A stretch of 64,000 nt of DNA, from positions 62,001-126,000 of the forward strand of contig NZ_JHWJ01000002.1 in the NCBI RefSeq assembly GCF_000687555.1. The letters run 5' to 3'. Positions 1 through 64,000 of this stretch are shown one piece after another; position 1 is the first letter of the stretch; each line of letters begins with the position of its first letter. Both the position numbers and the translations under genes were made by a program. The notes beneath the pieces are model-generated. The model had not been told where the DNA came from and did no database searches. It worked only from the letters and a program-made list of their open reading frames with translations. The DNA is from [Clostridium] aerotolerans DSM 5434. Lineage in GTDB: Bacteria > Bacillota > Clostridia > Lachnospirales > Lachnospiraceae.

Positions 1-462
1 ATTCTCCTGAACCGCCTTGTCTAAAGCATCGTAATCAAAAGGATCCACGAATGTGGTCTCAATGCCATATTCCGGCAGAGTGTGTGCCAGCAGATTATAG
101 GTACCGCCGTAAATATTGTTTGCAGCAACAACATGATCTCCATTTTTTGCAATATTCTCAACAGAATAAGCTACGGCTGCTGCTCCAGAGGCAACAGCAA
201 GAGCTGCGAGTCCGCCCTCCAGTGCTGCAATTCTCCGTTCAAATACATCCTGGGTAGGATTTGTAAGTCTTCCGTAAATATTGCCTGCATCCGTCAGATT
301 AAACCTTGCTGCGGCATGCTCGCTGTTATGAAATACATAAGAGGATGTCTGGTAAATAGGGACTGCTCTGGCATCGGTAACAGAATCTGCCTGTTCCTGA
401 CCAACGTGTAACTGTAATGTTTCAAACTTAAATTCTCTCTCTGCTCTATTCTTCTTTGCCAT
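1..462 (-). CDS. metY: O-acetylhomoserine sulfhydrylase, N-terminal part (runs off left edge)
   Basis: Only the first 154 codons lie in the window; the gene continues past base 1. The translation starts MAKKNRAEREFKFETLQL and contains VPIYQTSSYVF, GNIYGRLTNPTQDVFE and GGLAALAVASG. These are typical of the PLP-dependent Cys/Met-metabolism family, specifically the MetY type, which makes homocysteine from O-acetylhomoserine and sulfide in the cytoplasm. The PLP-lysine region is outside the window. The ATG at 462 is preceded by an AGGAGG ribosome-binding site at about 470-476, which fixes the start. The other members of the fold (cystathionine gamma-synthase, methionine gamma-lyase) are less likely because the N-terminus matches MetY, but they cannot be excluded from a partial protein. 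No SAM riboswitch was seen upstream. Confidence 0.85.
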   Translation of the reverse strand, partial: MAKKNRAEREFKFETLQLHVGQEQADSVTDARAVPIYQTSSYVFHNSEHAAARFNLTDAGNIYGRLTNPTQDVFERRIAALEGGLAALAVASGAAAVAYSVENIAKNGDHVVAANNIYGGTYNLLAHTLPEYGIETTFVDPFDYDALDKAVQEN

Positions 463-518
463 GGGAAATTCCTCCTGTTTACATCTTCTCTGGTTTGTTT
501 GATTTCTATCTTGATCAT

Positions 519-548
519 ATTATACCGTGTTTGAACCGTTAGTGTTAA
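519..548 (-). promoter_or_regulatory. Probable sigma-A promoter of metY
   Basis: On the minus strand there is a TTAACA box (543-548), an 18-base spacer and an exact TATAAT (519-524). It lies about 55 bases upstream of the metY start. The -10 is perfect and the -35 matches 5 of 6 bases. No terminator or riboswitch fold is evident between it and the gene. Confidence 0.6.
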
Positions 549-740
549 TATGTATAATTACTATCTGGTTATAGGCAAAATCTATAACAAACACCCAGAG
601 CTGGCTCCTTGACCATTTACTGTTTCTTTATTATACAACACTCTTAAACAGCTTACACTATTTTTTTCTTCCTTGCTTATCCATCATATATCAGACTTAC
701 TTGAATATACATATACAAAAATGCAAAAGGATAACAGCCC

Positions 741-1553
741 ATGAACGAACATTACCCATTTGTGAATCCTCCGCTTCCGTACGCCTATGACGCTCTGGAG
801 CCTTATATTGACACACAAACCATGTATCTTCATCATGACAGGCATTTACAGAGGTATGTGGTTGAGCTCAATACAATTTTAAGAGATTATCCGGAACTGC
901 AGAACTTATCCCTTCCGGAGCTGATTTCAAACCCGGAAAACCTTCCTGAAGAAATACGCCAAGGCATTATCAATTATGGAGGAGGCGTTTATAATCATAT
1001 TCTTTATTTTAACGGCATGACCAATTCCCAGAACCGTGCCCAGGCCGAAACTCTCTATCCAGCCATTGTTCAGGATTTTGGTAGTCTGGAAGAGTTCTTT
1101 AACGAATATAAACGAAAAGCCTTATCTGTATTTGGATCAGGATTTGCCTGGCTCGTAGTCGCTCCCAATGGAAGCCTTGAATTAGTCACCACCCGGAATC
1201 AGGATACTCCACTGGCCGATGGATATTGCGTGGTAACGGGCATGGATGTGTGGGAGCATGCATATTATCTGAAACGATTTAACGACCGTGCGGCATACAT
1301 CGAAGACTGGTTCCATGTAGTCAACTGGGAAATGGCAGACGAGCTTTATAAACAGTGTATGAATAACCTGGAAAATCAGCGGGCGAATGCTCCCCAACCG
1401 CCAGCTAATACGTTAGGTGCACCTACTGCTGAAGAAGAGCCTGTGCCAGCTCCTGAGACTTATACAGGACCAGGTTCCGGACTGGAAGATCTTCCGGCTG
1501 CAGGGCCAGAGACACCTGCTACTCCAGAAGAGGAAGTTGTTCCTACGGTTTGA
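741..1553 (+). CDS. sod: Fe/Mn superoxide dismutase with acidic proline-rich C-terminal tail
   Basis: This 270-residue protein belongs to the iron/manganese superoxide dismutase family, which converts superoxide to peroxide and oxygen. All four metal ligands are present by alignment to E. coli SodB: His31 (YLHHDRH), His86 (YNHILYF), Asp169 and His173 (DVWEHAYY). The family core ends near residue 215. About 55 extra residues follow, rich in Pro, Glu, Ala and Thr (for example PAAGPETPATPEEE). They look disordered and are not part of the usual fold of about 200 residues. There is no signal peptide, so the enzyme is probably cytoplasmic, and the tail may tether it to a partner. An AAAGG-type SD lies about 10 bases before the ATG. 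The gene is monocistronic, with a hairpin terminator 100 bases downstream. Confidence 0.88.
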   Translation: MNEHYPFVNPPLPYAYDALEPYIDTQTMYLHHDRHLQRYVVELNTILRDYPELQNLSLPELISNPENLPEEIRQGIINYGGGVYNHILYFNGMTNSQNRAQAETLYPAIVQDFGSLEEFFNEYKRKALSVFGSGFAWLVVAPNGSLELVTTRNQDTPLADGYCVVTGMDVWEHAYYLKRFNDRAAYIEDWFHVVNWEMADELYKQCMNNLENQRANAPQPPANTLGAPTAEEEPVPAPETYTGPGSGLEDLPAAGPETPATPEEEVVPTV

Positions 1554-1652
1554 TACATAGCTTACATAGCGGTTTATGGGATTTACTTAATAAATCTAGT
1601 TGATTGTAAACGTTCGTTCAGCATGTTTCTTTTGTATATTCGTAAGAAATAC

Positions 1653-1681
1653 GGAGCCGATATTACGGTTCCTTTTCTTTT
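1653..1681 (+). terminator. Rho-independent terminator downstream of sod
   Basis: A seven-base stem GGAGCCG (1653-1659) pairs with CGGTTCC (1666-1672, one G-U pair) across a six-base loop. The run TTTTCTTTT follows immediately on the plus strand. Confidence 0.65.
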
Positions 1682-1805
1682 GGTTTTTAAGCTATATTTT
1701 TCTGGTAATAAGTCCATGATATAGATGGAGATGTACTGTTTGAAAGGTATTACTTATTTTATACTTTTGTGGTAATATGAAATAAAAATAATGGAAGGAG
1801 AAACT

Positions 1806-1988
1806 ATGGACAAGTTTTTGAAAAGTGAATGGAGCTATCTTGAAAAGAAGCTGATTGTATCAACCTTTTTCTTATCAGGAGTCGTAATTGGTTTTTTATT
1901 TGCTCCCATTAAAAAAGGGATTTATTGCGGGAACAATAACGGGGCTACTATCCATACAAAAAAGGGGGGTAAGAAGGAGCATAAATGA
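1806..1988 (+). CDS. Small single-helix membrane protein, unknown function
   Basis: This 60-residue protein starts MDKFLKSEWSYLEKK and has one strongly hydrophobic helix at about residues 15-35 (LIVSTFFLSGVVIGFLFAP). It ends in a Lys-rich hydrophilic tail with CGNNNG. An in-frame ATG 15 bases upstream lies too close to any SD. The strong GGAAGGAG SD at 1793-1800 points to the ATG at 1806. The layout of short acidic/basic N-terminus, one helix and basic tail suggests a small membrane-anchored protein. I do not recognise a family, and neighbouring genes give no functional hint. Confidence 0.6.
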   Translation: MDKFLKSEWSYLEKKLIVSTFFLSGVVIGFLFAPIKKGIYCGNNNGATIHTKKGGKKEHK

Positions 1989-2109
1989 TTTGATTTATTG
2001 GAAGCCTTTTCTATTTTGGAACTTATAATATAGACTTGCAGTTGTACAATGATCTGTTTTTTTCCAGGTTCATTAAAATTGTGAACACAGCCATTCAAGC
2101 GTCTATATT

Positions 2110-2503
2110 TTAAAAACTCTGTAATGGTTGACTGATTTTCAGAGATAATAAAACTGGAATTTGAAAACCACACTCATTCCGGTTGTAATCGAGAAAATCA
2201 ATAAAAATATGGACTGGCTTTCTAGGAGCCAGAGGCGTTCCCGTAGCTGCGTTATTGAGTAGCCTTTCATAAAGGAAATAACAGTTCCCACGGTTTATGA
2301 TACCAATAATGCTCACGGGAATGCCGAATATTTCAAAATTCCTTAAAAAAGTCTATTATTTCTCATGTGGTATTCAACTCCAGTGAATATAACCCTTTGC
2401 TTCAAAAACATTACATTCATGTACTAAATTGATCCGTAGCCTCCTCGGAAGTAAAGTCACCTACGATATAATAGTAATCAAAAACCTTATTCCATTTATT
2501 CAT
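2110..2503 (-). pseudogene. Decayed protein gene with a frameshift and several stops
   Basis: The minus strand has an ATG at 2503, with an AGGTGA box upstream, and reads MNKWNKVFDYYYIVGDFTSE before stopping at 2417. A second frame then resumes (VHECNVFEAKGYIHW), is interrupted by three stops around 2350-2380, and stays open to 2110. That last part includes EIFGIPVSIIGIINRGN and KPVHIFIDFLDYNRNECG. The protein-like composition across both frames argues for a degraded gene of about 130 codons with one frameshift and three nonsense changes. The family is not recognised. Spurious coding potential remains possible. Confidence 0.5.
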
Positions 2504-2665
2504 GGCTTTATTTTTCACCTATACTAATATAATTTTCCCACCCGTTTCTAAAAAAAGTCCATGTATCCGCCTTTATAAAAAATAAATATTGAAATCAATT
2601 TTATTAAATATTGTTTTTATGTAAGCGGGAGTTAAAGTTTTAAAATTCAACTCCCAACCAACATT

Positions 2666-2992
2666 TTAAATTACATAATTTGTAATCCAATCAAATGGTA
2701 TACATACATAGCAATAAGAATTATACGTTACAAAACAGCCCCATACAAATCCATTTCTATCAATTCTGTCAACATACAGCCAATAGTCTCCATAAATTGT
2801 CCAAAAATATGTCCAATAATGTCTATATCTTAATAAATCATCATATGTTGGTGTCTGTGGAACAATAGGAGGGGATGGTTTTCCATTCTGCGGAAAGCCA
2901 ACATTATTACATGGGTTACGATGATCACCATGCTGTCCATCTCTATTACCACGTTGAAAATATATTTCATTTTCATTTTCGTTGCCTATCAT
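2666..2992 (-). CDS. Aromatic-rich hypothetical protein
   Basis: This 108-residue protein has a polar, Asn/Asp/Gly-rich first half and a second half dense in Tyr and Trp (for example RYRHYWTYFWTIYGDYWLY). No signal peptide or clear membrane helix is visible. The ATG at 2992 has an AGGAG box eight bases upstream and a TATAAT hexamer about 20 bases before that, so expression is plausible. The flanking DNA is very AT-rich (3000-3140). The family is not recognised. The aromatic half resembles small beta-rich domains, but that is only an impression. Confidence 0.6.
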   Translation of the reverse strand: MIGNENENEIYFQRGNRDGQHGDHRNPCNNVGFPQNGKPSPPIVPQTPTYDDLLRYRHYWTYFWTIYGDYWLYVDRIDRNGFVWGCFVTYNSYCYVCIPFDWITNYVI

Positions 2993-3153
2993 TTTTAACT
3001 CCTAGTTAATTATAATACAATGTAATATATTCAAATTTTTTTTATATGTTATATATTTTAATAAATTTTTTTATATATTAATTTAGTCCAAAAATATATT
3101 CAAAACAAAAATTACCCAAATAAATTAATAACAATGACCTTTCTATATTCTCT

Positions 3154-3201
3154 ATAAAGTCTAAAAAAATCATACCTCCAGATCTGCTAAAAATAACTTG
3201 T
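3154..3201. repeat. Imperfect direct repeat, copy 1
   Basis: This stretch matches 3792-3841 at most positions; both copies read CTAAAAA, ATCATA, CTGCTAAAA and TAACTTGT in the same order. On the minus strand each copy encodes the end of a reading frame (HKLFLADLEV-stop here, DKLVLAELGI-stop there) plus the next 25 bases. The pair therefore looks like a duplicated gene end. Confidence 0.55.
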
Positions 3202-3313
3202 GGTCTCCTACTGTGGCAACCTCTACCTTACCAGGTGATGGTAACAGAAATAACATAATGGCCAAAGGCATCATATACCATATTAACTGCTTCGCATAAT
3301 CCGACGTGTACAT
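3170..3313 (-). CDS. Possible 47-residue membrane peptide or remnant of a larger gene
   Basis: An open frame on the minus strand starts at ATG 3313 and ends at TGA 3170. It reads MYTSDYAKQLIWYMMPLAI, then a hydrophobic stretch, then PSPGKVEVATVGDHKLFLAD. One membrane helix is predicted by eye at residues 9-25. There is no good SD before the ATG, and the last ten codons are duplicated 640 bases away. It could therefore be the surviving C-terminus of a longer, decayed gene. The family is not recognised. Confidence 0.3.
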   Translation of the reverse strand: MYTSDYAKQLIWYMMPLAIMLFLLPSPGKVEVATVGDHKLFLADLEV

Positions 3314-3402
3314 TCTTATCTATTTACAATATAAAATGAATGTTTTTCATTTAGCACTCGTGTAACATCTTATAGCATTTATAGAATATACTTTATGATC
3401 AC

Positions 3403-3431
3403 TTGCTATCATTTGGTTTATTTCGTATAAT
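3403..3431 (+). promoter_or_regulatory. Probable promoter of the 3472 gene
   Basis: TTGCTA (3403-3408), a 17-base spacer and an exact TATAAT (3426-3431) lie 40 bases upstream of the start codon. Confidence 0.5.
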
Positions 3432-3471
3432 ATATGAAATATTATATTACTGAAATAAGGGGGAACGAGAT

Positions 3472-3720
3472 TTGTCAACATATTTTATCATGGGTGCACT
3501 TTATTTAGGAATAGGTCTATATCTTAAATCTGTTGAAAAAAGAAGGCATGTTCGCAGAAAAAACATCTCTGGTGAAGAGGAATTCAAATCCCATAGGGAT
3601 TCTAAAATACAAGGCGCAATTGATTGTATAATTGGTATTGCTAGCATTTTCTTTGTTATAGGTGGTGTCACTTCTTTAATGTGTTGGTTTATGATGGTAT
3701 TTCATATATTCTACAATTAA
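3472..3720 (+). CDS. Small two-helix membrane protein, TTG start
   Basis: This 82-residue protein has an N-terminal hydrophobic segment (YFIMGALYLGIGLYL), a basic loop with RRHVRRK, and a second helix (IIGIASIFFVIGGVTSLMCW). The TTG at 3472 lies eight bases after an AAGGGGG SD. The first ATG, at 3490, would cut into the first helix, so the TTG start is preferred. The gene has its own promoter-like sequence. It sits alone between two copies of a degenerate repeat. No family was recognised. Confidence 0.6.
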   Translation: MSTYFIMGALYLGIGLYLKSVEKRRHVRRKNISGEEEFKSHRDSKIQGAIDCIIGIASIFFVIGGVTSLMCWFMMVFHIFYN

Positions 3721-3791
3721 ATAGATTTTTTCTCTCCAATACACGATACTGCCTTCTAATCTGTTACATATAAAATACACACCAGATACTC

Positions 3792-3841
3792 AATAAAATC
3801 TAAAAATAATCATATCCCCAGTTCTGCTAAAACTAACTTGT
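3792..3841. repeat. Imperfect direct repeat, copy 2
   Basis: This is the second copy of the repeat at 3154-3201. On the minus strand it encodes the end of a short open frame (IYCSPIDKLVLAELGI-stop) with a stop only a few codons upstream. It looks like a gene-end fragment rather than a working gene. Confidence 0.5.
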
Positions 3842-3936
3842 CAATGGGTGAACAATAAATACCCCCCTAGGGATTTGGTTACAAGTTTTTTTAGTTGGGT
3901 ACATAGGGCCTTAGCTCAAACTATTTAATACCTTAA

Positions 3937-3970
3937 CAAAAGGTAGCATCCCCATGAATGCTACCTTTTG
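3937..3970 (-). terminator. Terminator hairpin after the 3994 gene (possibly bidirectional)
   Basis: A perfect 13-base stem, CAAAAGGTAGCAT (3937-3949) and ATGCTACCTTTTG (3958-3970), encloses an eight-base loop. It sits just past the stop of the minus-strand gene at 3994. The A/T ends of the stem provide the U-tract. Confidence 0.65.
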
Positions 3971-3993
3971 TCAAAGTATTAATTATTACACAA

Positions 3994-4470
3994 TTAATCT
4001 GAACCTTTTTTCTTGGTACTAAATTGAGCAGCCAGCATTAAACACCCAAAATCTGCTGCTAATAATATAAAGTATATAGTTCCAAGAGATGTTGAAGTTT
4101 TTGCACTGGCTAAGTCATAATAGATTTCATCATTATAAAGCAATGCATTAAACTTGTGTCCCTTTAGTCTTACAAATTTGTCGTAACCTACCGCACCCTT
4201 TACTTCATACTCCTTATTTTGATAGGCAGCGGTGACCTTTATGAATTCTTTCGCTTTTTTTCTAGAAATCTTTTTTGCAACGATATTTTTACTTACATCT
4301 AAAATTTCTACTTCTACCTTCTCGCAGTCCTCTTCCCTTACTCCGTTATTTACTTTCAGGTTTAACACTACACAAGCTACAGTTATTATTACAAATAATA
4401 CCAAAAAAATATTTCTTAATTTCTTTCTCTTTGCATTGTTCAATGACTCGATCCCCTGTTCGTATTCCAA
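3994..4470 (-). CDS. Two-helix membrane protein with an extracytoplasmic domain
   Basis: This 158-residue protein has a helix at about 20-40 (IFLVLFVIITVACVVLNL) and an extracytoplasmic middle of about 85 residues (ISRKKAKEFIKVTAAY, EYEVKGAVGYDKF). A second helix lies at about 130-150, followed by a basic tail. This topology resembles DUF3592-type proteins, but the assignment is tentative. The start is a TTG after an AGGTGAT box; no ATG gives the same N-terminus. It lies 51 bases downstream of another membrane gene on the same strand, so the two may be one transcript ending at the hairpin at 3937-3970. Confidence 0.6.
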   Translation of the reverse strand: MEYEQGIESLNNAKRKKLRNIFLVLFVIITVACVVLNLKVNNGVREEDCEKVEVEILDVSKNIVAKKISRKKAKEFIKVTAAYQNKEYEVKGAVGYDKFVRLKGHKFNALLYNDEIYYDLASAKTSTSLGTIYFILLAADFGCLMLAAQFSTKKKGSD

Positions 4471-4521
4471 ACTATCACCTGGCAGTTAAATAGATTAGAT
4501 AGTACGCATACAACCATCAAT

Positions 4522-4848
4522 TTATTGCATCTCTTTCCAGTATTTTGATAAAAAACAAAATGTAATGATAGGATTTACCAGCCCCACCATTGATGATATA
4601 ATTCCCACATTATGTATTGCCACATTTAGAACCATTATTATGATTGTACAAACAACAATGGCGTAAAAAGCAATCTTCGTTTTCTTAATTAACAGCAGTA
4701 CATAAGCGACACAACCAGCTGCACCAATAACAGCCAAATCAAAAAATCCTACTGTACAATTGACAATTGCAGCAAGTGCACTTAAAACGATGCAAATAAT
4801 GCTCCAAATCTTAATTCCTTTTCCAAATACTAATACTTCTTCATTCAT
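4522..4848 (-). CDS. Four-helix small membrane protein, unknown function
   Basis: This 108-residue, very hydrophobic protein starts MNEEVLVFGKGIKIW. It shows about four helices separated by short loops, including a KKTK turn after the second. A GAGGGA SD precedes the ATG at 4848. It is the first gene of a probable two-gene unit with the 3994 gene. No family was recognised; it resembles generic small integral membrane proteins common in Clostridia. Confidence 0.6.
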   Translation of the reverse strand: MNEEVLVFGKGIKIWSIICIVLSALAAIVNCTVGFFDLAVIGAAGCVAYVLLLIKKTKIAFYAIVVCTIIIMVLNVAIHNVGIISSMVGLVNPIITFCFLSKYWKEMQ

Positions 4849-5168
4849 CTCATTCCCTCGCTTTTCTGTTATATTGTTACATATAGATTATCGTCCTTAA
4901 TAGTTACATCTTAAATGTTTATAATGAAATATATTATATAATTGTAATTGCCTTACATTTTATACTGGAAAATGAAGACGCAAAAATGGCCACAGGGGTA
5001 CCTACCATTGGGATATTACCCAATTGCAACCTGGAATTATGCGTCACACCACCTACTCATTTATTAAGAAATATGTATACTCCTTTTTGACGCATTTTCT
5101 TCCAAAGATTATCAAAAGTAATCGTGATCGTGCCTTATATCTTAAATTCAATATCCAAAATATTCTAG
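4849..5168. other. Intergenic region without a convincing gene
   Basis: This AT-rich stretch lies between divergent genes. It contains a short arm pair TTGGG/CCCAA (around 5010) and a 31-codon frame near 4972 without an SD, which I do not count as a gene. Confidence 0.4.
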
Positions 5169-5197
5169 TTTACTTTTAGAACATATGTTCGTATAAT
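5169..5197 (+). promoter_or_regulatory. Promoter with embedded LexA-type operator
   Basis: TTTACT (5169-5174), a 17-base spacer and an exact TATAAT (5192-5197) lie 19 bases before the 5217 gene. The spacer holds GAACATATGTTC (5179-5190), a perfect 12-base palindrome followed by G. It fits the Gram-positive LexA (DinR) box pattern GAAC-N4-GTTC. Its position between -35 and -10 would block RNA polymerase when bound, so SOS control is inferred. Confidence 0.65.
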
Positions 5198-5216
5198 GTA
5201 TTTTGGAGGTGATCTT

Positions 5217-5390
5217 ATGGTCGGAAAATGTATCCTGGCACCAGATATAAACAAATGCTCCTTTTTTATTGTAGAAAAAGAGGGCTGTAATAACAAGAAT
5301 AAGGTATGCGGATTTTACAGAGATATTGTTCATGAAAAAGAAACGCCAAACGTTAAGGAACCCAAGTGGTTTGAAAAGTATTATAAGTAA
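5217..5390 (+). CDS. 57-residue four-cysteine protein, probably SOS-regulated
   Basis: The protein starts MVGKCILAPDINKCSFF and carries four cysteines (residues 5, 15, 24 and 31), then a charged tail ending PKWFEKYYK. There is no signal peptide. The cysteine spacing could bind a metal, but it matches no motif I know. An ATG 21 bases upstream overlaps the -10 box. The strong SD GGAGGTGA at 5205-5212 selects the ATG at 5217. The promoter contains a LexA-type box, which suggests induction on DNA damage. The product could be a small inhibitor or checkpoint peptide, but nothing in the sequence proves that. Confidence 0.6.
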   Translation: MVGKCILAPDINKCSFFIVEKEGCNNKNKVCGFYRDIVHEKETPNVKEPKWFEKYYK

Positions 5391-5735
5391 AGAGTGATTT
5401 TGAAGAGTGGCATAAAAGAAAATTAGTTAGCAGGTCGGGAGTTGAATATTGAAGGTGTAATTACTACTATTTCATAATAAATTAAAACTACTCTGTACTT
5501 CGCCTTGTAGAAAATTTGTATGCGACATGCACAGATTATTAAGATATATTGAATTACCGTTGAAAGTTATTACATAGATTGCTTTGAGTGTGTTGTCAAT
5601 TATATTCATTGGGCTATCTTTTCTGCCACTCTACGTTCCTGTATTACCATAATCAATTGAATATGGATAATATTTTTAAAGCAAGCATTGAGATTTAGAT
5701 ATACGCCTCTTTTTTAGTGTATACAGATAATCCCT
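5391..5735. other. Intergenic region, no gene seen
   Basis: About 345 AT-rich bases between two small plus-strand genes show no SD-supported frame and no clear terminator hairpin after the 5217 gene. Confidence 0.4.
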
Positions 5736-5764
5736 TTGACATCTAAAATCATGTGATTTATAAT
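5736..5764 (+). promoter_or_regulatory. Exact-consensus sigma-A promoter for the 5825 gene
   Basis: TTGACA (5736-5741), a 17-base spacer and TATAAT (5759-5764) match the consensus at all twelve positions with ideal spacing. The predicted 5' leader is about 55 bases. Confidence 0.8.
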
Positions 5765-5824
5765 GACATAATATCAAAGTAAAACAAGTATGTTACTGGA
5801 ATTATACAGGAAAGGAAAAACAAG

Positions 5825-6040
5825 ATGGGTAAATTTGAAAGTGCAACAGCAGTTGGATTAAGAAACAAAGAAACAGATAAATTAATTGCAGTATATCCTT
5901 TTAAAGCAGAAGGAAGCGATGAAGAAATTACGAAAAAAGTTTCAGATTGGTATTATATGCAGAATTGTTCCGCAGAGGAAGAACTTAGAAATGCATATGT
6001 AGATATTTTGACTGAAGCTGAAGCTAAATCTGCAAAATAA
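5825..6040 (+). CDS. 71-residue acidic soluble protein, unknown function
   Basis: The protein starts MGKFESATAVGLRNKETDK and looks like a compact alpha/beta fold: a hydrophobic strand (LIAVYPF), an acidic helix (DEEITKKVSDWYYM), and a C-terminal helix rich in Glu and Ala. It has no signal peptide or membrane helix. A GGAAAGG SD precedes the ATG, a perfect consensus promoter lies 60 bases upstream and a strong hairpin follows. This points to an independently and probably highly expressed single gene. No family was recognised. Confidence 0.7.
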   Translation: MGKFESATAVGLRNKETDKLIAVYPFKAEGSDEEITKKVSDWYYMQNCSAEEELRNAYVDILTEAEAKSAK

Positions 6041-6079
6041 AGAATTAAAATACAATTCCAAACATTTTACACAGAAAAA

Positions 6080-6106
6080 GGAGCCGCAAAAACGGCTCCT
6101 CTTCTT
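6080..6106. terminator. Terminator hairpin between convergent genes
   Basis: GGAGCCG (6080-6086) pairs with CGGCTCC (6093-6099) around a CAAAAA loop. T-rich sequence follows on the plus strand and an A-tract precedes it, so it could serve both the 5825 gene and the minus-strand 6171 gene. Confidence 0.7.
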
Positions 6107-6170
6107 ATGATTACTTATGCGTATTTTTTCGTCTATTTATTACAATCCCTAATAAAATCAAGCTTATTTC

Positions 6171-7181
6171 TTAAAACTTACCAGCAGTAGCACTCTCTTC
6201 AATGCCGACAGCTACAGCCACAGTAGCGCCAACCATAGGGTTATTACCCATACCGATAAGGCCCATCATCTCAACGTGAGCTGGTACGGAAGAGGAACCT
6301 GCGAACTGAGCGTCAGAGTGCATACGACCCATGGTATCAGTCATACCGTAGGAAGCTGGGCCTGCGCCCATGTTATCTGGGTGAAGGGTACGGCCTGTAC
6401 CGCCGCCGGAAGCTACGGAGAAGTACTGTTTGCCTTTCTCGTTGCATTCCTTTTTATAGGTACCTGCTACTGGATGCTGGAATCTGGTTGGGTTTGTGGA
6501 GTTACCAGTGATGGAAACATCTACGCCCTCTTTCCACATGATAGCAACGCCTTCGGTTACGTCGTTGGCACCGTAGCAGTTTACTTTTGCTCTTAAGCCT
6601 TCAGAATAAGATTTTCTGAAAAGCTCTTTTACTTCGCCTGTGTAGTAATCCATCTCTGTTTCTACATAAGTAAAGCCGTTGATTCTGGAAATGACCTGAG
6701 CAGCATCCTTTCCTAAACCATTTAAGATAACTCTTAATGGTTTCTGACGTACCTTGTTTGCCTTCTCAGCGATACCGATAGCACCTTCTGCTGCTGCGAA
6801 GGATTCATGTCCTGCAAGGAAGCAGAAGCAGTCTGTGCCTTCTTCTAACAGCATCTTTCCTAAGTTTCCGTGTCCGATACCAACGTTACGCTGATCGGCT
6901 ACAGATCCAGGAATACAGAAAGCCTGAAGGCCTTCACCAATGGCTGCAGCAGCGTCTGCTGCTTTTCTGCAATCTTTTTTGATAGCGATTGCTGCACCAA
7001 CTATGTATGCCCAGCACGCATTCTCAAAACAAATCGGCTGAATCTTCTTTACCTGCTCATATACATCAAGACCTGCATCTTTTGTAATCTTCTCAGCTTC
7101 TTCGATAGAAGCAATCCCATAGCTATTTAATACGGAATTGATTTTTTCAATTCTTCTTTCATATGATTCAAATAATGCCAT
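6171..7181 (-). CDS. GGGtGRT protein
   Basis: This 336-residue protein matches the conserved family named for its GGGTGRT motif, seen here in SVASGGGTGRTLHPDN near residue 260. Other conserved blocks are PICFENACWAY, NGLGKDAAQ, SITGNSTNPTRFQHP and SDAQFAGSSSVPAHVEMMG. The family has no established activity, but it is regularly encoded next to a NifU-like scaffold, as here (49 bases upstream on the same strand). A role in metal-cluster or redox metabolism is therefore plausible. A longer frame opens with TTG at 7208. The AAGGAGG SD at about 7190 instead sets the ATG at 7181. Confidence 0.88.
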   Translation of the reverse strand: MALFESYERRIEKINSVLNSYGIASIEEAEKITKDAGLDVYEQVKKIQPICFENACWAYIVGAAIAIKKDCRKAADAAAAIGEGLQAFCIPGSVADQRNVGIGHGNLGKMLLEEGTDCFCFLAGHESFAAAEGAIGIAEKANKVRQKPLRVILNGLGKDAAQVISRINGFTYVETEMDYYTGEVKELFRKSYSEGLRAKVNCYGANDVTEGVAIMWKEGVDVSITGNSTNPTRFQHPVAGTYKKECNEKGKQYFSVASGGGTGRTLHPDNMGAGPASYGMTDTMGRMHSDAQFAGSSSVPAHVEMMGLIGMGNNPMVGATVAVAVGIEESATAGKF

Positions 7182-7230
7182 TACCTTGTCCTCCTTATTA
7201 TTGGCCAATAACTATTTTCCGGTCAGCCGA

Positions 7231-7923
7231 TTATTCATGTCTTGGGTCAATGATCTTAACAGCATCTGCAACACGGCCGTACTGTCCTTTTGACTTTTCC
7301 CAAGCGGTATTCGGATCGTCACCCTTCTTAATAAAATCAGTCATCTTACCAAGACTTACGAACTGATAACCAATGATCTGATTTTCCTCATCAAGAGCAA
7401 TGCCGGTTACATAACCTTCTGCCATCTCTAAATAACGAGGACCTTTCTTTAAGGTTCCGTACATGGTTCCTACCTGTGAACGAAGTCCTTTTCCTAAGTC
7501 TTCCAGGCCCGCACCTACTGGAAGACCGTCTTCGGAAAATGCACTCTGAGTTCTTCCGTAAGCGATCTGTAAGAATAACTCTCTCATAGCAGTGTTAATA
7601 GCGTCACAAACAAGATCTGTATTTAATGCTTCTAAAACAGTTAAACCTGGCAGAATCTCAGCTGCCATAGCAGCGGAATGAGTCATACCGGAGCAACCGA
7701 TAGTTTCGATTAATGCTTCCTGAACAATTCCTTCTTTTACGTTAAGAGTCAGCTTACATGCACCCTGCTGAGGAGCACACCAACCAACGCCATGTGTTAA
7801 ACCGGAGATATCTTTAACTTCTTTAGATTTTACCCATTTTGCTTCTTCCGGGATTGGAGCTGCGCCGTGGTGAACGCCCTGTGCTACTACGCACATCTCT
7901 TCTACTTCATGTGAATAAATCAT
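7231..7923 (-). CDS. NifU-like iron-sulfur cluster assembly scaffold protein
   Basis: This 230-residue protein has the NifU/IscU-like sequence seen in the GGGtGRT gene pair. It contains VGWCAPQQGACKL near residue 48 and IETIGCSGMTHSAA near residue 76, where conserved cysteines could hold an Fe-S cluster. The family usually assembles or carries Fe-S clusters in the cytoplasm. This member is longer than IscU (about 130 residues), with an extra C-terminal part containing QVGTMYGTLKKGPRY. The AAAGGAG SD is eight bases upstream. It is first in a two-gene operon with the GGGtGRT gene. Confidence 0.82.
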   Translation of the reverse strand: MIYSHEVEEMCVVAQGVHHGAAPIPEEAKWVKSKEVKDISGLTHGVGWCAPQQGACKLTLNVKEGIVQEALIETIGCSGMTHSAAMAAEILPGLTVLEALNTDLVCDAINTAMRELFLQIAYGRTQSAFSEDGLPVGAGLEDLGKGLRSQVGTMYGTLKKGPRYLEMAEGYVTGIALDEENQIIGYQFVSLGKMTDFIKKGDDPNTAWEKSKGQYGRVADAVKIIDPRHE

Positions 7924-8043
7924 GTTAAAACTCCTTTCAAATAAGTAATAATTGTGAAAAGTACTTTGTTAAATATATCACATCATACTTGATTACATTT
8001 TCTCATATTATGTCGAATTCCGCAAGTGTTTTTTATTTTATAC

Positions 8044-8089
8044 AAAAGCCGGAAGGCAGAAATCACGGGATTTCTGCCTTCCGGCTTTT
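8044..8089 (-). terminator. Strong bidirectional terminator
   Basis: A perfect 21-base stem (8044-8064 with 8069-8089) begins AAAAGCCGGAAGG and ends in CTTTT, with a four-base loop. It lies just after the stop of the minus-strand 8106 gene. Confidence 0.85.
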
Positions 8090-8105
8090 AACTATATTAT
8101 GTCAT

Positions 8106-9356
8106 TTAAACGATTCTTCTTACAGATAAAATAGTCCGGTAAGTTGCCGTACCTATCTTAATTCCTGTCCTTGGGCTGCTTGCATGAACTATCTGTCCAT
8201 TGCCGATGTAAATAGCAATATGGCCTGCATAACAGATCAAATCTCCCGGCTGGGCATCTGAATAGGACACTTCACGGCCTGCGGAGCGCTGCTCCGTTGA
8301 ACTTCTGGGCAGAGAATAACCGAATTTCCGGTAGACAGCCTGGGTAAAACCGGAACAATCCGCTCCGTTTGTTAAGCTGGTTCCGCCAAATACATATGGA
8401 TTTCCAAGGAACTGAAGGCCATAGTCTGCCACAGCTCGTCCGGAGGCGCTGCCGCCGGTGCTCTTTGCGGCAGTAGGGCCGGAATATGTATTGTTGGCGC
8501 TTGTGGTCTTACCGGAAGTGTTCTTTGCGGCTTTCTTCCTTGCATCTTCTTCTGCTTTTTTCCTGGCTTCCTCAGCGGCTCTCCGTCTGGCTTCTTCTTC
8601 CTTCGCCTTGCGGATTTCCTCATTCTTCTTCTCTACAGTCTTAGCGTAAGCTGCAGCTTCCTGCTTTGCAACAGCAAGCTGGCCGTCAAAATTGGAAACC
8701 TCTTTTTTCTTTTTGCTGATCAAGGTCTCAAGCTGGCCCTGCTGTTCCTCATATTCCAGCTTCATGCCTTCCATCTCGGCTTTATCATCTTCCAAGTCAT
8801 CCTTGTAATCGGCAACCTTTTGTTTGGTCTCCTGATATGTCTCAAGCATCTTACGGTCATATGTATAAATGCCTTCTACATACTCAGCCTTATTAAGAAG
8901 ATCTGACATGTTCTTTACCTGAAGAAATATATCCAGATATTCCGTATCACCCTTTTCATACATATACTGGATTCTCTTTTTCATTGCAGAATACTGTTTT
9001 TCTTCTTCTTTCTTTGCCTCTTCATAATCCTTTTGGGCCTGTTCGATCTCGGCTTCTTTATTCGCCATATCATTTTCCAGTACCTTTATATCAGATAAAA
9101 GTTCTGTGAGATTAGAAGTAAGCTTTGACACCTGACTTTGTGCGGCACTCTTTTTATTCTCCGCATCCTTGGCCTTTTGATTGGCCTCTTCCATCTTCTT
9201 TTGAGCTTCCTGTTTTTCTTTTTCTGCTTTCGTAAGAGCATAAGCCGGTACTGTCTGGCTTACGACCAGGATACCTATGAGCGAGCTCAAAAATAACTTT
9301 CGTAATCCTTTTACATTCTTATGAATGTTATTAAATAGTAATTTTCGTTTCATCAT
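8106..9356 (-). CDS. Secreted NlpC/P60 peptidoglycan hydrolase with coiled-coil domain
   Basis: The 416-residue product has a signal peptide (about 1-40, ending VPAYALT). A long Lys/Glu/Ala/Gln coiled coil (about 40-270) resembles the N-terminal regulatory region of PcsB/CwlO-type enzymes. A Ser/Thr/Gly linker leads to a C-terminal NlpC/P60 endopeptidase domain. The catalytic Cys334 (GADCSGF), His379 (GHIAIYIG) and third residue His391 (IVHASS) are all present. It should cleave peptide cross-links in the wall, perhaps under FtsEX-type control as known for PcsB/CwlO relatives. The frame opens at 9422, but the ATG at 9356 (or the adjacent 9353) follows an AAGGGAAC box and gives a proper signal peptide. 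Confidence 0.85.
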   Translation of the reverse strand: MMKRKLLFNNIHKNVKGLRKLFLSSLIGILVVSQTVPAYALTKAEKEKQEAQKKMEEANQKAKDAENKKSAAQSQVSKLTSNLTELLSDIKVLENDMANKEAEIEQAQKDYEEAKKEEEKQYSAMKKRIQYMYEKGDTEYLDIFLQVKNMSDLLNKAEYVEGIYTYDRKMLETYQETKQKVADYKDDLEDDKAEMEGMKLEYEEQQGQLETLISKKKKEVSNFDGQLAVAKQEAAAYAKTVEKKNEEIRKAKEEEARRRAAEEARKKAEEDARKKAAKNTSGKTTSANNTYSGPTAAKSTGGSASGRAVADYGLQFLGNPYVFGGTSLTNGADCSGFTQAVYRKFGYSLPRSSTEQRSAGREVSYSDAQPGDLICYAGHIAIYIGNGQIVHASSPRTGIKIGTATYRTILSVRRIV

Positions 9357-9474
9357 CCGTTCCCTTTTACCATATTTTCTACTATATATGTTAACTAAAA
9401 CAGGAATAAAATTCAAGTCCAAAATTATTAATTTTTTAATTTAGATGTAATAACTATGTTTTATTTTACCATTT

Positions 9475-10821
9475 TTAATCACTTGGAAGCTTTTTAGCAA
9501 CCAGCAAAAAGCAGAGGAAGAACAAAATTCCCTTTACAATCGAGGATATGGAGAATGCCCACCAGATACCATCAAGTCCCAGAGAGGTACCGCTTAAAAG
9601 AATGGCAAGAGGGATTCTTGCGGAGGTAAATATGATGCTTATGATGGAACATAACAGTGTTTTCCCAAGGCCGGATAAAGCTCCAATGGTGGTCAGCTCC
9701 AGGCACATGAACATCTGAGAGAATCCCAATATTACTAGATACTTAACACCAATGGGAATCACATCCTGCTCATGAATAAATACTCCGAATATCTGGGAAG
9801 GGAAACATATTAAGAGAGCAGAACAGAAAAATCCCCAAACAGCCATCATTCCAATGGCCGTGGAATATCCCTTTTTCACCCGTTTAAATTGTCTGGCTCC
9901 ATAGTTCTGTCCAATAAAGGAATTAATGGCAGCTGCAAAACCATCGGCTGTCATCCATGAAATGGACTCGATCTGGCCTCCAACCCTTAACACTGCAACT
10001 GCTGTATCTCCAAAACCTGCTACAAAACGGGTCAGGACCATGGAAATGCTGGTGTAGATTAAATTCTGGATTGAGGTAGGAAATCCAATTTTAACAATAT
10101 CCTTTCTGTAATTCCAGGGAACCTTTTGTAAAATATGAACCTTGTCAAAAACATGTTTGTCTTTTCGGATGGCTCTTAAGAACATGACAGAAACAATAAA
10201 CTGTGCCAGCACTGTAGCTGATGCGGAACCAGCCACGCCAAAGCCCTTTAATGGACCAAATCCGAAAATTAATAACGGATTTAAAATAATATTTAAAACG
10301 AGACCGACTACATTCGCATATAAAGGCGTTCTGCTGTCTCCCGTTGCAGTCATAATTCCAGTTATAATTCCATTAAAAAAAGAGAAAAAAATAAGCCCGC
10401 AGGTAATTTTTAAATATACCTGGGCATTTAAAATGATGGATTCATGATTCAGTCCAAAAAATCCAATCAATAAGCTTGCTCCAAAATAGCAAACTGCTCC
10501 AAATAAAACAGCAAATAACATTCCCATCTGCAAAGCAGCCGTAACGTATTTCCCAGCCTCCTCCGGCTCTTTGCGGCCTAAGGAGTGAGCCACTTTAACC
10601 TGTCCGCCCATTTTGGCCATTGCTGCCACTCCCTGGGACAGCCATACATACATTCCAGCTGCACCAACTGCTGCAACTGCGTCTGACCCTACCAGTCCAA
10701 GCCAGGCCATATCCGTTAAGTTATAGGCCATCTGAAGCATGGCTGTTCCCATAATAGGTAGGGCTAAGCCAGTTAGGGCTGAAAATATTTTTCCATTTAA
10801 CAAATCAATTTTTCTGTTCAT
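9475..10821 (-). CDS. MATE family multidrug/Na+ exporter
   Basis: This 448-residue protein has twelve hydrophobic helices in two repeats of six. It carries MATE family features: ALPIMGTAMLQMAYNLTDMAWLG near the N-terminus and GFPTSIQNLIYTSISMVLT opening the second half. MATE proteins expel cationic compounds in exchange for Na+ or protons. The length is normal for the family. It starts at the ATG after a GGAGT box. A hairpin in the 58 bases upstream separates it from the nfnB-like gene, so it is likely transcribed alone. Confidence 0.85.
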   Translation of the reverse strand: MNRKIDLLNGKIFSALTGLALPIMGTAMLQMAYNLTDMAWLGLVGSDAVAAVGAAGMYVWLSQGVAAMAKMGGQVKVAHSLGRKEPEEAGKYVTAALQMGMLFAVLFGAVCYFGASLLIGFFGLNHESIILNAQVYLKITCGLIFFSFFNGIITGIMTATGDSRTPLYANVVGLVLNIILNPLLIFGFGPLKGFGVAGSASATVLAQFIVSVMFLRAIRKDKHVFDKVHILQKVPWNYRKDIVKIGFPTSIQNLIYTSISMVLTRFVAGFGDTAVAVLRVGGQIESISWMTADGFAAAINSFIGQNYGARQFKRVKKGYSTAIGMMAVWGFFCSALLICFPSQIFGVFIHEQDVIPIGVKYLVILGFSQMFMCLELTTIGALSGLGKTLLCSIISIIFTSARIPLAILLSGTSLGLDGIWWAFSISSIVKGILFFLCFLLVAKKLPSD

Positions 10822-10840
10822 ACATCAATTACTCCGTTTC

Positions 10841-10868
10841 AAAAGGGCCGCCACATGGCAGCCCTTTT
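10841..10868 (-). terminator. Terminator after the nfnB-like gene
   Basis: AAAAGGGC (10841-10848) pairs with GCCCTTTT (10861-10868), with an inner GCC/GGC pair. The hairpin sits 12 bases past the stop of the minus-strand gene at 10880. Confidence 0.6.
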
Positions 10869-10879
10869 CTATCTACGGA

Positions 10880-12268
10880 TCAATCCTTGGCAGAAAGAAA
10901 TTCGTGAATTCCTCTGGCACCGGCACGGCCGGCTTCCATGGCAAGAATTACGGTCGCAGCACCTGTTACTGCATCTCCGCCGGCGTAAACGCCTTCCTTG
11001 CTGGTCCTTCCAGTCTCCTCCTCCGCAATAATACATCTGCGCTTATTGATATCCAGTCCCTTAGTCGTATTGGAAATCAGAGGATTTGGTGAGGTACCAA
11101 GAGACATAATGACGGTATCTACGTCAATAACAAATTCAGAATCCTTAACCTCTACCGGTTTTCTTCTGCCGGATGCATCCGGTTCTCCAAGTTCCATCTT
11201 AATACATTTCATTCCATTGACCCAGCCCTTTTCATCGGTTAAGATTTCAGTCGGATTGGTCAGCAGGTTAAAAATAATGCCTTCTTCTTTTGCGTGATGA
11301 ACTTCTTCTGCTCTGGCAGGAAGCTCTGCTTCACTTCTTCTATAAACAACATGAACCTCTGCACCAAGACGAAGCGCTGTTCTGGCTGCATCCATGGCAA
11401 CGTTTCCGCCGCCTACGACTGCTACCTTCTTGCCTGCTGCAATCGGTGTGTCATAATCATCGCGGAATGCTTTCATCAGGTTGCTTCTGGTTAAATATTC
11501 ATTGGCTGAGAATACGCCATTGGCATTCTCACCTGGAATTCCCATAAACATGGGGAGTCCGGCGCCGGAACCGATGAATACGGCCTGAAAACCTTCCTCA
11601 TCAAAAAGCTGATCGATGGTTACAGATTTACCAATGATTACATTGGTCTCAATGGTTACGCCAAGCTTTCTTACGTTATCAATCTCAGGCTGTACCACGC
11701 GTTCCTTGGGAAGACGGAATTCAGGAATGCCATAGGTCAAAACTCCACCTGGCTCATGAAGAGCTTCAAAAATAGTCACTTCATAACCAAGCTTTGCGAG
11801 GTCCCCCGCGCAGGTAAGGCCGGAAGGGCCGGAACCGATGACAGCTACCTTTTTCCCGTTGGTCTTTTCTGGAGCCTGAGGCACGATACCGTGTTCTCTG
11901 GACCAATCCGCTACGAAACGCTCCAGCTTTCCGATGGAGACCGGTTCTCCCTTGATTCCACGGATACATACGCCTTCGCACTGACTTTCCTGGGGGCATA
12001 CACGTCCGCATACCGCAGGAAGGGCAGAAGACAATGCGATGATCTTTGATGCTTCTTCGATATTACCGTCTTCTACTTCTTTAATAAATCCTGGAATATT
12101 TATGGAAACAGGACAGCCGCCCACACATCTTGGGTTTTTACACTTAATGCAGCGGGAAGCTTCCTCTCTTGCTTCTTCTTCATTATATCCAAGGCAGACT
12201 TCCTCAAAATTAGTTGCTCTTACCTTTGGATCCTGTTCTCTTACTGGTACTTTCTTTAAAACGTCCAT
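10880..12268 (-). CDS. nfnB: NADPH-dependent glutamate synthase-like flavoprotein (NfnB type)
   Basis: This 462-residue protein is the GltD-like subunit. N-terminal Fe-S cysteines lie in CIKCKNPRCVGGCP (about 40-53) and CGRVCPQESQCEGVC (about 90-104). An FAD Rossmann motif (VIGSGPSGL, about 147) and an NADP(H) motif (VVGGGNVAMDAARTALRLG, about 285) follow. It overlaps the nfnA-like gene by one base (TAATG), with an SD of GGAGGTGA. This pairing is characteristic of NfnAB, the cytoplasmic flavin-based bifurcating NADH-dependent reduced ferredoxin:NADP+ oxidoreductase. Many databases label it gltA/gltD. No large GltB subunit is nearby, so the NfnB role is preferred. Confidence 0.85.
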   Translation of the reverse strand: MDVLKKVPVREQDPKVRATNFEEVCLGYNEEEAREEASRCIKCKNPRCVGGCPVSINIPGFIKEVEDGNIEEASKIIALSSALPAVCGRVCPQESQCEGVCIRGIKGEPVSIGKLERFVADWSREHGIVPQAPEKTNGKKVAVIGSGPSGLTCAGDLAKLGYEVTIFEALHEPGGVLTYGIPEFRLPKERVVQPEIDNVRKLGVTIETNVIIGKSVTIDQLFDEEGFQAVFIGSGAGLPMFMGIPGENANGVFSANEYLTRSNLMKAFRDDYDTPIAAGKKVAVVGGGNVAMDAARTALRLGAEVHVVYRRSEAELPARAEEVHHAKEEGIIFNLLTNPTEILTDEKGWVNGMKCIKMELGEPDASGRRKPVEVKDSEFVIDVDTVIMSLGTSPNPLISNTTKGLDINKRRCIIAEEETGRTSKEGVYAGGDAVTGAATVILAMEAGRAGARGIHEFLSAKD

Positions 12269-13158
12269 TACTCGTCACCTCCACACTGTCCGCATCCACC
12301 GTGATGGGTATCGCCTTCACTTTCCTTTAAAACCGCACGTCCTTCTTCTGATTTGTACATCATCTGACGCTTCATGGCTTCATCAAAGTTTACCAGATGG
12401 CCGTCAAACTCTGGTCCATCTACACAGGCGAATTTCACTTCACCGCCAACAGTAATACGACAGGCACCGCACATGCCGGTTCCGTCTACCATAACCGGAT
12501 TTAAACTTACAATGGTTGGAATCTCAAGCTCTTTTGTTAAAAGACAGACAAACTTCATCATAATCATAGGACCGATGGCTACACAAACATCGTATTTTTT
12601 ACCCTGATTATGTACCAGATCCTTGATCACTTCTGTTACCATTCCTTTTCTTTCATAGGAACCGTCATCCGTTGTAACGTAGAGATTGCCAGCCTGTTCT
12701 CTCATGGCATCCTCAAGAATTAAAAGATTCTTTGTCTTGGAACCAACGATTACATCTACATCAATGCCATGCTCTTTCATCCATTTTACCTGAGGATAAA
12801 CCGGTGCTGTACCCACGCCTCCGGCCACAAATAAGAATTTTTTCTTCTTTAACTCCTCGATATCTTCATGAACGAATTCAGACGGATTTCCTAAAGGTCC
12901 CACCACATCCTCAAAGCTGTCTCCGGCCTTTAAAACCGCCATCTTCTGGGTGCTGGAGCCAACGGTCTGGAATACAATTGTAATCGAACCTTTTTCCCGA
13001 TTATAGTCACAAATGGTGAGAGGTATCCTCTCCCCTTTGTCATCCATCTTAACGATAACAAACTCTCCTGGCTGACAGGCTTTTGCGATCCGGGGTGCTT
13101 CCACATCCATCAGATAGATCTTGTCGGCCAACAATTCTGCTTTTAGAATCCTATACAT
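12268..13158 (-). CDS. nfnA: Ferredoxin-NADP+ reductase subunit (NfnA type), FAD/NAD-binding
   Basis: This 296-residue protein has an FAD domain (IPLTICDYNREKGSITIVFQ), a nucleotide motif (FVAGGVGTAPVYPQ) and a C-terminal [2Fe-2S] site (GMCGACRITVGG plus FACVDGPEFD). It matches the sulfide dehydrogenase / dihydroorotate dehydrogenase electron-transfer family and, with its overlapping partner, NfnA. The tail HHGGCGQCGGDE is an extra His/Cys-rich end that might bind metal. The long frame opens at 13215, but the AGGAGG at about 13164-13169 selects the ATG at 13158 (MYRILKAELL). It is first in the two-gene operon. Confidence 0.85.
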   Translation of the reverse strand: MYRILKAELLADKIYLMDVEAPRIAKACQPGEFVIVKMDDKGERIPLTICDYNREKGSITIVFQTVGSSTQKMAVLKAGDSFEDVVGPLGNPSEFVHEDIEELKKKKFLFVAGGVGTAPVYPQVKWMKEHGIDVDVIVGSKTKNLLILEDAMREQAGNLYVTTDDGSYERKGMVTEVIKDLVHNQGKKYDVCVAIGPMIMMKFVCLLTKELEIPTIVSLNPVMVDGTGMCGACRITVGGEVKFACVDGPEFDGHLVNFDEAMKRQMMYKSEEGRAVLKESEGDTHHGGCGQCGGDE

Positions 13159-13322
13159 CTTTATCCTCCTAATGTCTTCGTGAATATACCTGAGCACCGT
13201 TCCTGAAATCGACAAAATCCTTCAGGAGAATGCCATCAGTACCATCTTACCACCTTTGAAGGACCATGACAACATTTATAGAAAATATCAATAAAATTTT
13301 AACAAAGTTTTTTCCAGGAGCC

Positions 13323-13820
13323 TTAATCAGTATTTTTTTTCTGATATAACCGAAATGTATAGCAAAGATTAAAGTAGGTCTGCTCATCACTTTCCCCTGT
13401 CATCTCCCATTCCGGGTCCTTATCCAGATTTGGAAAATGGGTATCGGCACTGTATAAATAATCGATATATGTCACATGTGCTGTATTGCAGTGGGGCAGG
13501 AATTGTTCGTAAATACTCTGACCCCCGATGATGAAACAATCATTTCTATCGTATTTTTCCAGTTCTTCCATGGCTTCTTCAAAGCTGTGGCAGACAATGG
13601 CTCCCTTTACTTTATAATCAGGATTTTTTGTAAGCACTATATTAGTTCGTCCGTACAAGGGCTGCTTCCCTGGAAGACTCTCCAGCGTTTTCCTGCCCAT
13701 TACAATCACTTTCCCCAGAGTCTCTTCCCGAAAGAGTCTCTTATCTTCGGGAATGGATACGAGAAGCTGGCCCTGATTGCCGATGGACCAGTTTTTATCC
13801 ACTGCAACAATTAGATTCAT
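13323..13820 (-). CDS. folA: Dihydrofolate reductase
   Basis: This 165-residue protein has the DHFR hallmarks: MNLIVAVDKNWSIGNQGQL at the N-terminus, VIVMGRKTLESLPG near residue 38, and FIIGGQSIYEQFLP near residue 95. It reduces dihydrofolate to tetrahydrofolate with NADPH in the cytoplasm. The length is standard. The active-site acid is Glu25 in SIPEDKRLF, where Bacillus and E. coli have the Trp-Pro-x-Asp/Glu block; the usual Trp is Val or Ser here. It lies 25 bases downstream of the ThyX-like gene, so co-transcription and a shared role in one-carbon/dTMP supply are likely. Confidence 0.88.
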   Translation of the reverse strand: MNLIVAVDKNWSIGNQGQLLVSIPEDKRLFREETLGKVIVMGRKTLESLPGKQPLYGRTNIVLTKNPDYKVKGAIVCHSFEEAMEELEKYDRNDCFIIGGQSIYEQFLPHCNTAHVTYIDYLYSADTHFPNLDKDPEWEMTGESDEQTYFNLCYTFRLYQKKNTD

Positions 13821-13844
13821 AATTAACCCTTTCCTTTTCCTGTC

Positions 13845-14465
13845 TTAATCCTCTAAAAGAATCAGTTCCTTCCCATAAGGTAGGCTCTCCACCCATTGGC
13901 AGAAGGTATGCCATTCCACCAGCTTGTGGCTCTTTCTGGCAAAATACATATTGATCAGTGTTTCATAGTTTAAAGTACATGTCCGCATCTGGTTGTAGCT
14001 GGAGGGAAGAAGCTGGATCATATCATACCAGTCGTCCTTATTCTTATTCTCCAGATAACGCTGGCGGATCTTTTCAAGCTCAGCCACTACAGATTCCATA
14101 AAGACAAGTGTCTGTTCTGTCATATGATCATGGCTGAAATCAGACAGCTCAAATGGCTTACTGTGAATCTTATGCATGGTACTTGTGGAATTGGCTACGG
14201 TCGATACTTTATAGGTATCATATTCCTTCCACCAGTAAAGGGGGGCGGTGATATCCACGGATACAAAAATCTGACGAATGTATTTCCGATGATCGTTTCC
14301 TGCTTTTCTAAGACGTTTTGCCAGTCCTAAATCATTGGGCCCTAATATGTATTCCCCTTCCTCGTTGTAGCTGCTGTCCATCCGGTCCCAGCTGTTCATT
14401 GGATTTCTTGCACCGCGAATGGCATTTTCTATATTCATTACACTTGTTCTTTCACATTTTAACAT
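13845..14465 (-). CDS. ThyX-like protein (possible flavin-dependent thymidylate synthase relative)
   Basis: This 206-residue protein contains two blocks reminiscent of ThyX: ITAPLYWWKEYDTYKVSTVA-NSTSTMH at residues 72-98, and QLLPSSYNQMRTCTLNYETL followed by INMYFARKSH. In ThyX the first block carries the RHRxxSxNExSxRY signature. Here the Arg-His-Arg is absent while the S-x-x-x-N-S-x-S spacing survives. It may be a divergent ThyX or a relative with a changed substrate. Its position directly before folA supports thymidylate or folate metabolism. The frame opens with TTG at 14486, but GGAAAGGAAC selects the ATG at 14465. The family assignment is tentative. Confidence 0.55.
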   Translation of the reverse strand: MLKCERTSVMNIENAIRGARNPMNSWDRMDSSYNEEGEYILGPNDLGLAKRLRKAGNDHRKYIRQIFVSVDITAPLYWWKEYDTYKVSTVANSTSTMHKIHSKPFELSDFSHDHMTEQTLVFMESVVAELEKIRQRYLENKNKDDWYDMIQLLPSSYNQMRTCTLNYETLINMYFARKSHKLVEWHTFCQWVESLPYGKELILLED

Positions 14466-14510
14466 GGTATCGTTCCTTTCCAGCAAAAACTATTGTTTGA
14501 TTCATCGTTT

Positions 14511-14539
14511 ATTATAGAACATATTATCGAATTCGTCCA
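14511..14539 (-). promoter_or_regulatory. Probable promoter of the ThyX-like/folA operon
   Basis: On the minus strand TGGACG (14534-14539), a 17-base spacer and TATAAT (14511-14516) lie about 45 bases upstream of the start at 14465. Confidence 0.5.
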
Positions 14540-14585
14540 TTTCTTTGTCATTGGAATCCCTCTTTAGAAAATAAATGCTTCTCTA

Positions 14586-14614
14586 TTGATTCCTCTCCCA
14601 TCCTCTCTTATAAT
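14586..14614 (+). promoter_or_regulatory. Probable promoter of the HTH gene
   Basis: TTGATT (14586-14591), a 17-base spacer and TATAAT (14609-14614) lie about 50 bases before the TTG start at 14665. Confidence 0.5.
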
Positions 14615-14664
14615 GACTCTTGAGAACAAAATATCCAATATATGGAAAAAGGAGGTCAAATAAA

Positions 14665-15003
14665 TTGAATCAAAAATTTATATCGGAGAGACTGGTTCTT
14701 TTGCGCACTCAGATGGGTATCTCAGCAAAAGATTTGAGCCTTTCTCTTGGACAAAGGGAAACTTATGTGGAAGAAATAGAACAAAGCCGTTTTACACCCT
14801 GTATGGAGGACTTCCTGTCCATTTGTGAGTTTTTTAAGATTACTCCAGGAGAATTTTTCGATGAAGAAAATCTAAATCCAACGCTTCTCAATCAGCTGCT
14901 GCAAAAGCTGCTTCCACTTAGCGGGGCTGATTTAGAGGATCTGTTATCCCGCTTATCGGAAGTCAGAAACAGCGTGAAAAGAGAAACCGAAAAGTTTTCC
15001 TGA
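14665..15003 (+). CDS. Small XRE-type helix-turn-helix regulator
   Basis: This 112-residue protein starts MNQKFISERLVLLRTQMGIS. It has a Cro/CI-type HTH at about residues 7-62 (ISAKDLSLSLGQRETYVEEIE followed by LSICEFFKITPGEFFDEE). A C-terminal helical region (LLQKLLPLSGADLEDLLSRL) is probably for dimerisation. TTG at 14665 is used as the start because AAAGGAGGTC lies seven bases before it; the frame itself opens at 14620. It is divergent from the ThyX-like gene and convergent with sbcC, only seven bases away. Its targets are unknown, with autoregulation or control of the divergent operon being the obvious possibilities. Confidence 0.75.
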   Translation: MNQKFISERLVLLRTQMGISAKDLSLSLGQRETYVEEIEQSRFTPCMEDFLSICEFFKITPGEFFDEENLNPTLLNQLLQKLLPLSGADLEDLLSRLSEVRNSVKRETEKFS

Positions 15004-15010
15004 TGTAATC

Positions 15011-18000
15011 CTATGACTCAGGAGAAAACTGATCAATATCCCAGCGGATTTTACTTCCCCTTTCACTTTTCTCCACAAGAAGCTTTTTCCCAATCTGTTC
15101 TTTTAGTTCTGTTACGTGTGAAATAATACCAATCAGGCGACGTTCTCCGGCCAGCTCTTTCAGTATGCGAACTGACTTCATTCTGGAATCCTCATCAAGG
15201 GAGCCAAAGCCTTCATCGATAAAAAGAGCATCCATGGATACATTTCCTGCCGTGCTCTGTATGATATCTGACATACCAAGAGCCATGGCAAGAGCCGCCA
15301 TAAAGGATTCTCCGCCGGAAAGTGTTTTTACATCCCGTACCTTTCCGGCTGTCATACTGTAAACATCCAGATCAAGCCCAACCTCTCCCTGCCTTCCAAG
15401 GGCGTCTAACTCTCTGCATTTAAGGAGAAATTGACCGTCAGTCATATCTTTTAACCGCTTATTGGCTGCCTGGATCATCTGATTGAAATACTGGCGCTGA
15501 ACAAAGGTCTGAAAATCCAGACTGACGGAAAGCTTTCCATTGGCGGTCTGAAAAAGATCGTGATAAAGCTTGTATTCCTCCTCCAGTACTTCTCTCTCCC
15601 TCCAGAGACGGTTAAGGGTTTCATAGGATTGGATCAATCGGCTTAAGATACCAGACGTTTTCGCCTCTTCTTTCTGAAGACTTTTCTGCCTTTCCGTCAA
15701 TGTCTGTTCTTTTTCTCTAAATGGCTCTGGATCAATTTTTTCCCGTCCTTTTATCTGCTCCTTTAGCTGGCTGCATATGGTACGGGACTTTAAAAGCTCT
15801 TTTTCATAAGCATCCAAAGCCTTCTCCCATTGATCCATGATTTCAGGAGTTTTCCTGGCCTTTAAGTATGACTCCTCATTGTCAAACCCCATTGCTTTTA
15901 ATCCTTCCAGGAATTTCTTTTCCGCCTGTTCTGCCGACAGCCTTCTCCCTTCCAGGTTTTCTATTTCTGATGCCAGACGTCCCTTCTTTTCTCTTGTTTC
16001 TTCCGAAAGCCGACGGACGTTCTCATTCAAGGTATTTAAAGATTCCTTTTGGCGCTCCAGCTGGTTTGAAATTCTTTTTCTATGAGCGTTTGCAGCTTCC
16101 TCCTCTGGAAATGGCAAACGTTCCTCCAATTGTTTGATTCGCTCCGTAAATGCAGAGGCTTTTATTTCTTTTTCCTGCAGACTGACTCTTGCCTCTTCCC
16201 TGTCAGACTCCAGTTTCTCCAGAGTCGTGCGGTCTGTCCTGATCGTCTCTAGCATTTCCTTTCGGCCTTTTTCTGCTTCTTTTGCTTCCGCTTCCCGTTC
16301 CATGGCTTCAGAAAGGAGAGTTTCGTTCTTTTTTATTTCTTCGCCCAGGCATTCCTTTAACTGAGTAAGGGTCAAGGGAGCATGAAACCACCGTTCCATA
16401 TCTTTTCTGATTTGTTCCTCCTGATGCTTGTAACGTTCTGCCGCAGCAATGCTCTCTTTCGTTGCCTGAGCAAGTACATCTTCTGCCTGGCTGCGTTTAA
16501 TTTTTGCCTGCTCCACCATATCCTGAGTAACCGCATCATGAGAAAGACTTGCCTTTAAAGGGTGGTGAGTGGAGCCGCACACCGGACAGGTATCTCCTTC
16601 CGACAGCTTCTCTGCCAGAATGCCGGCCTGATGAGCCAGGAACAGATCGTATCGTTCATTGTAAATATGATCCGCATCCATATATTTTTTACGTGCTCTT
16701 AAAGTACTTTCCTGGCTCTCTTCTTTAAGAACCTGCTCTTTTAAAAGCCGGGACAATCCATTTTTTAAGAGTTCTAATCCTTGCTGCCGCTCCTTAAGTT
16801 CGTTTGTTTCCTGAATCAATACAGGAAGATGCTCCGCCTTTTTCTCAAGCTCCTTCTGTTTTAACTCGGATTGAGTGAGTGTGGCTTTTCGGTCATGTAT
16901 TTGGAAATCAAGCTTTTCCAATCTGGCTTTTCCATCTAGCTCTGATTGCTTTAACTCTTCCCAGATTTTTTTCTCCTGGTTCCAGGTGGCATACAGGGGC
17001 ATCGCCTCCTCCAACCGATTAAACTCTGACTGAAGACGTGGAAGCTCCTCATCTGCTAGTTTCTTTTCATCTTCCGCTGCCCGCTCAGCCTCTAATAGAG
17101 ACTGGTTCAAATTTTCAAGCTCATTTTTTAAGTTTTCAGACCGGAGGAGCGCCTCCTTGTATGCGCTTTCTTTTTCCAGGCGCTGACCGGCGGCTCCCTC
17201 CAGTTTTTCAGCAAGCCTGGCTTTTTTTAAATGCTCCTCTTTTTCCTTCCATCTCTCCTGTTCCTCGTTCAGTTTCTCCATGTGGTTCTCTGCTTCTTTA
17301 AGGCTGTCAAAAATCCGGTTGACCTCCTCCGCCAGGCTTAGCCAGTTCTTCACCTCAAAAAGCAGGGCCGTGCTTTCTTCCTGCTGTTCGTGAAGTGTTC
17401 CCGTTCTCTCTCTTAATTCGTCCATTGCCTGATTAAGGACCAATTGAATCTCTTCTGTTTTTGTCTCTTTAAAGCTCAAAAGCTCCTGCCAGTCTGTTAC
17501 GTATTTACTATCTTCTAATAGCTCCATATGGCTTAGCTCGTGAAAACAAAGCTTTCGATTATCTTCTAACTTCTCAAGGCAAGCACTGTTCTTTTCTTTT
17601 AGTTTCATCTGGATACGTTGGAAGATTCCAGTATTAAAAATCTTTGAAAATATCTCTTTTCGTTCTTTGGAGGAAGCATGGAGAAGCCGTAAATAATCTC
17701 CCTGAGCAATCATCGCAATCTGGGAAAACTGATTCTGGTCAACACCTATGATTTCCTGTATTTTAACATTGATATCTTTAAGATTGCCGGGATACTCAGA
17801 CCCGTCAGGAAGAAATAAAGAGGCTTTAGCAGGCACTTGAACACCGGTATACTCACCGCTTTTGTTCTTTCTTTTGCTCATTCTTATATAGGAAGGGCTC
17901 CTTTTTATTTCATAAATTTCTCCATGCTCCGAAAAGGTCAATGTTACATAGGTTTCCTCATCCTGGGGAGCATATTGGCTCCTCATCATGGCTGGTTCCC

Positions 18001-18178
18001 GCTTTTGTCCGCTGGTCTCACCAAAGAGTGCAAAGGAAACCGCATCAAATATGGTAGTCTTTCCTGCTCCCGTATCTCCGGTAATGAGAAATATTCCATG
18101 TCCGATTCGATTAAAATCTATGGTCTGGGTGGTACCGTAGGAACCAAATGCTGACAACGTTAATGTAAGAGGCTTCAT
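15011..18178 (-). CDS. sbcC: Exonuclease subunit SbcC
   Basis: This 1,055-residue SMC-like ATPase is the bacterial Rad50 counterpart. Walker A GDTGAGKTT is at residues 34-42. Long coiled coils flank a zinc hook CPVCG near residue 530. The ABC signature LSGGESF lies near 953 and Walker B with DEGFGSLDE near 988. With SbcD it forms a nuclease that cleaves DNA hairpins and protein-blocked ends. Length is normal. Its start overlaps the sbcD stop by four bases (ATGA), with an SD of GGAGGAGG inside sbcD, so the two are translationally coupled. Confidence 0.95.
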   Translation of the reverse strand: MKPLTLTLSAFGSYGTTQTIDFNRIGHGIFLITGDTGAGKTTIFDAVSFALFGETSGQKREPAMMRSQYAPQDEETYVTLTFSEHGEIYEIKRSPSYIRMSKRKNKSGEYTGVQVPAKASLFLPDGSEYPGNLKDINVKIQEIIGVDQNQFSQIAMIAQGDYLRLLHASSKERKEIFSKIFNTGIFQRIQMKLKEKNSACLEKLEDNRKLCFHELSHMELLEDSKYVTDWQELLSFKETKTEEIQLVLNQAMDELRERTGTLHEQQEESTALLFEVKNWLSLAEEVNRIFDSLKEAENHMEKLNEEQERWKEKEEHLKKARLAEKLEGAAGQRLEKESAYKEALLRSENLKNELENLNQSLLEAERAAEDEKKLADEELPRLQSEFNRLEEAMPLYATWNQEKKIWEELKQSELDGKARLEKLDFQIHDRKATLTQSELKQKELEKKAEHLPVLIQETNELKERQQGLELLKNGLSRLLKEQVLKEESQESTLRARKKYMDADHIYNERYDLFLAHQAGILAEKLSEGDTCPVCGSTHHPLKASLSHDAVTQDMVEQAKIKRSQAEDVLAQATKESIAAAERYKHQEEQIRKDMERWFHAPLTLTQLKECLGEEIKKNETLLSEAMEREAEAKEAEKGRKEMLETIRTDRTTLEKLESDREEARVSLQEKEIKASAFTERIKQLEERLPFPEEEAANAHRKRISNQLERQKESLNTLNENVRRLSEETREKKGRLASEIENLEGRRLSAEQAEKKFLEGLKAMGFDNEESYLKARKTPEIMDQWEKALDAYEKELLKSRTICSQLKEQIKGREKIDPEPFREKEQTLTERQKSLQKEEAKTSGILSRLIQSYETLNRLWREREVLEEEYKLYHDLFQTANGKLSVSLDFQTFVQRQYFNQMIQAANKRLKDMTDGQFLLKCRELDALGRQGEVGLDLDVYSMTAGKVRDVKTLSGGESFMAALAMALGMSDIIQSTAGNVSMDALFIDEGFGSLDEDSRMKSVRILKELAGERRLIGIISHVTELKEQIGKKLLVEKSERGSKIRWDIDQFSPES

Positions 18179-19344
18179 AATCCTTCCTCCTCCTTTGCTT
18201 CCTGTATGATTTTCTCCATGACCTTTCTGGCCCTTGGTGTCATCTCATCATTTCTTACGGTCTGATAAAACTGAAGGAATGCTTCCATGGGATTTAAGAC
18301 AGGTACCGGTTCTCCCTGATCCAAAAACATGCTCCTGGTCCGTTCATTATCTATCCGAAGCTCTAACAAGTGATCGAAAACCTCCTCCAGCCTCTCTCTG
18401 ATGCGATATGGCTCTTCCTCATCTGTTATGGTCACACTGACAAAATCATGACGGTTCTCTTCCGTCGCTCTGGAAAGAATCTCATCTAATTTCCCCCGTT
18501 CTCTCCTTACATCCTGAATGCCGGAAAGAGGGAGAAATTCCAGCTGTAAAGCCTGTCCTTTTTCTTTCATGGTCACATAGGGAATGGACTTTCTATGGTA
18601 CTCTTCGCTGACGGAATACTTATACGGAGTTCCGCAGTATCGAATCGTCTCTTTTAAAACCTTTTGGGAACCATGAATATGGCCAAGGGCTGCATAATCA
18701 AAGTCGGTGAGCAAAGAGGCATCCACCCGGTCCAGTCCACCTGTCATAATAACTGCCTGTTCTGATTCACAAGTTTCAGGGTCCCTTCCGCCGCCTGCAT
18801 AAAACTGGTGAGACAATATGACGTTACGCTCCTCATCATCTATGTTCTCCCGTTTAAGAACTGCCCGGACAGCTTCTTCATAGCCTTCCGGCTGGTTATC
18901 CTTAAAAAGTGTTCGGACATATCCAGGCTTAAAGAAAGGCATAAGATAGAAATTCACAGGTCCAAACTCATCTTGCAGCACAACTTTTTTTAAGTACTCA
19001 TCTTGATTTTTAGGAGGAAATACAGACAAATGAATGTGGTGCTTCTCTAAAAATGATCCGGCGTAGGAAAGACGTTCTGGTGAATCGTGGTTTCCCGCTA
19101 TAATAAGCACAGTGATTTTGGGGCTGATTTCAGAAAGAGCCCCAAGAAAGTCTCCGAACATGGTGTAAGCTTCTCCAGAAGGAACTGTTTTATCGTAGAT
19201 ATCACCGCAAATTAAAATAGCATCAGGATGGAGCTTTTTTGCATATTCCACAACCTGACTTAGAACGGCTTCCTGATTCTCCTTTAAACTCCACCCATTT
19301 AACTGTTTTCCTATATGTAAATCAGACAAATGAAAAAATTTCAT
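18175..19344 (-). CDS. sbcD: Exonuclease subunit SbcD
   Basis: This 389-residue calcineurin-like phosphoesterase is the Mre11 counterpart. The metal-binding motifs run in order: LSDLHIGK (6-13), ICGDIYDK (about 45), IIAGNHDSPERL (about 80), ILSHQFYAGG (about 170) and ALGHIHGSQ (about 220). A C-terminal capping region follows. An AAGGAAG SD precedes the ATG. It is the first gene of the sbcDC operon; no LexA-type box was seen upstream. Confidence 0.95.
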   Translation of the reverse strand: MKFFHLSDLHIGKQLNGWSLKENQEAVLSQVVEYAKKLHPDAILICGDIYDKTVPSGEAYTMFGDFLGALSEISPKITVLIIAGNHDSPERLSYAGSFLEKHHIHLSVFPPKNQDEYLKKVVLQDEFGPVNFYLMPFFKPGYVRTLFKDNQPEGYEEAVRAVLKRENIDDEERNVILSHQFYAGGGRDPETCESEQAVIMTGGLDRVDASLLTDFDYAALGHIHGSQKVLKETIRYCGTPYKYSVSEEYHRKSIPYVTMKEKGQALQLEFLPLSGIQDVRRERGKLDEILSRATEENRHDFVSVTITDEEEPYRIRERLEEVFDHLLELRIDNERTRSMFLDQGEPVPVLNPMEAFLQFYQTVRNDEMTPRARKVMEKIIQEAKEEEGL

Positions 19345-19430
19345 AGTTTCTTCCTTATCTTTTTTTCTTCATAATATCATAGTTGTCCCTAATTGAACAG
19401 GGACTGTAAAGGACCATATGTAATTAGGAA

Positions 19431-19522
19431 GGTGTTGTAAAAGGAAGAACATCATCAAAATATAATACTTGGCTGCTTGATTAGCAACCGTATCTTATAT
19501 GAAATCTTCATTTTACAACACC
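19431..19522. mobile_element. Possible 92-bp MITE-like element with terminal inverted repeats
   Basis: The left end GGTGTTGTAAAAGGAAGA (19431-19448) matches the reverse complement of the right end (19505-19522) at 17 of 18 positions. The internal 56 bases are AT-rich and carry no gene. A clear target-site duplication was not found. Terminal repeats of this length on a sub-100-bp non-coding unit are typical of miniature inverted-repeat elements. The structure could also act as a terminator for the adjoining TRAP gene. Confidence 0.45.
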
Positions 19523-19529
19523 CTCTTGA

Positions 19530-20630
19530 TTATTTCTGGATTTCAATGATTCTGGCCAGGTAGTCTTCCAGACCTGGAGTAAAGCTCACTCTAACGATTT
19601 CTTCTAAATTACGGGCTTTTTCCATATCCTCCGGAGATAGCCTGGTAACAGTCACGCCCTCACTCTCCAGCTGCTGATAGATCTTTGCTTCCTCCTGCTC
19701 AATGGCTGACCGATTCCATTCAGATGCCATACGTCCCGCTTCCAAAAGTATATTTTTATCTTCCTCATTGAGCATATTCCATTTTTCTTCAGCCATGAGG
19801 ACAATTCCTGGACTAAAGACATGTCCGCTTAATAAATAGTAGGGTGCAGATTCAAATAAGCGATTGGACTGGTAGGCAGTGACCGGATTTTCTCCCCCTT
19901 CAATGACGCCGCTTTTCAATGCTTCAAAAACATCAGCATAAGGAAGCGGAAGGGGGCGTGCCTGGAGAGCGGAAAAAGTATCCATCATAAGAACGGATTC
20001 CGGAACACGGATTTTCATTCCTTTTAAATCATTTAAATTACGAATCCTTCTGGTGGAAAATATATTTCGCGCACCTTCATCGGTATAAAAGAGCCCTACC
20101 ATATTGGCACCTACTTCCGTGCCCTCTGACAAAAATGCCTGTCCCAGCTGCTCATCTTCCAGGACTTTCCACATACCTTCCCTGCTCTCAAAAATATAAG
20201 GAAGACCAAATAAGCTCAGCTTCTTAAACCCGTATCCAGTCAGAGCGTTCGTATTTCCCCGGTACAGCTCAATATTTCTTCCGCCCCTTCGAAGATCTCT
20301 TAGGGAAGTTCTCTCATCTCCCAGGGAATGGTTTGGATAAATTTCAATCTTTATACGGCCATTTGATAATTGATCCACGTATTCTGCAAACTTATGTCCA
20401 GTCTGCGTTACAATGTTATCTTCTCCATTTACTTCCCCATATCGAAACACATACTGGGGCGTTGTTGATGGAGTGGCTGCCTTGGCAGTAGCCTGTGCCG
20501 CCTGAGCATCATTTGTTTCCGAAGATGATTCTTCTGCTGCCTTCGTATTTCCTGAGCCAAATCTATGACTGCATCCTGTAAGGCTTACTGATAGGGAAGC
20601 CACAAGCATTAATATCAATGAACGTTTCAT
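19530..20630 (-). CDS. TRAP-type C4-dicarboxylate-like solute-binding lipoprotein (orphan)
   Basis: This 366-residue lipoprotein has a signal peptide with lipobox LTGC at about residues 17-20. A Ser/Thr/Ala linker and a DctP fold follow: FAEYVDQLSNGRIKIEIYPN near 90, DLKGMKIRVPESVLMMDTF near 200, and GGENPVTAYQSNRLF near 245. DctP proteins capture organic acids outside the membrane for a DctQ-DctM permease. Neither permease gene is here. It lies 72 bases downstream of recQ on the same strand. The frame opens at 20636, but that ATG is too close to the AGGAGG box, so the ATG six bases later is preferred. Confidence 0.8.
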   Translation of the reverse strand: MKRSLILMLVASLSVSLTGCSHRFGSGNTKAAEESSSETNDAQAAQATAKAATPSTTPQYVFRYGEVNGEDNIVTQTGHKFAEYVDQLSNGRIKIEIYPNHSLGDERTSLRDLRRGGRNIELYRGNTNALTGYGFKKLSLFGLPYIFESREGMWKVLEDEQLGQAFLSEGTEVGANMVGLFYTDEGARNIFSTRRIRNLNDLKGMKIRVPESVLMMDTFSALQARPLPLPYADVFEALKSGVIEGGENPVTAYQSNRLFESAPYYLLSGHVFSPGIVLMAEEKWNMLNEEDKNILLEAGRMASEWNRSAIEQEEAKIYQQLESEGVTVTRLSPEDMEKARNLEEIVRVSFTPGLEDYLARIIEIQK

Positions 20631-20640
20631 GATCATTCCT

Positions 20641-20658
20641 CCTGTATGCTAATACAGG
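20641..20658 (-). promoter_or_regulatory. Hairpin overlapping the SD of the TRAP protein gene
   Basis: CCTGTAT and ATACAGG form a perfect seven-base stem with a four-base loop. The stem's last bases are part of the AGGAGG box of the 19530 gene. It could limit translation or be an operator; neither is shown. Confidence 0.35.
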
Positions 20659-20702
20659 TAGTCTTTCCATGTATCCGTTCATTTATTTGCTTTTTCAATC
20701 AT

Positions 20703-22535
20703 TTATTCTTTTAATATCTGAAGAAACCGACTGCCGTACTTATCTACTTTAAATTCTCCCACTCCGGAAACAGAAAGCATCTCTTCTTTTGACCCGGGTT
20801 TTATCATAGCCATATGCGTGAGAGTCTTATCTGAAAATACAATATAAGGCGGAACTTTTTCTTCCTTTGCAATGGAAAGACGAAGCGCTTTCAGCTTTTC
20901 AAAAATCATTTCCTCTTCACCGGAAAGCTGAGAGGCTGCACTTGATTTTTTGATTTTTTTCGCAGATTTATCCTTGGAGCTGATTTCCTGTTCCTTTGGC
21001 ATCTTCATGGTGATTGTCATTGGCTCCTCCATGACGCTTTTTGATTTTTCTGTCAGCTTTACAATGGCGTACTCATCGTTGGTGATAGCCAGATAATCAT
21101 TAAGCAGCAGGTAATTCATAACCTGTCGCAGTTTATAAAGAGGGGTTTTTGAAAGGGTGCTGTAATGGGGATTTTCATCCATTCGGTAATTTCTGATTTT
21201 TACTGTACTTGCCCCATGTACGGTGTCCAGTATAACTGTGATTCCGTAACGCTGCCTGCTCGTCCCCACACATCCGATAAGATGTTTTGAAATCTCCGTC
21301 ACATCCACTGTCTCAAACTGAGTCAGGCAGTTGGAACAGTTCCCGCAGTAATTTTTTCCGTATTCTCCAAAATACCGCAGTATGTAATCCCTCAGACACT
21401 CATTGGTGTATGAGTAAAAGGTCATCTTTTTCAGTCTTTCCCGGTCCCGCTCCATAACAAGATCCTTCGTCAGCGGGTCCAGTTCCTGGTTATCCTGATT
21501 GTTTTCAACAAACATCTGGTTGGTGATCACATCCTGGCCATTGTATAAAAGAATGCATTCTCCTGGTTCTCCGTCTCTTGAACAGCGGCCAATCTCCTGA
21601 TAATAGGATTCCAGATTTTTTGGCATATTATAATGAATGACATATCTTACATTTGATTTATCAATTCCCATTCCAAACGCATTGGTTGCAACCATAATGG
21701 TGCTTTTATCATAAATAAAATCATCCTGGTTATTTCTTCGCTCTGCATCACTAAGTCCGGCATGGTATCTTGTTACGGAGAATCCATCTCCTCTCAGCCG
21801 GTCACTGACCTCTTCCACCAGCTTTCTGGTCAGACAGTAAATGATTCCGCACTGATCTTTGTGCAGCTCCACAAAGTTTTTCAGCGTGCCGTATTTATCC
21901 TTTGGTGCCTGCACTCCCAGATAGAGATTGGGCCTGTCGTAACCGGTTGATACGATCACAGGCTCCCGAAGCATAAGGATATCTATTACATCTTCCCGGA
22001 CTTCTTTCGTTGCCGTTGCCGTGAATGCACTGACCACCGGACGGACTGGAAGCTTTTCTATAAAATCTACAATTTTTAAATAGCTGGGCCTGAAATCCTG
22101 TCCCCATTGGGAAACACAGTGAGCCTCGTCCACAGCTACCATAGAAATCCTGGCATGAAGGGCGAAATCTAAAAATTCTTCTGTTAAAAGACGTTCGGGT
22201 GCTACATAAATAATGGGATACCGCCCCTCCCGAGCATAGGACAGGGCCTTATAATACTGACTGGCCGTCAGAGAACTGTTAAGATATGCGGCGTGTATTC
22301 CTGCCTGGTTAAGTGTTGATACCTGATCTTTCATCAGGGAGATCAAAGGGGATATGACTAGCGTGATTCCTTCCATCATTAAAGCCGGAATTTGAAAGCA
22401 AAGGGATTTACCAGAGCCGGTAGGCATGATGCCAAGGGCATCTCTTCCCTCCAGAATCCCATCCATCAAAGGCTCCTGCCCTTCCCGGAAGGTGTCATAG
22501 CCGAAATAATGCTTTAATACCTGAGATTTATCCAT
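20703..22535 (-). CDS. recQ: ATP-dependent DNA helicase RecQ
   Basis: This 610-residue protein has a superfamily-2 helicase core: Walker [19 protein letters not shown] (about 35-52), Walker [12 protein letters not shown] (about 135), motif [11 protein letters not shown] and motif [16 protein letters not shown]. The RecQ C-terminal zinc site follows ([20 protein letters not shown] and SNC, about 385). A winged-helix region precedes a C-terminal HRDC domain (about 530-605). It unwinds DNA for recombination and repair. Length and domain order are standard. An AAGGAG box lies upstream of the ATG. Confidence 0.95.
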
Positions 22536-22640
22536 ATTCTGTTGTTTGTGCTCCTTATCTTTTGCTGGTTACATTATATCATACAGCAACAGGATTTTCC
22601 ACCAATGTTCCTTTTTGTATTTATAAAATACCAAAAAATC

Positions 22641-22677
22641 CCCTGCCAGACTTCTCTTTTCAGGGATCCTGGCAGGG
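22641..22677 (-). terminator. Terminator after the cell-wall-binding protein gene
   Basis: CCCTGCCAG (22641-22649) and CTGGCAGGG (22669-22677) form a nine-base stem. On the minus strand it is followed by GATTTTTTGG, and it lies just past the stop at 22703. Confidence 0.75.
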
Positions 22678-22702
22678 TGTAATTGAATTCTATGACGATT
22701 TT

Positions 22703-24310
22703 TTATTTAAACATTGGCTGATCAAAGTGTATTGTCCGGTCTGCATCATCTGCTTGAAGAAGGGTTCCTTCTCTTACCCCTTTTTCCATCAGAAAGACCT
22801 GATACCCTCTCTTTTTCGATTTACCGCTCTTGATCCGATATTTGTTTCCATCCGAAAACTCTGGCGTTGTACCGCTGGTCTTCACCTTCCCATTTCCGTC
22901 TATAACAAACAACCCGGTTCCGGTTTCACCTGCAAGATCTGGAACATATACCAGTTCATATTCGTAATTATCATCTGCAGTAACGCAAAGCCCCTTATAG
23001 TAGAGCTTTCCGTCATATACTCCGGTCACTCCCTGTCCCAGAGAGTATCCATCCTCATTTTTCTTTGAAAAATAGTAGTCATAATCGATTCCAGCTTCTT
23101 CCTTCTTTGCTTTACCGGTTCTTCTGGCTCCATCCGCGCTAAAATCGTAATAGCCTTCTTTTAACAGATTTTTTCCTTCCTTATTATATACGTATAAAAG
23201 GCCATCCACCATCTGTCCCTTGTTATCAAACAGATAGTATTTATCGTTAAACTGTCTCAGCAAAACTTTAAGTAAATCTCCGTCGCCTCCTTTCACCTTG
23301 TATTCTCCAGTGGTATCAACTTTTCTGATTTCAATCACGCGGCTCGCTCTAGACGGTGTAGCTTCTGAAGGTGAGGCCTCTGAAGGCGTGGCTTTTGACT
23401 CAGTATCAGGCATAGCCATAAATCCCTTTTTGTCGAAATAATACCATTTGTCACCTTCGTCGGGATCTCCTTCTTTTCCTGGTGGGACGACTTTCAGCCA
23501 GATATTTTTCTGAACGGCTCCCACTCCGTCTGCTCCGCAATAATAGTATCTGCTGGCATCTTCATTGTACTCGTTGATAGCTTCTGTATCTTCGTCCACA
23601 TTAACAAAGGAATTATCCAATGTTTTATATGCCCAGCCATCAATCATTCTGCCCTGTGTATCAAAACAAAACTCATAGTTTCCCACCTTAGTCTTTTTAT
23701 TTCTCCGGATTTTGCCGTTTCCTTCAAAATTATACCAGTAGATTTCGCCCTTATTATCTTCATCTGCCGGAGGAGCCAGTTCAAACCAGCCGCTGGCTCT
23801 TTCGCCATCTTCAAGACAATAATAGGTATCGTCGAGACTGATATCATCGGTAAGATTTTCCGCTGTCCCATTGGTATAAGTGACCCAACCAGTGAGCATC
23901 CTGCCTTCCTCAGAAAAGAAATACTTCTTATCCTTAATCTTTTGTTTTCCAGTCAGCATTTCCCCGTTTGCGTTAAAATAATACCAGTATTCGGTGCCAT
24001 CTTCCACGTCATCCCAGGATTTTGTGTTAATCCACTGATTTTTCACCCGTAGACCTTCGGAGTCCACATAATACTTTTTATCTCCGTCAGCAACCCAGGA
24101 ATCAGTAAGCATTTTTCCAGTTTCACCCAGATAATAAAAACCTTTATCTGCTTTTTTCCAGACAGATTTCAAATAATCCCCATTTTCTTCAAAATACCAT
24201 CCATCTTTCGTTTCCGTCCACCCAGCCGCTCTTGCTATCATACTGGTATCAATCACCATGATAGCTGAGAGCATAACGATTCCCAGTTTCTTTTTCCAGT
24301 CCCTTCTCAT
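22703..24310 (-). CDS. Secreted protein with cell-wall-binding (choline/glucan-binding type) repeats
   Basis: This 535-residue protein has a signal peptide (about 1-29, ending ARAAG). It is then almost entirely made of imperfect repeats of about 20 residues with the W-x-x-x-x-GWYYF/Y-x-x-x-G-x-M pattern (for example KGFYYLGETGKMLTDSW). Such repeats (CW_binding / glucan-binding families) attach proteins to wall teichoic acid, choline or glucan. A Ser/Thr/Pro linker (TPSEASPSEATPS, about 305-320) splits the repeats into two blocks. No catalytic domain is visible, so it may be a structural or adhesion protein. An AGGGGG SD precedes the ATG. It has its own terminator. Confidence 0.8.
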   Translation of the reverse strand: MRRDWKKKLGIVMLSAIMVIDTSMIARAAGWTETKDGWYFEENGDYLKSVWKKADKGFYYLGETGKMLTDSWVADGDKKYYVDSEGLRVKNQWINTKSWDDVEDGTEYWYYFNANGEMLTGKQKIKDKKYFFSEEGRMLTGWVTYTNGTAENLTDDISLDDTYYCLEDGERASGWFELAPPADEDNKGEIYWYNFEGNGKIRRNKKTKVGNYEFCFDTQGRMIDGWAYKTLDNSFVNVDEDTEAINEYNEDASRYYYCGADGVGAVQKNIWLKVVPPGKEGDPDEGDKWYYFDKKGFMAMPDTESKATPSEASPSEATPSRASRVIEIRKVDTTGEYKVKGGDGDLLKVLLRQFNDKYYLFDNKGQMVDGLLYVYNKEGKNLLKEGYYDFSADGARRTGKAKKEEAGIDYDYYFSKKNEDGYSLGQGVTGVYDGKLYYKGLCVTADDNYEYELVYVPDLAGETGTGLFVIDGNGKVKTSGTTPEFSDGNKYRIKSGKSKKRGYQVFLMEKGVREGTLLQADDADRTIHFDQPMFK

Positions 24311-24336
24311 GTTTAAGACCCCCTGTTTTTCATATT

Positions 24337-25890
24337 TTATTTTTCATATAAGAGCCATGCAAAATCCCCATAATTTGCACTCTCATTCCCATTTGCTGAG
24401 GCATACATTCCCATCGTGCAGCCCACAAAACCTCCAGCCCTTTCTGTTGTATAAGGAAGCAAATCTACGTTCCTGGCCACCTGGGTACGGATATCCCCCT
24501 CCGTAATCCAGATATCTGCCTCTTGTAAATTCGCCCTTATATTGATTTCCACTAAGCCAACGGGCTCAAGCTCTGTTTCAGCAATCGTCTGTTTTGTTCC
24601 ATGAATATTAGTTGTGACAATGAAATATCGTCCATTTCCCCTTTTGGCAATTTCCATGAGCAGATGATTTTCATGATTCTGGTATAGAACCAAGCCTGCT
24701 GTCTCACCTTCTTTTAAAGGATTGAACTCCACCCCCGCAGACAACCGGAACTCATAACTTTTTTGACGGATCCCCAGATAAGAGGCATCAGCTTTATCAC
24801 TGATTTTCTCTTTCCTGGTGTAGAGCCGTAAAAATCCCGGTCGCTCTGTAAGGGAATACATGGTTTCCCTGCACCTGTGTATGCTGACAAATCTTTCATC
24901 CAGTTTATTCCCATAAAAATGAAAGCTGTCATGCTCCAGGACCTCTTTCCCAAAGCGGCAGGGAGGAAATGGCAGCTCCACCTGGGACTCCAGTTTGCCG
25001 GTTTCTGCATTGATGACAGGCCAGCCATTTTCCCAGGTCACTTTAGCCAGGAACGTCTCACGTCCCATACTACTATGTCCCTTACATAATCTTGAAGCCA
25101 GCATGATGACATACCAGCCCCCATTGCCATCATCAACCAAATCCCCATGTCCTGTATATACGACCGGATAATTTTTCCCCAGGTTGCGGTGAGTGAAAAC
25201 AGGATTACGTGGACAGCCTTCAAACCAGCTCCACAACTCCCTGCTCCTTGCCACACTGATTGCATGATCCGGCCCGGTGCCTCCTTCTGCGTGAATCAGA
25301 TAATAATAATCTCCGATTTTGTAAATATGGGGTCCTTCCGGCCAGATGGCATCCTTTAAGGCGCCTTTCCAGATCGCCATACTTTTGCCCACTAGTTTCA
25401 TTTCTGTGAGACTGAGCTCCTGAATCCATATCTCCCAGTCTCCGTTATGGCGGACTCCTTCCGGATTTGGCCTTGTTCCTACATAATAACATTTCCCATC
25501 CTCATCAAAAAAAAGACTCGGATCGATTCCCTGTGCCTCCTTTCCTAAATAATGCGGTACAGACCATGGACCTTCCGGGTTTTCGGCGGTTACGATAAAG
25601 TTTCCGCCATGGTTGATGTTGGTAGTGATCATATAAAACACGCCATTATGATGGCGGATTGTGGGTGCAAAAATCCCCTGGGATATTTCACTGTTCTCCA
25701 GAGGAAGCTGTTCTTCCCTGTTTAGAATGTTGCCGATCTGTTCCCAATGAGCTAAATCTCTGCTATGAAAAATAGGCACACCTGGAAAATAGGCAAAGCT
25801 CGAATTTACCAGATAAAAGTCCTGCCCTACCCTGCAAATGGAGGGATCTGGATAAAATCCAGATAAAATTGGATTGTTTGCTGTTACCAT
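24337..25890 (-). CDS. Glycoside hydrolase family 43 enzyme (beta-xylosidase / arabinofuranosidase type)
   Basis: This 517-residue enzyme has the GH43 five-bladed propeller. The base Asp15 (GFYPDPSI), the pKa-modulating Asp123 (QGIDPSLFFDEDG) and the acid Glu185 (WPEGPHIY) are all in place. A C-terminal beta-sandwich of about 200 residues is typical of xylan-active GH43 enzymes. No signal peptide is present, so it acts on imported oligosaccharides in the cytoplasm. It is the last gene of the long transport/degradation array. Beta-xylosidase or alpha-arabinofuranosidase activity cannot be separated by reading alone. Confidence 0.88.
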   Translation of the reverse strand: MVTANNPILSGFYPDPSICRVGQDFYLVNSSFAYFPGVPIFHSRDLAHWEQIGNILNREEQLPLENSEISQGIFAPTIRHHNGVFYMITTNINHGGNFIVTAENPEGPWSVPHYLGKEAQGIDPSLFFDEDGKCYYVGTRPNPEGVRHNGDWEIWIQELSLTEMKLVGKSMAIWKGALKDAIWPEGPHIYKIGDYYYLIHAEGGTGPDHAISVARSRELWSWFEGCPRNPVFTHRNLGKNYPVVYTGHGDLVDDGNGGWYVIMLASRLCKGHSSMGRETFLAKVTWENGWPVINAETGKLESQVELPFPPCRFGKEVLEHDSFHFYGNKLDERFVSIHRCRETMYSLTERPGFLRLYTRKEKISDKADASYLGIRQKSYEFRLSAGVEFNPLKEGETAGLVLYQNHENHLLMEIAKRGNGRYFIVTTNIHGTKQTIAETELEPVGLVEINIRANLQEADIWITEGDIRTQVARNVDLLPYTTERAGGFVGCTMGMYASANGNESANYGDFAWLLYEK

Positions 25891-25936
25891 ACAGTTCTCC
25901 TTGTAGTGTTTAATAAGTGTCTGATGTTACAAAATA

Positions 25937-27643
25937 CTAACTTACATATCCAAATCCCAGTATGGTGAATTTTTTATTTTTGTCGCCCTGGGCCATTTTT
26001 ATTTGAAGAATATGTTCCTGTGAATGCTTATCGTTACAAACAATAACTGGATTGCAGTGCACCCAGCCAACGATACGGGGATTGGCTGTTAAAACCTTTC
26101 TACCATCCAAAAACACGTCTGCTTTTCCTACGTCATTGGCTCCGGAATCTTTGTAGATCAGGAGCAAGGCACGACATGTTATGGTTAGCTCAAAGGTTGG
26201 ATCACCTAAAGCCTTCGTACCATCATACATCCAGTTATCTGGAAACTCAGGGGTGCCAAAAAGATCTTCATCCATCTCGACCCGCTGCAGCTCTGTATCT
26301 GTTTCTGTAAAGCCTCCGCACCGAATTTTCGCTGTAGAATTATGATTCTTTTTATCCAACAGCTTCACAGAAACAAAATCATCACCAATTGCCGGCTTCT
26401 TTAAGAGCAGTTTTGGGGTGTTGTCTTCCACCTCCTTTTCCTGTTCTGTTTGTTCAAGCAAATAGGTAATGCAATCTGCCATAATCGTATGACCTGCATT
26501 GGTTGGATGAAAAATATCATAAAAAAATTGATTTTTTGATATCACCCGACCAGTCTCTTTTGTCAATGGAAACTGTGGAGATACGGCATCTAAGAGACTA
26601 ACCATGGGAAGCTCATAAAGCCTGCCTACGGTCGAGAGCCGCTTTTGTAAGTTCCAATCATTGGCAAATACTGCAAACAACAGAATCACTGCCGGCTGAT
26701 TAGGGAGCATGAGAACTTTTTTTACCAGACTCTCATAACAATTTCCCTTTGTTTCATCTCCTTCGTCATTGACGCCAAACTCAATTACAACCACATCCGG
26801 ATAGCTTCCTTCACGCAGTACATCCCGGTCAAACCGCAGCATTCCAAGCTCAGAAGGCGTTCCGCCCACTCCTGCTTTGATAAAATGTACATTGTTTCCA
26901 TTCCCGTAGCGATCTGCAAAGGCCTTATAAGACTTATAGGCATAGCATCCTGTATGAATGGGTGTTCCCCCTGCTCCCTGGGTAATAGAACCACCAATAT
27001 AGGCCAGAGTCACATCCTTTCCTTCTTTGGCACGTTTGATTGCTCCTGCCAATCGTTTCGAATTCCCCAGCTGCATCAAGGAACGGGTGATCATCGTATG
27101 ATAGGCTTCCGATGAAACATCGACCTCACTCTCTTCAGAAACCTCTGGTACGGAAAACCCTTCGTTTAAGTACAAACGGACATTTGCTCTTCCAAGAATT
27201 TCAGGGGTATCAAATTCAAAACGTATTTGCCCAGGCTCTTTGTCATCCTCGCTCCAATCAATATCACATAAATTAATTTTTTCTTCGATTCCGTCTCCAG
27301 TCAGGGACATCTTTAAGCTGGTGCCCCCACCATAGATGTCTTTATTCCCATACATCTGAAAGATAAATTCCACTTTACTTGAGGAGCCTTCCGTCTCGAC
27401 AGATACGCCGATACTATGTACTAACGTTCGAAATCCCTGAGTCGTTTTTAAGAGCTCCAGAATATTGGGATCTGATATATTCCCTGTAATTTGCGCACTG
27501 CTTATGAGCCTTCCGTCATTTTCATAAATAAACTGAACCCCTTTTTCCTCGTCAAGCTTTGCTCCAAATATCTCTTTTTCTCTTATGATATAAAAGTATG
27601 GTTTTTTCTTTTCCGGATCTTTGGGTGCGGTAGGTCCTTTCAT
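25937..27643 (-). CDS. SGNH/GDSL hydrolase, probable acetyl-xylan esterase
   Basis: This 568-residue protein has a beta-rich N-terminal domain (about 1-180) and an SGNH hydrolase domain (about 205-395). Catalytic Ser219 is in YIGGSITQGAGG, the oxyanion Gly is in KAGVGGTPSE, Asn292 is in FGVND, and the Asp376-x-x-His379 pair is in YDIFHPTNAGH. A C-terminal beta-sandwich follows. It lacks a signal peptide, so it would deacetylate imported oligosaccharides. The context with GH43 suggests acetyl-xylan fragments. The frame opens at 27661; the GAGGAGG box selects the ATG at 27643, one base after the preceding gene's stop. Confidence 0.8.
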   Translation of the reverse strand: MKGPTAPKDPEKKKPYFYIIREKEIFGAKLDEEKGVQFIYENDGRLISSAQITGNISDPNILELLKTTQGFRTLVHSIGVSVETEGSSSKVEFIFQMYGNKDIYGGGTSLKMSLTGDGIEEKINLCDIDWSEDDKEPGQIRFEFDTPEILGRANVRLYLNEGFSVPEVSEESEVDVSSEAYHTMITRSLMQLGNSKRLAGAIKRAKEGKDVTLAYIGGSITQGAGGTPIHTGCYAYKSYKAFADRYGNGNNVHFIKAGVGGTPSELGMLRFDRDVLREGSYPDVVVIEFGVNDEGDETKGNCYESLVKKVLMLPNQPAVILLFAVFANDWNLQKRLSTVGRLYELPMVSLLDAVSPQFPLTKETGRVISKNQFFYDIFHPTNAGHTIMADCITYLLEQTEQEKEVEDNTPKLLLKKPAIGDDFVSVKLLDKKNHNSTAKIRCGGFTETDTELQRVEMDEDLFGTPEFPDNWMYDGTKALGDPTFELTITCRALLLIYKDSGANDVGKADVFLDGRKVLTANPRIVGWVHCNPVIVCNDKHSQEHILQIKMAQGDKNKKFTILGFGYVS

Positions 27644-27644
27644 G

Positions 27645-28292
27645 TTACTCCTCCTCTCCATCCCACTGTTTTTTCATCTCTTCTGTCATGTATTTTCTTA
27701 AAACCGGCTCCATGATCAGACTGTACAGATACAGACTTATTCCCGGCATAAAGATAATCCCCACCGGAAATAGTACCATAGCACCAAATGACGCTATAAA
27801 AACTGCAATGAGTAACATTGTAATTGGTAAATGCCTGCACATGGCGATAAATGAAAATTGAATTAATTCTTTTCTTTTCATTGAAAATCTGGAAAGTGCC
27901 GGATAAGTATAAATACCCGCGGCCATCACCAGTAATAAAAATGCTGCATATATAAAAAGTTGATTGAGAGCCATGGCGGAATCTCGGGTTTCTAACGCCT
28001 GATATGCATGATAGATGTTAAAAACCAGAAATCCCTCTATGACTAGATAGAAACAATGAATCATAACTGAATCCTTAAAATTCTTTTTCAATGCTTGAAT
28101 GAATTCCCGGGATAAAGTCCCTCGCTGCCTTTTTACCACTTTCATGATCGTATAATACGCCGCAGTCGTAGAAGCCCCAAAGGTAACCATGGGCAGACAG
28201 CATATAAGCCAAATGATACCAATGATACAGATATCCGATGCCCTTGACAGAAAACGTACCAAACCGCCGTCTATGTTAAAATAATCTCCCAT
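27645..28292 (-). CDS. DUF624 (YesL-like) membrane protein
   Basis: This 215-residue protein matches the YesL/DUF624 family, small membrane proteins found in sugar-utilisation operons such as B. subtilis yes. It shows about five hydrophobic helices and the family-typical FLSRASDICIIGIIWLICCL and LPMVTFGASTTAAYY near the N-terminus. Function is unknown; an accessory role to the neighbouring ABC importer is assumed. A GGAGG box inside the longer frame selects the ATG at 28292 over 28304. Confidence 0.8.
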   Translation of the reverse strand: MGDYFNIDGGLVRFLSRASDICIIGIIWLICCLPMVTFGASTTAAYYTIMKVVKRQRGTLSREFIQALKKNFKDSVMIHCFYLVIEGFLVFNIYHAYQALETRDSAMALNQLFIYAAFLLLVMAAGIYTYPALSRFSMKRKELIQFSFIAMCRHLPITMLLIAVFIASFGAMVLFPVGIIFMPGISLYLYSLIMEPVLRKYMTEEMKKQWDGEEE

Positions 28293-28322
28293 TGTTTCCT
28301 CCATAAATAGGGCTGTAACCTT

Positions 28323-29771
28323 TTATTGTTTTCCGTTAGCAGTATCAATATAAGACTGCCACGTATTTCGAATTGCTTCTGCCTGCTGTGCTGGAGTGTT
28401 ATCCTTGTTTATCGTCCAGTAAAGATCCTTTCCTACATCAATACCGCTTACGGCCTGCTCATACCTTGGAACACCGCTGTTAATCATAAGAGCAATGGTC
28501 TGATCCACTGATTCTGTATCGCGGAAGGATTTATAGTAACCATCTTTCCAGGATTCGTAATCTTCATATCCAGGGACCGGATCCGTATAAAGATTGTAGG
28601 CAAATGCCAGCTTCCATGCTTTATCCTTATCATAGCAGGAAGGAATTACGACGAGAGTATCCTGGGCGTAGTTTACATAATGATCCATTTTAGGTCCCAT
28701 TGGAAAACAGACAAATCCAAAGTCATCCTCCATTTTTGACCAGTCACCTGCACTATAAGACTCTGCACAGGTAAATGCAGCTTCCCCGTTAGCAAATGCC
28801 GTATAGGTATAATCCCATTTGGCATCTTTTGGGTATACCATTTCATACTTGGAAATCATATCAATAGACCAGTTTAATGCTTCCATGGTTTCATCGGACT
28901 CCAAAGTGTTATAGAAACGGCCAGCCTCATCCTTTTTAATGAGACCACCTCCATTGGAAGCCATTGCTGCAGGGTAGAAGGTACTTGAAAAGTTTGTCAT
29001 TGCATACTGATCAATGATGCCATCGTTATTTGTATCCTTTTGTACCTGTTTGCATAATTCCTCAAACTTTGCCCAGGTCCACTCCTTATTTGCCTGTAAT
29101 TCATAAAGAGAATCCGGTTTGATTCCTGCTTCCTCCAGTAATCTTTTATTGAAGAAAATGCCGGCGGTAGCCTGATGAGGATTGCCTCTCATTCCATAGA
29201 CCGAATTTCCTTTTTTCATTAATTCCATAATAGAAGGAACCCATTTGGAATCGGAAAAATTCAGGCAATCCAAGGTAGATAAATCATACATGAGCCCACT
29301 GTTCACAGCTGAGCTGAGAGCCGTTCCCTGATACAGGGTAAATAGGTAGTTTTCACTTCCGCCTGTGGTGGCATAGTTTACATAATCCTCTGGAGAGTCT
29401 CCCCAGGTGGTAATAGCCTTTTGCTGGATCTTAAAATTGTAGGTTTCCTGGATCCAGTCAATATACTCTTGTCGTGCCTCTTCATATGCACTTGCCGGTT
29501 TTTCTTCATCGCCGGAAGAATACCAGTCTGCGATTGTTATTTCCATCCCTCCAAGATCATAAGGCTTTCCGGTGTCATCCTTAAGTACGGTATACGTTCC
29601 CTCTTGTTCCGAAGATTCTGCGCCCTTAGCCTCATCCCCTTCGGATGTTTTGGCCTCTGTGCTATCTGATACTTTTACATCTGCAGCCTTACCTGTTCCC
29701 CCACAAGCGGTTAAACCGCTTACCATTGCAGATGCCATCATCAGAGCCATTGCTCTTTTCCACTTTTTCAT
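28323..29771 (-). CDS. Carbohydrate ABC transporter binding lipoprotein
   Basis: This 482-residue lipoprotein has a signal peptide with lipobox GLTAC at about 19-23, followed by an acidic Ser/Glu linker. A family 1 extracellular solute-binding fold follows (for example NKRLLEEAGIKPDSLYELQ, EWTWAKFEELCKQVQKD and FANGEAAFTCAESYSAG). It binds oligosaccharide outside the membrane and delivers it to the two permeases just downstream. An SD-like GAGGAG precedes the ATG. The order (binding protein before DUF624 and enzymes, permeases upstream) shows it belongs to the same array. Confidence 0.88.
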   Translation of the reverse strand: MKKWKRAMALMMASAMVSGLTACGGTGKAADVKVSDSTEAKTSEGDEAKGAESSEQEGTYTVLKDDTGKPYDLGGMEITIADWYSSGDEEKPASAYEEARQEYIDWIQETYNFKIQQKAITTWGDSPEDYVNYATTGGSENYLFTLYQGTALSSAVNSGLMYDLSTLDCLNFSDSKWVPSIMELMKKGNSVYGMRGNPHQATAGIFFNKRLLEEAGIKPDSLYELQANKEWTWAKFEELCKQVQKDTNNDGIIDQYAMTNFSSTFYPAAMASNGGGLIKKDEAGRFYNTLESDETMEALNWSIDMISKYEMVYPKDAKWDYTYTAFANGEAAFTCAESYSAGDWSKMEDDFGFVCFPMGPKMDHYVNYAQDTLVVIPSCYDKDKAWKLAFAYNLYTDPVPGYEDYESWKDGYYKSFRDTESVDQTIALMINSGVPRYEQAVSGIDVGKDLYWTINKDNTPAQQAEAIRNTWQSYIDTANGKQ

Positions 29772-29809
29772 ACTTCATCTTCTCCTCTTTTTTTCTTCAT
29801 TTATTTTTT

Positions 29810-30814
29810 TTACATTTTAATACCGGAACTGCTAAGGCTTTCTACGAATCCCTTCTGCGCAAACAGATAAAGCAGCAGAAGAGGAAATATTACCATCAGA
29901 GTGCCTGTGGATACAATACATTGGGTATATCCCACGGAGGCACCTGTCGCCTGGTTTAAGGTATGAATCATGTAGTTGCCAAGCCTTTCACCAATCTGCT
30001 GGAGCTGAACGGAAAGAAGCTTTATATTTCCTAAAAACATCTTGGAATAAAATCCGTCTGTCCACTGCCACACAAAGGCAAACAAAAAACAGGATGTCAG
30101 TATGGGCTTTGCCCCAGGCAGCATGATCCGGACAAAGGTTTTAAAGGTTCCGCAGCCATCCACATAGGCCGCCTCCTCTGTCTCCTTTGGAACATTTCGA
30201 AAGAACTGACGGATCATATAGATATATAAACCATTTTTAAGTCCCATACAGCCAGCACTCATCAGGTAGTAGGGCAATGCAGAGCCTCTTAAATTGATGG
30301 TGCTGCCGGTAAGCATCTTCGCGATACCAAATAAATCAAAGAATCTAAAATGCAAATGCAGGGAAGTGGATATGGTCTGGGGCGGAATGATAATTACCAA
30401 CATCACACAGGCAAACCAGAACTTTTTAAGAGGAAACTCAAATCTTGCAAAGCCATACCCTACGATGGTGCAGACAGCAATTTGTAACATAGCAATCGTG
30501 AGGGACACAAATACTGTATTTGCCATGGTTTTCCAGTAATCCATAAACTGACCCGCCAATTGGTAATTAGCTGTAGTAAAATGCTCCGGAACCGTAATAA
30601 CCATTGCATTGTATAAATCTTCCTCCGCCATGATGCTAATGGATATCTTGTTAAAGATCGGCTGCAGGATTAAAAAGCACATTCCAAAAAGCATAAAAAA
30701 TCGGATGATGCGATAAGCAAAATTCTTTATACTTTTTCTCAGAAGATAGCCACCGGATTTTAAGTTTCTTCCCCAGTAGTTATCCCATCTTCTATTAGCC
30801 GCTGTCTTATTCAT
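29810..30814 (-). CDS. Carbohydrate ABC permease, MalG type
   Basis: This 334-residue protein has six membrane helices and the EAA loop EEAAYVDGCGTFKTFVRIML-PGAKP near residue 215, which contacts the ATPase. An extended N-terminus of about 20 basic residues precedes the first helix. It pairs with the upstream permease, whose end overlaps its start by eight bases. A GGGGGT SD sits before the ATG. Together with the 28323 lipoprotein it forms one importer lacking its own ATPase. Confidence 0.88.
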   Translation of the reverse strand: MNKTAANRRWDNYWGRNLKSGGYLLRKSIKNFAYRIIRFFMLFGMCFLILQPIFNKISISIMAEEDLYNAMVITVPEHFTTANYQLAGQFMDYWKTMANTVFVSLTIAMLQIAVCTIVGYGFARFEFPLKKFWFACVMLVIIIPPQTISTSLHLHFRFFDLFGIAKMLTGSTINLRGSALPYYLMSAGCMGLKNGLYIYMIRQFFRNVPKETEEAAYVDGCGTFKTFVRIMLPGAKPILTSCFLFAFVWQWTDGFYSKMFLGNIKLLSVQLQQIGERLGNYMIHTLNQATGASVGYTQCIVSTGTLMVIFPLLLLYLFAQKGFVESLSSSGIKM

Positions 30815-31712
30815 AGTAATAAACCCCCTTGGATATAATGAATGAGCTTATGGCTATAATGACAATTACGATTCCAAAATAAACCCATGCCATGGAAGAA
30901 GCAAATCCATAATTCAAATCTACTATCATGGTCTTACTGATTTTTTCCATTACCTTATTATCTGATCTCATACAAAAATCAATGATGGTATAAATCCAGT
31001 TTACCAAAAACAGGGGACTGATCATGGGAAATGTAATCTTCCAGAGGCTTTCCCAACGGGTGCAGCCTTCGATTGCCGCTGCTTCGTACATATTACTGGA
31101 GATGGTCTGTAACCCGGATAAAAAGATGATAATCTGGATTCCCGATGCGATTGCCACATCATAGACTCCATCAACAATCTTAAAAACAAGCTCAAATAAT
31201 CTGCTTCCTATTCCGTTTATGGTGAGTATGTTCTGTATGGCGGTCGTAATAGAGGTACCTCCGGCGGACTGCTGAATGGCATCTTGCATCCCAGCAAGCA
31301 GTGTATTGTTATACTCAATCCCCAAAACAACACCGGAAGATAAAATCACCGGCAGAAAGAATATAGCTCTTACAAACGCCCGTCCTTTAAACTCCTGATT
31401 CAGTATCATAGCTGCAAAGAAACTGAACACCATGATTGCCACGGAATTATATGACATTCGAGTGATTTCTGTTGTTAAAAGCTTGTTGTATTCAATGTCT
31501 ACAGTAAAGGCTCTTAGATAGTTTACCAATCCACCATATATGAGCTCAAATCCGCTGCTTCCAACTTTCACGTTGCAGAAGCTCATATAAAGAGACTGAA
31601 AGAATGGTTTTACCATAAACACCAGAAAGCCGATTATGAAAGGCATGATAAACAGATATCCTGATATTGCTTTTCTTCTTTGAAGACCTTTATATTTCTT
31701 ACGCTTCATCAT
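30807..31712 (-). CDS. Carbohydrate ABC permease, MalF type
   Basis: This 301-residue inner-membrane protein has about six to seven helices and the EAA motif EAAAIEGCTRWESLWKITFP near 215. The periplasmic-side loop between helices is enlarged and contains QQSAGGTSITTAIQN, as often seen in YtcP/LplB-like permeases. A GGAAAGGA box precedes the double ATG; the first is annotated, but the second is equally possible. It sits 17 bases downstream of the DUF5696 gene. Confidence 0.87.
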   Translation of the reverse strand: MMKRKKYKGLQRRKAISGYLFIMPFIIGFLVFMVKPFFQSLYMSFCNVKVGSSGFELIYGGLVNYLRAFTVDIEYNKLLTTEITRMSYNSVAIMVFSFFAAMILNQEFKGRAFVRAIFFLPVILSSGVVLGIEYNNTLLAGMQDAIQQSAGGTSITTAIQNILTINGIGSRLFELVFKIVDGVYDVAIASGIQIIIFLSGLQTISSNMYEAAAIEGCTRWESLWKITFPMISPLFLVNWIYTIIDFCMRSDNKVMEKISKTMIVDLNYGFASSMAWVYFGIVIVIIAISSFIISKGVYYYE

Positions 31713-31729
31713 TTATCTATTTTCCTTTC

Positions 31730-34288
31730 CTAGTGAACTACCAGATAGTCTCTGGCCGGCAGTAATGTTCCATCTTGCGTGGTATAGTCCTCATAATTAT
31801 AGTTGACATATACCTTTGTTCCATCCTCGTAAGCAGTAAGTGTGACCCCCTTGTCTAATCTGGCATGGTCTGTGATCCGCTGATTGAAGGTACCATTTAA
31901 ACTTTTTTCATATCTTTGGCAAATAGCAAGCATGGTGTCCTTCCACGCTTCGTATCCTGCTCCGAAATATTGAGTGTAGTATGTATTCTGCAATTTTTTA
32001 GAATCCGCTGCCATAAATGTGAAGGAAAGACCGGCTCCGTATTCTGCTGATTGAAGCAATTCCTCTCTATAATCTCTGGCTAGATTCAGGGCTTCTCCCG
32101 TATAGTTGACGTAACCGTGAACGGCTATTTGATAAAAGGGAATGGTTTCGTCAATGATTGTATAGCCAGAGCCAGATAAGTCCATGTTGGTAATGAAGTC
32201 CGTTACTCCCAGCGTATAATCATTTCCCATATTGGTCATGATTCTCATTCCAGAATCATGGATCGCATTTAAGACTTCCATCTGTTGTTCTTTTGCTCCC
32301 TGGCGGGTGACAAACCTTCTGGGATTATAATCTGCGGAAAGCTGATATCCCACATCTTGAAAGGATACTCCAGATGCGTTGTAGGTTTTTGCAGCTTCCC
32401 ATAGATTTTCCATGGCCTTAGTGGTTGCTTTTACGTTTAGCAGATAGTATGGATCCCGATAATCCTGTTTCCCATAATAGACCGGATCAAAGGAATAAAG
32501 TTTTACTATTACTTTGCTGGCCAATGTTGCTGCATCCCGGGACAGAAGAAAATCATCGGTTTTTTTGTTGTATGCATAATTTGTCACGCCATCGAGGTAA
32601 AGCTTCATTCCATTTTCAGACGCATAGGAAGTTAAAGCCTTTAAATCTTTTTTACTGCCAAGCCTTTTGACTAGATCAGCCTTTGATAAAATTGTCTGTT
32701 TCATTCCTCCATTCATAAAGCCGCAGAGCTTTACCGACAGATTCGTTACTCCGTTTTCATTTAACTCCTCCAAAATATTCCTTGCTTCCTTAAAGGTGGT
32801 AAGTGAAAGAGGTCTTGAGACAGGTACCCCCATCACCTGTTCCATCTTATCCACCGCTCCAATGAAGCTTACTAAGACCGGTACCGCCGAATCATTATTT
32901 GCCGTAAAACTCTGCCCATAGGTTTCTCTTAAATAGTCATGATAGGAATTTGCCATCTCCACATAGCTGCCGGAATCCACAAAACGGTATCGTTCTACTA
33001 GATTTTCTTTTGGTATTGCATCTTCATACACAAACATGGCACCATTATACTTATCTGCTACGTCACACTGTTCCCGGTGTAAGATACCAAAGCTTGCGCT
33101 GGCATAATTATAGCTGTTGCTTCTGCCGCTGATATCCGCACCGATGGAGGCATATGCTGCCCCGTCTTCCAGCATGCAGAGAAAGGAACTGTCTCCTTTC
33201 GAGATCCCAAATACGCCATAATAGTTGCGGGTTTCATGTACTAAGGATTCTCTGCCCTGTGCCATATCCCAACCATATACATTGGAATAATAGCTGCTTT
33301 GGGCAGTCTTTCCGTTATTGAAGTTTATAATAGAGCCGCCGCCCTCTGGTACGAATAAATATCCTTCCTCCAAAGAAGTACCTGCTCCAAAATATGGCAG
33401 TACATTTAAAGTCAGGAGTGGATATTTTTTCTTGTATTCAATCTCCTCCATGGGAATTTCAACCTTTAAGTCGTTTCCCTCCAGCCGATAAATAATGCTG
33501 ACATTAAACACCGGTTTATCCGTAGACTGATCCGCCGTATATAGCTTTTTTCCCTCCGCATAGTCCTGAGTGGTATAGCCAGCTTCCTTAAAATATTCTT
33601 CAAACTTGGTCTTAATATTGTTTTTGACCCCATCACGCAGAACATAGATCACTTCATCTGCAAGAATTGGATATTTGGCAAGCAGGGCATCTTTATCTTC
33701 CTTTTTTCCCATATGGTTGATGTCATACATCTTGTAGTATTGTTTCACCATGCTCGCATTGGATTTGCTCATCTGAGATAGAAATTTCTCAAACTGATCT
33801 TTCAATATAACGTTAGGAACGATAAATTCCTTTTCCACCTCTCCAATGGAGTAATTTACCTTAATGGAATCTTTGGTTGCCTCTATACCATAGATTTTAC
33901 TGGCTATGCTGTATTTGTAATTGTTATAAAGAGTGTCTACCCCATTGATGGTGCTGTAGGTCAAAAGAAGGGTTGACTTCAGATTCTCAATATCTGTCGA
34001 AAGCGCCACTTTATCCTCATCTGCATCCTGTGGATTGGAATACCACACCTTACCTGTGGATTTCACCTTGACCATAAACTGTGTGGTTGCAGAATCCATG
34101 GTCAGCTTTAACTTATCATTTTCCAGTATGATTTCCTGCTCTTTTCCCTCAAAAGCATTTACCCTGATTATACTTTCCGATTCCGGTTCCTTTTTGGTAA
34201 GTGTTAATACCAAAGCCACCACAAAAATCACCAATAGAAGCAGAGCAGGAGCCAGGAGATTTTTAAGCTTATCTTTTATCATTCTCAT
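31730..34288 (-). CDS. DUF5696 protein, membrane-anchored, putative glycosidase-like
   Basis: This 852-residue protein has an N-terminal membrane anchor (about 10-32, LAPALLLLVIFVVALVLTL) and an extracellular portion. The first part (about 40-440) is beta-rich. The second (about 470-830) looks like a TIM barrel, with strand-ending acidic motifs in KLYLDGVTNY, SGVSFQDVGYQLSADY, MTNMGNDYTLGVTDF and YTIIDETIPFYQ. It matches DUF5696, a family found beside YtcP/LplB-type sugar importers. The barrel suggests glycoside hydrolase activity at the cell surface, but no enzyme family can be assigned. Gene spacing of 15-17 bases shows co-transcription. Confidence 0.75.
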   Translation of the reverse strand: MRMIKDKLKNLLAPALLLLVIFVVALVLTLTKKEPESESIIRVNAFEGKEQEIILENDKLKLTMDSATTQFMVKVKSTGKVWYSNPQDADEDKVALSTDIENLKSTLLLTYSTINGVDTLYNNYKYSIASKIYGIEATKDSIKVNYSIGEVEKEFIVPNVILKDQFEKFLSQMSKSNASMVKQYYKMYDINHMGKKEDKDALLAKYPILADEVIYVLRDGVKNNIKTKFEEYFKEAGYTTQDYAEGKKLYTADQSTDKPVFNVSIIYRLEGNDLKVEIPMEEIEYKKKYPLLTLNVLPYFGAGTSLEEGYLFVPEGGGSIINFNNGKTAQSSYYSNVYGWDMAQGRESLVHETRNYYGVFGISKGDSSFLCMLEDGAAYASIGADISGRSNSYNYASASFGILHREQCDVADKYNGAMFVYEDAIPKENLVERYRFVDSGSYVEMANSYHDYLRETYGQSFTANNDSAVPVLVSFIGAVDKMEQVMGVPVSRPLSLTTFKEARNILEELNENGVTNLSVKLCGFMNGGMKQTILSKADLVKRLGSKKDLKALTSYASENGMKLYLDGVTNYAYNKKTDDFLLSRDAATLASKVIVKLYSFDPVYYGKQDYRDPYYLLNVKATTKAMENLWEAAKTYNASGVSFQDVGYQLSADYNPRRFVTRQGAKEQQMEVLNAIHDSGMRIMTNMGNDYTLGVTDFITNMDLSGSGYTIIDETIPFYQIAVHGYVNYTGEALNLARDYREELLQSAEYGAGLSFTFMAADSKKLQNTYYTQYFGAGYEAWKDTMLAICQRYEKSLNGTFNQRITDHARLDKGVTLTAYEDGTKVYVNYNYEDYTTQDGTLLPARDYLVVH

Positions 34289-34303
34289 TTACCCTCCCAC
34301 CCG

Positions 34304-34936
34304 TCACATCCGGAACATGATTTCTTTTACAATGGAAACAAAATACGAGATTCCCTGGCTGATCATGCTAAAGAACAGCAATAAGATAAATATCATGACC
34401 AGCATGGCAAACACCGATGCAATCATAAACAAGATGGTTTTCGTCATGGTGTATTCATGGATCTCCATCATGGCACAAATCATTAAGACTGCTATCCAGC
34501 CCATCATAAACACCAGTGCAAAGTTGTAAAATGCGCCTTCTTCTACCGTAATAAGATTGCTGAGTATAATCATGGGAAACCGTATGAGCGGATATGGTGC
34601 CAGTGCATAACCGGCCCCCATACAGATCTGCGACAGTTTTCCTTTTCCGTCAAACAACGTAGTAAGCCCCCAGTTTCCCACACAGAACAATACCAGGGGA
34701 AACAGGATACTGGCAATGTAGACAAAGATATTGATTCCTTCCCGGTAAACCTGCATAAACTGGAAATTGGTATATTGCAGCGACATGATTCTCGCAAGCA
34801 GGGTCAGTAATACGATTGTATTTGCTGCCGCAAGGGAACCCCTTTTTTCATGGGTTAAGTCCCAGAAGCCATCCAGCGGATGGGTAATCACATACAATGA
34901 ATATTTTAATGTTGATACATAACGATTGGCCGTCAT
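34304..34936 (-). CDS. YIP1 family membrane protein
   Basis: This 210-residue protein has five hydrophobic helices after a cytoplasmic N-terminus containing YVITHPLDGFWDLTHEKRGS, typical of bacterial Yip1-domain proteins. The role of bacterial members is unknown. Here it lies between the beta-propeller and DUF5696 genes in the sugar-import array. I recall this combination from Paenibacillus and Lachnospiraceae, which suggests a structural or assembly role for the surface complex. GGAGG precedes the ATG. Confidence 0.75.
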   Translation of the reverse strand: MTANRYVSTLKYSLYVITHPLDGFWDLTHEKRGSLAAANTIVLLTLLARIMSLQYTNFQFMQVYREGINIFVYIASILFPLVLFCVGNWGLTTLFDGKGKLSQICMGAGYALAPYPLIRFPMIILSNLITVEEGAFYNFALVFMMGWIAVLMICAMMEIHEYTMTKTILFMIASVFAMLVMIFILLLFFSMISQGISYFVSIVKEIMFRM

Positions 34937-34955
34937 ACCTTCCTCCGTTTCTGAA

Positions 34956-36467
34956 TTACTCTTTAAAAATCTCCGCAGTATCGATTTGGTACTTGATTTT
35001 CTTTCCTCTTTCTATGAGCGCCGGGAGAACAAATAAGAGGATTACTCCTGTAAATAGTAAGCCTATATGTTCTTCCACCCACTCCTTCCGATACTGCTTA
35101 AATGCCTTGGAGTAATTCCTTGTATCCCATTTTAATTCAAAGTACTTCATGGCTTCTTTATACTTTTCCTGGCTCATGAGTGAGGTTCCGATTCCCACAT
35201 ATGCCAAATCATAATTTCCATTTTGCACCTTTACCTTTTCCCAGGTTTTCCCGGAAGCCTTGTAATCTCCTGCATCGTACTCTGTTATGGCCTGATAAAT
35301 TAAATTTCCAAATTCCGTAGGGGTAAATACGGTAAGGCTGGCATCCTGTGAATCCAGAACAAGAAGATCATTTTCCATATGATCAATGGCAGATGGAAGC
35401 TTAAAGCTGCCGTTTATGTTGCCATTTCCGCCAAAGGCATATAGCATATGGCCTTGTTTGTCATAACCGAAGATTCTTCCTCTGACCTTATCAATGGCAA
35501 AATAGATTCCATGATCTAGTGCCGTTATATCGGTAATTAAGGAGGGGCCCTTGTAGCCTCCCCCAAGTCCCCAATAGAGATCACCCATAACACGATAATT
35601 TCCATTTTGTATGAGAATGTTCTGCCCCATCAGATTCAATCTTCGAATGGGCACATCGGATCCGGTATCCATGCCCTTATCGCTTACATTTGTGGTGCAT
35701 GCAAAGATAAATCCCTCGGCATCCATATAAATATTGTCATACTCCGTGGGCACAAAGGATTCCATCGCTGCTCTCTGCGCCTTTGTTGCATACTTTTTCC
35801 AGATATAGTCTGAAAAATTGTAGGTTACCTGGCTGGCGCCGTAAAAACCAGTAAAGGTTCCGTCTGCATCGTACTTTATCATTCCTTTGTTGATATTGTC
35901 GGCAATGCAGTATACCCTTCCTGCTGCATCCACCTCCAGCTTATTCGGAAGAAATTCAGCTGATTGGTCAAAGACCACATTATCCGGCTTTTGAAACATC
36001 ATCACAAAGTTTAAGTCCTGATCTAATTTTAAAATCCGGTTATTTCCCTTATCACAGATGTAGAGATATCCATCCTTTGTGACACAAATATCCGTGGGCT
36101 TTAAAAACGTCCTGACCTCCACATCTCCTTTTATTTCATCAATGACACGGATTTGTTTAAAAGCATTCTTGTTTTCTCGTTTCAACTGTACGATCCGGTT
36201 GTTACCGGTATCGCAGATATAAACATCATCTCCCTGGACATACAATCCTGACGGTGCGTTAAAGCCTTTATTTAACCCCAGATCCGTTGCGGTATAAACG
36301 TCTACGGTGCTATAGGCATCAGGGGAATACTGTACATCACCCCAATAATCATAGTTATAGGTATAGCCCCTTTCCGAGCCGTCATCTGCATAGGCCGCAA
36401 CTGTGGGACCCGAAAGAAAGCTTACCGAAAAAATCAATGCTGCAAGATAATTCATGCTCCTTTTCAT
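34956..36467 (-). CDS. Secreted NHL-type beta-propeller protein with C-terminal repeats and membrane anchor
   Basis: This 503-residue protein has a signal peptide (1-28, ending VAAYAD). A six-bladed propeller of NHL repeats follows (for example GLYVQGDDVYICDTGNNRIV and DGYLYICDKGNNRILKLD). A TPR-like helical section (about 400-465, YDAGDYKASGKTWEKVKVQN) precedes a membrane helix (about 470-490, IGLLFTGVILLFVLPALI) and a short basic tail. It is therefore anchored with the propeller outside. It probably scaffolds or binds glycan at the surface. SD GGAGG is upstream, and the gene is contiguous with the permease and YIP1 genes. Confidence 0.78.
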   Translation of the reverse strand: MKRSMNYLAALIFSVSFLSGPTVAAYADDGSERGYTYNYDYWGDVQYSPDAYSTVDVYTATDLGLNKGFNAPSGLYVQGDDVYICDTGNNRIVQLKRENKNAFKQIRVIDEIKGDVEVRTFLKPTDICVTKDGYLYICDKGNNRILKLDQDLNFVMMFQKPDNVVFDQSAEFLPNKLEVDAAGRVYCIADNINKGMIKYDADGTFTGFYGASQVTYNFSDYIWKKYATKAQRAAMESFVPTEYDNIYMDAEGFIFACTTNVSDKGMDTGSDVPIRRLNLMGQNILIQNGNYRVMGDLYWGLGGGYKGPSLITDITALDHGIYFAIDKVRGRIFGYDKQGHMLYAFGGNGNINGSFKLPSAIDHMENDLLVLDSQDASLTVFTPTEFGNLIYQAITEYDAGDYKASGKTWEKVKVQNGNYDLAYVGIGTSLMSQEKYKEAMKYFELKWDTRNYSKAFKQYRKEWVEEHIGLLFTGVILLFVLPALIERGKKIKYQIDTAEIFKE

Positions 36468-36510
36468 ATCCTGTTTTCCTCCCTCTCCTTACTTCACAGA
36501 TTCTTTCGTA

Positions 36511-37383
36511 TCATTCCTTTAAACCGGAACTTGCCATGGTTTCAAGGATACGGCTTTCCGACAGGATGAAGATAGTAATTGGAACAATCATAACGACTAC
36601 CGTTACCGCTGCCGCCTGACCGGTTCTTGCAATTCCACCGCTTTGTATCTGCTGCAGAGCATAGACAAGAGTCTTCTTTTCTTCGGAATAAATGAAGGTT
36701 GCCGCTTTGTTATTCCATAGGCTTTGTACGGAGAAGATGATTAATGTCAGCCACGCTGGCTTTACATTAGGCATTACAATTTGAAGAAATATCTTTCCAA
36801 GACCGGCTCCGTCTATCATAGCTGCTTCGATTAATGACATGGGAATTCCTTCCATAAACTGCTTCATCAGGAATAATCCCATAGGTGCCGCAAATGCCGG
36901 TATAATAACAGCCCAGTAAGTATCAATCCAGCCCAGCTTGCTGATAATCAGGTAATTGGGGATTGCCGTTACATATCCATTAAACATTAGTGCCGTCACA
37001 ACAATGGTAAAGAACAGCTTACTGCCCGGAAACTCATATTTTGAGAGCACAAAGGCTCCAAGGGAAGCAATGATTAAATGTCCTGCCGTACCTGCTGCCG
37101 TAATAAACACGGTATTGAATATGTATCTGGAAAAGGTGACCCAGGATTTTCCCATGGTGACGAATAAATCCTGGAAGTTATCCAGAGTCGGATTCTGTGC
37201 AAATACCTTAGGGGGAAACAAAAACAATTCATCCAGGGGCTTTAGTGAACTGCTGACAGCAAATACAAGGGGAAATACCATAGCGATCGCAACCAAAAAC
37301 AGCATGAAGTAAATCAGGAAGTCTCCGGTTCTGGAACGGTTTGGTTTTCTTTTTTTGATTTTAAATAATTTACGATTTATCAT
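36511..37383 (-). CDS. Carbohydrate ABC permease, MalG type (second system)
   Basis: This 290-residue protein has six helices and the EAA loop EAAMIDGAGLGKIFLQIVMP near 190. It begins with a basic N-terminus (MINRKLFKIKKRKPNRS). It pairs with the 37385 permease, whose stop lies one base before its start. With the 38336 binding protein they form the first of two importers in the array; no ATP-binding subunit is encoded. Confidence 0.88.
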   Translation of the reverse strand: MINRKLFKIKKRKPNRSRTGDFLIYFMLFLVAIAMVFPLVFAVSSSLKPLDELFLFPPKVFAQNPTLDNFQDLFVTMGKSWVTFSRYIFNTVFITAAGTAGHLIIASLGAFVLSKYEFPGSKLFFTIVVTALMFNGYVTAIPNYLIISKLGWIDTYWAVIIPAFAAPMGLFLMKQFMEGIPMSLIEAAMIDGAGLGKIFLQIVMPNVKPAWLTLIIFSVQSLWNNKAATFIYSEEKKTLVYALQQIQSGGIARTGQAAAVTVVVMIVPITIFILSESRILETMASSGLKE

Positions 37384-37384
37384 A

Positions 37385-38323
37385 TCAGGTCCCTACTCTT
37401 CTTAACAGACTCTGGATTGCCTTGTTACATAAGATCATGATTAAAAACAGCAAGGTAGCAATCGCCGATGCATACCCCATCTCAAATCTTGAAAAACCAT
37501 AATCAAACAAATGGGTCACAACGGTACGTGCTGCATAATCCGTACTTGGATACCCGCAAAGTGCCATGGTAACATCACAGACCCCAAATGCTTGTGTAAT
37601 CGACATGACCGCACCAAACATCAGCATTGGCTTCATATTGGGAAGAGTAATATACCATAACTCCTGCCACCGGTTCTTAACTCCGTCCATATATCCTGCT
37701 TCGAACTGAGACCGGTCCACTCCCTGAAGACCTGCTACAAAGGAAAGGAACCCGGTTCCCAGACTCATCCAAAGGATAACCAGCATACATACCGTTAGCA
37801 TATACTTGGGGTTGGTAAGCCATAGGACAGGAGCATTGATAAGACCTGTATTCATTAAAAATGCATTGACATAGCCAAAGGAATCCCCTCTAAAAAAGAT
37901 GGAAAAAATAACAAATACATTGCCTGCTATGGATGGCGCGTAAAATATGATAACTGCAATGGTCCGAATCCACCTTGGCAGCTCATTGATGAGCCATGCA
38001 AAAAGGAAAGACATGATATATCCCAATGGTCCGGTAATTACGGCAATCATAAATGTATTTTTAACTGCTGTTAAAAAGATATCATCCTGTAAAATCAGAC
38101 TGATATAATTTTGCAATCCGATAAATTTCGGAGACTCCAGAATGTTATAATAAGTAAAGCTGAAAAAAATGGAGGAACAAACTGGCAGAATGTAAAACAT
38201 GGTAAATAATATTGCATAGGGTGCAAGAAACAGGTAGCACGCTTTGCTTTTTTTTGCCTTTTTCACCATGATTCCAAACTCATGACGGCGCAGCGTAACA
38301 TATTTTTTTAAATACTCTCTCAT
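37385..38323 (-). CDS. Carbohydrate ABC permease, MalF type (second system)
   Basis: This 312-residue protein has an N-terminal cytoplasmic basic stretch, six to seven helices (first FLAPYAILFTMFYILPVCS) and the EAA motif EAGYMDGVKNRWQELWYITL near 220. It is encoded 12 bases downstream of the large binding protein, with an AGGAGG box. It resembles LplB/YtcP-type permeases that import complex oligosaccharides. Confidence 0.87.
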   Translation of the reverse strand: MREYLKKYVTLRRHEFGIMVKKAKKSKACYLFLAPYAILFTMFYILPVCSSIFFSFTYYNILESPKFIGLQNYISLILQDDIFLTAVKNTFMIAVITGPLGYIMSFLFAWLINELPRWIRTIAVIIFYAPSIAGNVFVIFSIFFRGDSFGYVNAFLMNTGLINAPVLWLTNPKYMLTVCMLVILWMSLGTGFLSFVAGLQGVDRSQFEAGYMDGVKNRWQELWYITLPNMKPMLMFGAVMSITQAFGVCDVTMALCGYPSTDYAARTVVTHLFDYGFSRFEMGYASAIATLLFLIMILCNKAIQSLLRRVGT

Positions 38324-38335
38324 CCCATCCTCCTG

Positions 38336-41254
38336 CTACTCGTTGGGAAGTCCAAATTCAATTCGTTTCTTCTTTAACTCCTCATTAATTGTCATCGAAT
38401 ACTCCAGAATCGTTTCTCTTGGATCCTCTCCGTTATTGATTACCTTTCGGACTGCGTTGGTGATATGTCTTCCGGTATAGTAGCCTCCTGCAACCTCACG
38501 GAATCCAACCGTTGACTTCCACTGCTCTCCCAGCACTTCTACATTATCCGCACTCCATGCCAGCTGACGAAACGCATCTTTGTTTGCTGTTGCATATCTT
38601 GCAGAAGATCCAAGAAGTGCTTCTAACTCACGGCCAAATCTCACCTGAGTGTCTGTCTGTGCCCACCATTTCATGAACTCCCATGCATTCTGTTTCACCT
38701 TTTCATCCTTTGTTTTTATCATCATGGTGCAGGTTCCTGTGGAGTAATCAGAACGATCGATTATCTTATTCCCGGCTGTATCCTTTTTCTCTGTGCCTGG
38801 AATCAGTGTAAAATCCCATAATCCTCTGATTTCCGGCGCCGAAACCATTAAGGTATTGTAGCTGTTGTAATTTGCAATTCCTATAGGCATCTGACCAGAC
38901 CTGAAACGGCTGACAAAATCATAATCTTTCGGCATTCCATAGTCCGTAAAAAAACTGGTGTATGTGTTAAACGCTTTTACTCCAGCCTCATTATCTATGA
39001 TGGTTTTTAAAGCTTTCTCATCATATACATCGCTGCCATTTTGGTATAACAAGGTATATAAGACTGATAAGTCCGGGGCGGTCGTACTGGCAGTTGTTGG
39101 AATTCCTACCTCCATATTGTTTCCCTGGATGGTGGGCAGCATATGAATCAGTTCCTCCCAGGTATTTGGCACCTGAAGATTTAGTTCCTTCATAATATCT
39201 TTTCTGTAAAACATTACATTGTAGGTCTGGGTCTCAGGAATTGCATACAGGCCGTTGTTAAACTCATACGCTCTGTAAGCGCTTTTATAAAATGAGTTAA
39301 GTACTTCTTTATGGTCCTCAAACTGTGTTAAATCCTCGACTGCATTTCTAAGGGCGTAATTAACCGGCTGATCAGCCCCTACGGACAGCACAACATTCGG
39401 CCCACGGCCTGCTACCACCGCATTTAAAAGGGCTCCAGCTTCTACGATTTCTACGTTGACCTTGATTCCGCTTTCTAAGGTAAAGGTATCATCCACCATA
39501 GTTTTTAAAATCGTTCCCTGATCACGCCCGGTTGCGATCCATACTTTTACCACCGAGTCCTTATTTTCATCCTTGCCGTAAACGTTTCCCACGGCATTAT
39601 AATCCACGAAGAAAGAGGCAGTAAACGATTTTACTTCATGCCAGACTTTATCAAACACACTTGCTTTATCGGCGGATATGCTAACATCCCCACTGCTTAC
39701 AATGAGATAATCCACATCTAGTTTTGTCTCCCTCATGTTGAGTATTGCAGTTCCCAATGAAGTAATATTATTTTTAAAATCAATAAAACTTACCGTTATC
39801 TTGTCTGGTCGTTCTTCAAACAGCTCAAGCTGCTGTGCCAGTGTTTGTGCCGTCGCAATCTTTTCTGCCTTTTGACCGGTATAGGCCACCACATCATCAA
39901 TGATTTTGTAGAGTCGTTTTGACTCTAAGCCCATTGCTTTTATTACATCCGGATATAACTGCCCCAAATTATAATCACGGTACTTATCCGGAGCTGCGCC
40001 TGTATAAACTAAAAGCTTACGATAAATCTGATTCAGCCGATAGGTAGACTCCTCTAACTCCTTTAATATATCGCCCATGCCTCCAAGGGTCGCTTCCAGA
40101 CGAATGGTATGGCTGCCTGCCTTTAAGTAAAATTCATAGGGGTTTCCTTCCTCATCGGATAACGTCTTCACATCCCAGTCATTTTCATAATCAAAGGAGA
40201 TTGTCTTAACCTCCTTAAAGGGAATTTCACCATCAATCAAAAGGCTTCTGCTGGAAATGCTGCCTCTGGAATAATTCTGCCTTCCCTTGACTGTAATATG
40301 ATAATACCCGTCCTCCGGTACCTCGAAGTTCCATTCGATCCATTGTCCTGCCCCATTCCATGCTTCTCCTCCCGTATAGTTAAGCACGGTTTTCGTTACA
40401 CTGTTTGGCTCTGTCGTTGGAGACGACCGGTCGTATTTGGCATAGAGGGATGGCTCTGATCTCATGGAAGAATCCTCTCCCTGGATTTTTAGCTGAAAGC
40501 CTGTGAGAGGCTTTTTATTTTCAGGCTGATCTTTCTTGTATTCTATGTAGGTCTTCTTATCCTTTACTGCCGTAAGAGCCAGTTTACGTAGCACCATGGG
40601 CTCATTTACTGCGGCAAGGCTAAGAATATTATTTCCTTGTTTAAAATAAAATTGATATGGCTCCTGCATGTATCCCATATCATCTTTACAGTAGGCGCTC
40701 TGCCATTTATAAACTTCAATCTGAGACGGGCGAATCTGATTTCCCTGATTATCCGTAATGACCTTTCCTTTATCTGTCCATTGTCTTTTAAAGGTCAGAT
40801 TGGCTGCACTCGTAAAAGGACTCTCACCATTAATGTAGATGGCACGTTCTGCGGCAACACCTCTGGATTCTATTGTCATATATTCCAGATACACATTGTA
40901 AAATCCCGCCTCTGGTACTTCCACATTCCACGTCACCGTTGATCCATCTCCAGTATAAAGTGCTTCTGCCTCTCCTTCATACTTTTGATACACGGAAATA
41001 TTTTTGCCTGATTGATAGCTGCATACATTAATATCCACATCTGTCGCTGGATAACCAGCATCAGAGTAACTGGCTATATACTGAGAATAGGTTCCTTCGC
41101 GGTCAAGCCCATCGACCTCTGATAAAAGATCAACGCCTGCATACTTATCCGCATAGCTCTCTACTCCGGTCATCCGATTCATCAAATAAATCAGAAGTAC
41201 GAATACTGCAATGACACCTAATACCACACCTGTTTTTTTAGCAGTGCTTTTCAT
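38336..41254 (-). CDS. Large membrane-anchored sugar-binding protein with carbohydrate-binding-like domains
   Basis: This 972-residue protein has an N-terminal membrane anchor (about 10-28, no lipobox). Two CBM35/CBM6-like beta-sandwich repeats follow (about 60-215 and 260-400, each with GxNxYLEY/YYHITVKGR-type strands and IYINGESPF / LLIDGEIPF). A helical spacer leads to a family 1 solute-binding domain (about 560-960: KVWIATGRDQGTILKTMVDD, GLYAIPETQTYNVMFYRKD, FMKWWAQTDTQVRFGRE). Ordinary binding proteins are 400-550 residues, so this is a fusion that can hold glycan while feeding the permeases. It is first in the array and divergent from the AraC regulator. GGAGG precedes the ATG. Confidence 0.8.
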   Translation of the reverse strand: MKSTAKKTGVVLGVIAVFVLLIYLMNRMTGVESYADKYAGVDLLSEVDGLDREGTYSQYIASYSDAGYPATDVDINVCSYQSGKNISVYQKYEGEAEALYTGDGSTVTWNVEVPEAGFYNVYLEYMTIESRGVAAERAIYINGESPFTSAANLTFKRQWTDKGKVITDNQGNQIRPSQIEVYKWQSAYCKDDMGYMQEPYQFYFKQGNNILSLAAVNEPMVLRKLALTAVKDKKTYIEYKKDQPENKKPLTGFQLKIQGEDSSMRSEPSLYAKYDRSSPTTEPNSVTKTVLNYTGGEAWNGAGQWIEWNFEVPEDGYYHITVKGRQNYSRGSISSRSLLIDGEIPFKEVKTISFDYENDWDVKTLSDEEGNPYEFYLKAGSHTIRLEATLGGMGDILKELEESTYRLNQIYRKLLVYTGAAPDKYRDYNLGQLYPDVIKAMGLESKRLYKIIDDVVAYTGQKAEKIATAQTLAQQLELFEERPDKITVSFIDFKNNITSLGTAILNMRETKLDVDYLIVSSGDVSISADKASVFDKVWHEVKSFTASFFVDYNAVGNVYGKDENKDSVVKVWIATGRDQGTILKTMVDDTFTLESGIKVNVEIVEAGALLNAVVAGRGPNVVLSVGADQPVNYALRNAVEDLTQFEDHKEVLNSFYKSAYRAYEFNNGLYAIPETQTYNVMFYRKDIMKELNLQVPNTWEELIHMLPTIQGNNMEVGIPTTASTTAPDLSVLYTLLYQNGSDVYDEKALKTIIDNEAGVKAFNTYTSFFTDYGMPKDYDFVSRFRSGQMPIGIANYNSYNTLMVSAPEIRGLWDFTLIPGTEKKDTAGNKIIDRSDYSTGTCTMMIKTKDEKVKQNAWEFMKWWAQTDTQVRFGRELEALLGSSARYATANKDAFRQLAWSADNVEVLGEQWKSTVGFREVAGGYYTGRHITNAVRKVINNGEDPRETILEYSMTINEELKKKRIEFGLPNE

Positions 41255-41491
41255 AGTTCCTCCACCCCTCGCCCGACATCTATCTAACTATTATTTTATC
41301 AAGTTCAACGACTATCGCTTATCAGTTATTGCTAGTTACCCCTCACATATTGCCTAGTTTTCGCTTTATCTTTTTAATTTTATTGTGCAATATTTACCTT
41401 TTTGTCGTATCGTGCTAGAATTGTTTTAGTAAGAGTGTTAAACTTATTTTGTATAATATAAGCACACTGAATATTAGCAAATGGAGGAATC
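41255..41491. promoter_or_regulatory. Divergent promoter region between the sugar-import array and its AraC regulator
   Basis: The 237-base gap carries TATAAT at 41452-41457 on the plus strand, 35 bases before the araC-type start, without a good -35. Weak or missing -35 boxes are typical of activator-dependent promoters. On the minus strand no consensus promoter was found, in keeping with AraC activation. An AraC half-site pair could not be defined by eye. Confidence 0.4.
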
Positions 41492-42415
41492 ATGGTAGGA
41501 GATCAGATTAAATGTTCTTATTTAGACTTTTACACTCAGAACAGTGATTGGAAAGAACGTACCGTTGATGATAACTACGAGACAATAAACTTCCAAAATG
41601 GATCTACGATCCGAATCTGGTACAACTGTCAAGCGAGTAATTTCGCTCCCCACTGGCATACTGCACTTGAGATCATCATGCCAGTGGAAAATTATTATGA
41701 TGCAGTATCTTCTAATAAAAAGTATCATATTCTTCCAGGTGAGATTCTTATCCTTCCTCCTGGTGAAATTCATTATTTGATTGCTCCTGATTACGGAAAG
41801 CGCTTTATCTTTCAGTTTGATATCTCAAGCATTACCAAATTGAAAGGATTTGCAGGACTTCAATCCCTGCTGAGCAGTTCCCTACATATTACAAATACAA
41901 GCTATCCCCAAATTTATGAGGATGTCCTGCAATTGCTCATGCAGATGCGTAATGAATATTTTGGTTCCAATGAATATCGGGAATTGGTAATTTACTCTCT
42001 TTTACTCAATCTTTTTGTTACCCTTGGACGAAACCGATTAAACAATATTAATCTTTTTCCAAACGTCCGTATCTACAAGCAAAAAGAATATATGCAGAAA
42101 TTTAATACGGTAATTAACTACATTGACGCTCATTACAGGGAAGAGCTTTCCTTAGATGATATTGCAGCCTTCAGCGGCTTTTCCAAGTACCATTTTACCC
42201 GGTTATTTAAGCAGTACACGGACTCAACCTTTTATGATTATCTGAGTTTTAAACGAATTAAGGCTGCGGAAACACTTTTGGCTCAGCCAAACCTGTCCAT
42301 TACGGAAATCGCTTTGTCCACAGGTTTTTCAAGCATCTCCACATTCAACCGTATTTTTAAACAGCAAAAAAACTGTACCCCAAGCGAGTACAGATCTTTT
42401 TGCAATCATAATTAA
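41492..42415 (+). CDS. AraC family transcriptional regulator with N-terminal cupin
   Basis: The 307-residue protein has an N-terminal cupin-like sugar-sensing domain (about 25-140, with HWHTALEIIMPVENYYD and PPGEIHYLI). The C-terminal AraC double helix-turn-helix (about 205-300) contains LSLDDIAAFSGFSKYHFTRLF and LSITEIALSTGFSSISTFNRIF. It is the only regulator in the glycan locus and is transcribed away from the first transport gene, so it most likely activates that array, and perhaps the array at 52795, on binding a sugar. GGAGG lies seven bases before the ATG. Its end is 14 bases from the convergent ABC gene. Confidence 0.85.
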   Translation: MVGDQIKCSYLDFYTQNSDWKERTVDDNYETINFQNGSTIRIWYNCQASNFAPHWHTALEIIMPVENYYDAVSSNKKYHILPGEILILPPGEIHYLIAPDYGKRFIFQFDISSITKLKGFAGLQSLLSSSLHITNTSYPQIYEDVLQLLMQMRNEYFGSNEYRELVIYSLLLNLFVTLGRNRLNNINLFPNVRIYKQKEYMQKFNTVINYIDAHYREELSLDDIAAFSGFSKYHFTRLFKQYTDSTFYDYLSFKRIKAAETLLAQPNLSITEIALSTGFSSISTFNRIFKQQKNCTPSEYRSFCNHN

Positions 42416-42429
42416 TCTACATCGTAAAT

Positions 42430-44613
42430 TTAGTTCTTCTGCATCATCAGCTGTGCAGTTACCAGATTGTAATAGATGCCTTTCTTTTTCATTAATTCCA
42501 TATGGGTACCGGATTCTGCAATCCGGTGCCTGTCAATGACAATTAATCTGTCTGCATCCTTTAATGTGGAGAGCCTGTGAGCAATGGCAAAGGTGGTTCT
42601 GCCGTTTGTCAGTCTTTTAAGTGCCTTTTGAATGAGATATTCATTTTCCGTATCCAGGCTTGCTGTCGCCTCATCCAAAATAAGAATCTTCGGATCATTT
42701 AAAATTGCCCTTGCAATTGCCACCCTCTGCCTTTCTCCTCCGGAAAGATTGTGACCCTTTTCTCCCACATAAGTTTGATAGCCATCAGGAAGACCACAGA
42801 TGAAATCATGTGCATTTGCCATTTTGGCCGCCCGGATAATTTCTTCATAAGAAGCCTCTGGTCTTGCAAACCGTATATTGTTTAAAATGGTACCTGAAAA
42901 AAGAAAGGTCTCCTGCAAAACAACTCCGATCTGAGAATGGTAATCGGAAAGGCGTATATCCATAATATTTTCCCCATCCACTCGTATTTCCCCGTCGTCC
43001 ACCTCATAGAGATGCATCACAAGATTGATGAGTGTGGATTTTCCTGTGCCTGAAGCCCCTACGATTCCAATCATCTCTCCCTGCTTTACCTTAAAATCAA
43101 TCTGCTCGATGACGGGTTCATATGATTTGTAACCAAAGGATGCATGATGAAATTCCACGTTTCCCTGTATCTCATGATATTTGGCATTTTCATGGTCAAA
43201 GATCTGAGGCTCCTGCTTTAATACATCTCCGATTCGTTCCATACTTGTAACCATATTCATGAGCATTCGCGGCATATTGGTCAGCCATCCTATGTACGTA
43301 TACAGGAGAGTGGTGTAGGTGATAAACTGAAACAGCCTGCCTGGAGTCATTCTACCGTTTAATACGGATATTCCTCCAAAATAAATAACAAGGTAGACAC
43401 CTGCTTCAAGGACAAAACCAATGAAGGGATACACCGTTGCAAAAAATACTTCATTGCTTCTTTGCACCTTAGCAAACTCTTCTGTATTCTTGTCGAAATA
43501 CTCTGCTTCCCGTTCCTCCTGTCCATAGGATTTTACCACTGCCATTCCGGAAATTACATCCTGAAGCCCACTGCTTACTTTGTCAGCTTTTTCCCCCTGC
43601 ATATGAAATCTTGTTCTGATATATTTTCGCAACGACAGGGAAAACACCATGGCAGCCGGAGCAAATAAAAATGCCAGCAATGCCAGTTTCCAGTCCAGAA
43701 TCAGCATCAGCAGAACATCTGCGATAAAAAGAATAATGATCGTGAACAAATTACAGAAGGTTTCTCCCATGAAGTCTCTTACTCTTCCTGTATCATAAAG
43801 GATTCGGTTCATCAGCTCTCCCGGACTTCTTTCAGTGATAAAGGAAAGTGACAAAAGCTGTATTTTAACATAAAGCTTTTCCCGAAGTCCGGCACTGATT
43901 CTTGAGCCAAGCTTTGAGCAAAGATAGGATTTCCCTGCATTGATAAATACAATACCAAGGCTCATGATGAACATAAGGCTTAAGCAAAGCACTGCCTGTT
44001 TCACATTGCCTTTGTTCCCAATTAGAACATCATCCATCAGGCGCTGCTGAATGGCAGGATTTGCCAGAGTTACTGCCGTTGCAGATAACATTAGTAGAAC
44101 AATAACTACAAAAAGTTTCCACTGCGGTTTTATAAGCATTAAAAAATCAGACACCAGTCCTTCCTTTTTTCCTGCACACTTGGGGCATTCCCTGGTTCCC
44201 GGTAATGCTCTTTTGCAAATCAGACAGGCGGTCTCGTATTCGCGGCTGATCACCCGTTCCTTTTCCCCTCGCTGCAAAAGCAGACAGCCTCTGGTGATAT
44301 AGGAATACCTGGTCAGATGCTTTGCGGAATACCTGCCCAGGAATTCCTCTTTTCCATCCTTTACTACATAGAGAATACCACTTGAAATCTGAGGCTCACC
44401 TACTACTTTCTCAAGCTCCGAAAGCCGGTACGCTTTGGTACAGCTGCCCTCCTCTAATAGAAGTATCCTTAGATTGGTGACTACCGTATAGGAATTATCT
44501 CTGAAACTCCCCTCCCGGTCTAAATCCAGGGGAAAGCAGTAATAGATTTCTTCCCCACGGGCCAATGAGAGGAGCTCTTTATTTTTATCTGTTAATTGAT
44601 ACAAAAGTTCCAA
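42430..44613 (-). CDS. ABC exporter (permease plus ATPase) with N-terminal regulatory domain and zinc ribbon
   Basis: This 727-residue protein has an N-terminal beta-rich domain (about 1-125) and a zinc ribbon (CLICKRALPGTRECPKC, near 130). Six transmembrane helices of the type-1 exporter fold follow (about 155-445). The ATPase has Walker A GASGTGKST (near 525), signature LSGGERQR (near 630) and Walker B ILILDEATASLD. The domain arrangement is shared with the 45175 protein, so the two probably form a heterodimer. TTG is the start, five bases after GAGGAGG. Substrate unknown; the DUF1854 gene between the two suggests a dedicated three-part system. Confidence 0.83.
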   Translation of the reverse strand: MELLYQLTDKNKELLSLARGEEIYYCFPLDLDREGSFRDNSYTVVTNLRILLLEEGSCTKAYRLSELEKVVGEPQISSGILYVVKDGKEEFLGRYSAKHLTRYSYITRGCLLLQRGEKERVISREYETACLICKRALPGTRECPKCAGKKEGLVSDFLMLIKPQWKLFVVIVLLMLSATAVTLANPAIQQRLMDDVLIGNKGNVKQAVLCLSLMFIMSLGIVFINAGKSYLCSKLGSRISAGLREKLYVKIQLLSLSFITERSPGELMNRILYDTGRVRDFMGETFCNLFTIIILFIADVLLMLILDWKLALLAFLFAPAAMVFSLSLRKYIRTRFHMQGEKADKVSSGLQDVISGMAVVKSYGQEEREAEYFDKNTEEFAKVQRSNEVFFATVYPFIGFVLEAGVYLVIYFGGISVLNGRMTPGRLFQFITYTTLLYTYIGWLTNMPRMLMNMVTSMERIGDVLKQEPQIFDHENAKYHEIQGNVEFHHASFGYKSYEPVIEQIDFKVKQGEMIGIVGASGTGKSTLINLVMHLYEVDDGEIRVDGENIMDIRLSDYHSQIGVVLQETFLFSGTILNNIRFARPEASYEEIIRAAKMANAHDFICGLPDGYQTYVGEKGHNLSGGERQRVAIARAILNDPKILILDEATASLDTENEYLIQKALKRLTNGRTTFAIAHRLSTLKDADRLIVIDRHRIAESGTHMELMKKKGIYYNLVTAQLMMQKN

Positions 44614-44624
44614 GGCAGCCTCCT

Positions 44625-45167
44625 CTATAAAAACAGATCCAGTTTTCTGCGCTCTGCGGGTGTAAGCCGCCCTACATCCGGTATTTCAAAGCGGTTCTCA
44701 TCAATATCTGAGAGAAGAATCCGTTCTTCCGTCAGATGAACCACTGCATTTCCTCCCATTTGGATTGTGAATCTGCACTCTCCATGATCCGTGATGACGT
44801 CCCAGTAAGCAAACCCATATTCTTCCTTAACCGATCGGATTTTAGTAATAACAGGTGTAAAGTACCGCAGGTTCAGCTGCTCCCTTAAAAGCTTAATCGT
44901 TTCTTTTTCCATATCTTCTAAATCTTCTATGATTCCAATTTCTTTTGACTTATCTCCTACGGAGCGGACGGACAAAAACCGGTCCTTCTCCATAAATGGG
45001 AACATTCGCATCACCTGGATTCTTAAATAGGATTCCTCTCCCACGGAAAGACTTACAAATCCTCCCTCTGTCCTTTTAAATACAGTATTATGTTTTGTCA
45101 GGTAACGGATCTTAAGCATCTCTTCTGTTTCCCGTTCCATCTGACTCAAGTTAAACTCTTCTGGCAT
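44625..45167 (-). CDS. DUF1854 protein accompanying ABC exporters
   Basis: This 180-residue soluble protein matches DUF1854, best recognised by IGIIEDLEDMEKETIKLL and REQLNLRYFTPVI near residue 80. A following beta region (YGFAYWDVITDHGECRF) and the C-terminal LTPAERRKLDLFL add support. The family is known to be encoded with ABC exporter genes, in other bacteria near cyanophycin genes, but its activity is unknown. The gene lies between the two exporter genes with 7- and 11-base gaps. The GGAGGG SD is inside the end of the upstream gene. Confidence 0.8.
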   Translation of the reverse strand: MPEEFNLSQMERETEEMLKIRYLTKHNTVFKRTEGGFVSLSVGEESYLRIQVMRMFPFMEKDRFLSVRSVGDKSKEIGIIEDLEDMEKETIKLLREQLNLRYFTPVITKIRSVKEEYGFAYWDVITDHGECRFTIQMGGNAVVHLTEERILLSDIDENRFEIPDVGRLTPAERRKLDLFL

Positions 45168-45174
45168 TTTTCTC

Positions 45175-47481
45175 TCATCCCTCCGAACATGGCAAGTGTT
45201 CTATCGTTAATGCCTTTGTTTGTAATTCCAACAGTTTATAATAGGTCCCATGCAGTTTAAAAAGTTCGTCTCTGGTCCCCTGCTCCGTAATTTTCCCCTG
45301 TTCAATCACCACCAAATAATCTGCGTCCCGCAGCGTGGAAAGCCGGTGAGCAATAGAAATTGTAGTTCTGCCCTTTACCAGGTAGTTGATAGATTTTTGA
45401 ATCAGGCGTTCCGTTTCCGTATCAACGGAAGCAGTGGCCTCATCCAAAATAAGAATCTTCGGATTTGCAAGAATTGCTCTTGCAATGGAGATCCGCTGCC
45501 GTTCCCCGCCGGAAAGCTCCCGCCCGGAGGCACCGATTCTCGTATCGTAAGCATCCGGCATCCCCATGATGAACTCATGAGCTCCGGCAAGCTTTGCTGC
45601 ACGGAATATCTCCATTCGTCCTGCCTCTGGTTTTCCATATGCGATGTTATCTGCTACCGTCCCCATAAATATATACGTTTCCTGTGATACCATAGCTACG
45701 TTTTTACGCAGATCATGAAAGCAGATTTTTTTAATGTCAATTCCGTCAATTGTAATCTGCCCTTCCACGGGATCATAAAGTCTGGAAATCAGGTTCACAA
45801 TCGTGGTTTTTCCAGCTCCAGAGCGTCCCACGATACCCAGCATGCTGCCTGCTGGAATTTTAAGCGTAATATCCTTTAATACCGTTTTGTTTTCTGTATA
45901 TCCAAACGTGACATTTTGAAGAGAAATATCTCCTTTTGGTTTCTCCAGTCTCAGGGCATCCGGAGCCTCTTTTACCTCCGGTATGGCGTCCATGATCTCG
46001 AACATTCTCTTTGCACTATTCATACTATCTGCCCATTGGTTATACACTCTCGCAAAAAATCCCATAGGTCCACGAAGCTGTCCCACGTAGCCTGTAAATG
46101 TAATCAGCGTTCCCAGATTCATATTTTTACCGCTCATCAGAAAGTACACCCCAAGCCCCCAGACTGCAAAGGATGCGATCTCCTGGGCTCCGCCATAGAT
46201 GAGATGAAACGCATTTTGCTGACGGGAAATGGCAATTTCTGCATTTAAAAGCCCCTTGTTCGGCTCCTTATAGCGTTCTGCTTCCAACCGTTCCTGACCG
46301 AAGGATTTGATGACCCTTGCCCCGGTCAGATTATCATTTACAGTACTATTTACGGATCGCTCAGCCCGATGTCTTTTACCAAACAGCACCCAGATCCTGG
46401 GCCTAAGATACCAACTGATTGCAAAAAGGGCGGGAAACAAAAGAAGGGTCACGATGGTCATCTGCCAGTTAATTCGAACCATAACCGTCACAGAAGCAAG
46501 AATGATAAAACCATTGATGAGAATATATGGCGCACAGTCAAAATAGAACCCGGTGACCCGATCCGCGTCACTCATGACACGTGTCATCAGTCCACCGGTC
46601 TGCCTGTTTTTATAAAAACTGATGGAAAGCTTTCCCATAACACGGAAGATATCTTTTTCCATATTCCGGACAACTCCCGTTACCATTTGTGCCGTAAAAA
46701 CCCCTTGAATAATCTGCAGCAACAGGAGGGTTATTTTTACAGCCAGCATAGTAACCACAGCCAAAAACAGTGCTGTGACAAAATCCCCATGTGCGATTCC
46801 AAGCCTTATTAAAAAATCCTGGTTTTTTGCAAGAATCCGGTCATATAAAACCATACCAGTTAAGTAAGGCCATACCAGGTTGAGCCCAGCTCCTGCCAGA
46901 ATGCAGATTAACATCAGCACCAGCTTCAGGCGATATGGCTTAAAATATTTTGTCGCCCGAAGGAAGGCGGTCTTCCGGTTGGTGCATCTGGGACATAACC
47001 TGGTGGCAGAATCCGGATACATTCTTCCACATGTTGGACAATAGATTTCCTCTTCCACCTCAAAAGGACGTCCCTCCCAGGTCATAATCAGCCTGTGTAC
47101 CTGATGCTTACAGAAATTAGAAAAGGCGGCAATGCAGTAATCAATTCCCCGATACCGTATTGTCAATGTGCTGCATGCCACCTGGGGTTCTATAAACATG
47201 TTTTCTATATCCAGTACCTTATACTGACTGACTGTCCAATCTCTTTCCCAGTTCGCATACATTTCCCTGGTGGAGCCATAGCCTTTAAAGTAATGTACAC
47301 GCTCTGCTCTTTTTGTCTCCTGAAAGAAAAAAAGCATCTGCTCTGTAAGAATCACAAGCCCATCCCGGTAGCTGCCTTCCGGATCCATATCCGTTTCAGC
47401 CTTATATAATATCTGGCTTTCCGTGATTTCCTCCCGCATAAGAATTGCTTTTATTCCTTCTGGAATCTTTAATTGCTTCAT
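45175..47481 (-). CDS. ABC exporter (permease plus ATPase), partner half-transporter
   Basis: This 768-residue protein is built like the 42430 protein: a beta-rich N-terminal domain (about 1-150), a zinc ribbon (YCPTCGRMYPDSATRLCPRC, near 160), six exporter helices, and an ATPase with Walker A GRSGAGKTT, signature LSGGERQR and Walker B ILILDEATASVD. Both halves have intact nucleotide sites as far as I can see. It overlaps the upstream GH43 gene by four bases (ATGA), so it is translationally coupled to glycan degradation. Export of a sugar product or of an antimicrobial are both possible. Confidence 0.83.
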   Translation of the reverse strand: MKQLKIPEGIKAILMREEITESQILYKAETDMDPEGSYRDGLVILTEQMLFFFQETKRAERVHYFKGYGSTREMYANWERDWTVSQYKVLDIENMFIEPQVACSTLTIRYRGIDYCIAAFSNFCKHQVHRLIMTWEGRPFEVEEEIYCPTCGRMYPDSATRLCPRCTNRKTAFLRATKYFKPYRLKLVLMLICILAGAGLNLVWPYLTGMVLYDRILAKNQDFLIRLGIAHGDFVTALFLAVVTMLAVKITLLLLQIIQGVFTAQMVTGVVRNMEKDIFRVMGKLSISFYKNRQTGGLMTRVMSDADRVTGFYFDCAPYILINGFIILASVTVMVRINWQMTIVTLLLFPALFAISWYLRPRIWVLFGKRHRAERSVNSTVNDNLTGARVIKSFGQERLEAERYKEPNKGLLNAEIAISRQQNAFHLIYGGAQEIASFAVWGLGVYFLMSGKNMNLGTLITFTGYVGQLRGPMGFFARVYNQWADSMNSAKRMFEIMDAIPEVKEAPDALRLEKPKGDISLQNVTFGYTENKTVLKDITLKIPAGSMLGIVGRSGAGKTTIVNLISRLYDPVEGQITIDGIDIKKICFHDLRKNVAMVSQETYIFMGTVADNIAYGKPEAGRMEIFRAAKLAGAHEFIMGMPDAYDTRIGASGRELSGGERQRISIARAILANPKILILDEATASVDTETERLIQKSINYLVKGRTTISIAHRLSTLRDADYLVVIEQGKITEQGTRDELFKLHGTYYKLLELQTKALTIEHLPCSEG

Positions 47482-49022
47482 AGCTGTTCTCCGTTATAAT
47501 ATTTGAAATCATGAAATACGGCAGTTCCACCTGTATTACTTGTGGAATATAAAAACAATCCGTATCGGCAGCCTGTAAAATGGTCCAGTTTAAAGACCAG
47601 ATGCTGATTTCCAGCAAGATTCCACTGGTTGTTCTGCTTATAATAAAATTCCGCCATATCCTTCATATCCCGGAAATCTGCTTTTATTTTAAGTGAAACC
47701 GAATCTCCTTCTATAGGAACCCGGTAACATTCCATTCCCGGCATACAATCCAGTGAAAGATCGCTAAGTGAGGTATCTTCCATTCTTCTGCTCCACATCA
47801 CCAGATAATAGCATCCGGTCGCTCTGGTAACGCCCACCAGACCATAACACCCCTGCAGCGCACATATCCCTGCATAATCTCCATTCTGTAATTCACTCAC
47901 ATCTAAGGTCACTTCTGCACTGCTGACAGGATACATCATCCTTTGAGTCAGGGTATTGACCGCCTGTGTCAAATTGATACTGATTTTTCCCGTCTTTATT
48001 GCCAACCCGTTGTTATCGGTCCTCCACCACAGGCTGTCATTGGGTTCATGATTCCACTGCCACACATTTATAAGCTCTGGCTTTCCATTTTCATCTTTTT
48101 TTCCGGTAAAAAATCCGGATGCATACAAAGGCTTATACTCATAATCAGGCCTTGTGCTTTCGATGTCAAAGTGTTGCGGCATCTTTTTGCAGTCTCCGAA
48201 AACCGGCCAGTCATGGTCCCAGGTAACAGGGACCAGAACCGGAATTCTACCCACAGCCCCATGATCCTGAAACAGTATCCCAAACCATTCTCCTTTTGGT
48301 GTACTTACAATTCCACCCTGGGCGACCCCCTGGTTATAAAAACCAATGTCATCGTCAAAAATGTCTCCGCCTTTGAATTCTCCCTCCAAATGATCCGACA
48401 GAAAGCAGGCCTGGGTTCTGCGCGCCATTCCATATTTCGGCCAGTGTATAACAAAAAGATAATATTTATCATGAATCCGATAAAAATGAGAACCCTCATA
48501 GCCCAGGTAAACATCTGCCTGCTCCTCAATCAGGATTCTGCACAATCCGTTCTTTTTGGGGGCTGTCAGCTCTTCATTCATCTCTGTCATATGAATCTGG
48601 TTCATTCCCCATATGATATATGTTTTTCCATGATCAAAAAACAACGAACCATGATGGTAAACTCCCTGTACATCATGCCTCTCCCAAGGCCCCTCTGCTT
48701 GATTGGCCGTAAAAAGGTAAGTCCTTCCTGTGTCATAGGCCGAAAAGCAGATATAGAATCTTCCTTCATGAAAACGAAGGCTGGCTGCCCACATCCCTCT
48801 TCCGTAGATATTCTGCTCCCCTTCCAGACACTGTGCCGGCGTACTGTCTAATCGGCGAAATACATAGGTAACGATTTCCCAATGTACAAGATCATAGGAT
48901 CTTAAAATTACACCTCCTGGAAAAAAGTGCATGGTCGTACTAACCATATAATAGGTATGCCCCACTCTGATTACATCAGGGTCTGGATAATCCGTTTTTA
49001 TAATAGGATTTATTTGGTCCAT
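47478..49022 (-). CDS. GH43-family protein with a changed catalytic-site residue
   Basis: This 514-residue protein is a clear paralogue of the 51275 enzyme: DYPDPDVIRVGHTYYMVSTT at 11-30, YGRGMWAASLR near 73, and a C-terminal beta-sandwich. The base Asp14 and the acid Glu176 (GYEGSHFY) are kept. The pKa-modulating Asp is His124 here (YHHGSLFFD), where the paralogue has YHDCSLFFD. The nucleotide sequence reads CATCAT without ambiguity. The enzyme may be weakened, altered in specificity or a binding protein. There is no signal peptide. It is third in the array after the GH36 gene; SD AGGGAG. Confidence 0.82.
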   Translation of the reverse strand: MDQINPIIKTDYPDPDVIRVGHTYYMVSTTMHFFPGGVILRSYDLVHWEIVTYVFRRLDSTPAQCLEGEQNIYGRGMWAASLRFHEGRFYICFSAYDTGRTYLFTANQAEGPWERHDVQGVYHHGSLFFDHGKTYIIWGMNQIHMTEMNEELTAPKKNGLCRILIEEQADVYLGYEGSHFYRIHDKYYLFVIHWPKYGMARRTQACFLSDHLEGEFKGGDIFDDDIGFYNQGVAQGGIVSTPKGEWFGILFQDHGAVGRIPVLVPVTWDHDWPVFGDCKKMPQHFDIESTRPDYEYKPLYASGFFTGKKDENGKPELINVWQWNHEPNDSLWWRTDNNGLAIKTGKISINLTQAVNTLTQRMMYPVSSAEVTLDVSELQNGDYAGICALQGCYGLVGVTRATGCYYLVMWSRRMEDTSLSDLSLDCMPGMECYRVPIEGDSVSLKIKADFRDMKDMAEFYYKQNNQWNLAGNQHLVFKLDHFTGCRYGLFLYSTSNTGGTAVFHDFKYYNGEQL

Positions 49023-49040
49023 ATTTTCTCCCTTTATAAG

Positions 49041-51239
49041 CTAACTCTGGGCGGTCAAATGAATCAGACTTCCAAAGCAGTCTCCACCGGCCCATGGTGT
49101 ATGAATGCGATAGCCTCCATACATCAGTTCTTCTCCCATATAGGAACGTTTTTCGCCCTCAATCTCATAGTTTCTATCCGGATGTAAACCTTTGAATCGA
49201 ATCGTATGTACAAATTCTCCCGGATGAAGCAATACATGCACAAAGGAAATGATTGCTTCTTCTTTATCCTTTGACACTACCATGTAACAATCATATACGC
49301 CATTTGCGGCATAAGAAGCGATACGGTAATAATCCCCCTGCCGCACCAAATCATTATATTTATGATACATCGCGATTTGCTCCGGAATCTGGATGCGATC
49401 CTCCCTGGAGAGCTTTGTCACATCAAGCTCATATCCAAAGGTGCCTGCTAGCGCTATCTGCCCTCTTGTTTTAAATGGTGTTACACGCCCCGTGATATGA
49501 TTGGGACAGTCACTGACATGAGCTCCCATGCAGGACAAAGGATACAACAATGCAGTTCCTTCCTGAATCATCAGGCGTTCCAGGGCATCTGTATTATCGG
49601 AAGTCCACACCTGTGGACCATAATACAGCATTCCCGGATCAAAACGTCCGCCCCCGCTGGAACAGTTCTCAAGAAGCAGATATGGAAATTCCTTTAAAAG
49701 CCGATCCTGCAGCTGATATACCCCGAGAACATACCGGTGCATCACTTCTCCCTGTCGATCCGAGGGCAGGCCATAGCTTCCGATATCCGCCAGTGTCCGG
49801 TTCATATCCCATTTTACATATTCGATATGAGCGCTGTGCAGTACCTTTGAGATCATATCATAAACAGCGTCCACTACTTCCTGTCTTGATAAATCCAGAA
49901 CATACTGACTTCTTCGAAGAGACGGTTTTCTCCCTGGTACAGCGATGGCCCAGTCAGGATGGGCACGGTATAATTCTGAATCCAGAGACACCATCTCCGG
50001 CTCCATCCATATTCCAAATTTCATGCCCAGAGCATGAACCTCACTTACCAGATGGGATAGTCCTCCCGGCAGCTTTTCTTCATTTACAAACCAGTCCCCC
50101 AGAGAACTGGTATCATCATTGCGCACTCCAAACCAGCCATCGTCCACAACCAGCATCTCGATACCGTCTGCTGCCGCTTCTTTCGCAATGGAAAGGAGCT
50201 TTTCTGTATTAAAATTAAAATATGTTGCCTCCCAATTATTTAAAAGAATGGGACGTTTTTTATCCCGATACTCTCCCCGGATCAAGTGTTTCCGGTATAA
50301 GTCATGAAATGTTCGGGTCATTCCGCCAATTCCCTGCCTGCTGTAGACAAGCACGGCCTCTGGTGCCTGAAATTCCTCCCCGGGGTTAAGCTTCCATAAA
50401 AAGTCCTCCGGGTGTATTCCCATGATAAAGCGCAGTCCTCCTGATGGTTCCAGGGCGGTCTGGGCTAAAAAATTGCCTGAGTATACAAAATTCATCCCAT
50501 AGATTTCTCCCTGATCTTCCTCTGCCCCATGTGATGCCAGGGCCATAAAAGGCTGCGACTGATGCCCTGTTTTCCCGCAGATAGAATGTACACGATGAGT
50601 TCCCATACGAAGAGGATACCGATTGATTCTGCACTCTCTGGCCCAATCCCCATGAAGCGTAATGAGATCAAAATTCCTGTTATCCATATCAAGGGATGCG
50701 CTAAGTACCTTGGTTAAGAAGATTTCCTCCTCCCCCATGTTCACAATTCGAACACTTCTGGTCATTGCATCCACATTCTCAAATACCGTGTAGAGCAGAA
50801 TGACTTGCAGCCTTAAAAACGAGTCTTCGCACACCAGCTCCAAAGTAACGCATTCATCCTTTTCGCCAAAGGTTGCAGGCAGACCGTTTAGCTCCGGCTT
50901 CCCTGAATAAATCCGATGCTTTATGTAGGAAAGCTTCAGAGCTGTATGTCCGCTCTTTGTCCGTATCCCAATTGCCGATTCCCGATAATCACCAATTCCG
51001 CCAGTGGGATATTCCTTTGGAAATCCACCCAGAAAGTTCAGTCGGTCTGCAGCCATCTCATCTGCTGCATATGCCGGCTCTCCTAACCCCATTAAATAAA
51101 CCAGTCTATGACTTTTCATCTTTCTTCCATAATAGATGTGAGTCACAAACTTTTCTTCCCCGATAATACCAATCATATAGCTGGTATTTGGAGTATCCAG
51201 TTTAAAAACCTGATCCTCCTCAAAATACTCAATTGCCAC
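49041..51239 (-). CDS. Alpha-galactosidase, glycoside hydrolase family 36
   Basis: This 732-residue enzyme has the GH36 layout: an N-terminal beta-sandwich (about 1-320), a TIM barrel and a C-terminal beta domain. The nucleophile Asp is in YVKWDMNR near residue 478. The acid/base Asp is in WTSDNTD near 547. The LLVVDDGWFG-type strand appears as EMLVVDDGWFGVRND near 345. It releases terminal alpha-galactose from oligosaccharides in the cytoplasm (no signal peptide). The start is GTG, eight bases after GAGGAGGG. Its position between two GH43 genes suggests a substrate carrying alpha-galactosyl groups, or a galactomannan/raffinose component. Confidence 0.9.
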   Translation of the reverse strand: MAIEYFEEDQVFKLDTPNTSYMIGIIGEEKFVTHIYYGRKMKSHRLVYLMGLGEPAYAADEMAADRLNFLGGFPKEYPTGGIGDYRESAIGIRTKSGHTALKLSYIKHRIYSGKPELNGLPATFGEKDECVTLELVCEDSFLRLQVILLYTVFENVDAMTRSVRIVNMGEEEIFLTKVLSASLDMDNRNFDLITLHGDWARECRINRYPLRMGTHRVHSICGKTGHQSQPFMALASHGAEEDQGEIYGMNFVYSGNFLAQTALEPSGGLRFIMGIHPEDFLWKLNPGEEFQAPEAVLVYSRQGIGGMTRTFHDLYRKHLIRGEYRDKKRPILLNNWEATYFNFNTEKLLSIAKEAAADGIEMLVVDDGWFGVRNDDTSSLGDWFVNEEKLPGGLSHLVSEVHALGMKFGIWMEPEMVSLDSELYRAHPDWAIAVPGRKPSLRRSQYVLDLSRQEVVDAVYDMISKVLHSAHIEYVKWDMNRTLADIGSYGLPSDRQGEVMHRYVLGVYQLQDRLLKEFPYLLLENCSSGGGRFDPGMLYYGPQVWTSDNTDALERLMIQEGTALLYPLSCMGAHVSDCPNHITGRVTPFKTRGQIALAGTFGYELDVTKLSREDRIQIPEQIAMYHKYNDLVRQGDYYRIASYAANGVYDCYMVVSKDKEEAIISFVHVLLHPGEFVHTIRFKGLHPDRNYEIEGEKRSYMGEELMYGGYRIHTPWAGGDCFGSLIHLTAQS

Positions 51240-51274
51240 TTGATTCCCTCCTCACTCATTTAAATCCCCATTTG

Positions 51275-52795
51275 TTATAAAATACATTCGTAGTTGAACT
51301 TCATGAAATCAGCTGCCCCTCCGATTTCTTTGGTGGAATAATAGAACAGTCCAAACCGGCATCCCGTGAAATGATCTAATTGGAAACTAAGCTTGTGGGG
51401 GCCTCCGATAGGTACCCATGCGCCCTCTTCTTCATAAAAGAATAAAGCCTCATCTTTTTCATCTCTGTAATCCACCTGGCATTTTAAGGTGACAAGTGGG
51501 TTTTGTACCGGAAGTTTCTTGTGAATGACTTCTTCCTGCCCCTTATGAAGCATTACGATAAAGTAATTTCCCATTTCTCTGGTAATTGCAACAGCCCCAT
51601 ATCGCCCTTGAAATGCTGAAATCCCAGCAAAATCGCCATCTTTAATTGCACTGGCATCAATTGTGACACTGGCTGCGCTGACATTTTCCATTGTCCTTTG
51701 AGTCAATGTATTATAGGACTGGGTGAGATTTTTACATATTTTCCCGGAATGGAGACGTAGAACTCCTTTCCGTTCGGTTACGGACCATAAGTCATTTCTA
51801 GGGGTATGATTCCATTGCCATGCCATATTCAAATGGAGCTTTCCATTCTCATCCGGCTCATAGATAAAATCATCGGACACATATAAAGGCTTATATATAT
51901 AACCTGACCTGGTAGCTACTGTCTCTACTTCGGTGGGAACCTTCCCATTTATACCAAATACGGGAGTTTCTCCTCTCCAGATGACAGGCACCAGCACAGG
52001 AATTCTCCCCACTGCACCACGGTCCTGAAATAAAACTGCATACCATTTTCCTTCCGGTGTGTCTACGATTCCGCCTTGAGCCACACCTGAACCACGAAAT
52101 CCCATATCATCGCAAAGTATATCTCCCCCTGTAAATTCTCCCTCTAAGGAATCGGAAGAAAAACAGGCCTCCGTGCGAAACCACCGTTCTCTTAGGCTGT
52201 GAATAAAAAAAGCATAATATCTGCCGTTTATTTTGTAAAAGTGACTGCCCTCAAATCCTAATCCCGGGTGATCTTTATCTTCAACAAGAATACGGTCAAG
52301 GCCGCCTTTCTTGGGTCCGGTTAATGCTTCATTCAGCTCTGTTAGCCGAATCGTTTTATTTCCATAGATAATATAAACTCTGTCGTCTTCATCAAAAAAC
52401 AGAGAGCAGTCATGATAAAAACCTTCTATCCTCCGCTTTTTCCATGGCCCCTCCACCCGATCCGATTCATATAAATAGGTCTTATGGGTGTCATTGCATA
52501 CAAAGCATACGTAAAATACTCCCTTATGATGCCTTAAAGTGGCTGCCCACATCCCCTTACCATAAATATTCAACTCTCCCTCAAGCATCTGAGCTGGCGT
52601 ATTATCAAGAGTTTCATATACGTAACCAGCCAGCTCCCAATGAATCAGATCATAAGAACGCATAATTGCACCACCTGGCATGAAATGCATGGTGGTGCTG
52701 ATCATATAATAGGTGTCTACTACACGTATTACATCAGGATCTGGATAATCCTGTTTCAATAATGGATTCTGTCCCCTTATCGGATTACTTGCCAT
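51275..52795 (-). CDS. Glycoside hydrolase family 43 enzyme (xylosidase/arabinosidase type)
   Basis: This 506-residue enzyme keeps the three GH43 residues: base Asp19 (DYPDPDVI), modulator Asp129 (YHDCSLFFD) and acid Glu182 (FEGSHFY). A C-terminal beta-sandwich of about 200 residues is present. It lacks a signal peptide. It is first in the second array (GH43-GH36-GH43-exporter genes), with gaps of 18-35 bases, and starts after a GGGGAGGG box. It is about as long as, and colinear with, the 47478 protein, pointing to a tandem duplication with the GH36 gene lying between. Confidence 0.87.
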   Translation of the reverse strand: MASNPIRGQNPLLKQDYPDPDVIRVVDTYYMISTTMHFMPGGAIMRSYDLIHWELAGYVYETLDNTPAQMLEGELNIYGKGMWAATLRHHKGVFYVCFVCNDTHKTYLYESDRVEGPWKKRRIEGFYHDCSLFFDEDDRVYIIYGNKTIRLTELNEALTGPKKGGLDRILVEDKDHPGLGFEGSHFYKINGRYYAFFIHSLRERWFRTEACFSSDSLEGEFTGGDILCDDMGFRGSGVAQGGIVDTPEGKWYAVLFQDRGAVGRIPVLVPVIWRGETPVFGINGKVPTEVETVATRSGYIYKPLYVSDDFIYEPDENGKLHLNMAWQWNHTPRNDLWSVTERKGVLRLHSGKICKNLTQSYNTLTQRTMENVSAASVTIDASAIKDGDFAGISAFQGRYGAVAITREMGNYFIVMLHKGQEEVIHKKLPVQNPLVTLKCQVDYRDEKDEALFFYEEEGAWVPIGGPHKLSFQLDHFTGCRFGLFYYSTKEIGGAADFMKFNYECIL

Positions 52796-53723
52796 ATTTC
52801 CCTCCCCTTAAGTACATAAGAAAAGCTGTGTTTATTGATTCTTATGAAACCATTGCATGCCCCCTTCTCATCTTAACGGGGAATTGCTTTCTTTTCTCAC
52901 TACTTTCTGCTATGTTCTATTCAGATATTGCTAAATTTTCTGATTCGTTTCTATCAGATAGAGGTTTCTTCTGTTCTGGCTCTTCTTTGCTTTTTTTACT
53001 ATATATAAGCTGCGACACCACTTAGATTATTGATAGATTTATATATGAAAAATGAATCGCTGATAGGAGTTTCTATACGTGGTATACCTGCGTCTTTGTT
53101 TTTCTTATTTTATGAGCTAGTCAAATTATACAATTATTCAAGTCAGTAAACCATATAATCTCGACTACATATAACGCATAATTCGACATTTTGTTACAAT
53201 TTTAACTATTGGTCTTCTCCAAGCGTGGCTGAATTCTAGTTCTAAAAAATCAGGTTAACACTTTTTTGCTACAGCCTCACTTATAAACAGTTGTGCTTCT
53301 ATGAATAAGAGACTATATTGATATAAAATGAAAATGCCCTGCCTGAATCCGTTTTAATGAATTTAGGTAGGGCTCAAATGTATATTTAATAAATATATGT
53401 ATCAGCACATTGGCTGTTATAAGGATTACAAAAATGAATTTATTTGTGTTAGCACCAAAGAAAGCAAGCAATATGGGTATAAGTATATTGAATCCAAGCT
53501 CTAAATATTAAGTGGTAATAGATATCGGGTAACAATTTCTGCAATCTAAATTTTAAATCAATTAACAGCAAGGGAGCATAAAATATTACCCTTATCATTT
53601 CATAAGATTTTTAGAATATAAGAATCATAACAGGCGATTACTGCCTATTTCTCTCTCCTATCCGTTCCAATTATGTACCTTACTTATAGAAGGTACAATT
53701 AATTGTTTTATATTTTGTTTACC
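52796..53723. other. 928-bp region without a protein gene
   Basis: This is AT-rich DNA between the TIR-protein gene and the GH43 array. It holds a hairpin (53336-53373) and must contain the promoter of the GH43 array, which I could not place by consensus. The short frames here have no SD and no protein-like composition. The length is unusual for this gene-dense window, so a decayed gene or a small RNA could be present. Confidence 0.4.
53336..53373 (-). terminator. Hairpin, probable terminator of the TIR/SPFH cluster transcript
   Basis: GCCCTGCCTGAAT (53336-53348) pairs with ATTTAGGTAGGGC (53361-53373) along 13 positions, two being G-U. On the minus strand it is followed by CATTTTCATTTTAT. 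It lies 350 bases past the stop of the 53724 gene, so a long 3' leader or a separate small transcript is possible. Confidence 0.5.
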
Positions 53724-55367
53724 TTAGGAATCCTTTCCATACTTTGTCTTTGTTTGCCGTATCTGCTCATATAGTATTACAAGTTCATTCTCAATCTTAG
53801 ATCTTTTCCCCCATTGTAATACATTGAGTTTCATATTAGTTTTCTCTAACTCTCTTACTTCATCCCACAGCTCATTGATAACAGTTGTATATTCTTGCTC
53901 TAAACGTTCTTTCTCTTCTTTTTCTAAACGAGCCTTTTCTTCCTCACGCTGTCTCTCAAGAAGTTTTTCATTTGCAAAACCACGGCTGATATCAGCTTTC
54001 TCACTTGAATCCTTATATCCGTTTAAACCATCAAACAATTCTATAAGTTCTAAATAATCCTGTTCCGTCTCAGCCCCCTGAAGCCTGGATAGTCCCCTTT
54101 GATAAGTACTTTCAATGCGTTCAGTTTCAAGTCTATCATTTATTTTTTTGTTATATTCTTGAATTGTTTTTTTATAGCTTTCATCAGCAAATCGAACTGC
54201 TTTTTGATAATCCAAGTATCCATCCAGGGATTTTGTATGAGTGATTATGTCTTCGGAACAATGAAGTTTTAACAATGCTAAAAGCTTATAAAAGTACGCA
54301 TATGCATTTCTAGGTTCTAAGTCTAAAATTCTATCACAATATTCCTGGGCAGATTGAAAGTTTCCATCTTCCAGAAAAAGGCTGGTACGTTCTAATAACT
54401 GGGTAACACCAGGAGTCAAATATGATATTTCTGAATTACTCTGCAAGCGGCTATCTGTTTTATCTTCATTTGCAGACAATACCTTTTTTATACCACGGAT
54501 CAAATCTTGAATAAAACCAATCTTTGTCATATCCTGACTTTGAAACATGGATAATTCTTCAGGTAAATCGTATACATCTATGTCGCTGTAACAAGGAATT
54601 AAAAGCTTTCTTCTGTCTTTCTTGATTAATGATAAATAACGGCTCCATTCATTTTTAACCCATACTGCATTAAAATACTCTTGTTTTGTACCTATTACAA
54701 CCATAACTTTGGCACTATTTAATGCTGCAAATATGTATGGTTCGTATAGTTGACCCAGTTTATCTTCCAGAGTTATTCGAGCAAAGAAAACTTTATAGCC
54801 TTCCTCTGTTAACTCGTAATATATATCTTGTGCCAGTGCACTGTCTTTTGTACGGGTCCCCCCCTCTGAGGTTTCCTTATAGCATATAAATACATCGTAT
54901 GGCTCTTCTTGTGCAGAAATCACCAGAATGCCTTTTTGAATTTCAGCAATGCGCTTTGCTTCCAGCTCATATAAATCCTTTGTGTGTAAATCTTCAGCAT
55001 TTTCAATCGCGGAAAGATAATCGGCATCTGTCAGTATTGAATCACTATGAACTCTATGACAGGTTGGAACTCTCTCATGTGTCTTGGGATCCTCTACATA
55101 TTCAATACCAAACTTTGATAATACAAGTCCCCAATGTGCTTCCGCTGATGAAGCATTAATATTAAGAATATTTTCATACGCCATCATCGCCTTATCAAAA
55201 TTATTTTGGCGTCTAAAATGATTGGCTCTGTTATAAAGATTTGCTATTTGATCGTCAGTAGCTTTTGGTAATGTCATTGTACTACCACAATGATCACAAG
55301 TTCCGTATGTTTGATTTGCGGAAGCTTCAATATCCCCACCACACATTTTACATTTTAATAAAGCCAT
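53724..55367 (-). CDS. Zinc-ribbon / TIR-domain / helical-repeat protein
   Basis: This 547-residue protein has a zinc ribbon at the N-terminus (CKMC and CDHC; Cys6, 9, 24, 27) and TPR-like helices (about 40-145). A TIR domain (about 157-275) follows, with YDVFICYKETSEGG, GYKVFFARITLED and VMVVIGTKQEYFNAVWVKNEW. Glu240 in the W-x-x-x-E context fits the catalytic Glu of NAD+-cleaving TIR domains. More TPR-like repeats (about 320-415) and a Lys/Glu coiled coil end the protein. TIR proteins of bacteria often act as NADases in immunity. It is third after the SPFH and membrane genes. SD AAGGAG. Confidence 0.8.
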   Translation of the reverse strand: MALLKCKMCGGDIEASANQTYGTCDHCGSTMTLPKATDDQIANLYNRANHFRRQNNFDKAMMAYENILNINASSAEAHWGLVLSKFGIEYVEDPKTHERVPTCHRVHSDSILTDADYLSAIENAEDLHTKDLYELEAKRIAEIQKGILVISAQEEPYDVFICYKETSEGGTRTKDSALAQDIYYELTEEGYKVFFARITLEDKLGQLYEPYIFAALNSAKVMVVIGTKQEYFNAVWVKNEWSRYLSLIKKDRRKLLIPCYSDIDVYDLPEELSMFQSQDMTKIGFIQDLIRGIKKVLSANEDKTDSRLQSNSEISYLTPGVTQLLERTSLFLEDGNFQSAQEYCDRILDLEPRNAYAYFYKLLALLKLHCSEDIITHTKSLDGYLDYQKAVRFADESYKKTIQEYNKKINDRLETERIESTYQRGLSRLQGAETEQDYLELIELFDGLNGYKDSSEKADISRGFANEKLLERQREEEKARLEKEEKERLEQEYTTVINELWDEVRELEKTNMKLNVLQWGKRSKIENELVILYEQIRQTKTKYGKDS

Positions 55368-55488
55368 AGTAATATCTCCTTAACTACATTCATTTACTTC
55401 ATATTTATATGACCATTAAAATATATTTAATGGTATAGTCTCTTTTTCTTATTTTCTACTCTGGCCATACCATCAGGCCAAAAAAAAA

Positions 55489-56178
55489 CTATTTTAAAGC
55501 TATGCATTTTCTATTTCGTTCTGCAACTAACTGCTGTACTTCTTTACAAATGATTTTTATGATTGATAAATCATTATCTACTACAGATTTAGAAAGATCA
55601 GCAACTCTACTCTTGATTTGATTTTCTAAATCTGCAAGCTCTTGGCTGCTCATTGGATCGCTGTAACTTATCGACTCTGCAAGTTCATTTAGTATTTTTT
55701 TTACAGCCTCATCTGTAATTTTATCTGCCATGCCTTCTATTTCTATGTGTAAGGTCTTGATGTAAAATACTTTTTCTTTATTTCTACTATCAATGCGCTC
55801 GATTTCATCTTTTGAAATATCTACAGCAACCAATCCTATCAGACAAGCACCAAAAAGAATTGTATTTAGTAAAATGCCATATTGGAAAGGAATAAAGACT
55901 AAAAAAATTTCTAATAGTCCAAATACTAACTGCACAATTAAATAAGTCCACGCAAGGGCAATTAATGAACACCCATAAACTTTGCTTCTCAGCCCTTCTC
56001 TCCCAAGAGCATAAAAGCCAACTCCAGCAGTCAATAAAATAGCCGCTGTTGTAAAACTATACCCTACCCAAAACATTCCACCTCTGTCCAATGGCAGCAA
56101 AAAAGCAACTATATTATATACAGCCAATATGACAAACACCGATATAAGGGATAACCCTTTGTTTTTTGAAATAATCAT
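55489..56178 (-). CDS. Four-helix membrane protein with cytoplasmic helical domain
   Basis: This 229-residue protein has four hydrophobic helices in the first 120 residues (for example LSLISVFVILAVYNIVAFLL and TAAILLTAGVGFYAL). A cytoplasmic helical region of about 110 residues follows (LHIEIEGMADKITDEAVKKI, SSQELADLENQIKSRVADL). The frame is open from a TTG at 56208, but GGGAGGG selects the ATG at 56178. It lies 31 bases after the SPFH gene. No family was recognised. It could be the membrane platform for the SPFH protein and the TIR protein. Confidence 0.65.
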   Translation of the reverse strand: MIISKNKGLSLISVFVILAVYNIVAFLLPLDRGGMFWVGYSFTTAAILLTAGVGFYALGREGLRSKVYGCSLIALAWTYLIVQLVFGLLEIFLVFIPFQYGILLNTILFGACLIGLVAVDISKDEIERIDSRNKEKVFYIKTLHIEIEGMADKITDEAVKKILNELAESISYSDPMSSQELADLENQIKSRVADLSKSVVDNDLSIIKIICKEVQQLVAERNRKCIALK

Positions 56179-56208
56179 ATCTTTAGCCCTCCCTAAAAAT
56201 GCTGCCAA

Positions 56209-57378
56209 TTACAGGCTGCTCAGAATTTTTTTCTTTTCTTCTTCAAATTCTTCGTCTGACAATATTCCTGCTTCTTTCATTAATTTAAGCTTCTCAACCT
56301 TTTGTTTAAAAGATACCATGTCATCAGATCCTTCTGGTATTGCAGAGGAGTTTGTTGTAGTAATATTATTTTTAACAGAACCTAATGATGACATCAAAGG
56401 GTTTAAAGCATCATTAGTGATACCTGCAACTACCGCACCCATACCACCAGCGATTCCTCCCATCATCCCAAGTCCAATTCCTGTACTGGAATAATTACCG
56501 ACTCCTTCATTCATGGCAACCTTCTCGGCCACATCGTAACCACGTTCTGATTGATAGGTGTACCCTTCCTGCGCTCTCTTCTGTGCGATTGCAGCAGATT
56601 CTATCACCATTTTTTGTGCATTGGTCTGCTGATCGATTATCCCAACCTTTTGTCTCAGCTGTGCGTTAGCAACATCAGCATACTGTCTTATATGTATATC
56701 TTTAAAGGATTCATATGCTTTATCTCCATCAGGTTTTACAATGGTTGTTACAAAAAAGCGCTCAAGTGAGAGACCGTAATCATCAAAATCTGGAATCAAT
56801 TGCTTATGCAAGGCTAATGAAAGCTCATCCATATGCGAGTCGACTTCAAAGATACCAAATTCGCTATTTTGCATTGTCTGAGCCAGGTATGGCTTAACTC
56901 TGGCCATTAGGAAAGCTCGGAACATCTGAGTTAGTCCTGCCTGCCCCAGGGAACGTTCCGTACCGACTAGTTTCACAAGCAGTTTTCGAGAATCCGATAC
57001 GCGCAAGGCCATCTCCCCAGAAACTCCTATTTTAAGTGGAAACTTATAGGTCGGTTCCATATATTGAACCTGGCTATCTGTCCCCCACTTAATAGACATT
57101 TGCTCCGTTTTATTTATAAAATAGATCTCGCAATGAAATGGCGTTTGGTCATTTGTTGACTTACTTAAAAACTTCCTTACTAACGGTATATTCTGTGTTT
57201 CAACTGTATGACGTCCTGGACCAAATAAGTCCAGTGCTTGACCATTCATAAAAAATATTGCTTCTTGAGATTCATGTACGATTAGCTGTGTTCCAGTATT
57301 AAAATCTTCGATATTCGATTTCCATATAAATGTGTTGTTATCTCCTTCATACTCTACAATTTGAAAAATATCTGCCAT
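56209..57378 (-). CDS. SPFH-domain protein with C-terminal SHOCT motif
   Basis: This 389-residue protein belongs to the 'virion core protein / YdjI-like' SPFH group. An SPFH/band-7 fold (about 35-280) includes QEAIFFMNGQALDLFGPGRH, MALRVSDSRKLLVKLVG and DDYGLSLERFFVTTIVKPD. A helical stretch (NAQLRQKVGIIDQQTNAQKM) and a Gly/Met-rich linker (about 305-330) follow. The SHOCT end is KLKLMKEAGILSDEEFEEEK. B. subtilis YdjI recruits the PspA-type protein YdjF to the membrane under stress; a similar scaffold role is inferred. It is the first gene of the cluster, with an SD of GGGGAGG. Confidence 0.8.
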   Translation of the reverse strand: MADIFQIVEYEGDNNTFIWKSNIEDFNTGTQLIVHESQEAIFFMNGQALDLFGPGRHTVETQNIPLVRKFLSKSTNDQTPFHCEIYFINKTEQMSIKWGTDSQVQYMEPTYKFPLKIGVSGEMALRVSDSRKLLVKLVGTERSLGQAGLTQMFRAFLMARVKPYLAQTMQNSEFGIFEVDSHMDELSLALHKQLIPDFDDYGLSLERFFVTTIVKPDGDKAYESFKDIHIRQYADVANAQLRQKVGIIDQQTNAQKMVIESAAIAQKRAQEGYTYQSERGYDVAEKVAMNEGVGNYSSTGIGLGMMGGIAGGMGAVVAGITNDALNPLMSSLGSVKNNITTTNSSAIPEGSDDMVSFKQKVEKLKLMKEAGILSDEEFEEEKKKILSSL

Positions 57379-58164
57379 TTTTTCTTCCTCCCCTAAACTT
57401 GTTCTTTTTTGCGAATATTATTTTACCAATAGTTTACGTTTACCATTCTGTTTGGATAAATTGTATTTATAAAAACTAATTGATCTATTAAATCTCGCTT
57501 CCATATTGCTCTCTTCTCATTTATTACATATAAATATTTCATTATATTTTATATAATATTACATATTATAACATTAATGATTAACATCATATAGATTTTG
57601 TTTTATTATTTGGTGATAAAATAATTTGATAGATCCTAACTAAAAAGTAAAGAATTCTTAGTATTAGTTATACATTATATGTCTATATGTTTCAATATAA
57701 AAAAGGGGTTAACTTATATAATGATTTTAAAAATATAATTTTTTTTATATAGTTTTAATTTTATGATTCCAAGATTAACACTTTCAAACAGATTGGTTTA
57801 ACATGTTTAAAATTTTAATAGAGTTTATTAACATCACTCTTCTACTGTTTATACAAATATCCCTCCCCCAAAAAAATTCTTAATTTATTATCTTACCATT
57901 GAGGTATATAAATTAACTTATTAAAAAAAGGCAAAAACAGAGGTGGCTAATTAGAGCTCTTTGTTTTTGCCTTTTATTTAAGTACTTTCCCATCCAAATA
58001 AGAATCTGTATTAGTTGATTTTGGAGTGTTATGTCCAGTTTTGCACTAAACCCAATCATTATAATTTATATAATTGAATTTAACCTTTAATTCCTCTTTT
58101 TCATTTTTACGATTACATCTAGACAATTTGATAGGAAAGTTATGTTGATCTTCATTCTTTATTA
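57379..58164. other. 786-bp AT-rich region without a protein gene
   Basis: This separates the SPFH cluster from the toxin locus. It contains one strong terminator-like hairpin (57924-57975) and no SD-supported frame. The promoter of the SPFH cluster should be in the first 150 bases, but no consensus pair was found. The very low GC suggests recent or poorly conserved DNA at the boundary of the toxin locus. Confidence 0.4.
57924..57975. terminator. Strong A/T-rich hairpin terminator (bidirectional)
   Basis: AAAAAAAGGCAAAAACA pairs with TGTTTTTGCCTTTT, with GAG/CTC inside, leaving an 18-base loop. It probably ends the minus-strand toxin/immunity transcript, about 190 bases past the stop at 58165. 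Confidence 0.65.
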
Positions 58165-58635
58165 TTAAACTTTTAAAGTATAATATTTTTTTAAAAATTC
58201 ATTATATAATTCATCATAATCATTTTTCAATTCATATTCTAGCTCACTTATAAAAAAGTTACTATCACTTATATTTGCTTTAACTAGGGAATCTAAAAAA
58301 ACATCTGTAATATATTTATTCCAATATATAAATAATAAAAACAAATAAGTGATACATCCAATAGCATTTTCTTGAATCAATATTTTAATGTTTTTAATAA
58401 TAGTATGGGAAGCCAGTTCAGGATTAATTAAAACAGCTTTATTAATGATTTCTGTAACAAATTCATTTTGTTCAGTATTAACAGCCCCATCACTATATAA
58501 TTTCATTAAGTCTGGAATGTCATCTACACTAACTTCTTTTTCCGTACTTGAACAGAATTCATTCATCGTATAGATACCTTGATCATCTTCTTTTAAAGCA
58601 TAAGCTGTTTCATATAACTTCTTGTCATACATCAT
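58165..58635 (-). CDS. Probable immunity protein (second, orphan module)
   Basis: This 156-residue acidic, all-helical protein starts MMYDKKLYETAYALKEDD. It resembles alpha-solenoid immunity families of polymorphic toxin loci (an Imm30-like fold is possible). Its start overlaps the stop of the preceding 62-codon frame by one base (TAATG), with AAGGAGG just upstream, a spacing typical of toxin-immunity pairs. No signal peptide is present. It lies downstream of an Rhs toxin and its immunity gene, in the usual position for orphan modules. The family is not certain. Confidence 0.55.
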   Translation of the reverse strand: MMYDKKLYETAYALKEDDQGIYTMNEFCSSTEKEVSVDDIPDLMKLYSDGAVNTEQNEFVTEIINKAVLINPELASHTIIKNIKILIQENAIGCITYLFLLFIYWNKYITDVFLDSLVKANISDSNFFISELEYELKNDYDELYNEFLKKYYTLKV

Positions 58636-58823
58636 TACCCCTCCTTACAATTTGTTTTCTTATTATGTTTCTTATTATGTTTCTTATTATTTTTCTTATT
58701 ATTTTTTTGTTCGTATTCTTTAGAAAATATCTTTTCATCTTTTATTATTTCACTAGTGTATTTGCTACCTTTTTGATTTTTAGGATTTACTCGGCAAGGA
58801 AAAAGAGTTAGTTGAAGGTTCAT
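58635..58823 (-). pseudogene. Orphan toxin-tail fragment or small basic protein
   Basis: This 62-codon frame reads MNLQLTLFPCRVNPKNQKGS and ends in a repeat (NKKN, NKKN, NKKH, NKKH) before TNCKEG. No good SD precedes it. The end is coupled to the 58635 immunity-like gene by TAATG. This is what a displaced C-terminal end of a polymorphic toxin looks like after recombination, but it is too short to identify an activity. It could also be a spurious frame. Confidence 0.35.
58656..58703. repeat. Four tandem copies of a 12-base unit
   Basis: The unit TTTCTTATTATG/T occurs four times head to tail without gaps; copies 1-2 end in G and 3-4 in T. Its length is a multiple of three, so it adds a (NKKH/N)4 tract to the small minus-strand frame. 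It is the kind of tract that changes copy number by slippage. Confidence 0.8.
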
Positions 58824-58988
58824 TGACTACTTATAAGCCAACTTGCTTTACAAGAAGCTTTTCTTAATCGGCATAGATTAATGGATGGAGTAAAGATTAA
58901 AATATGTAGATAAGTTATAATGTTTGCTATACTAATACAAGGGATCGACAAAGGTAAGATGTTCACCATTTTAACGATCCCTTTAAGT

Positions 58989-59462
58989 CTACAGACCTTT
59001 AGATATAACAATTCCTTTGGGAGACCCCCAGCTTAAGCTTTCTAGAAAAACATTTATTGCCTGATCTACGTCAGCTAAATCATATTTTACGTCAATTTGT
59101 TCTTCATCAAGCAATAAAATAATACAAAATGTATCTAATTCCTTGTATAATTCATAAAATAACACTATTAATTCATTATTTGCCTTTTGATTTTGCTCAT
59201 GGTTGTTAACCGCAAACTCCAAATCTGTAAGGCTTTCTCCTTGCAACGTAAAAGCGGTAAAATCGTATTGCTCTAAATTTTTTCCTACAATCTTTTTGTA
59301 GTAATTCCAATTATCATATTCTTGAAAATATACGGAGGATTGAAATTTATATTTCTTGGGATCTTGAGAAAACGTTTCTCCTCCCCATTCAACCAATATC
59401 TCTTCTAAATTCAACTTATTAATATCCTTCTTAGGTATTAATATATCAAGGATTAAATCCAT
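58989..59462 (-). CDS. Probable immunity protein of the adjacent Rhs toxin
   Basis: This 157-residue acidic protein starts MDLILDILIPKKDINKL and has mixed alpha/beta composition with no signal peptide. It lies 23 bases after the Rhs toxin stop on the same strand, the usual place for a cognate immunity gene. The frame opens with GTG at 59474, but GGAGGGG selects the ATG at 59462. The composition (EILVEWGGETFSQDPKKY, ELYKELDTFCIILLL) matches no immunity family that I can name. The assignment rests on position and size. Confidence 0.6.
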   Translation of the reverse strand: MDLILDILIPKKDINKLNLEEILVEWGGETFSQDPKKYKFQSSVYFQEYDNWNYYKKIVGKNLEQYDFTAFTLQGESLTDLEFAVNNHEQNQKANNELIVLFYELYKELDTFCIILLLDEEQIDVKYDLADVDQAINVFLESLSWGSPKGIVISKGL

Positions 59463-59485
59463 TTTCCCCTCCACTAGTATATTAT

Positions 59486-62400
59486 TTAGTTATTAAATGG
59501 CTCTGGTTTTCCTCGATACCAACCACCTTTTCCTTCTTTATCATACATAAATACATGTTGGTGAGGGTTCGTATGTTGATCCGCCCTACCATGATTACTC
59601 CAATGTACTTCACTCAAAGGAACATTTTTGCCATTTGCAGTTGGCCATGCTTCATCTAAGAAAGTAGCTGATTGCCTGTATACTTCACCCGTTTCTGAGC
59701 TTACCTTACCTCCTATAACAGTATGAGGACCGTTAGCATTTGGATCAGGTAACGGAATATCTTGCCCATTAACTCGCTGCTTAGCTACAGGTATAGGATT
59801 ACCATCAGCATCTTTAGGTATATAAACTTTATCACCCTCAGCAGGATTATCATTTTTACACTCATTATTATTCTTTTTACTATACCCACTAGGATCATAA
59901 TAAACCACAGGATTATTCCCGCAATAAGAATAAAGATTCAGCCCATCTCCCCGATAAACATCTTCCTGGTGGAAGCGTCCAATCACTGGATTATAATATC
60001 TGGCCCTTAGATAATACTGCCCTGTCTCCTGATCATATTGCTGGCCTGTATACAGAATCCTACTTTTAATCTCCTCTGACTTTTGACGTATGGCTCCAAA
60101 AGCATCGTACTCATAAAAGCTTTCTATTTGACCATGTTCTCCCGTTATGTACGCAGTACTGTTCCGCTCGTCCAAATGGTAGGCATGAATGCCTGCATCG
60201 TTTTTCTTCTCACTCCCAGCAACACCGTACCCTAAAATATATCTGGCACTAACAGATTGGTCCACTTCGGTCTCTGCCTGAAGTTCCCCATTATAATAAA
60301 TAAATCTGGAGGCTTTTCCATTTACATTTGTGCCGACTCTTAAGAACTCTCCATCGTAGAAATTCTCATAACGGAAATTATCACCGATTACTTCCGTCTG
60401 CTCACCAAACGGATTATATCCATACCTCCTCTTTTCGGAATTTCCCTGCTCTTCAAGGATATTCCCTTGCTTATCGTATCGGTATACCCAGCTTTCTCCC
60501 TGAGTTTTTCTTTCGGTCAGCTGATTTCTTCTATTATAACAGTACGTTTCTTTCCCTGCAACAGACTCCTTCCCAATACGGTTTCCGCAATAATCATATT
60601 CATAGGAAATGTTCGTTCCATCATAACTTTCCTGTATTAAGCGATTTAAAGTATCATATCGATATGCGATTCTTGTTTCTGACGCTTCTCCTTTTATTCC
60701 AGATTCTACTGCTGACTTTCCAAAAAGAATACGGCTTCCGCTTTTTGCAATTCGATTTCCATTTAGATCGTATTCATATCGGAAATCAAACAGTGGTTGA
60801 TTATCTGAAACGCAGGTTGCCAGTCGGCTGATATTTCCATCCGTATCATATTCATAAATGGTTCTCGCTCCATTTTTATGATAAATGGATTTTAGCTTCC
60901 CATCCGGATAATGACTGTATTCCACTAGTTTTTCATTACCTTCTGCATTAATATAACTTAGACTTCCTCTCCAATCATACCCATAATGCAATGTTTTACC
61001 AGTAATGTCCGTAAGGGTCTTCAAAGCACCATTCTTATCATATGTACAAGCCAAAAGTGGTTGGCCAGAGGATGTTTTTTTCAAGAGCTTACCGTCAGGT
61101 CTGTATTCATAAGTATAAATGAATCCTCCTGAAATAGCTTTCTTCTTCATTCCAAAGGTATCATACTCCCAACTTCTGGTCACCAGGTTCTCACCATTTT
61201 TGTCACAGCCTGCCTCGTAAACAGGGTTTCCATCTACATTATAGGCAGTTTTTACCTGATTTCCGTTTCGGTCCGTATGAAGAACTCTTCTGCCTTCCCT
61301 GTCATATCGGAAGGTTTCACTATTTCCATCCTGGTCAATTATTTCACAAACTTTCCCTTGACTATTATATCGGTAAGTAATCGAACCTCCATTGGAATCC
61401 GTTGTAGTGGTTATCAGTCCACTGCTATTGTAGGAGTATGTTTCATTACCGCCATCTGCATATCGAATTCCGCAAATACGTCCCCAACCATCAATATCGT
61501 AGCCTGTTTTATTTTGATTACCATCTGCGACTCCAGTTATACGGCCATTGGAATCATAGGTGAAAGCCTGGGCGGGCTTTTTCTGTTTTTTGCTTCTTTC
61601 AGTATAGATTTCAGTTTCCATTCCGTGAACTCCATACTGATAGGTGAACTCATTTCCACATGCAACCCGTTTTTTGGAAATGTTTCCGTCTGAAAGATAC
61701 TGATTATCCTCAAGGACAGTTCCAGCCCCATCTATTTTTGATATTAAGTTTCCGTATTGATCGTAGGAATAATGAAAGCTGTTTTCTATTTCTGATGCTT
61801 CCCCACCTTTTGGCAGGATCTCCTTTTCCAGACGATCATTTTTATCATAATGGTAGCTAAACACTGGACCTAAACAGTCACTGGCATTGATAATTCGGTC
61901 TTTCAGATCATAGTCATAGGTTATTTCCCAAATCTCGCCGCCTTTTCCCTGTCTGGATATCTTCGTTATGTTTCCGGCAAGATCATAGGTAACAAAGGTG
62001 GAACGGTCAATGCCATTTTGATGGTCAAGCATCCGCTCTAAGCTTAGACGGTCACAAGAATCGTACTCACGGAATATCTCATATCCTTCTGGAGTTTTTA
62101 TTCGGATTCGGTTCCCATTTTCATCGTAAGTATAACTGGTGATGGCATACTTTGCCTCACCCGGTATTGCAGGCAATCCACTGTCTAATTCTTCCTTTAC
62201 TTCTGTAAGTCTTCCTGCTTTATCGTATCCGTAGTGTATGATTTGACGGATTTCATCGGATATAACCTTCTCCTCACAGATCTTTTTCCCCTGTACATCG
62301 TAGGAAAAGCGGATGACTGCTCCCATGCCATCTTCCACACAGATTAAACGGTCCCTTTTGTCATAAGAGTATTTTAAATGGAGTTCACTGCCTCCGTTTT

Positions 62401-64000
62401 CCTTTTGCTGTCCATCGGGGCTCCAATAACCTCCCCTGTGATATTCGCTGATTTTGTTGCCGTTGGCATCATAGTCATAGGTTGTCCTCTGGTATAATAC
62501 CTCCTGTTCTTCCTCCTTTACAGGACGCAGAATTTCTAAAAGCTGACCTTTTAGATCGTAAGTATACCAAGTGGTCCGTCCCAGAGAATCTGTTTTTCTG
62601 GTTTGGTTTCCTAACAGATCATAGGTGTATTGTGCCTGAATACTTCCATCAGGTCCTGTGACTCGCTCCAGATGACCTGCATCATCATAACTATACTGCC
62701 ATCCTGCACCATCATCGGCTTTAGGGTCATAGGACTCTGGGAAAATGTGTTTTATACGATTACCATTGGCATCGTAAAACATTTGTTCACAGCCTCCATC
62801 GGGATATCGAATCCGAATCTGGTTCCCATTGCTGTCATACTCATAAGTAATTCCTTCTCCATTGTCAGAGTCACTATGATATGCGTTGGGATGAATATGT
62901 TTCAGTACATTTCCCTCACCATCAAGAATCTGCCTGTCATGACTGCCATCAGGACGTAAGGTATCAATTCTTCGATCCAGGAAATCGTATCGATAGGTAT
63001 ATTCTCCGGTTTGATTTTTCCAGGCTTTAGGGGGATACATAGCTAAGAGCCGTCCCATACCGTCATAGAGATAGCGGGACTCGTTGCCTTCCCCATCCCG
63101 TACAACGGTGCGGTGATTCTTTGCATTGTATCCATATTCTCTACGACCACAGCTATCTTCCTCAGCCATTAAGCGCCCCATGGCATCGTATTCAAAACGT
63201 ACTTCTTCTCCATTAGGGAACTCGATGGAGGAAGGCTTTCCACAATTCTGGGAATAAGTGTATTTAGTGGTTTTCCCTAAGGCATCTGTTTCCTCCAGAA
63301 GCCTTCCCTTACGGTCATATAAATAGGTACGGGTAATCCAGCCTTCTCCGTCAAACCGCCGTTCTCTCTCTGCTGTAAGATTATGATTTTTATCATATTC
63401 GTAAATGAATCTTCGACCGGCATTGTCACTTTTTTTCACCAGATCTCCGGCATCATCGTATTGATAGACCGTGTTCAGCCAACCTGTTTTATTTTCCTGA
63501 ATAATACGCCCATCTTCATCGTAAGACCATTCCGTTTTATGACCCAGGCGGTCAGTCTCGCTGATCCGGTCTCCCTTTTCATTATATTGGAACAGGGTTT
63601 TTGTACCATCTTCATAAGAAATGGAAAGGATCTGCATATCTTTTCCATAGTGATACGTGACGGTTTTATTTCCTACGCTGCTGTAGACAATTACCTTCCG
63701 CTCCTCGTCTACATACTCCGCTTTATAAAAATCTCCGTTTGCCAGGACTTGATGAACCATTCTGCCGGCTTCATCGTAAGTATTTTCCAGATACATTACC
63801 TTTGCCTGGTCGATTGCTCTGGTTAGATATCCTTCTCTATCGTATTCGTAATGAGTGACTCCGTAATCCATATGAACCACATCAGACAACCGCCCATCCT
63901 CATACCGGTACTGCATGGTTCTTCCAAGAGTATCTGTCAGCTGAATGAGACGTCCTTCTCTCATGGTAACGTTAATTTCATAGTTAAGAGCGGTTGTGAT
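59486..64000 (-). CDS. Rhs/YD-repeat polymorphic toxin, C-terminal 1,504 residues (runs off right edge)
   Basis: The frame is open to the right edge (ITTALNYEINVTMREG precedes the internal Met at 63964), so the gene is partial. It consists of dozens of YD repeats of about 20 residues (YDxxGR/N pattern). The Rhs core ends in the conserved block RARYYNPVIGRFHQEDVYRG and YYDPSGY. The toxin part (about the last 150 residues) contains GPHTVIGGKVSSETGEVYRQ, SEVHWSNHGRADQHTNPHQH and GWYRGKPEPF. The His-rich motif suggests a metal-dependent or RNase-like toxin; it resembles a polymorphic-toxin family (type 24), but this is from memory. It is followed by an immunity gene. Confidence 0.88.
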   Translation of the reverse strand: MTTALNYEINVTMREGRLIQLTDTLGRTMQYRYEDGRLSDVVHMDYGVTHYEYDREGYLTRAIDQAKVMYLENTYDEAGRMVHQVLANGDFYKAEYVDEERKVIVYSSVGNKTVTYHYGKDMQILSISYEDGTKTLFQYNEKGDRISETDRLGHKTEWSYDEDGRIIQENKTGWLNTVYQYDDAGDLVKKSDNAGRRFIYEYDKNHNLTAERERRFDGEGWITRTYLYDRKGRLLEETDALGKTTKYTYSQNCGKPSSIEFPNGEEVRFEYDAMGRLMAEEDSCGRREYGYNAKNHRTVVRDGEGNESRYLYDGMGRLLAMYPPKAWKNQTGEYTYRYDFLDRRIDTLRPDGSHDRQILDGEGNVLKHIHPNAYHSDSDNGEGITYEYDSNGNQIRIRYPDGGCEQMFYDANGNRIKHIFPESYDPKADDGAGWQYSYDDAGHLERVTGPDGSIQAQYTYDLLGNQTRKTDSLGRTTWYTYDLKGQLLEILRPVKEEEQEVLYQRTTYDYDANGNKISEYHRGGYWSPDGQQKENGGSELHLKYSYDKRDRLICVEDGMGAVIRFSYDVQGKKICEEKVISDEIRQIIHYGYDKAGRLTEVKEELDSGLPAIPGEAKYAITSYTYDENGNRIRIKTPEGYEIFREYDSCDRLSLERMLDHQNGIDRSTFVTYDLAGNITKISRQGKGGEIWEITYDYDLKDRIINASDCLGPVFSYHYDKNDRLEKEILPKGGEASEIENSFHYSYDQYGNLISKIDGAGTVLEDNQYLSDGNISKKRVACGNEFTYQYGVHGMETEIYTERSKKQKKPAQAFTYDSNGRITGVADGNQNKTGYDIDGWGRICGIRYADGGNETYSYNSSGLITTTTDSNGGSITYRYNSQGKVCEIIDQDGNSETFRYDREGRRVLHTDRNGNQVKTAYNVDGNPVYEAGCDKNGENLVTRSWEYDTFGMKKKAISGGFIYTYEYRPDGKLLKKTSSGQPLLACTYDKNGALKTLTDITGKTLHYGYDWRGSLSYINAEGNEKLVEYSHYPDGKLKSIYHKNGARTIYEYDTDGNISRLATCVSDNQPLFDFRYEYDLNGNRIAKSGSRILFGKSAVESGIKGEASETRIAYRYDTLNRLIQESYDGTNISYEYDYCGNRIGKESVAGKETYCYNRRNQLTERKTQGESWVYRYDKQGNILEEQGNSEKRRYGYNPFGEQTEVIGDNFRYENFYDGEFLRVGTNVNGKASRFIYYNGELQAETEVDQSVSARYILGYGVAGSEKKNDAGIHAYHLDERNSTAYITGEHGQIESFYEYDAFGAIRQKSEEIKSRILYTGQQYDQETGQYYLRARYYNPVIGRFHQEDVYRGDGLNLYSYCGNNPVVYYDPSGYSKKNNNECKNDNPAEGDKVYIPKDADGNPIPVAKQRVNGQDIPLPDPNANGPHTVIGGKVSSETGEVYRQSATFLDEAWPTANGKNVPLSEVHWSNHGRADQHTNPHQHVFMYDKEGKGGWYRGKPEPFNN

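Follow-up and report, generated by a model that had tools for sequence, protein, structure and literature searches.

Bacterial TIR immunity is known mostly from cytosolic sensors. The closest described systems on the TIR side are Thoeris, the single-gene TIR abortive-infection proteins, and SpbK, which the available part of PMC12847820 describes as a TIR NADase in phage defence; TIRs of gut bacteria, including Clostridia, are NADase-active in vitro according to what is available of PMC9092222. On the scaffold side, the nearest is the pspA-ydjGHI operon of Bacillus subtilis, in which YdjI, with its membrane partners YdjG and YdjH, localises PspA (available part of PMC8581546). The locus described here, in a window of 64,000 nucleotides (the whole stretch that was analyzed), encodes an SPFH protein, a membrane protein, and a TIR protein, and it has the look of a defence or envelope-alarm system that has yet to be described. 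An earlier note on this DNA knew of no system with this exact set, and we likewise found no published description of an SPFH-membrane-TIR system in the open-access literature searched; the available parts of PMC7159879, PMC13239085, PMC4936722, and PMC13142454 contain no SPFH+TIR system. The "CesT/Tir" of a Psp survey is, in the available part of PMC11237479, a type III secretion chaperone with no TIR domain, and was set aside.

Comparison with described systems

The 3 whole proteins match no family in PADLOC 2.0 at E ≤ 1. The TIR domains taken alone match weakly, 16 of 22 to PDC-S66 (best E = 5.2e-6) and 12 of 22 to ThsB (best E = 5.1e-5). The locus thus shares with Thoeris a TIR with the Glu motif and this weak ThsB profile similarity, but for NCBIfam ThcB4 the window protein reaches 19.4 bits where the cut-off is 220, and the unit has no ThsA-like gene, its partners being the SPFH and membrane proteins; with a ThsB-type TIR below the family cut-off and no ThsA, membership in Thoeris was rejected. 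SpbK and the single-gene abortive-infection proteins have the TIR in common with it, whereas here there is a 3-gene unit with a scaffold and a membrane protein. The gut TIR NADases, in the available part of PMC9092222, are alike in being TIRs of gut bacteria that include Clostridia.

With pspA-ydjGHI, the locus shares an SPFH protein and a membrane protein in one operon and a zinc-ribbon partner, many of the relatives here having zinc ribbons at the SPFH C-terminus. The SPFH protein is of the Band_7_1 kind (Pfam, E = 4e-36), which supports the first reading of it as an SPFH protein and makes it a candidate YdjI-type one. Unlike in that operon, none of the 3 proteins is of the PspA/ESCRT-III type, the membrane protein has no counterpart among Pfam families, and the output is a TIR protein. 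A resemblance to Toll-like receptors appears in 1 of 52 relatives (L079), in whose chain a TIR is combined with leucine-rich repeats and a single predicted transmembrane helix, but the protein is bacterial and its TIR is N-terminal, so that the order is reversed; the likeness is likely convergent. In the window protein, both a transmembrane helix and leucine-rich repeats are absent by prediction.

The 3 genes in the window

The earlier reading of 3 minus-strand genes in the order SPFH, membrane, TIR is confirmed, with all 3 open reading frames intact and contiguous. Their features are given in Table 1.

Table 1. Features of the SPFH-membrane-TIR locus, in window coordinates
Feature	Position	Strand	Remark
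SPFH (Band_7_1) protein, 389 aa	56209..57378	-	SHOCT-like C-terminus (residues 360-386)
Multi-helix membrane protein, 229 aa	55489..56178	-	charged tail conserved, ending ERNRKCxxLK
Zinc-ribbon/TPR/TIR/TPR/charged-tail protein, 547 aa	53724..55367	-	
Cys4 zinc ribbon of TIR protein, residues 6-27	55287..55352	-	CxxC..CxxC
TIR domain, residues 153-298	54474..54911	-	
Codon of putative catalytic Glu240 (WVKNEW)	54648..54650	-	kept in 52/52 well-matched domains
Promoter-like element TTGAAA-N17-TATAAC(TAATA)	57662..57695	-	common to genus cassette copies
Hairpin after TIR gene	53674..53697	.	weak terminator on gene strand

Several details of the first description stand in part. The SHOCT end of the SPFH protein gives a Pfam match at E = 5.2e-6, though its 26.5 bits fall just below the cut-off of 27. 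The membrane protein had been called four-helix; by a simple hydropathy rule the window copy has 3 helices and many relatives have 4, so the label rests on the family. Of the spacings first given as 31 and 121 bases, the second holds and the first measures 30 nt; the 121-nt gap between the membrane and TIR genes is peculiar to the window copy, being 23 nt in genome G020 and about 22 nt in G014 and G015. The membrane protein is read from the ATG at 56178 to its end at 55489 on the minus strand; an alternative in-frame TTG at 56208 would lengthen it by 10 aa. Its best Pfam, NCBIfam, and PADLOC matches are all non-significant, and Protein Data Bank searches gave chance-level matches only for its alignment and zero matches for the SPFH protein.

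The TIR protein has the architecture first ascribed to it, an N-terminal Cys4 zinc ribbon and TPR-like arms around a TIR. At each of the 4 ribbon positions, 51 of the 52 relatives in the alignment have Cys and the remaining one has a gap; TPR matches lie near residues 44-81 and 330-367; and Pfam TIR_2 aligns over residues 159-281 with E = 8.6e-12 (46.1 bits against a cut-off of 28). The conserved Glu that had been pointed out is also there. Among well-matched domains, meaning those longer than 120 residues at E < 1e-20, several of them from paralogues or near-identical copies, E240 and W241 occur in 52/52, and W236 and N239 in 51/52. In a looser alignment of 52 proteins (A4, taking 52 of the 58 TIR-matching open reading frames and leaving out 6 that are mostly fragments) E240 is kept at 90% or more and is not invariant. 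A profile-to-structure alignment sets E240 against the Glu of plant TIRs, and this residue, which closes the W-x-x-x-E motif, is the putative catalytic Glu of a TIR NADase. Hence, as far as the motif goes, a degenerate TIR, the condition raised against the first reading, is not what is found. The best structural match of the TIR profile is to a TLR (E = 4.1e-5), with plant TIRs and AbTIR matching more weakly. A TIR-like paralogue in locus L084 has a degenerate look by eye.

Conservation, mobility, and exchange of parts

The membrane protein is found in 4 of 25 genomes of the genus, the window's own included, and all 4 have the SPFH-membrane-TIR order on one strand. Over the loci around matches in genus and family, every membrane gene (26 of 26) has an SPFH gene on the same strand no more than 300 bp away; the retrieved stretch includes a TIR for 20 of them and no TIR match for 6. 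Counting from the TIR side, SPFH lies within 12 kb in 24 of 34 genomes and is absent from the retrieved stretch in 10, some of these at contig ends. Those 34 are 31 of the 41 matched genomes, leaving out 10 weaker matches, plus 3 of the genus. The neighborhood counts cover 46 loci and the window (leaving out L002-L005, the viral contigs, and L189-L205), and the 56 TIR matches of the survey include split matches. SPFH proteins were divided by eye into 2 groups at E ~1e-45, and G037 and G188 are represented by the first of 2 places. Outside the 26, a looser profile adds a membrane protein next to SPFH in G323 and a 127-aa match in G222; G222, G460, and G637 have membrane-protein matches with no SPFH. 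A scan of genome contigs with the membrane-protein alignment reached only 4 loci, so the co-occurrence rests on the whole-genome searches. A further search matched 12 of 348 genomes, of which G000 and G204 were already known and 6 of the 10 new ones were examined, leaving out 4. Relatives also occur in Treponema, with TIR, and in a Kiritimatiellaeota MAG, with the SPFH and membrane genes only. Database proteins related to the TIR family number at least 7,999. The trio is a conserved unit, and the absence of a conserved neighborhood, which would have told against it, is excluded for the genus and family.

Within the genus, the cassette sits in 3 unlike surroundings: compared pairwise, the copies in the window, G020, and G014/G015 have the cassette in common, and of the flanks only a 55-base block upstream. 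G019 is without 3.3 kb that includes the cassette, while its flanks are 95-96% identical to those of G020, so that the cassette was apparently deleted once there. Relatives of the unit are also virus-borne. IMG/VR contig L144 has the complete SPFH-membrane-TIR set, with WVKNEW, downstream of an endolysin gene; L143 has an SPFH-membrane-zinc-ribbon set between the portal and major head genes, with an Abi_2 gene nearby; and L141 has a set of that kind after the tail genes. The TIR itself is on 1 of 6 SPFH-bearing viral contigs (L144); L141 and L143 carry the zinc-ribbon protein instead, and L142 is without a TIR. TIR relatives number zero among INPHARED phages and PLSDB plasmids, and IMG/VR, when scanned with TIR alignment A2 in full, gave zero matches. 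The window copy lies outside any recognised prophage and shows mobility alone; residence on viral contigs is a property of its relatives only. This mobile, partly virus-borne distribution fits a defence or conflict role.

Relatives of the TIR protein keep the zinc-ribbon-TPR-TIR part and vary the C-terminus, mean identity to the window protein being 0.63 in the TIR and 0.16 in the tail over 52 relatives. Many tails have a transmembrane helix followed by what is probably an outer domain, with DUF6273 in 10 of the 52, RCC1 in 3, leucine-rich repeats in 1, and a lectin, below cut-off, in 1; TIR paralogues are sometimes in tandem with variable tails. In 17 of 18 single-helix, long-tailed TIRs, with helices from the hydropathy rule, the TIR side is the more positive, by one charge in 4 of them; the remaining one, L004_11, is a fragment of a gene with a broken frame. 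The SPFH-membrane pair is found elsewhere with zinc-ribbon proteins, HerA-like ATPases, a PASTA kinase, or a Vps4/Snf7-like pair. The last adjoins an SPFH of the same kind in L196 (Snf7-like partner E = 4.2e-5, 23.7 bits against a cut-off of 27.3) and in L080 (E = 0.038), and in G441 such an SPFH adjoins an open reading frame that by eye resembles obgE. Zinc ribbons of the L142, L143, L145, and L146 partners, and resolvases, were also recognised by eye. NAD- or conflict-type neighbors comprise RES in L065 (E = 4.8e-15), DUF2971 in L066 and L002, and a SIR2-like gene in L066 (E = 0.002, below cut-off).

Proposed role and alternatives

We favor, with a probability of about 0.6, a mobile 3-gene conflict (defence) module in which a membrane scaffold with exchangeable partners here holds a putative TIR NADase. 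By analogy with YdjI/YdjG/YdjH, the membrane protein, which is hydrophobic, conserved, and adjoins the SPFH gene in nearly all loci seen, would anchor an oligomeric SPFH scaffold at the inner membrane face. The TIR protein may dock on that scaffold by its zinc-ribbon-TPR half, because it is this half that is conserved and not the C-terminus. Envelope disturbance, such as phage adsorption or genome entry, would rearrange the scaffold or a receptor tail, the TIR domains would cluster and cleave NAD+ by way of the conserved Glu, and the cell would be stopped or killed. The earlier interpretation, in which the SPFH/membrane pair could sense damage and release the TIR, is supported in part: the pair stands conserved beside the TIR but is not specific to it and would serve other partners elsewhere. 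Since many relatives have their own transmembrane helix and probable outer domain, the TIR protein may itself be the sensor in them and would be receptor-like, with a cytoplasmic TIR end; for the window copy, where no helix is seen, sensing would fall to the SPFH/membrane pair. A broader reading, which we hold tentatively and at somewhat less than even odds, is that these proteins are a family of immune receptors in bacterial membranes. Their cytoplasmic zinc-ribbon-TPR-TIR heads would be putative NADases and their outer sensors exchangeable (DUF6273, RCC1 propellers, LRRs, lectins); the receptors, in some loci in tandem, would be clustered by an SPFH/four-helix scaffold of their own, which could instead be coupled to partners of the ESCRT-III/Vps4-like, HerA-like, or kinase type.

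The same parts might instead make up a Psp/YdjI-type response to envelope stress, with the TIR producing a local NAD-derived signal or tuning metabolism and having no anti-phage role. The Band_7_1 SPFH, the part played by YdjI with YdjG/YdjH in localising PspA (available part of PMC8581546), and the SPFH genes beside the Snf7-like/Vps4-like pair and, in a housekeeping-like place, beside the obgE-like frame speak for it, but the TIR version is patchy at 4 of 25 in the genus and sits in unlike surroundings, and the apparent deletion in G019, the viral contig, and the tandem paralogues with variable tails also go against it, so we consider it unlikely. Some TIR domains work as scaffolds, and the zinc-ribbon/TPR arms would suit a non-enzymatic adaptor that only assembles a complex; an adaptor has no need of a Glu, however, and Glu240 is kept in its WxxNEW setting in every well-matched domain, which makes this quite improbable.

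A secreted effector disturbing host Toll signalling has been proposed for TirE of Enterococcus faecium, and phage-like elements that carry TIR genes are reported for cases of this kind (both in the available part of PMC6304867). Here, in all but one of the single-helix relatives, the TIR is on the side of the helix that is more positive and presumably faces inward, there is an SPFH partner, and relatives extend to Treponema and the Kiritimatiellaeota MAG, all of which make that role very improbable. Chance neighbors have only two points in their favor, the weakness of the terminator and the gap of 121 nt, and we reject chance, to which we give next to no weight, because order and strand are conserved across genomes; the cassette is also shared without its flanks.

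If the conflict-module reading is right, a TIR unit tied to an SPFH scaffold, with probable outer sensors in relatives, would join envelope surveillance (Psp/flotillin) to NAD-depleting immunity, give a first testable role to the uncharacterised membrane-protein family adjoining SPFH, and explain the DUF6273 and RCC1 tails on some members of the TIR family. If the receptor-family reading also holds, bacteria would own a plug-in membrane alarm of Toll-like layout, partly spread by phages.

Hairpin and promoter-like element

The hairpin downstream of the TIR gene, first seen as terminator-like, is real (z = -3.03) but weak as a terminator for the 3 genes, because its T-rich tail sits on the plus strand; a good terminator on the gene strand was therefore dropped. 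The promoter-like pattern upstream was derived from 4 aligned upstream regions that are themselves among the copies then matched. It is exact in the window, G020, G014, and G015, and also in the G019 stretch that is without the cassette. Control of this shared element by sigma-W was weighed and is not claimed. In the window's own genome the pattern has one exact copy and one with 1 mismatch, and the chance expectation in the window with up to 2 mismatches is a mean of 0.08.

A three-gene cassette and its surroundings

The earlier note had read three minus-strand genes at 53724-57378 as a candidate immune or stress module encoding an SPFH protein, a membrane protein and a TIR protein, and all three are present as intact ORFs. 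The membrane protein has no significant match in Pfam, NCBIfam or PADLOC. Of the terminator-like hairpin described downstream of the TIR gene, the fold itself holds up (z = -3.03), but the opposite strand, not that of the gene, carries the T-rich tail. Compared with the copy in genus genome G020, the window has ~98 more bases between the membrane and TIR genes; they contain strong hairpins (z = -3.2) and may represent a regulator or the insertion of a small element. Directly upstream of the cassette lies a large RHS/YD-repeat gene, its hallmarks identified by eye, and the two small genes that come after it are possible immunity genes, together a probable polymorphic toxin locus.

Among 25 genus genomes, the window's own counted, the membrane-protein family occurs in 4, and these same 4 carry the full-length TIR protein and a close SPFH (at least 84% identity), in every case in SPFH-membrane-TIR order on a single strand; G019 adds a TIR remnant of ~78 residues and G021 a 35% SPFH relative. 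At the family level, the membrane protein is found in 22 of 397 genomes; 41 of the 397 have a TIR match, some of these weak. In the 46 loci fetched around family and genus matches plus the window, a set that takes in 31 of the 41 family genomes with TIR matches (the other 10 have weaker ones), all 26 membrane genes have an SPFH gene within 300 bp on the same strand, a conserved adjacency. A TIR domain is in the same stretch for 20 of these 26, and SPFH is within 12 kb in 24 of 34 TIR-bearing genomes. The six TIR-less membrane genes include that of G047, at a contig end, and that of G272, whose stretch starts within the apparent end of a TIR protein; no TIR was found in the stretches of G193, G173, G176 and G048. 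Exceptions outside the 26-gene count are membrane-protein matches lacking SPFH in G222, G460 and G637.

The window DNA is 73-74% identical to that of G020, G014 or G015 across the three genes, ending near the cassette edges, with the sole exception of an upstream block of ~55 bases common to the window and G020. G020 has the cassette alone in common with G014 or G015 (76% identity), and the latter two have common downstream surroundings. The cassette thus occupies three unlike surroundings in the genus, a mark of mobility. The upstream block holds a promoter-like pattern, TTGAAW-N17-TATAACTAATA, exact in the window, G020, G014, G015 and G019, as is expected because the pattern was derived from those same copies; the telling point is the spacing, kept despite otherwise unlike surroundings. 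Across the window's own genome the pattern occurs once exactly and once with a mismatch. Flanks in G019 are 95-96% identical to those in G020, with 3.3 kb missing between them and the TIR gene's 3' end retained; at the junction the two flank matches share 8 bases, which fits a deletion of the cassette.

Coordinates of the cassette genes and of associated features
Feature	Location	Strand
SPFH protein, SHOCT-like end	window 56209-57378	-
Membrane protein, 229 aa, ATG start 56178	window 55489-56178	-
Zinc-ribbon/TPR/TIR protein, 547 aa	window 53724-55367	-
Membrane-TIR intergenic region	window 55368-55488	
Promoter-like pattern	window 57662-57695	
RHS/YD-repeat protein	window 59486-63964	-
Two small genes	window 58989-59474, 58165-58635	-
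Resolvase-like ORFs	L143:7083-7697, L144:6817-7491	
Snf7-like protein and AAA/Vps4_C ATPase	L196:6934-8700, L080:5497-7226	
HerA-like ATPase	L077:11447-17019, L002:13374-17639, L005:10706-13408, L199:11896-14568	
Zinc-ribbon/kinase proteins	L197:9101-16001	
Membrane protein with insert	L123:13331-14617, L082:7224-8397	
TIR-like paralogue	L084:10579-13221	
RES-domain gene	L065:4557-5291	
SIR2-like gene	L066:1771-2817	

The SPFH-membrane pair with other partners

SPFH matches at 1e-20 or better occur in 67 of 200 family genomes, 25 of which reach ~1e-45. In this top group the membrane-protein gene adjoins SPFH in 18 genomes and lies one gene away in another, G220, and the locus includes TIR in 9. 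Partners in loci without TIR include small zinc-ribbon membrane proteins, zinc-ribbon/TPR proteins, HerA-like ATPases (L077, L199) and a PASTA kinase (L197). In the phylum, the membrane profile matched 12 of 348 genomes, and of six fetched, SPFH adjoins the membrane gene in four (G710, G651, G480 and G441, the last with a neighbor ORF resembling obgE by eye) and is not directly beside the match in G460 and G637. From this spread across TIR-less loci and the phylum, we infer that the pair predates the version with TIR.

Two family genomes have a Snf7-like protein and an AAA/Vps4_C ATPase beside an SPFH of the kind described here. The Snf7-like proteins are mutually 66% identical and score below the cut-off (4.2e-5 in L196, 0.038 in L080); L196 has no membrane-protein match, and L080 has one, plus a weak MIT match. 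The HerA-like ATPases beside SPFH-membrane pairs, assigned by Pfam for L077 and L199 and by clustering for L002 and L005, are accompanied in some loci by small partner genes, one faintly metallopeptidase-like, and possibly constitute a separate system. One of the L197 proteins near the pair has PASTA and Listeria-Bacteroides repeats, and an FHA-like end was seen by eye.

An IMG/VR scan with the SPFH alignment gave six viral loci (L141-L146), one with TIR. That one, L144, runs virion protein, endolysin, 521-aa ORF, resolvase-like ORF, SPFH, membrane protein, 153-aa ORF and a TIR protein, complete at 821 aa, that carries both DUF6273 and WVKNEW. L143 has terminase, portal, Abi_2 protein, resolvase-like ORF, SPFH, membrane protein, 162-aa ORF, a zinc-ribbon protein (weak TPR match) and major head protein. 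L141 has tail sheath, tail protein, XkdN-like, SPFH and membrane protein, with a zinc-ribbon protein at the contig end. L142 joins the pair to a zinc-ribbon/TPR-like protein, with ResIII helicase, PLD-like and SbcC-like neighbors; L145 and L146 have SPFH and a zinc-ribbon protein with no membrane-protein match. A separate TIR scan again picked up the L144 contig and added L140, where a TIR ORF lies near recombinase-like ORFs and the stretch has no SPFH. The resolvase-like ORFs, recognized by eye just 5' of SPFH, may mark a cargo slot.

The TIR protein and its receptor-like relatives

A profile built from 22 TIR domains matches a solved Toll-like receptor structure (4.1e-5) and, more weakly, plant L6, RPV1, RUN1 and AbTIR (above 1e-3). 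In the structure-profile alignment Glu240 lies four residues after Trp236, as does the plant TIR Glu. By analogy with the TIR family, Glu240 is the putative catalytic residue, and it is conserved: all 52 well-matched domains have Glu240 and Trp241, and Asn239 and Trp236 are each present in 51. The zinc-ribbon cysteines are found in 51 of 52 aligned relatives.

Mean identity to the window protein is 0.47 for the zinc ribbon, 0.51 for the helical part and 0.63 for TIR, falling to 0.16 at the C-terminus. The tails of 52 relatives are variable, with DUF6273 in 10, RCC1 repeats in 3, LRRs in 1 and a C-type lectin match, slightly below cut-off, in 1. Among single-helix TIR proteins with tails over 100 aa (n = 18), the TIR side of the helix is more positive in 17, by one charge only in four, which suggests that TIR is inside and the tail outside the cell; in L079, helix 346-364 precedes LRRs at 550-918. 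By the same helix measure the window protein has none.

How the parts might work together can be sketched. In B. subtilis, YdjG/H anchor the SPFH protein YdjI (PMC8581546), and by analogy the membrane protein may anchor SPFH; the zinc-ribbon/TPR half of the TIR protein would dock, envelope disturbance could cause TIR clustering, and clustered TIR might bring about NAD+ loss. The main rival to this proposed mechanism is a Psp-like stress response with no role against phage. TIR NADases and SPFH/anchor operons are each known already; the open-access literature searched, as far as its text was available, yielded no description of an SPFH-TIR system, and the joining of TIR with the SPFH/anchor operon, and the exchangeable third partner, appear new to us.

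Several loci have 2 to 4 consecutive TIR genes (e.g., four in L123, three in L131). By eye, the membrane proteins of L123 and L082 have a long extra insert behind the first helix, possibly outside the cell. Also by eye, a TIR-like paralogue in L084, flanked by two TIR-bearing genes, is without the usual WxxNEW motif and is a possible inactive partner. Within TIR/SPFH loci there are a RES-domain gene (4.8e-15) in L065 and a SIR2-like gene (0.002, below cut-off) in L066, matches suggestive of NAD targeting.
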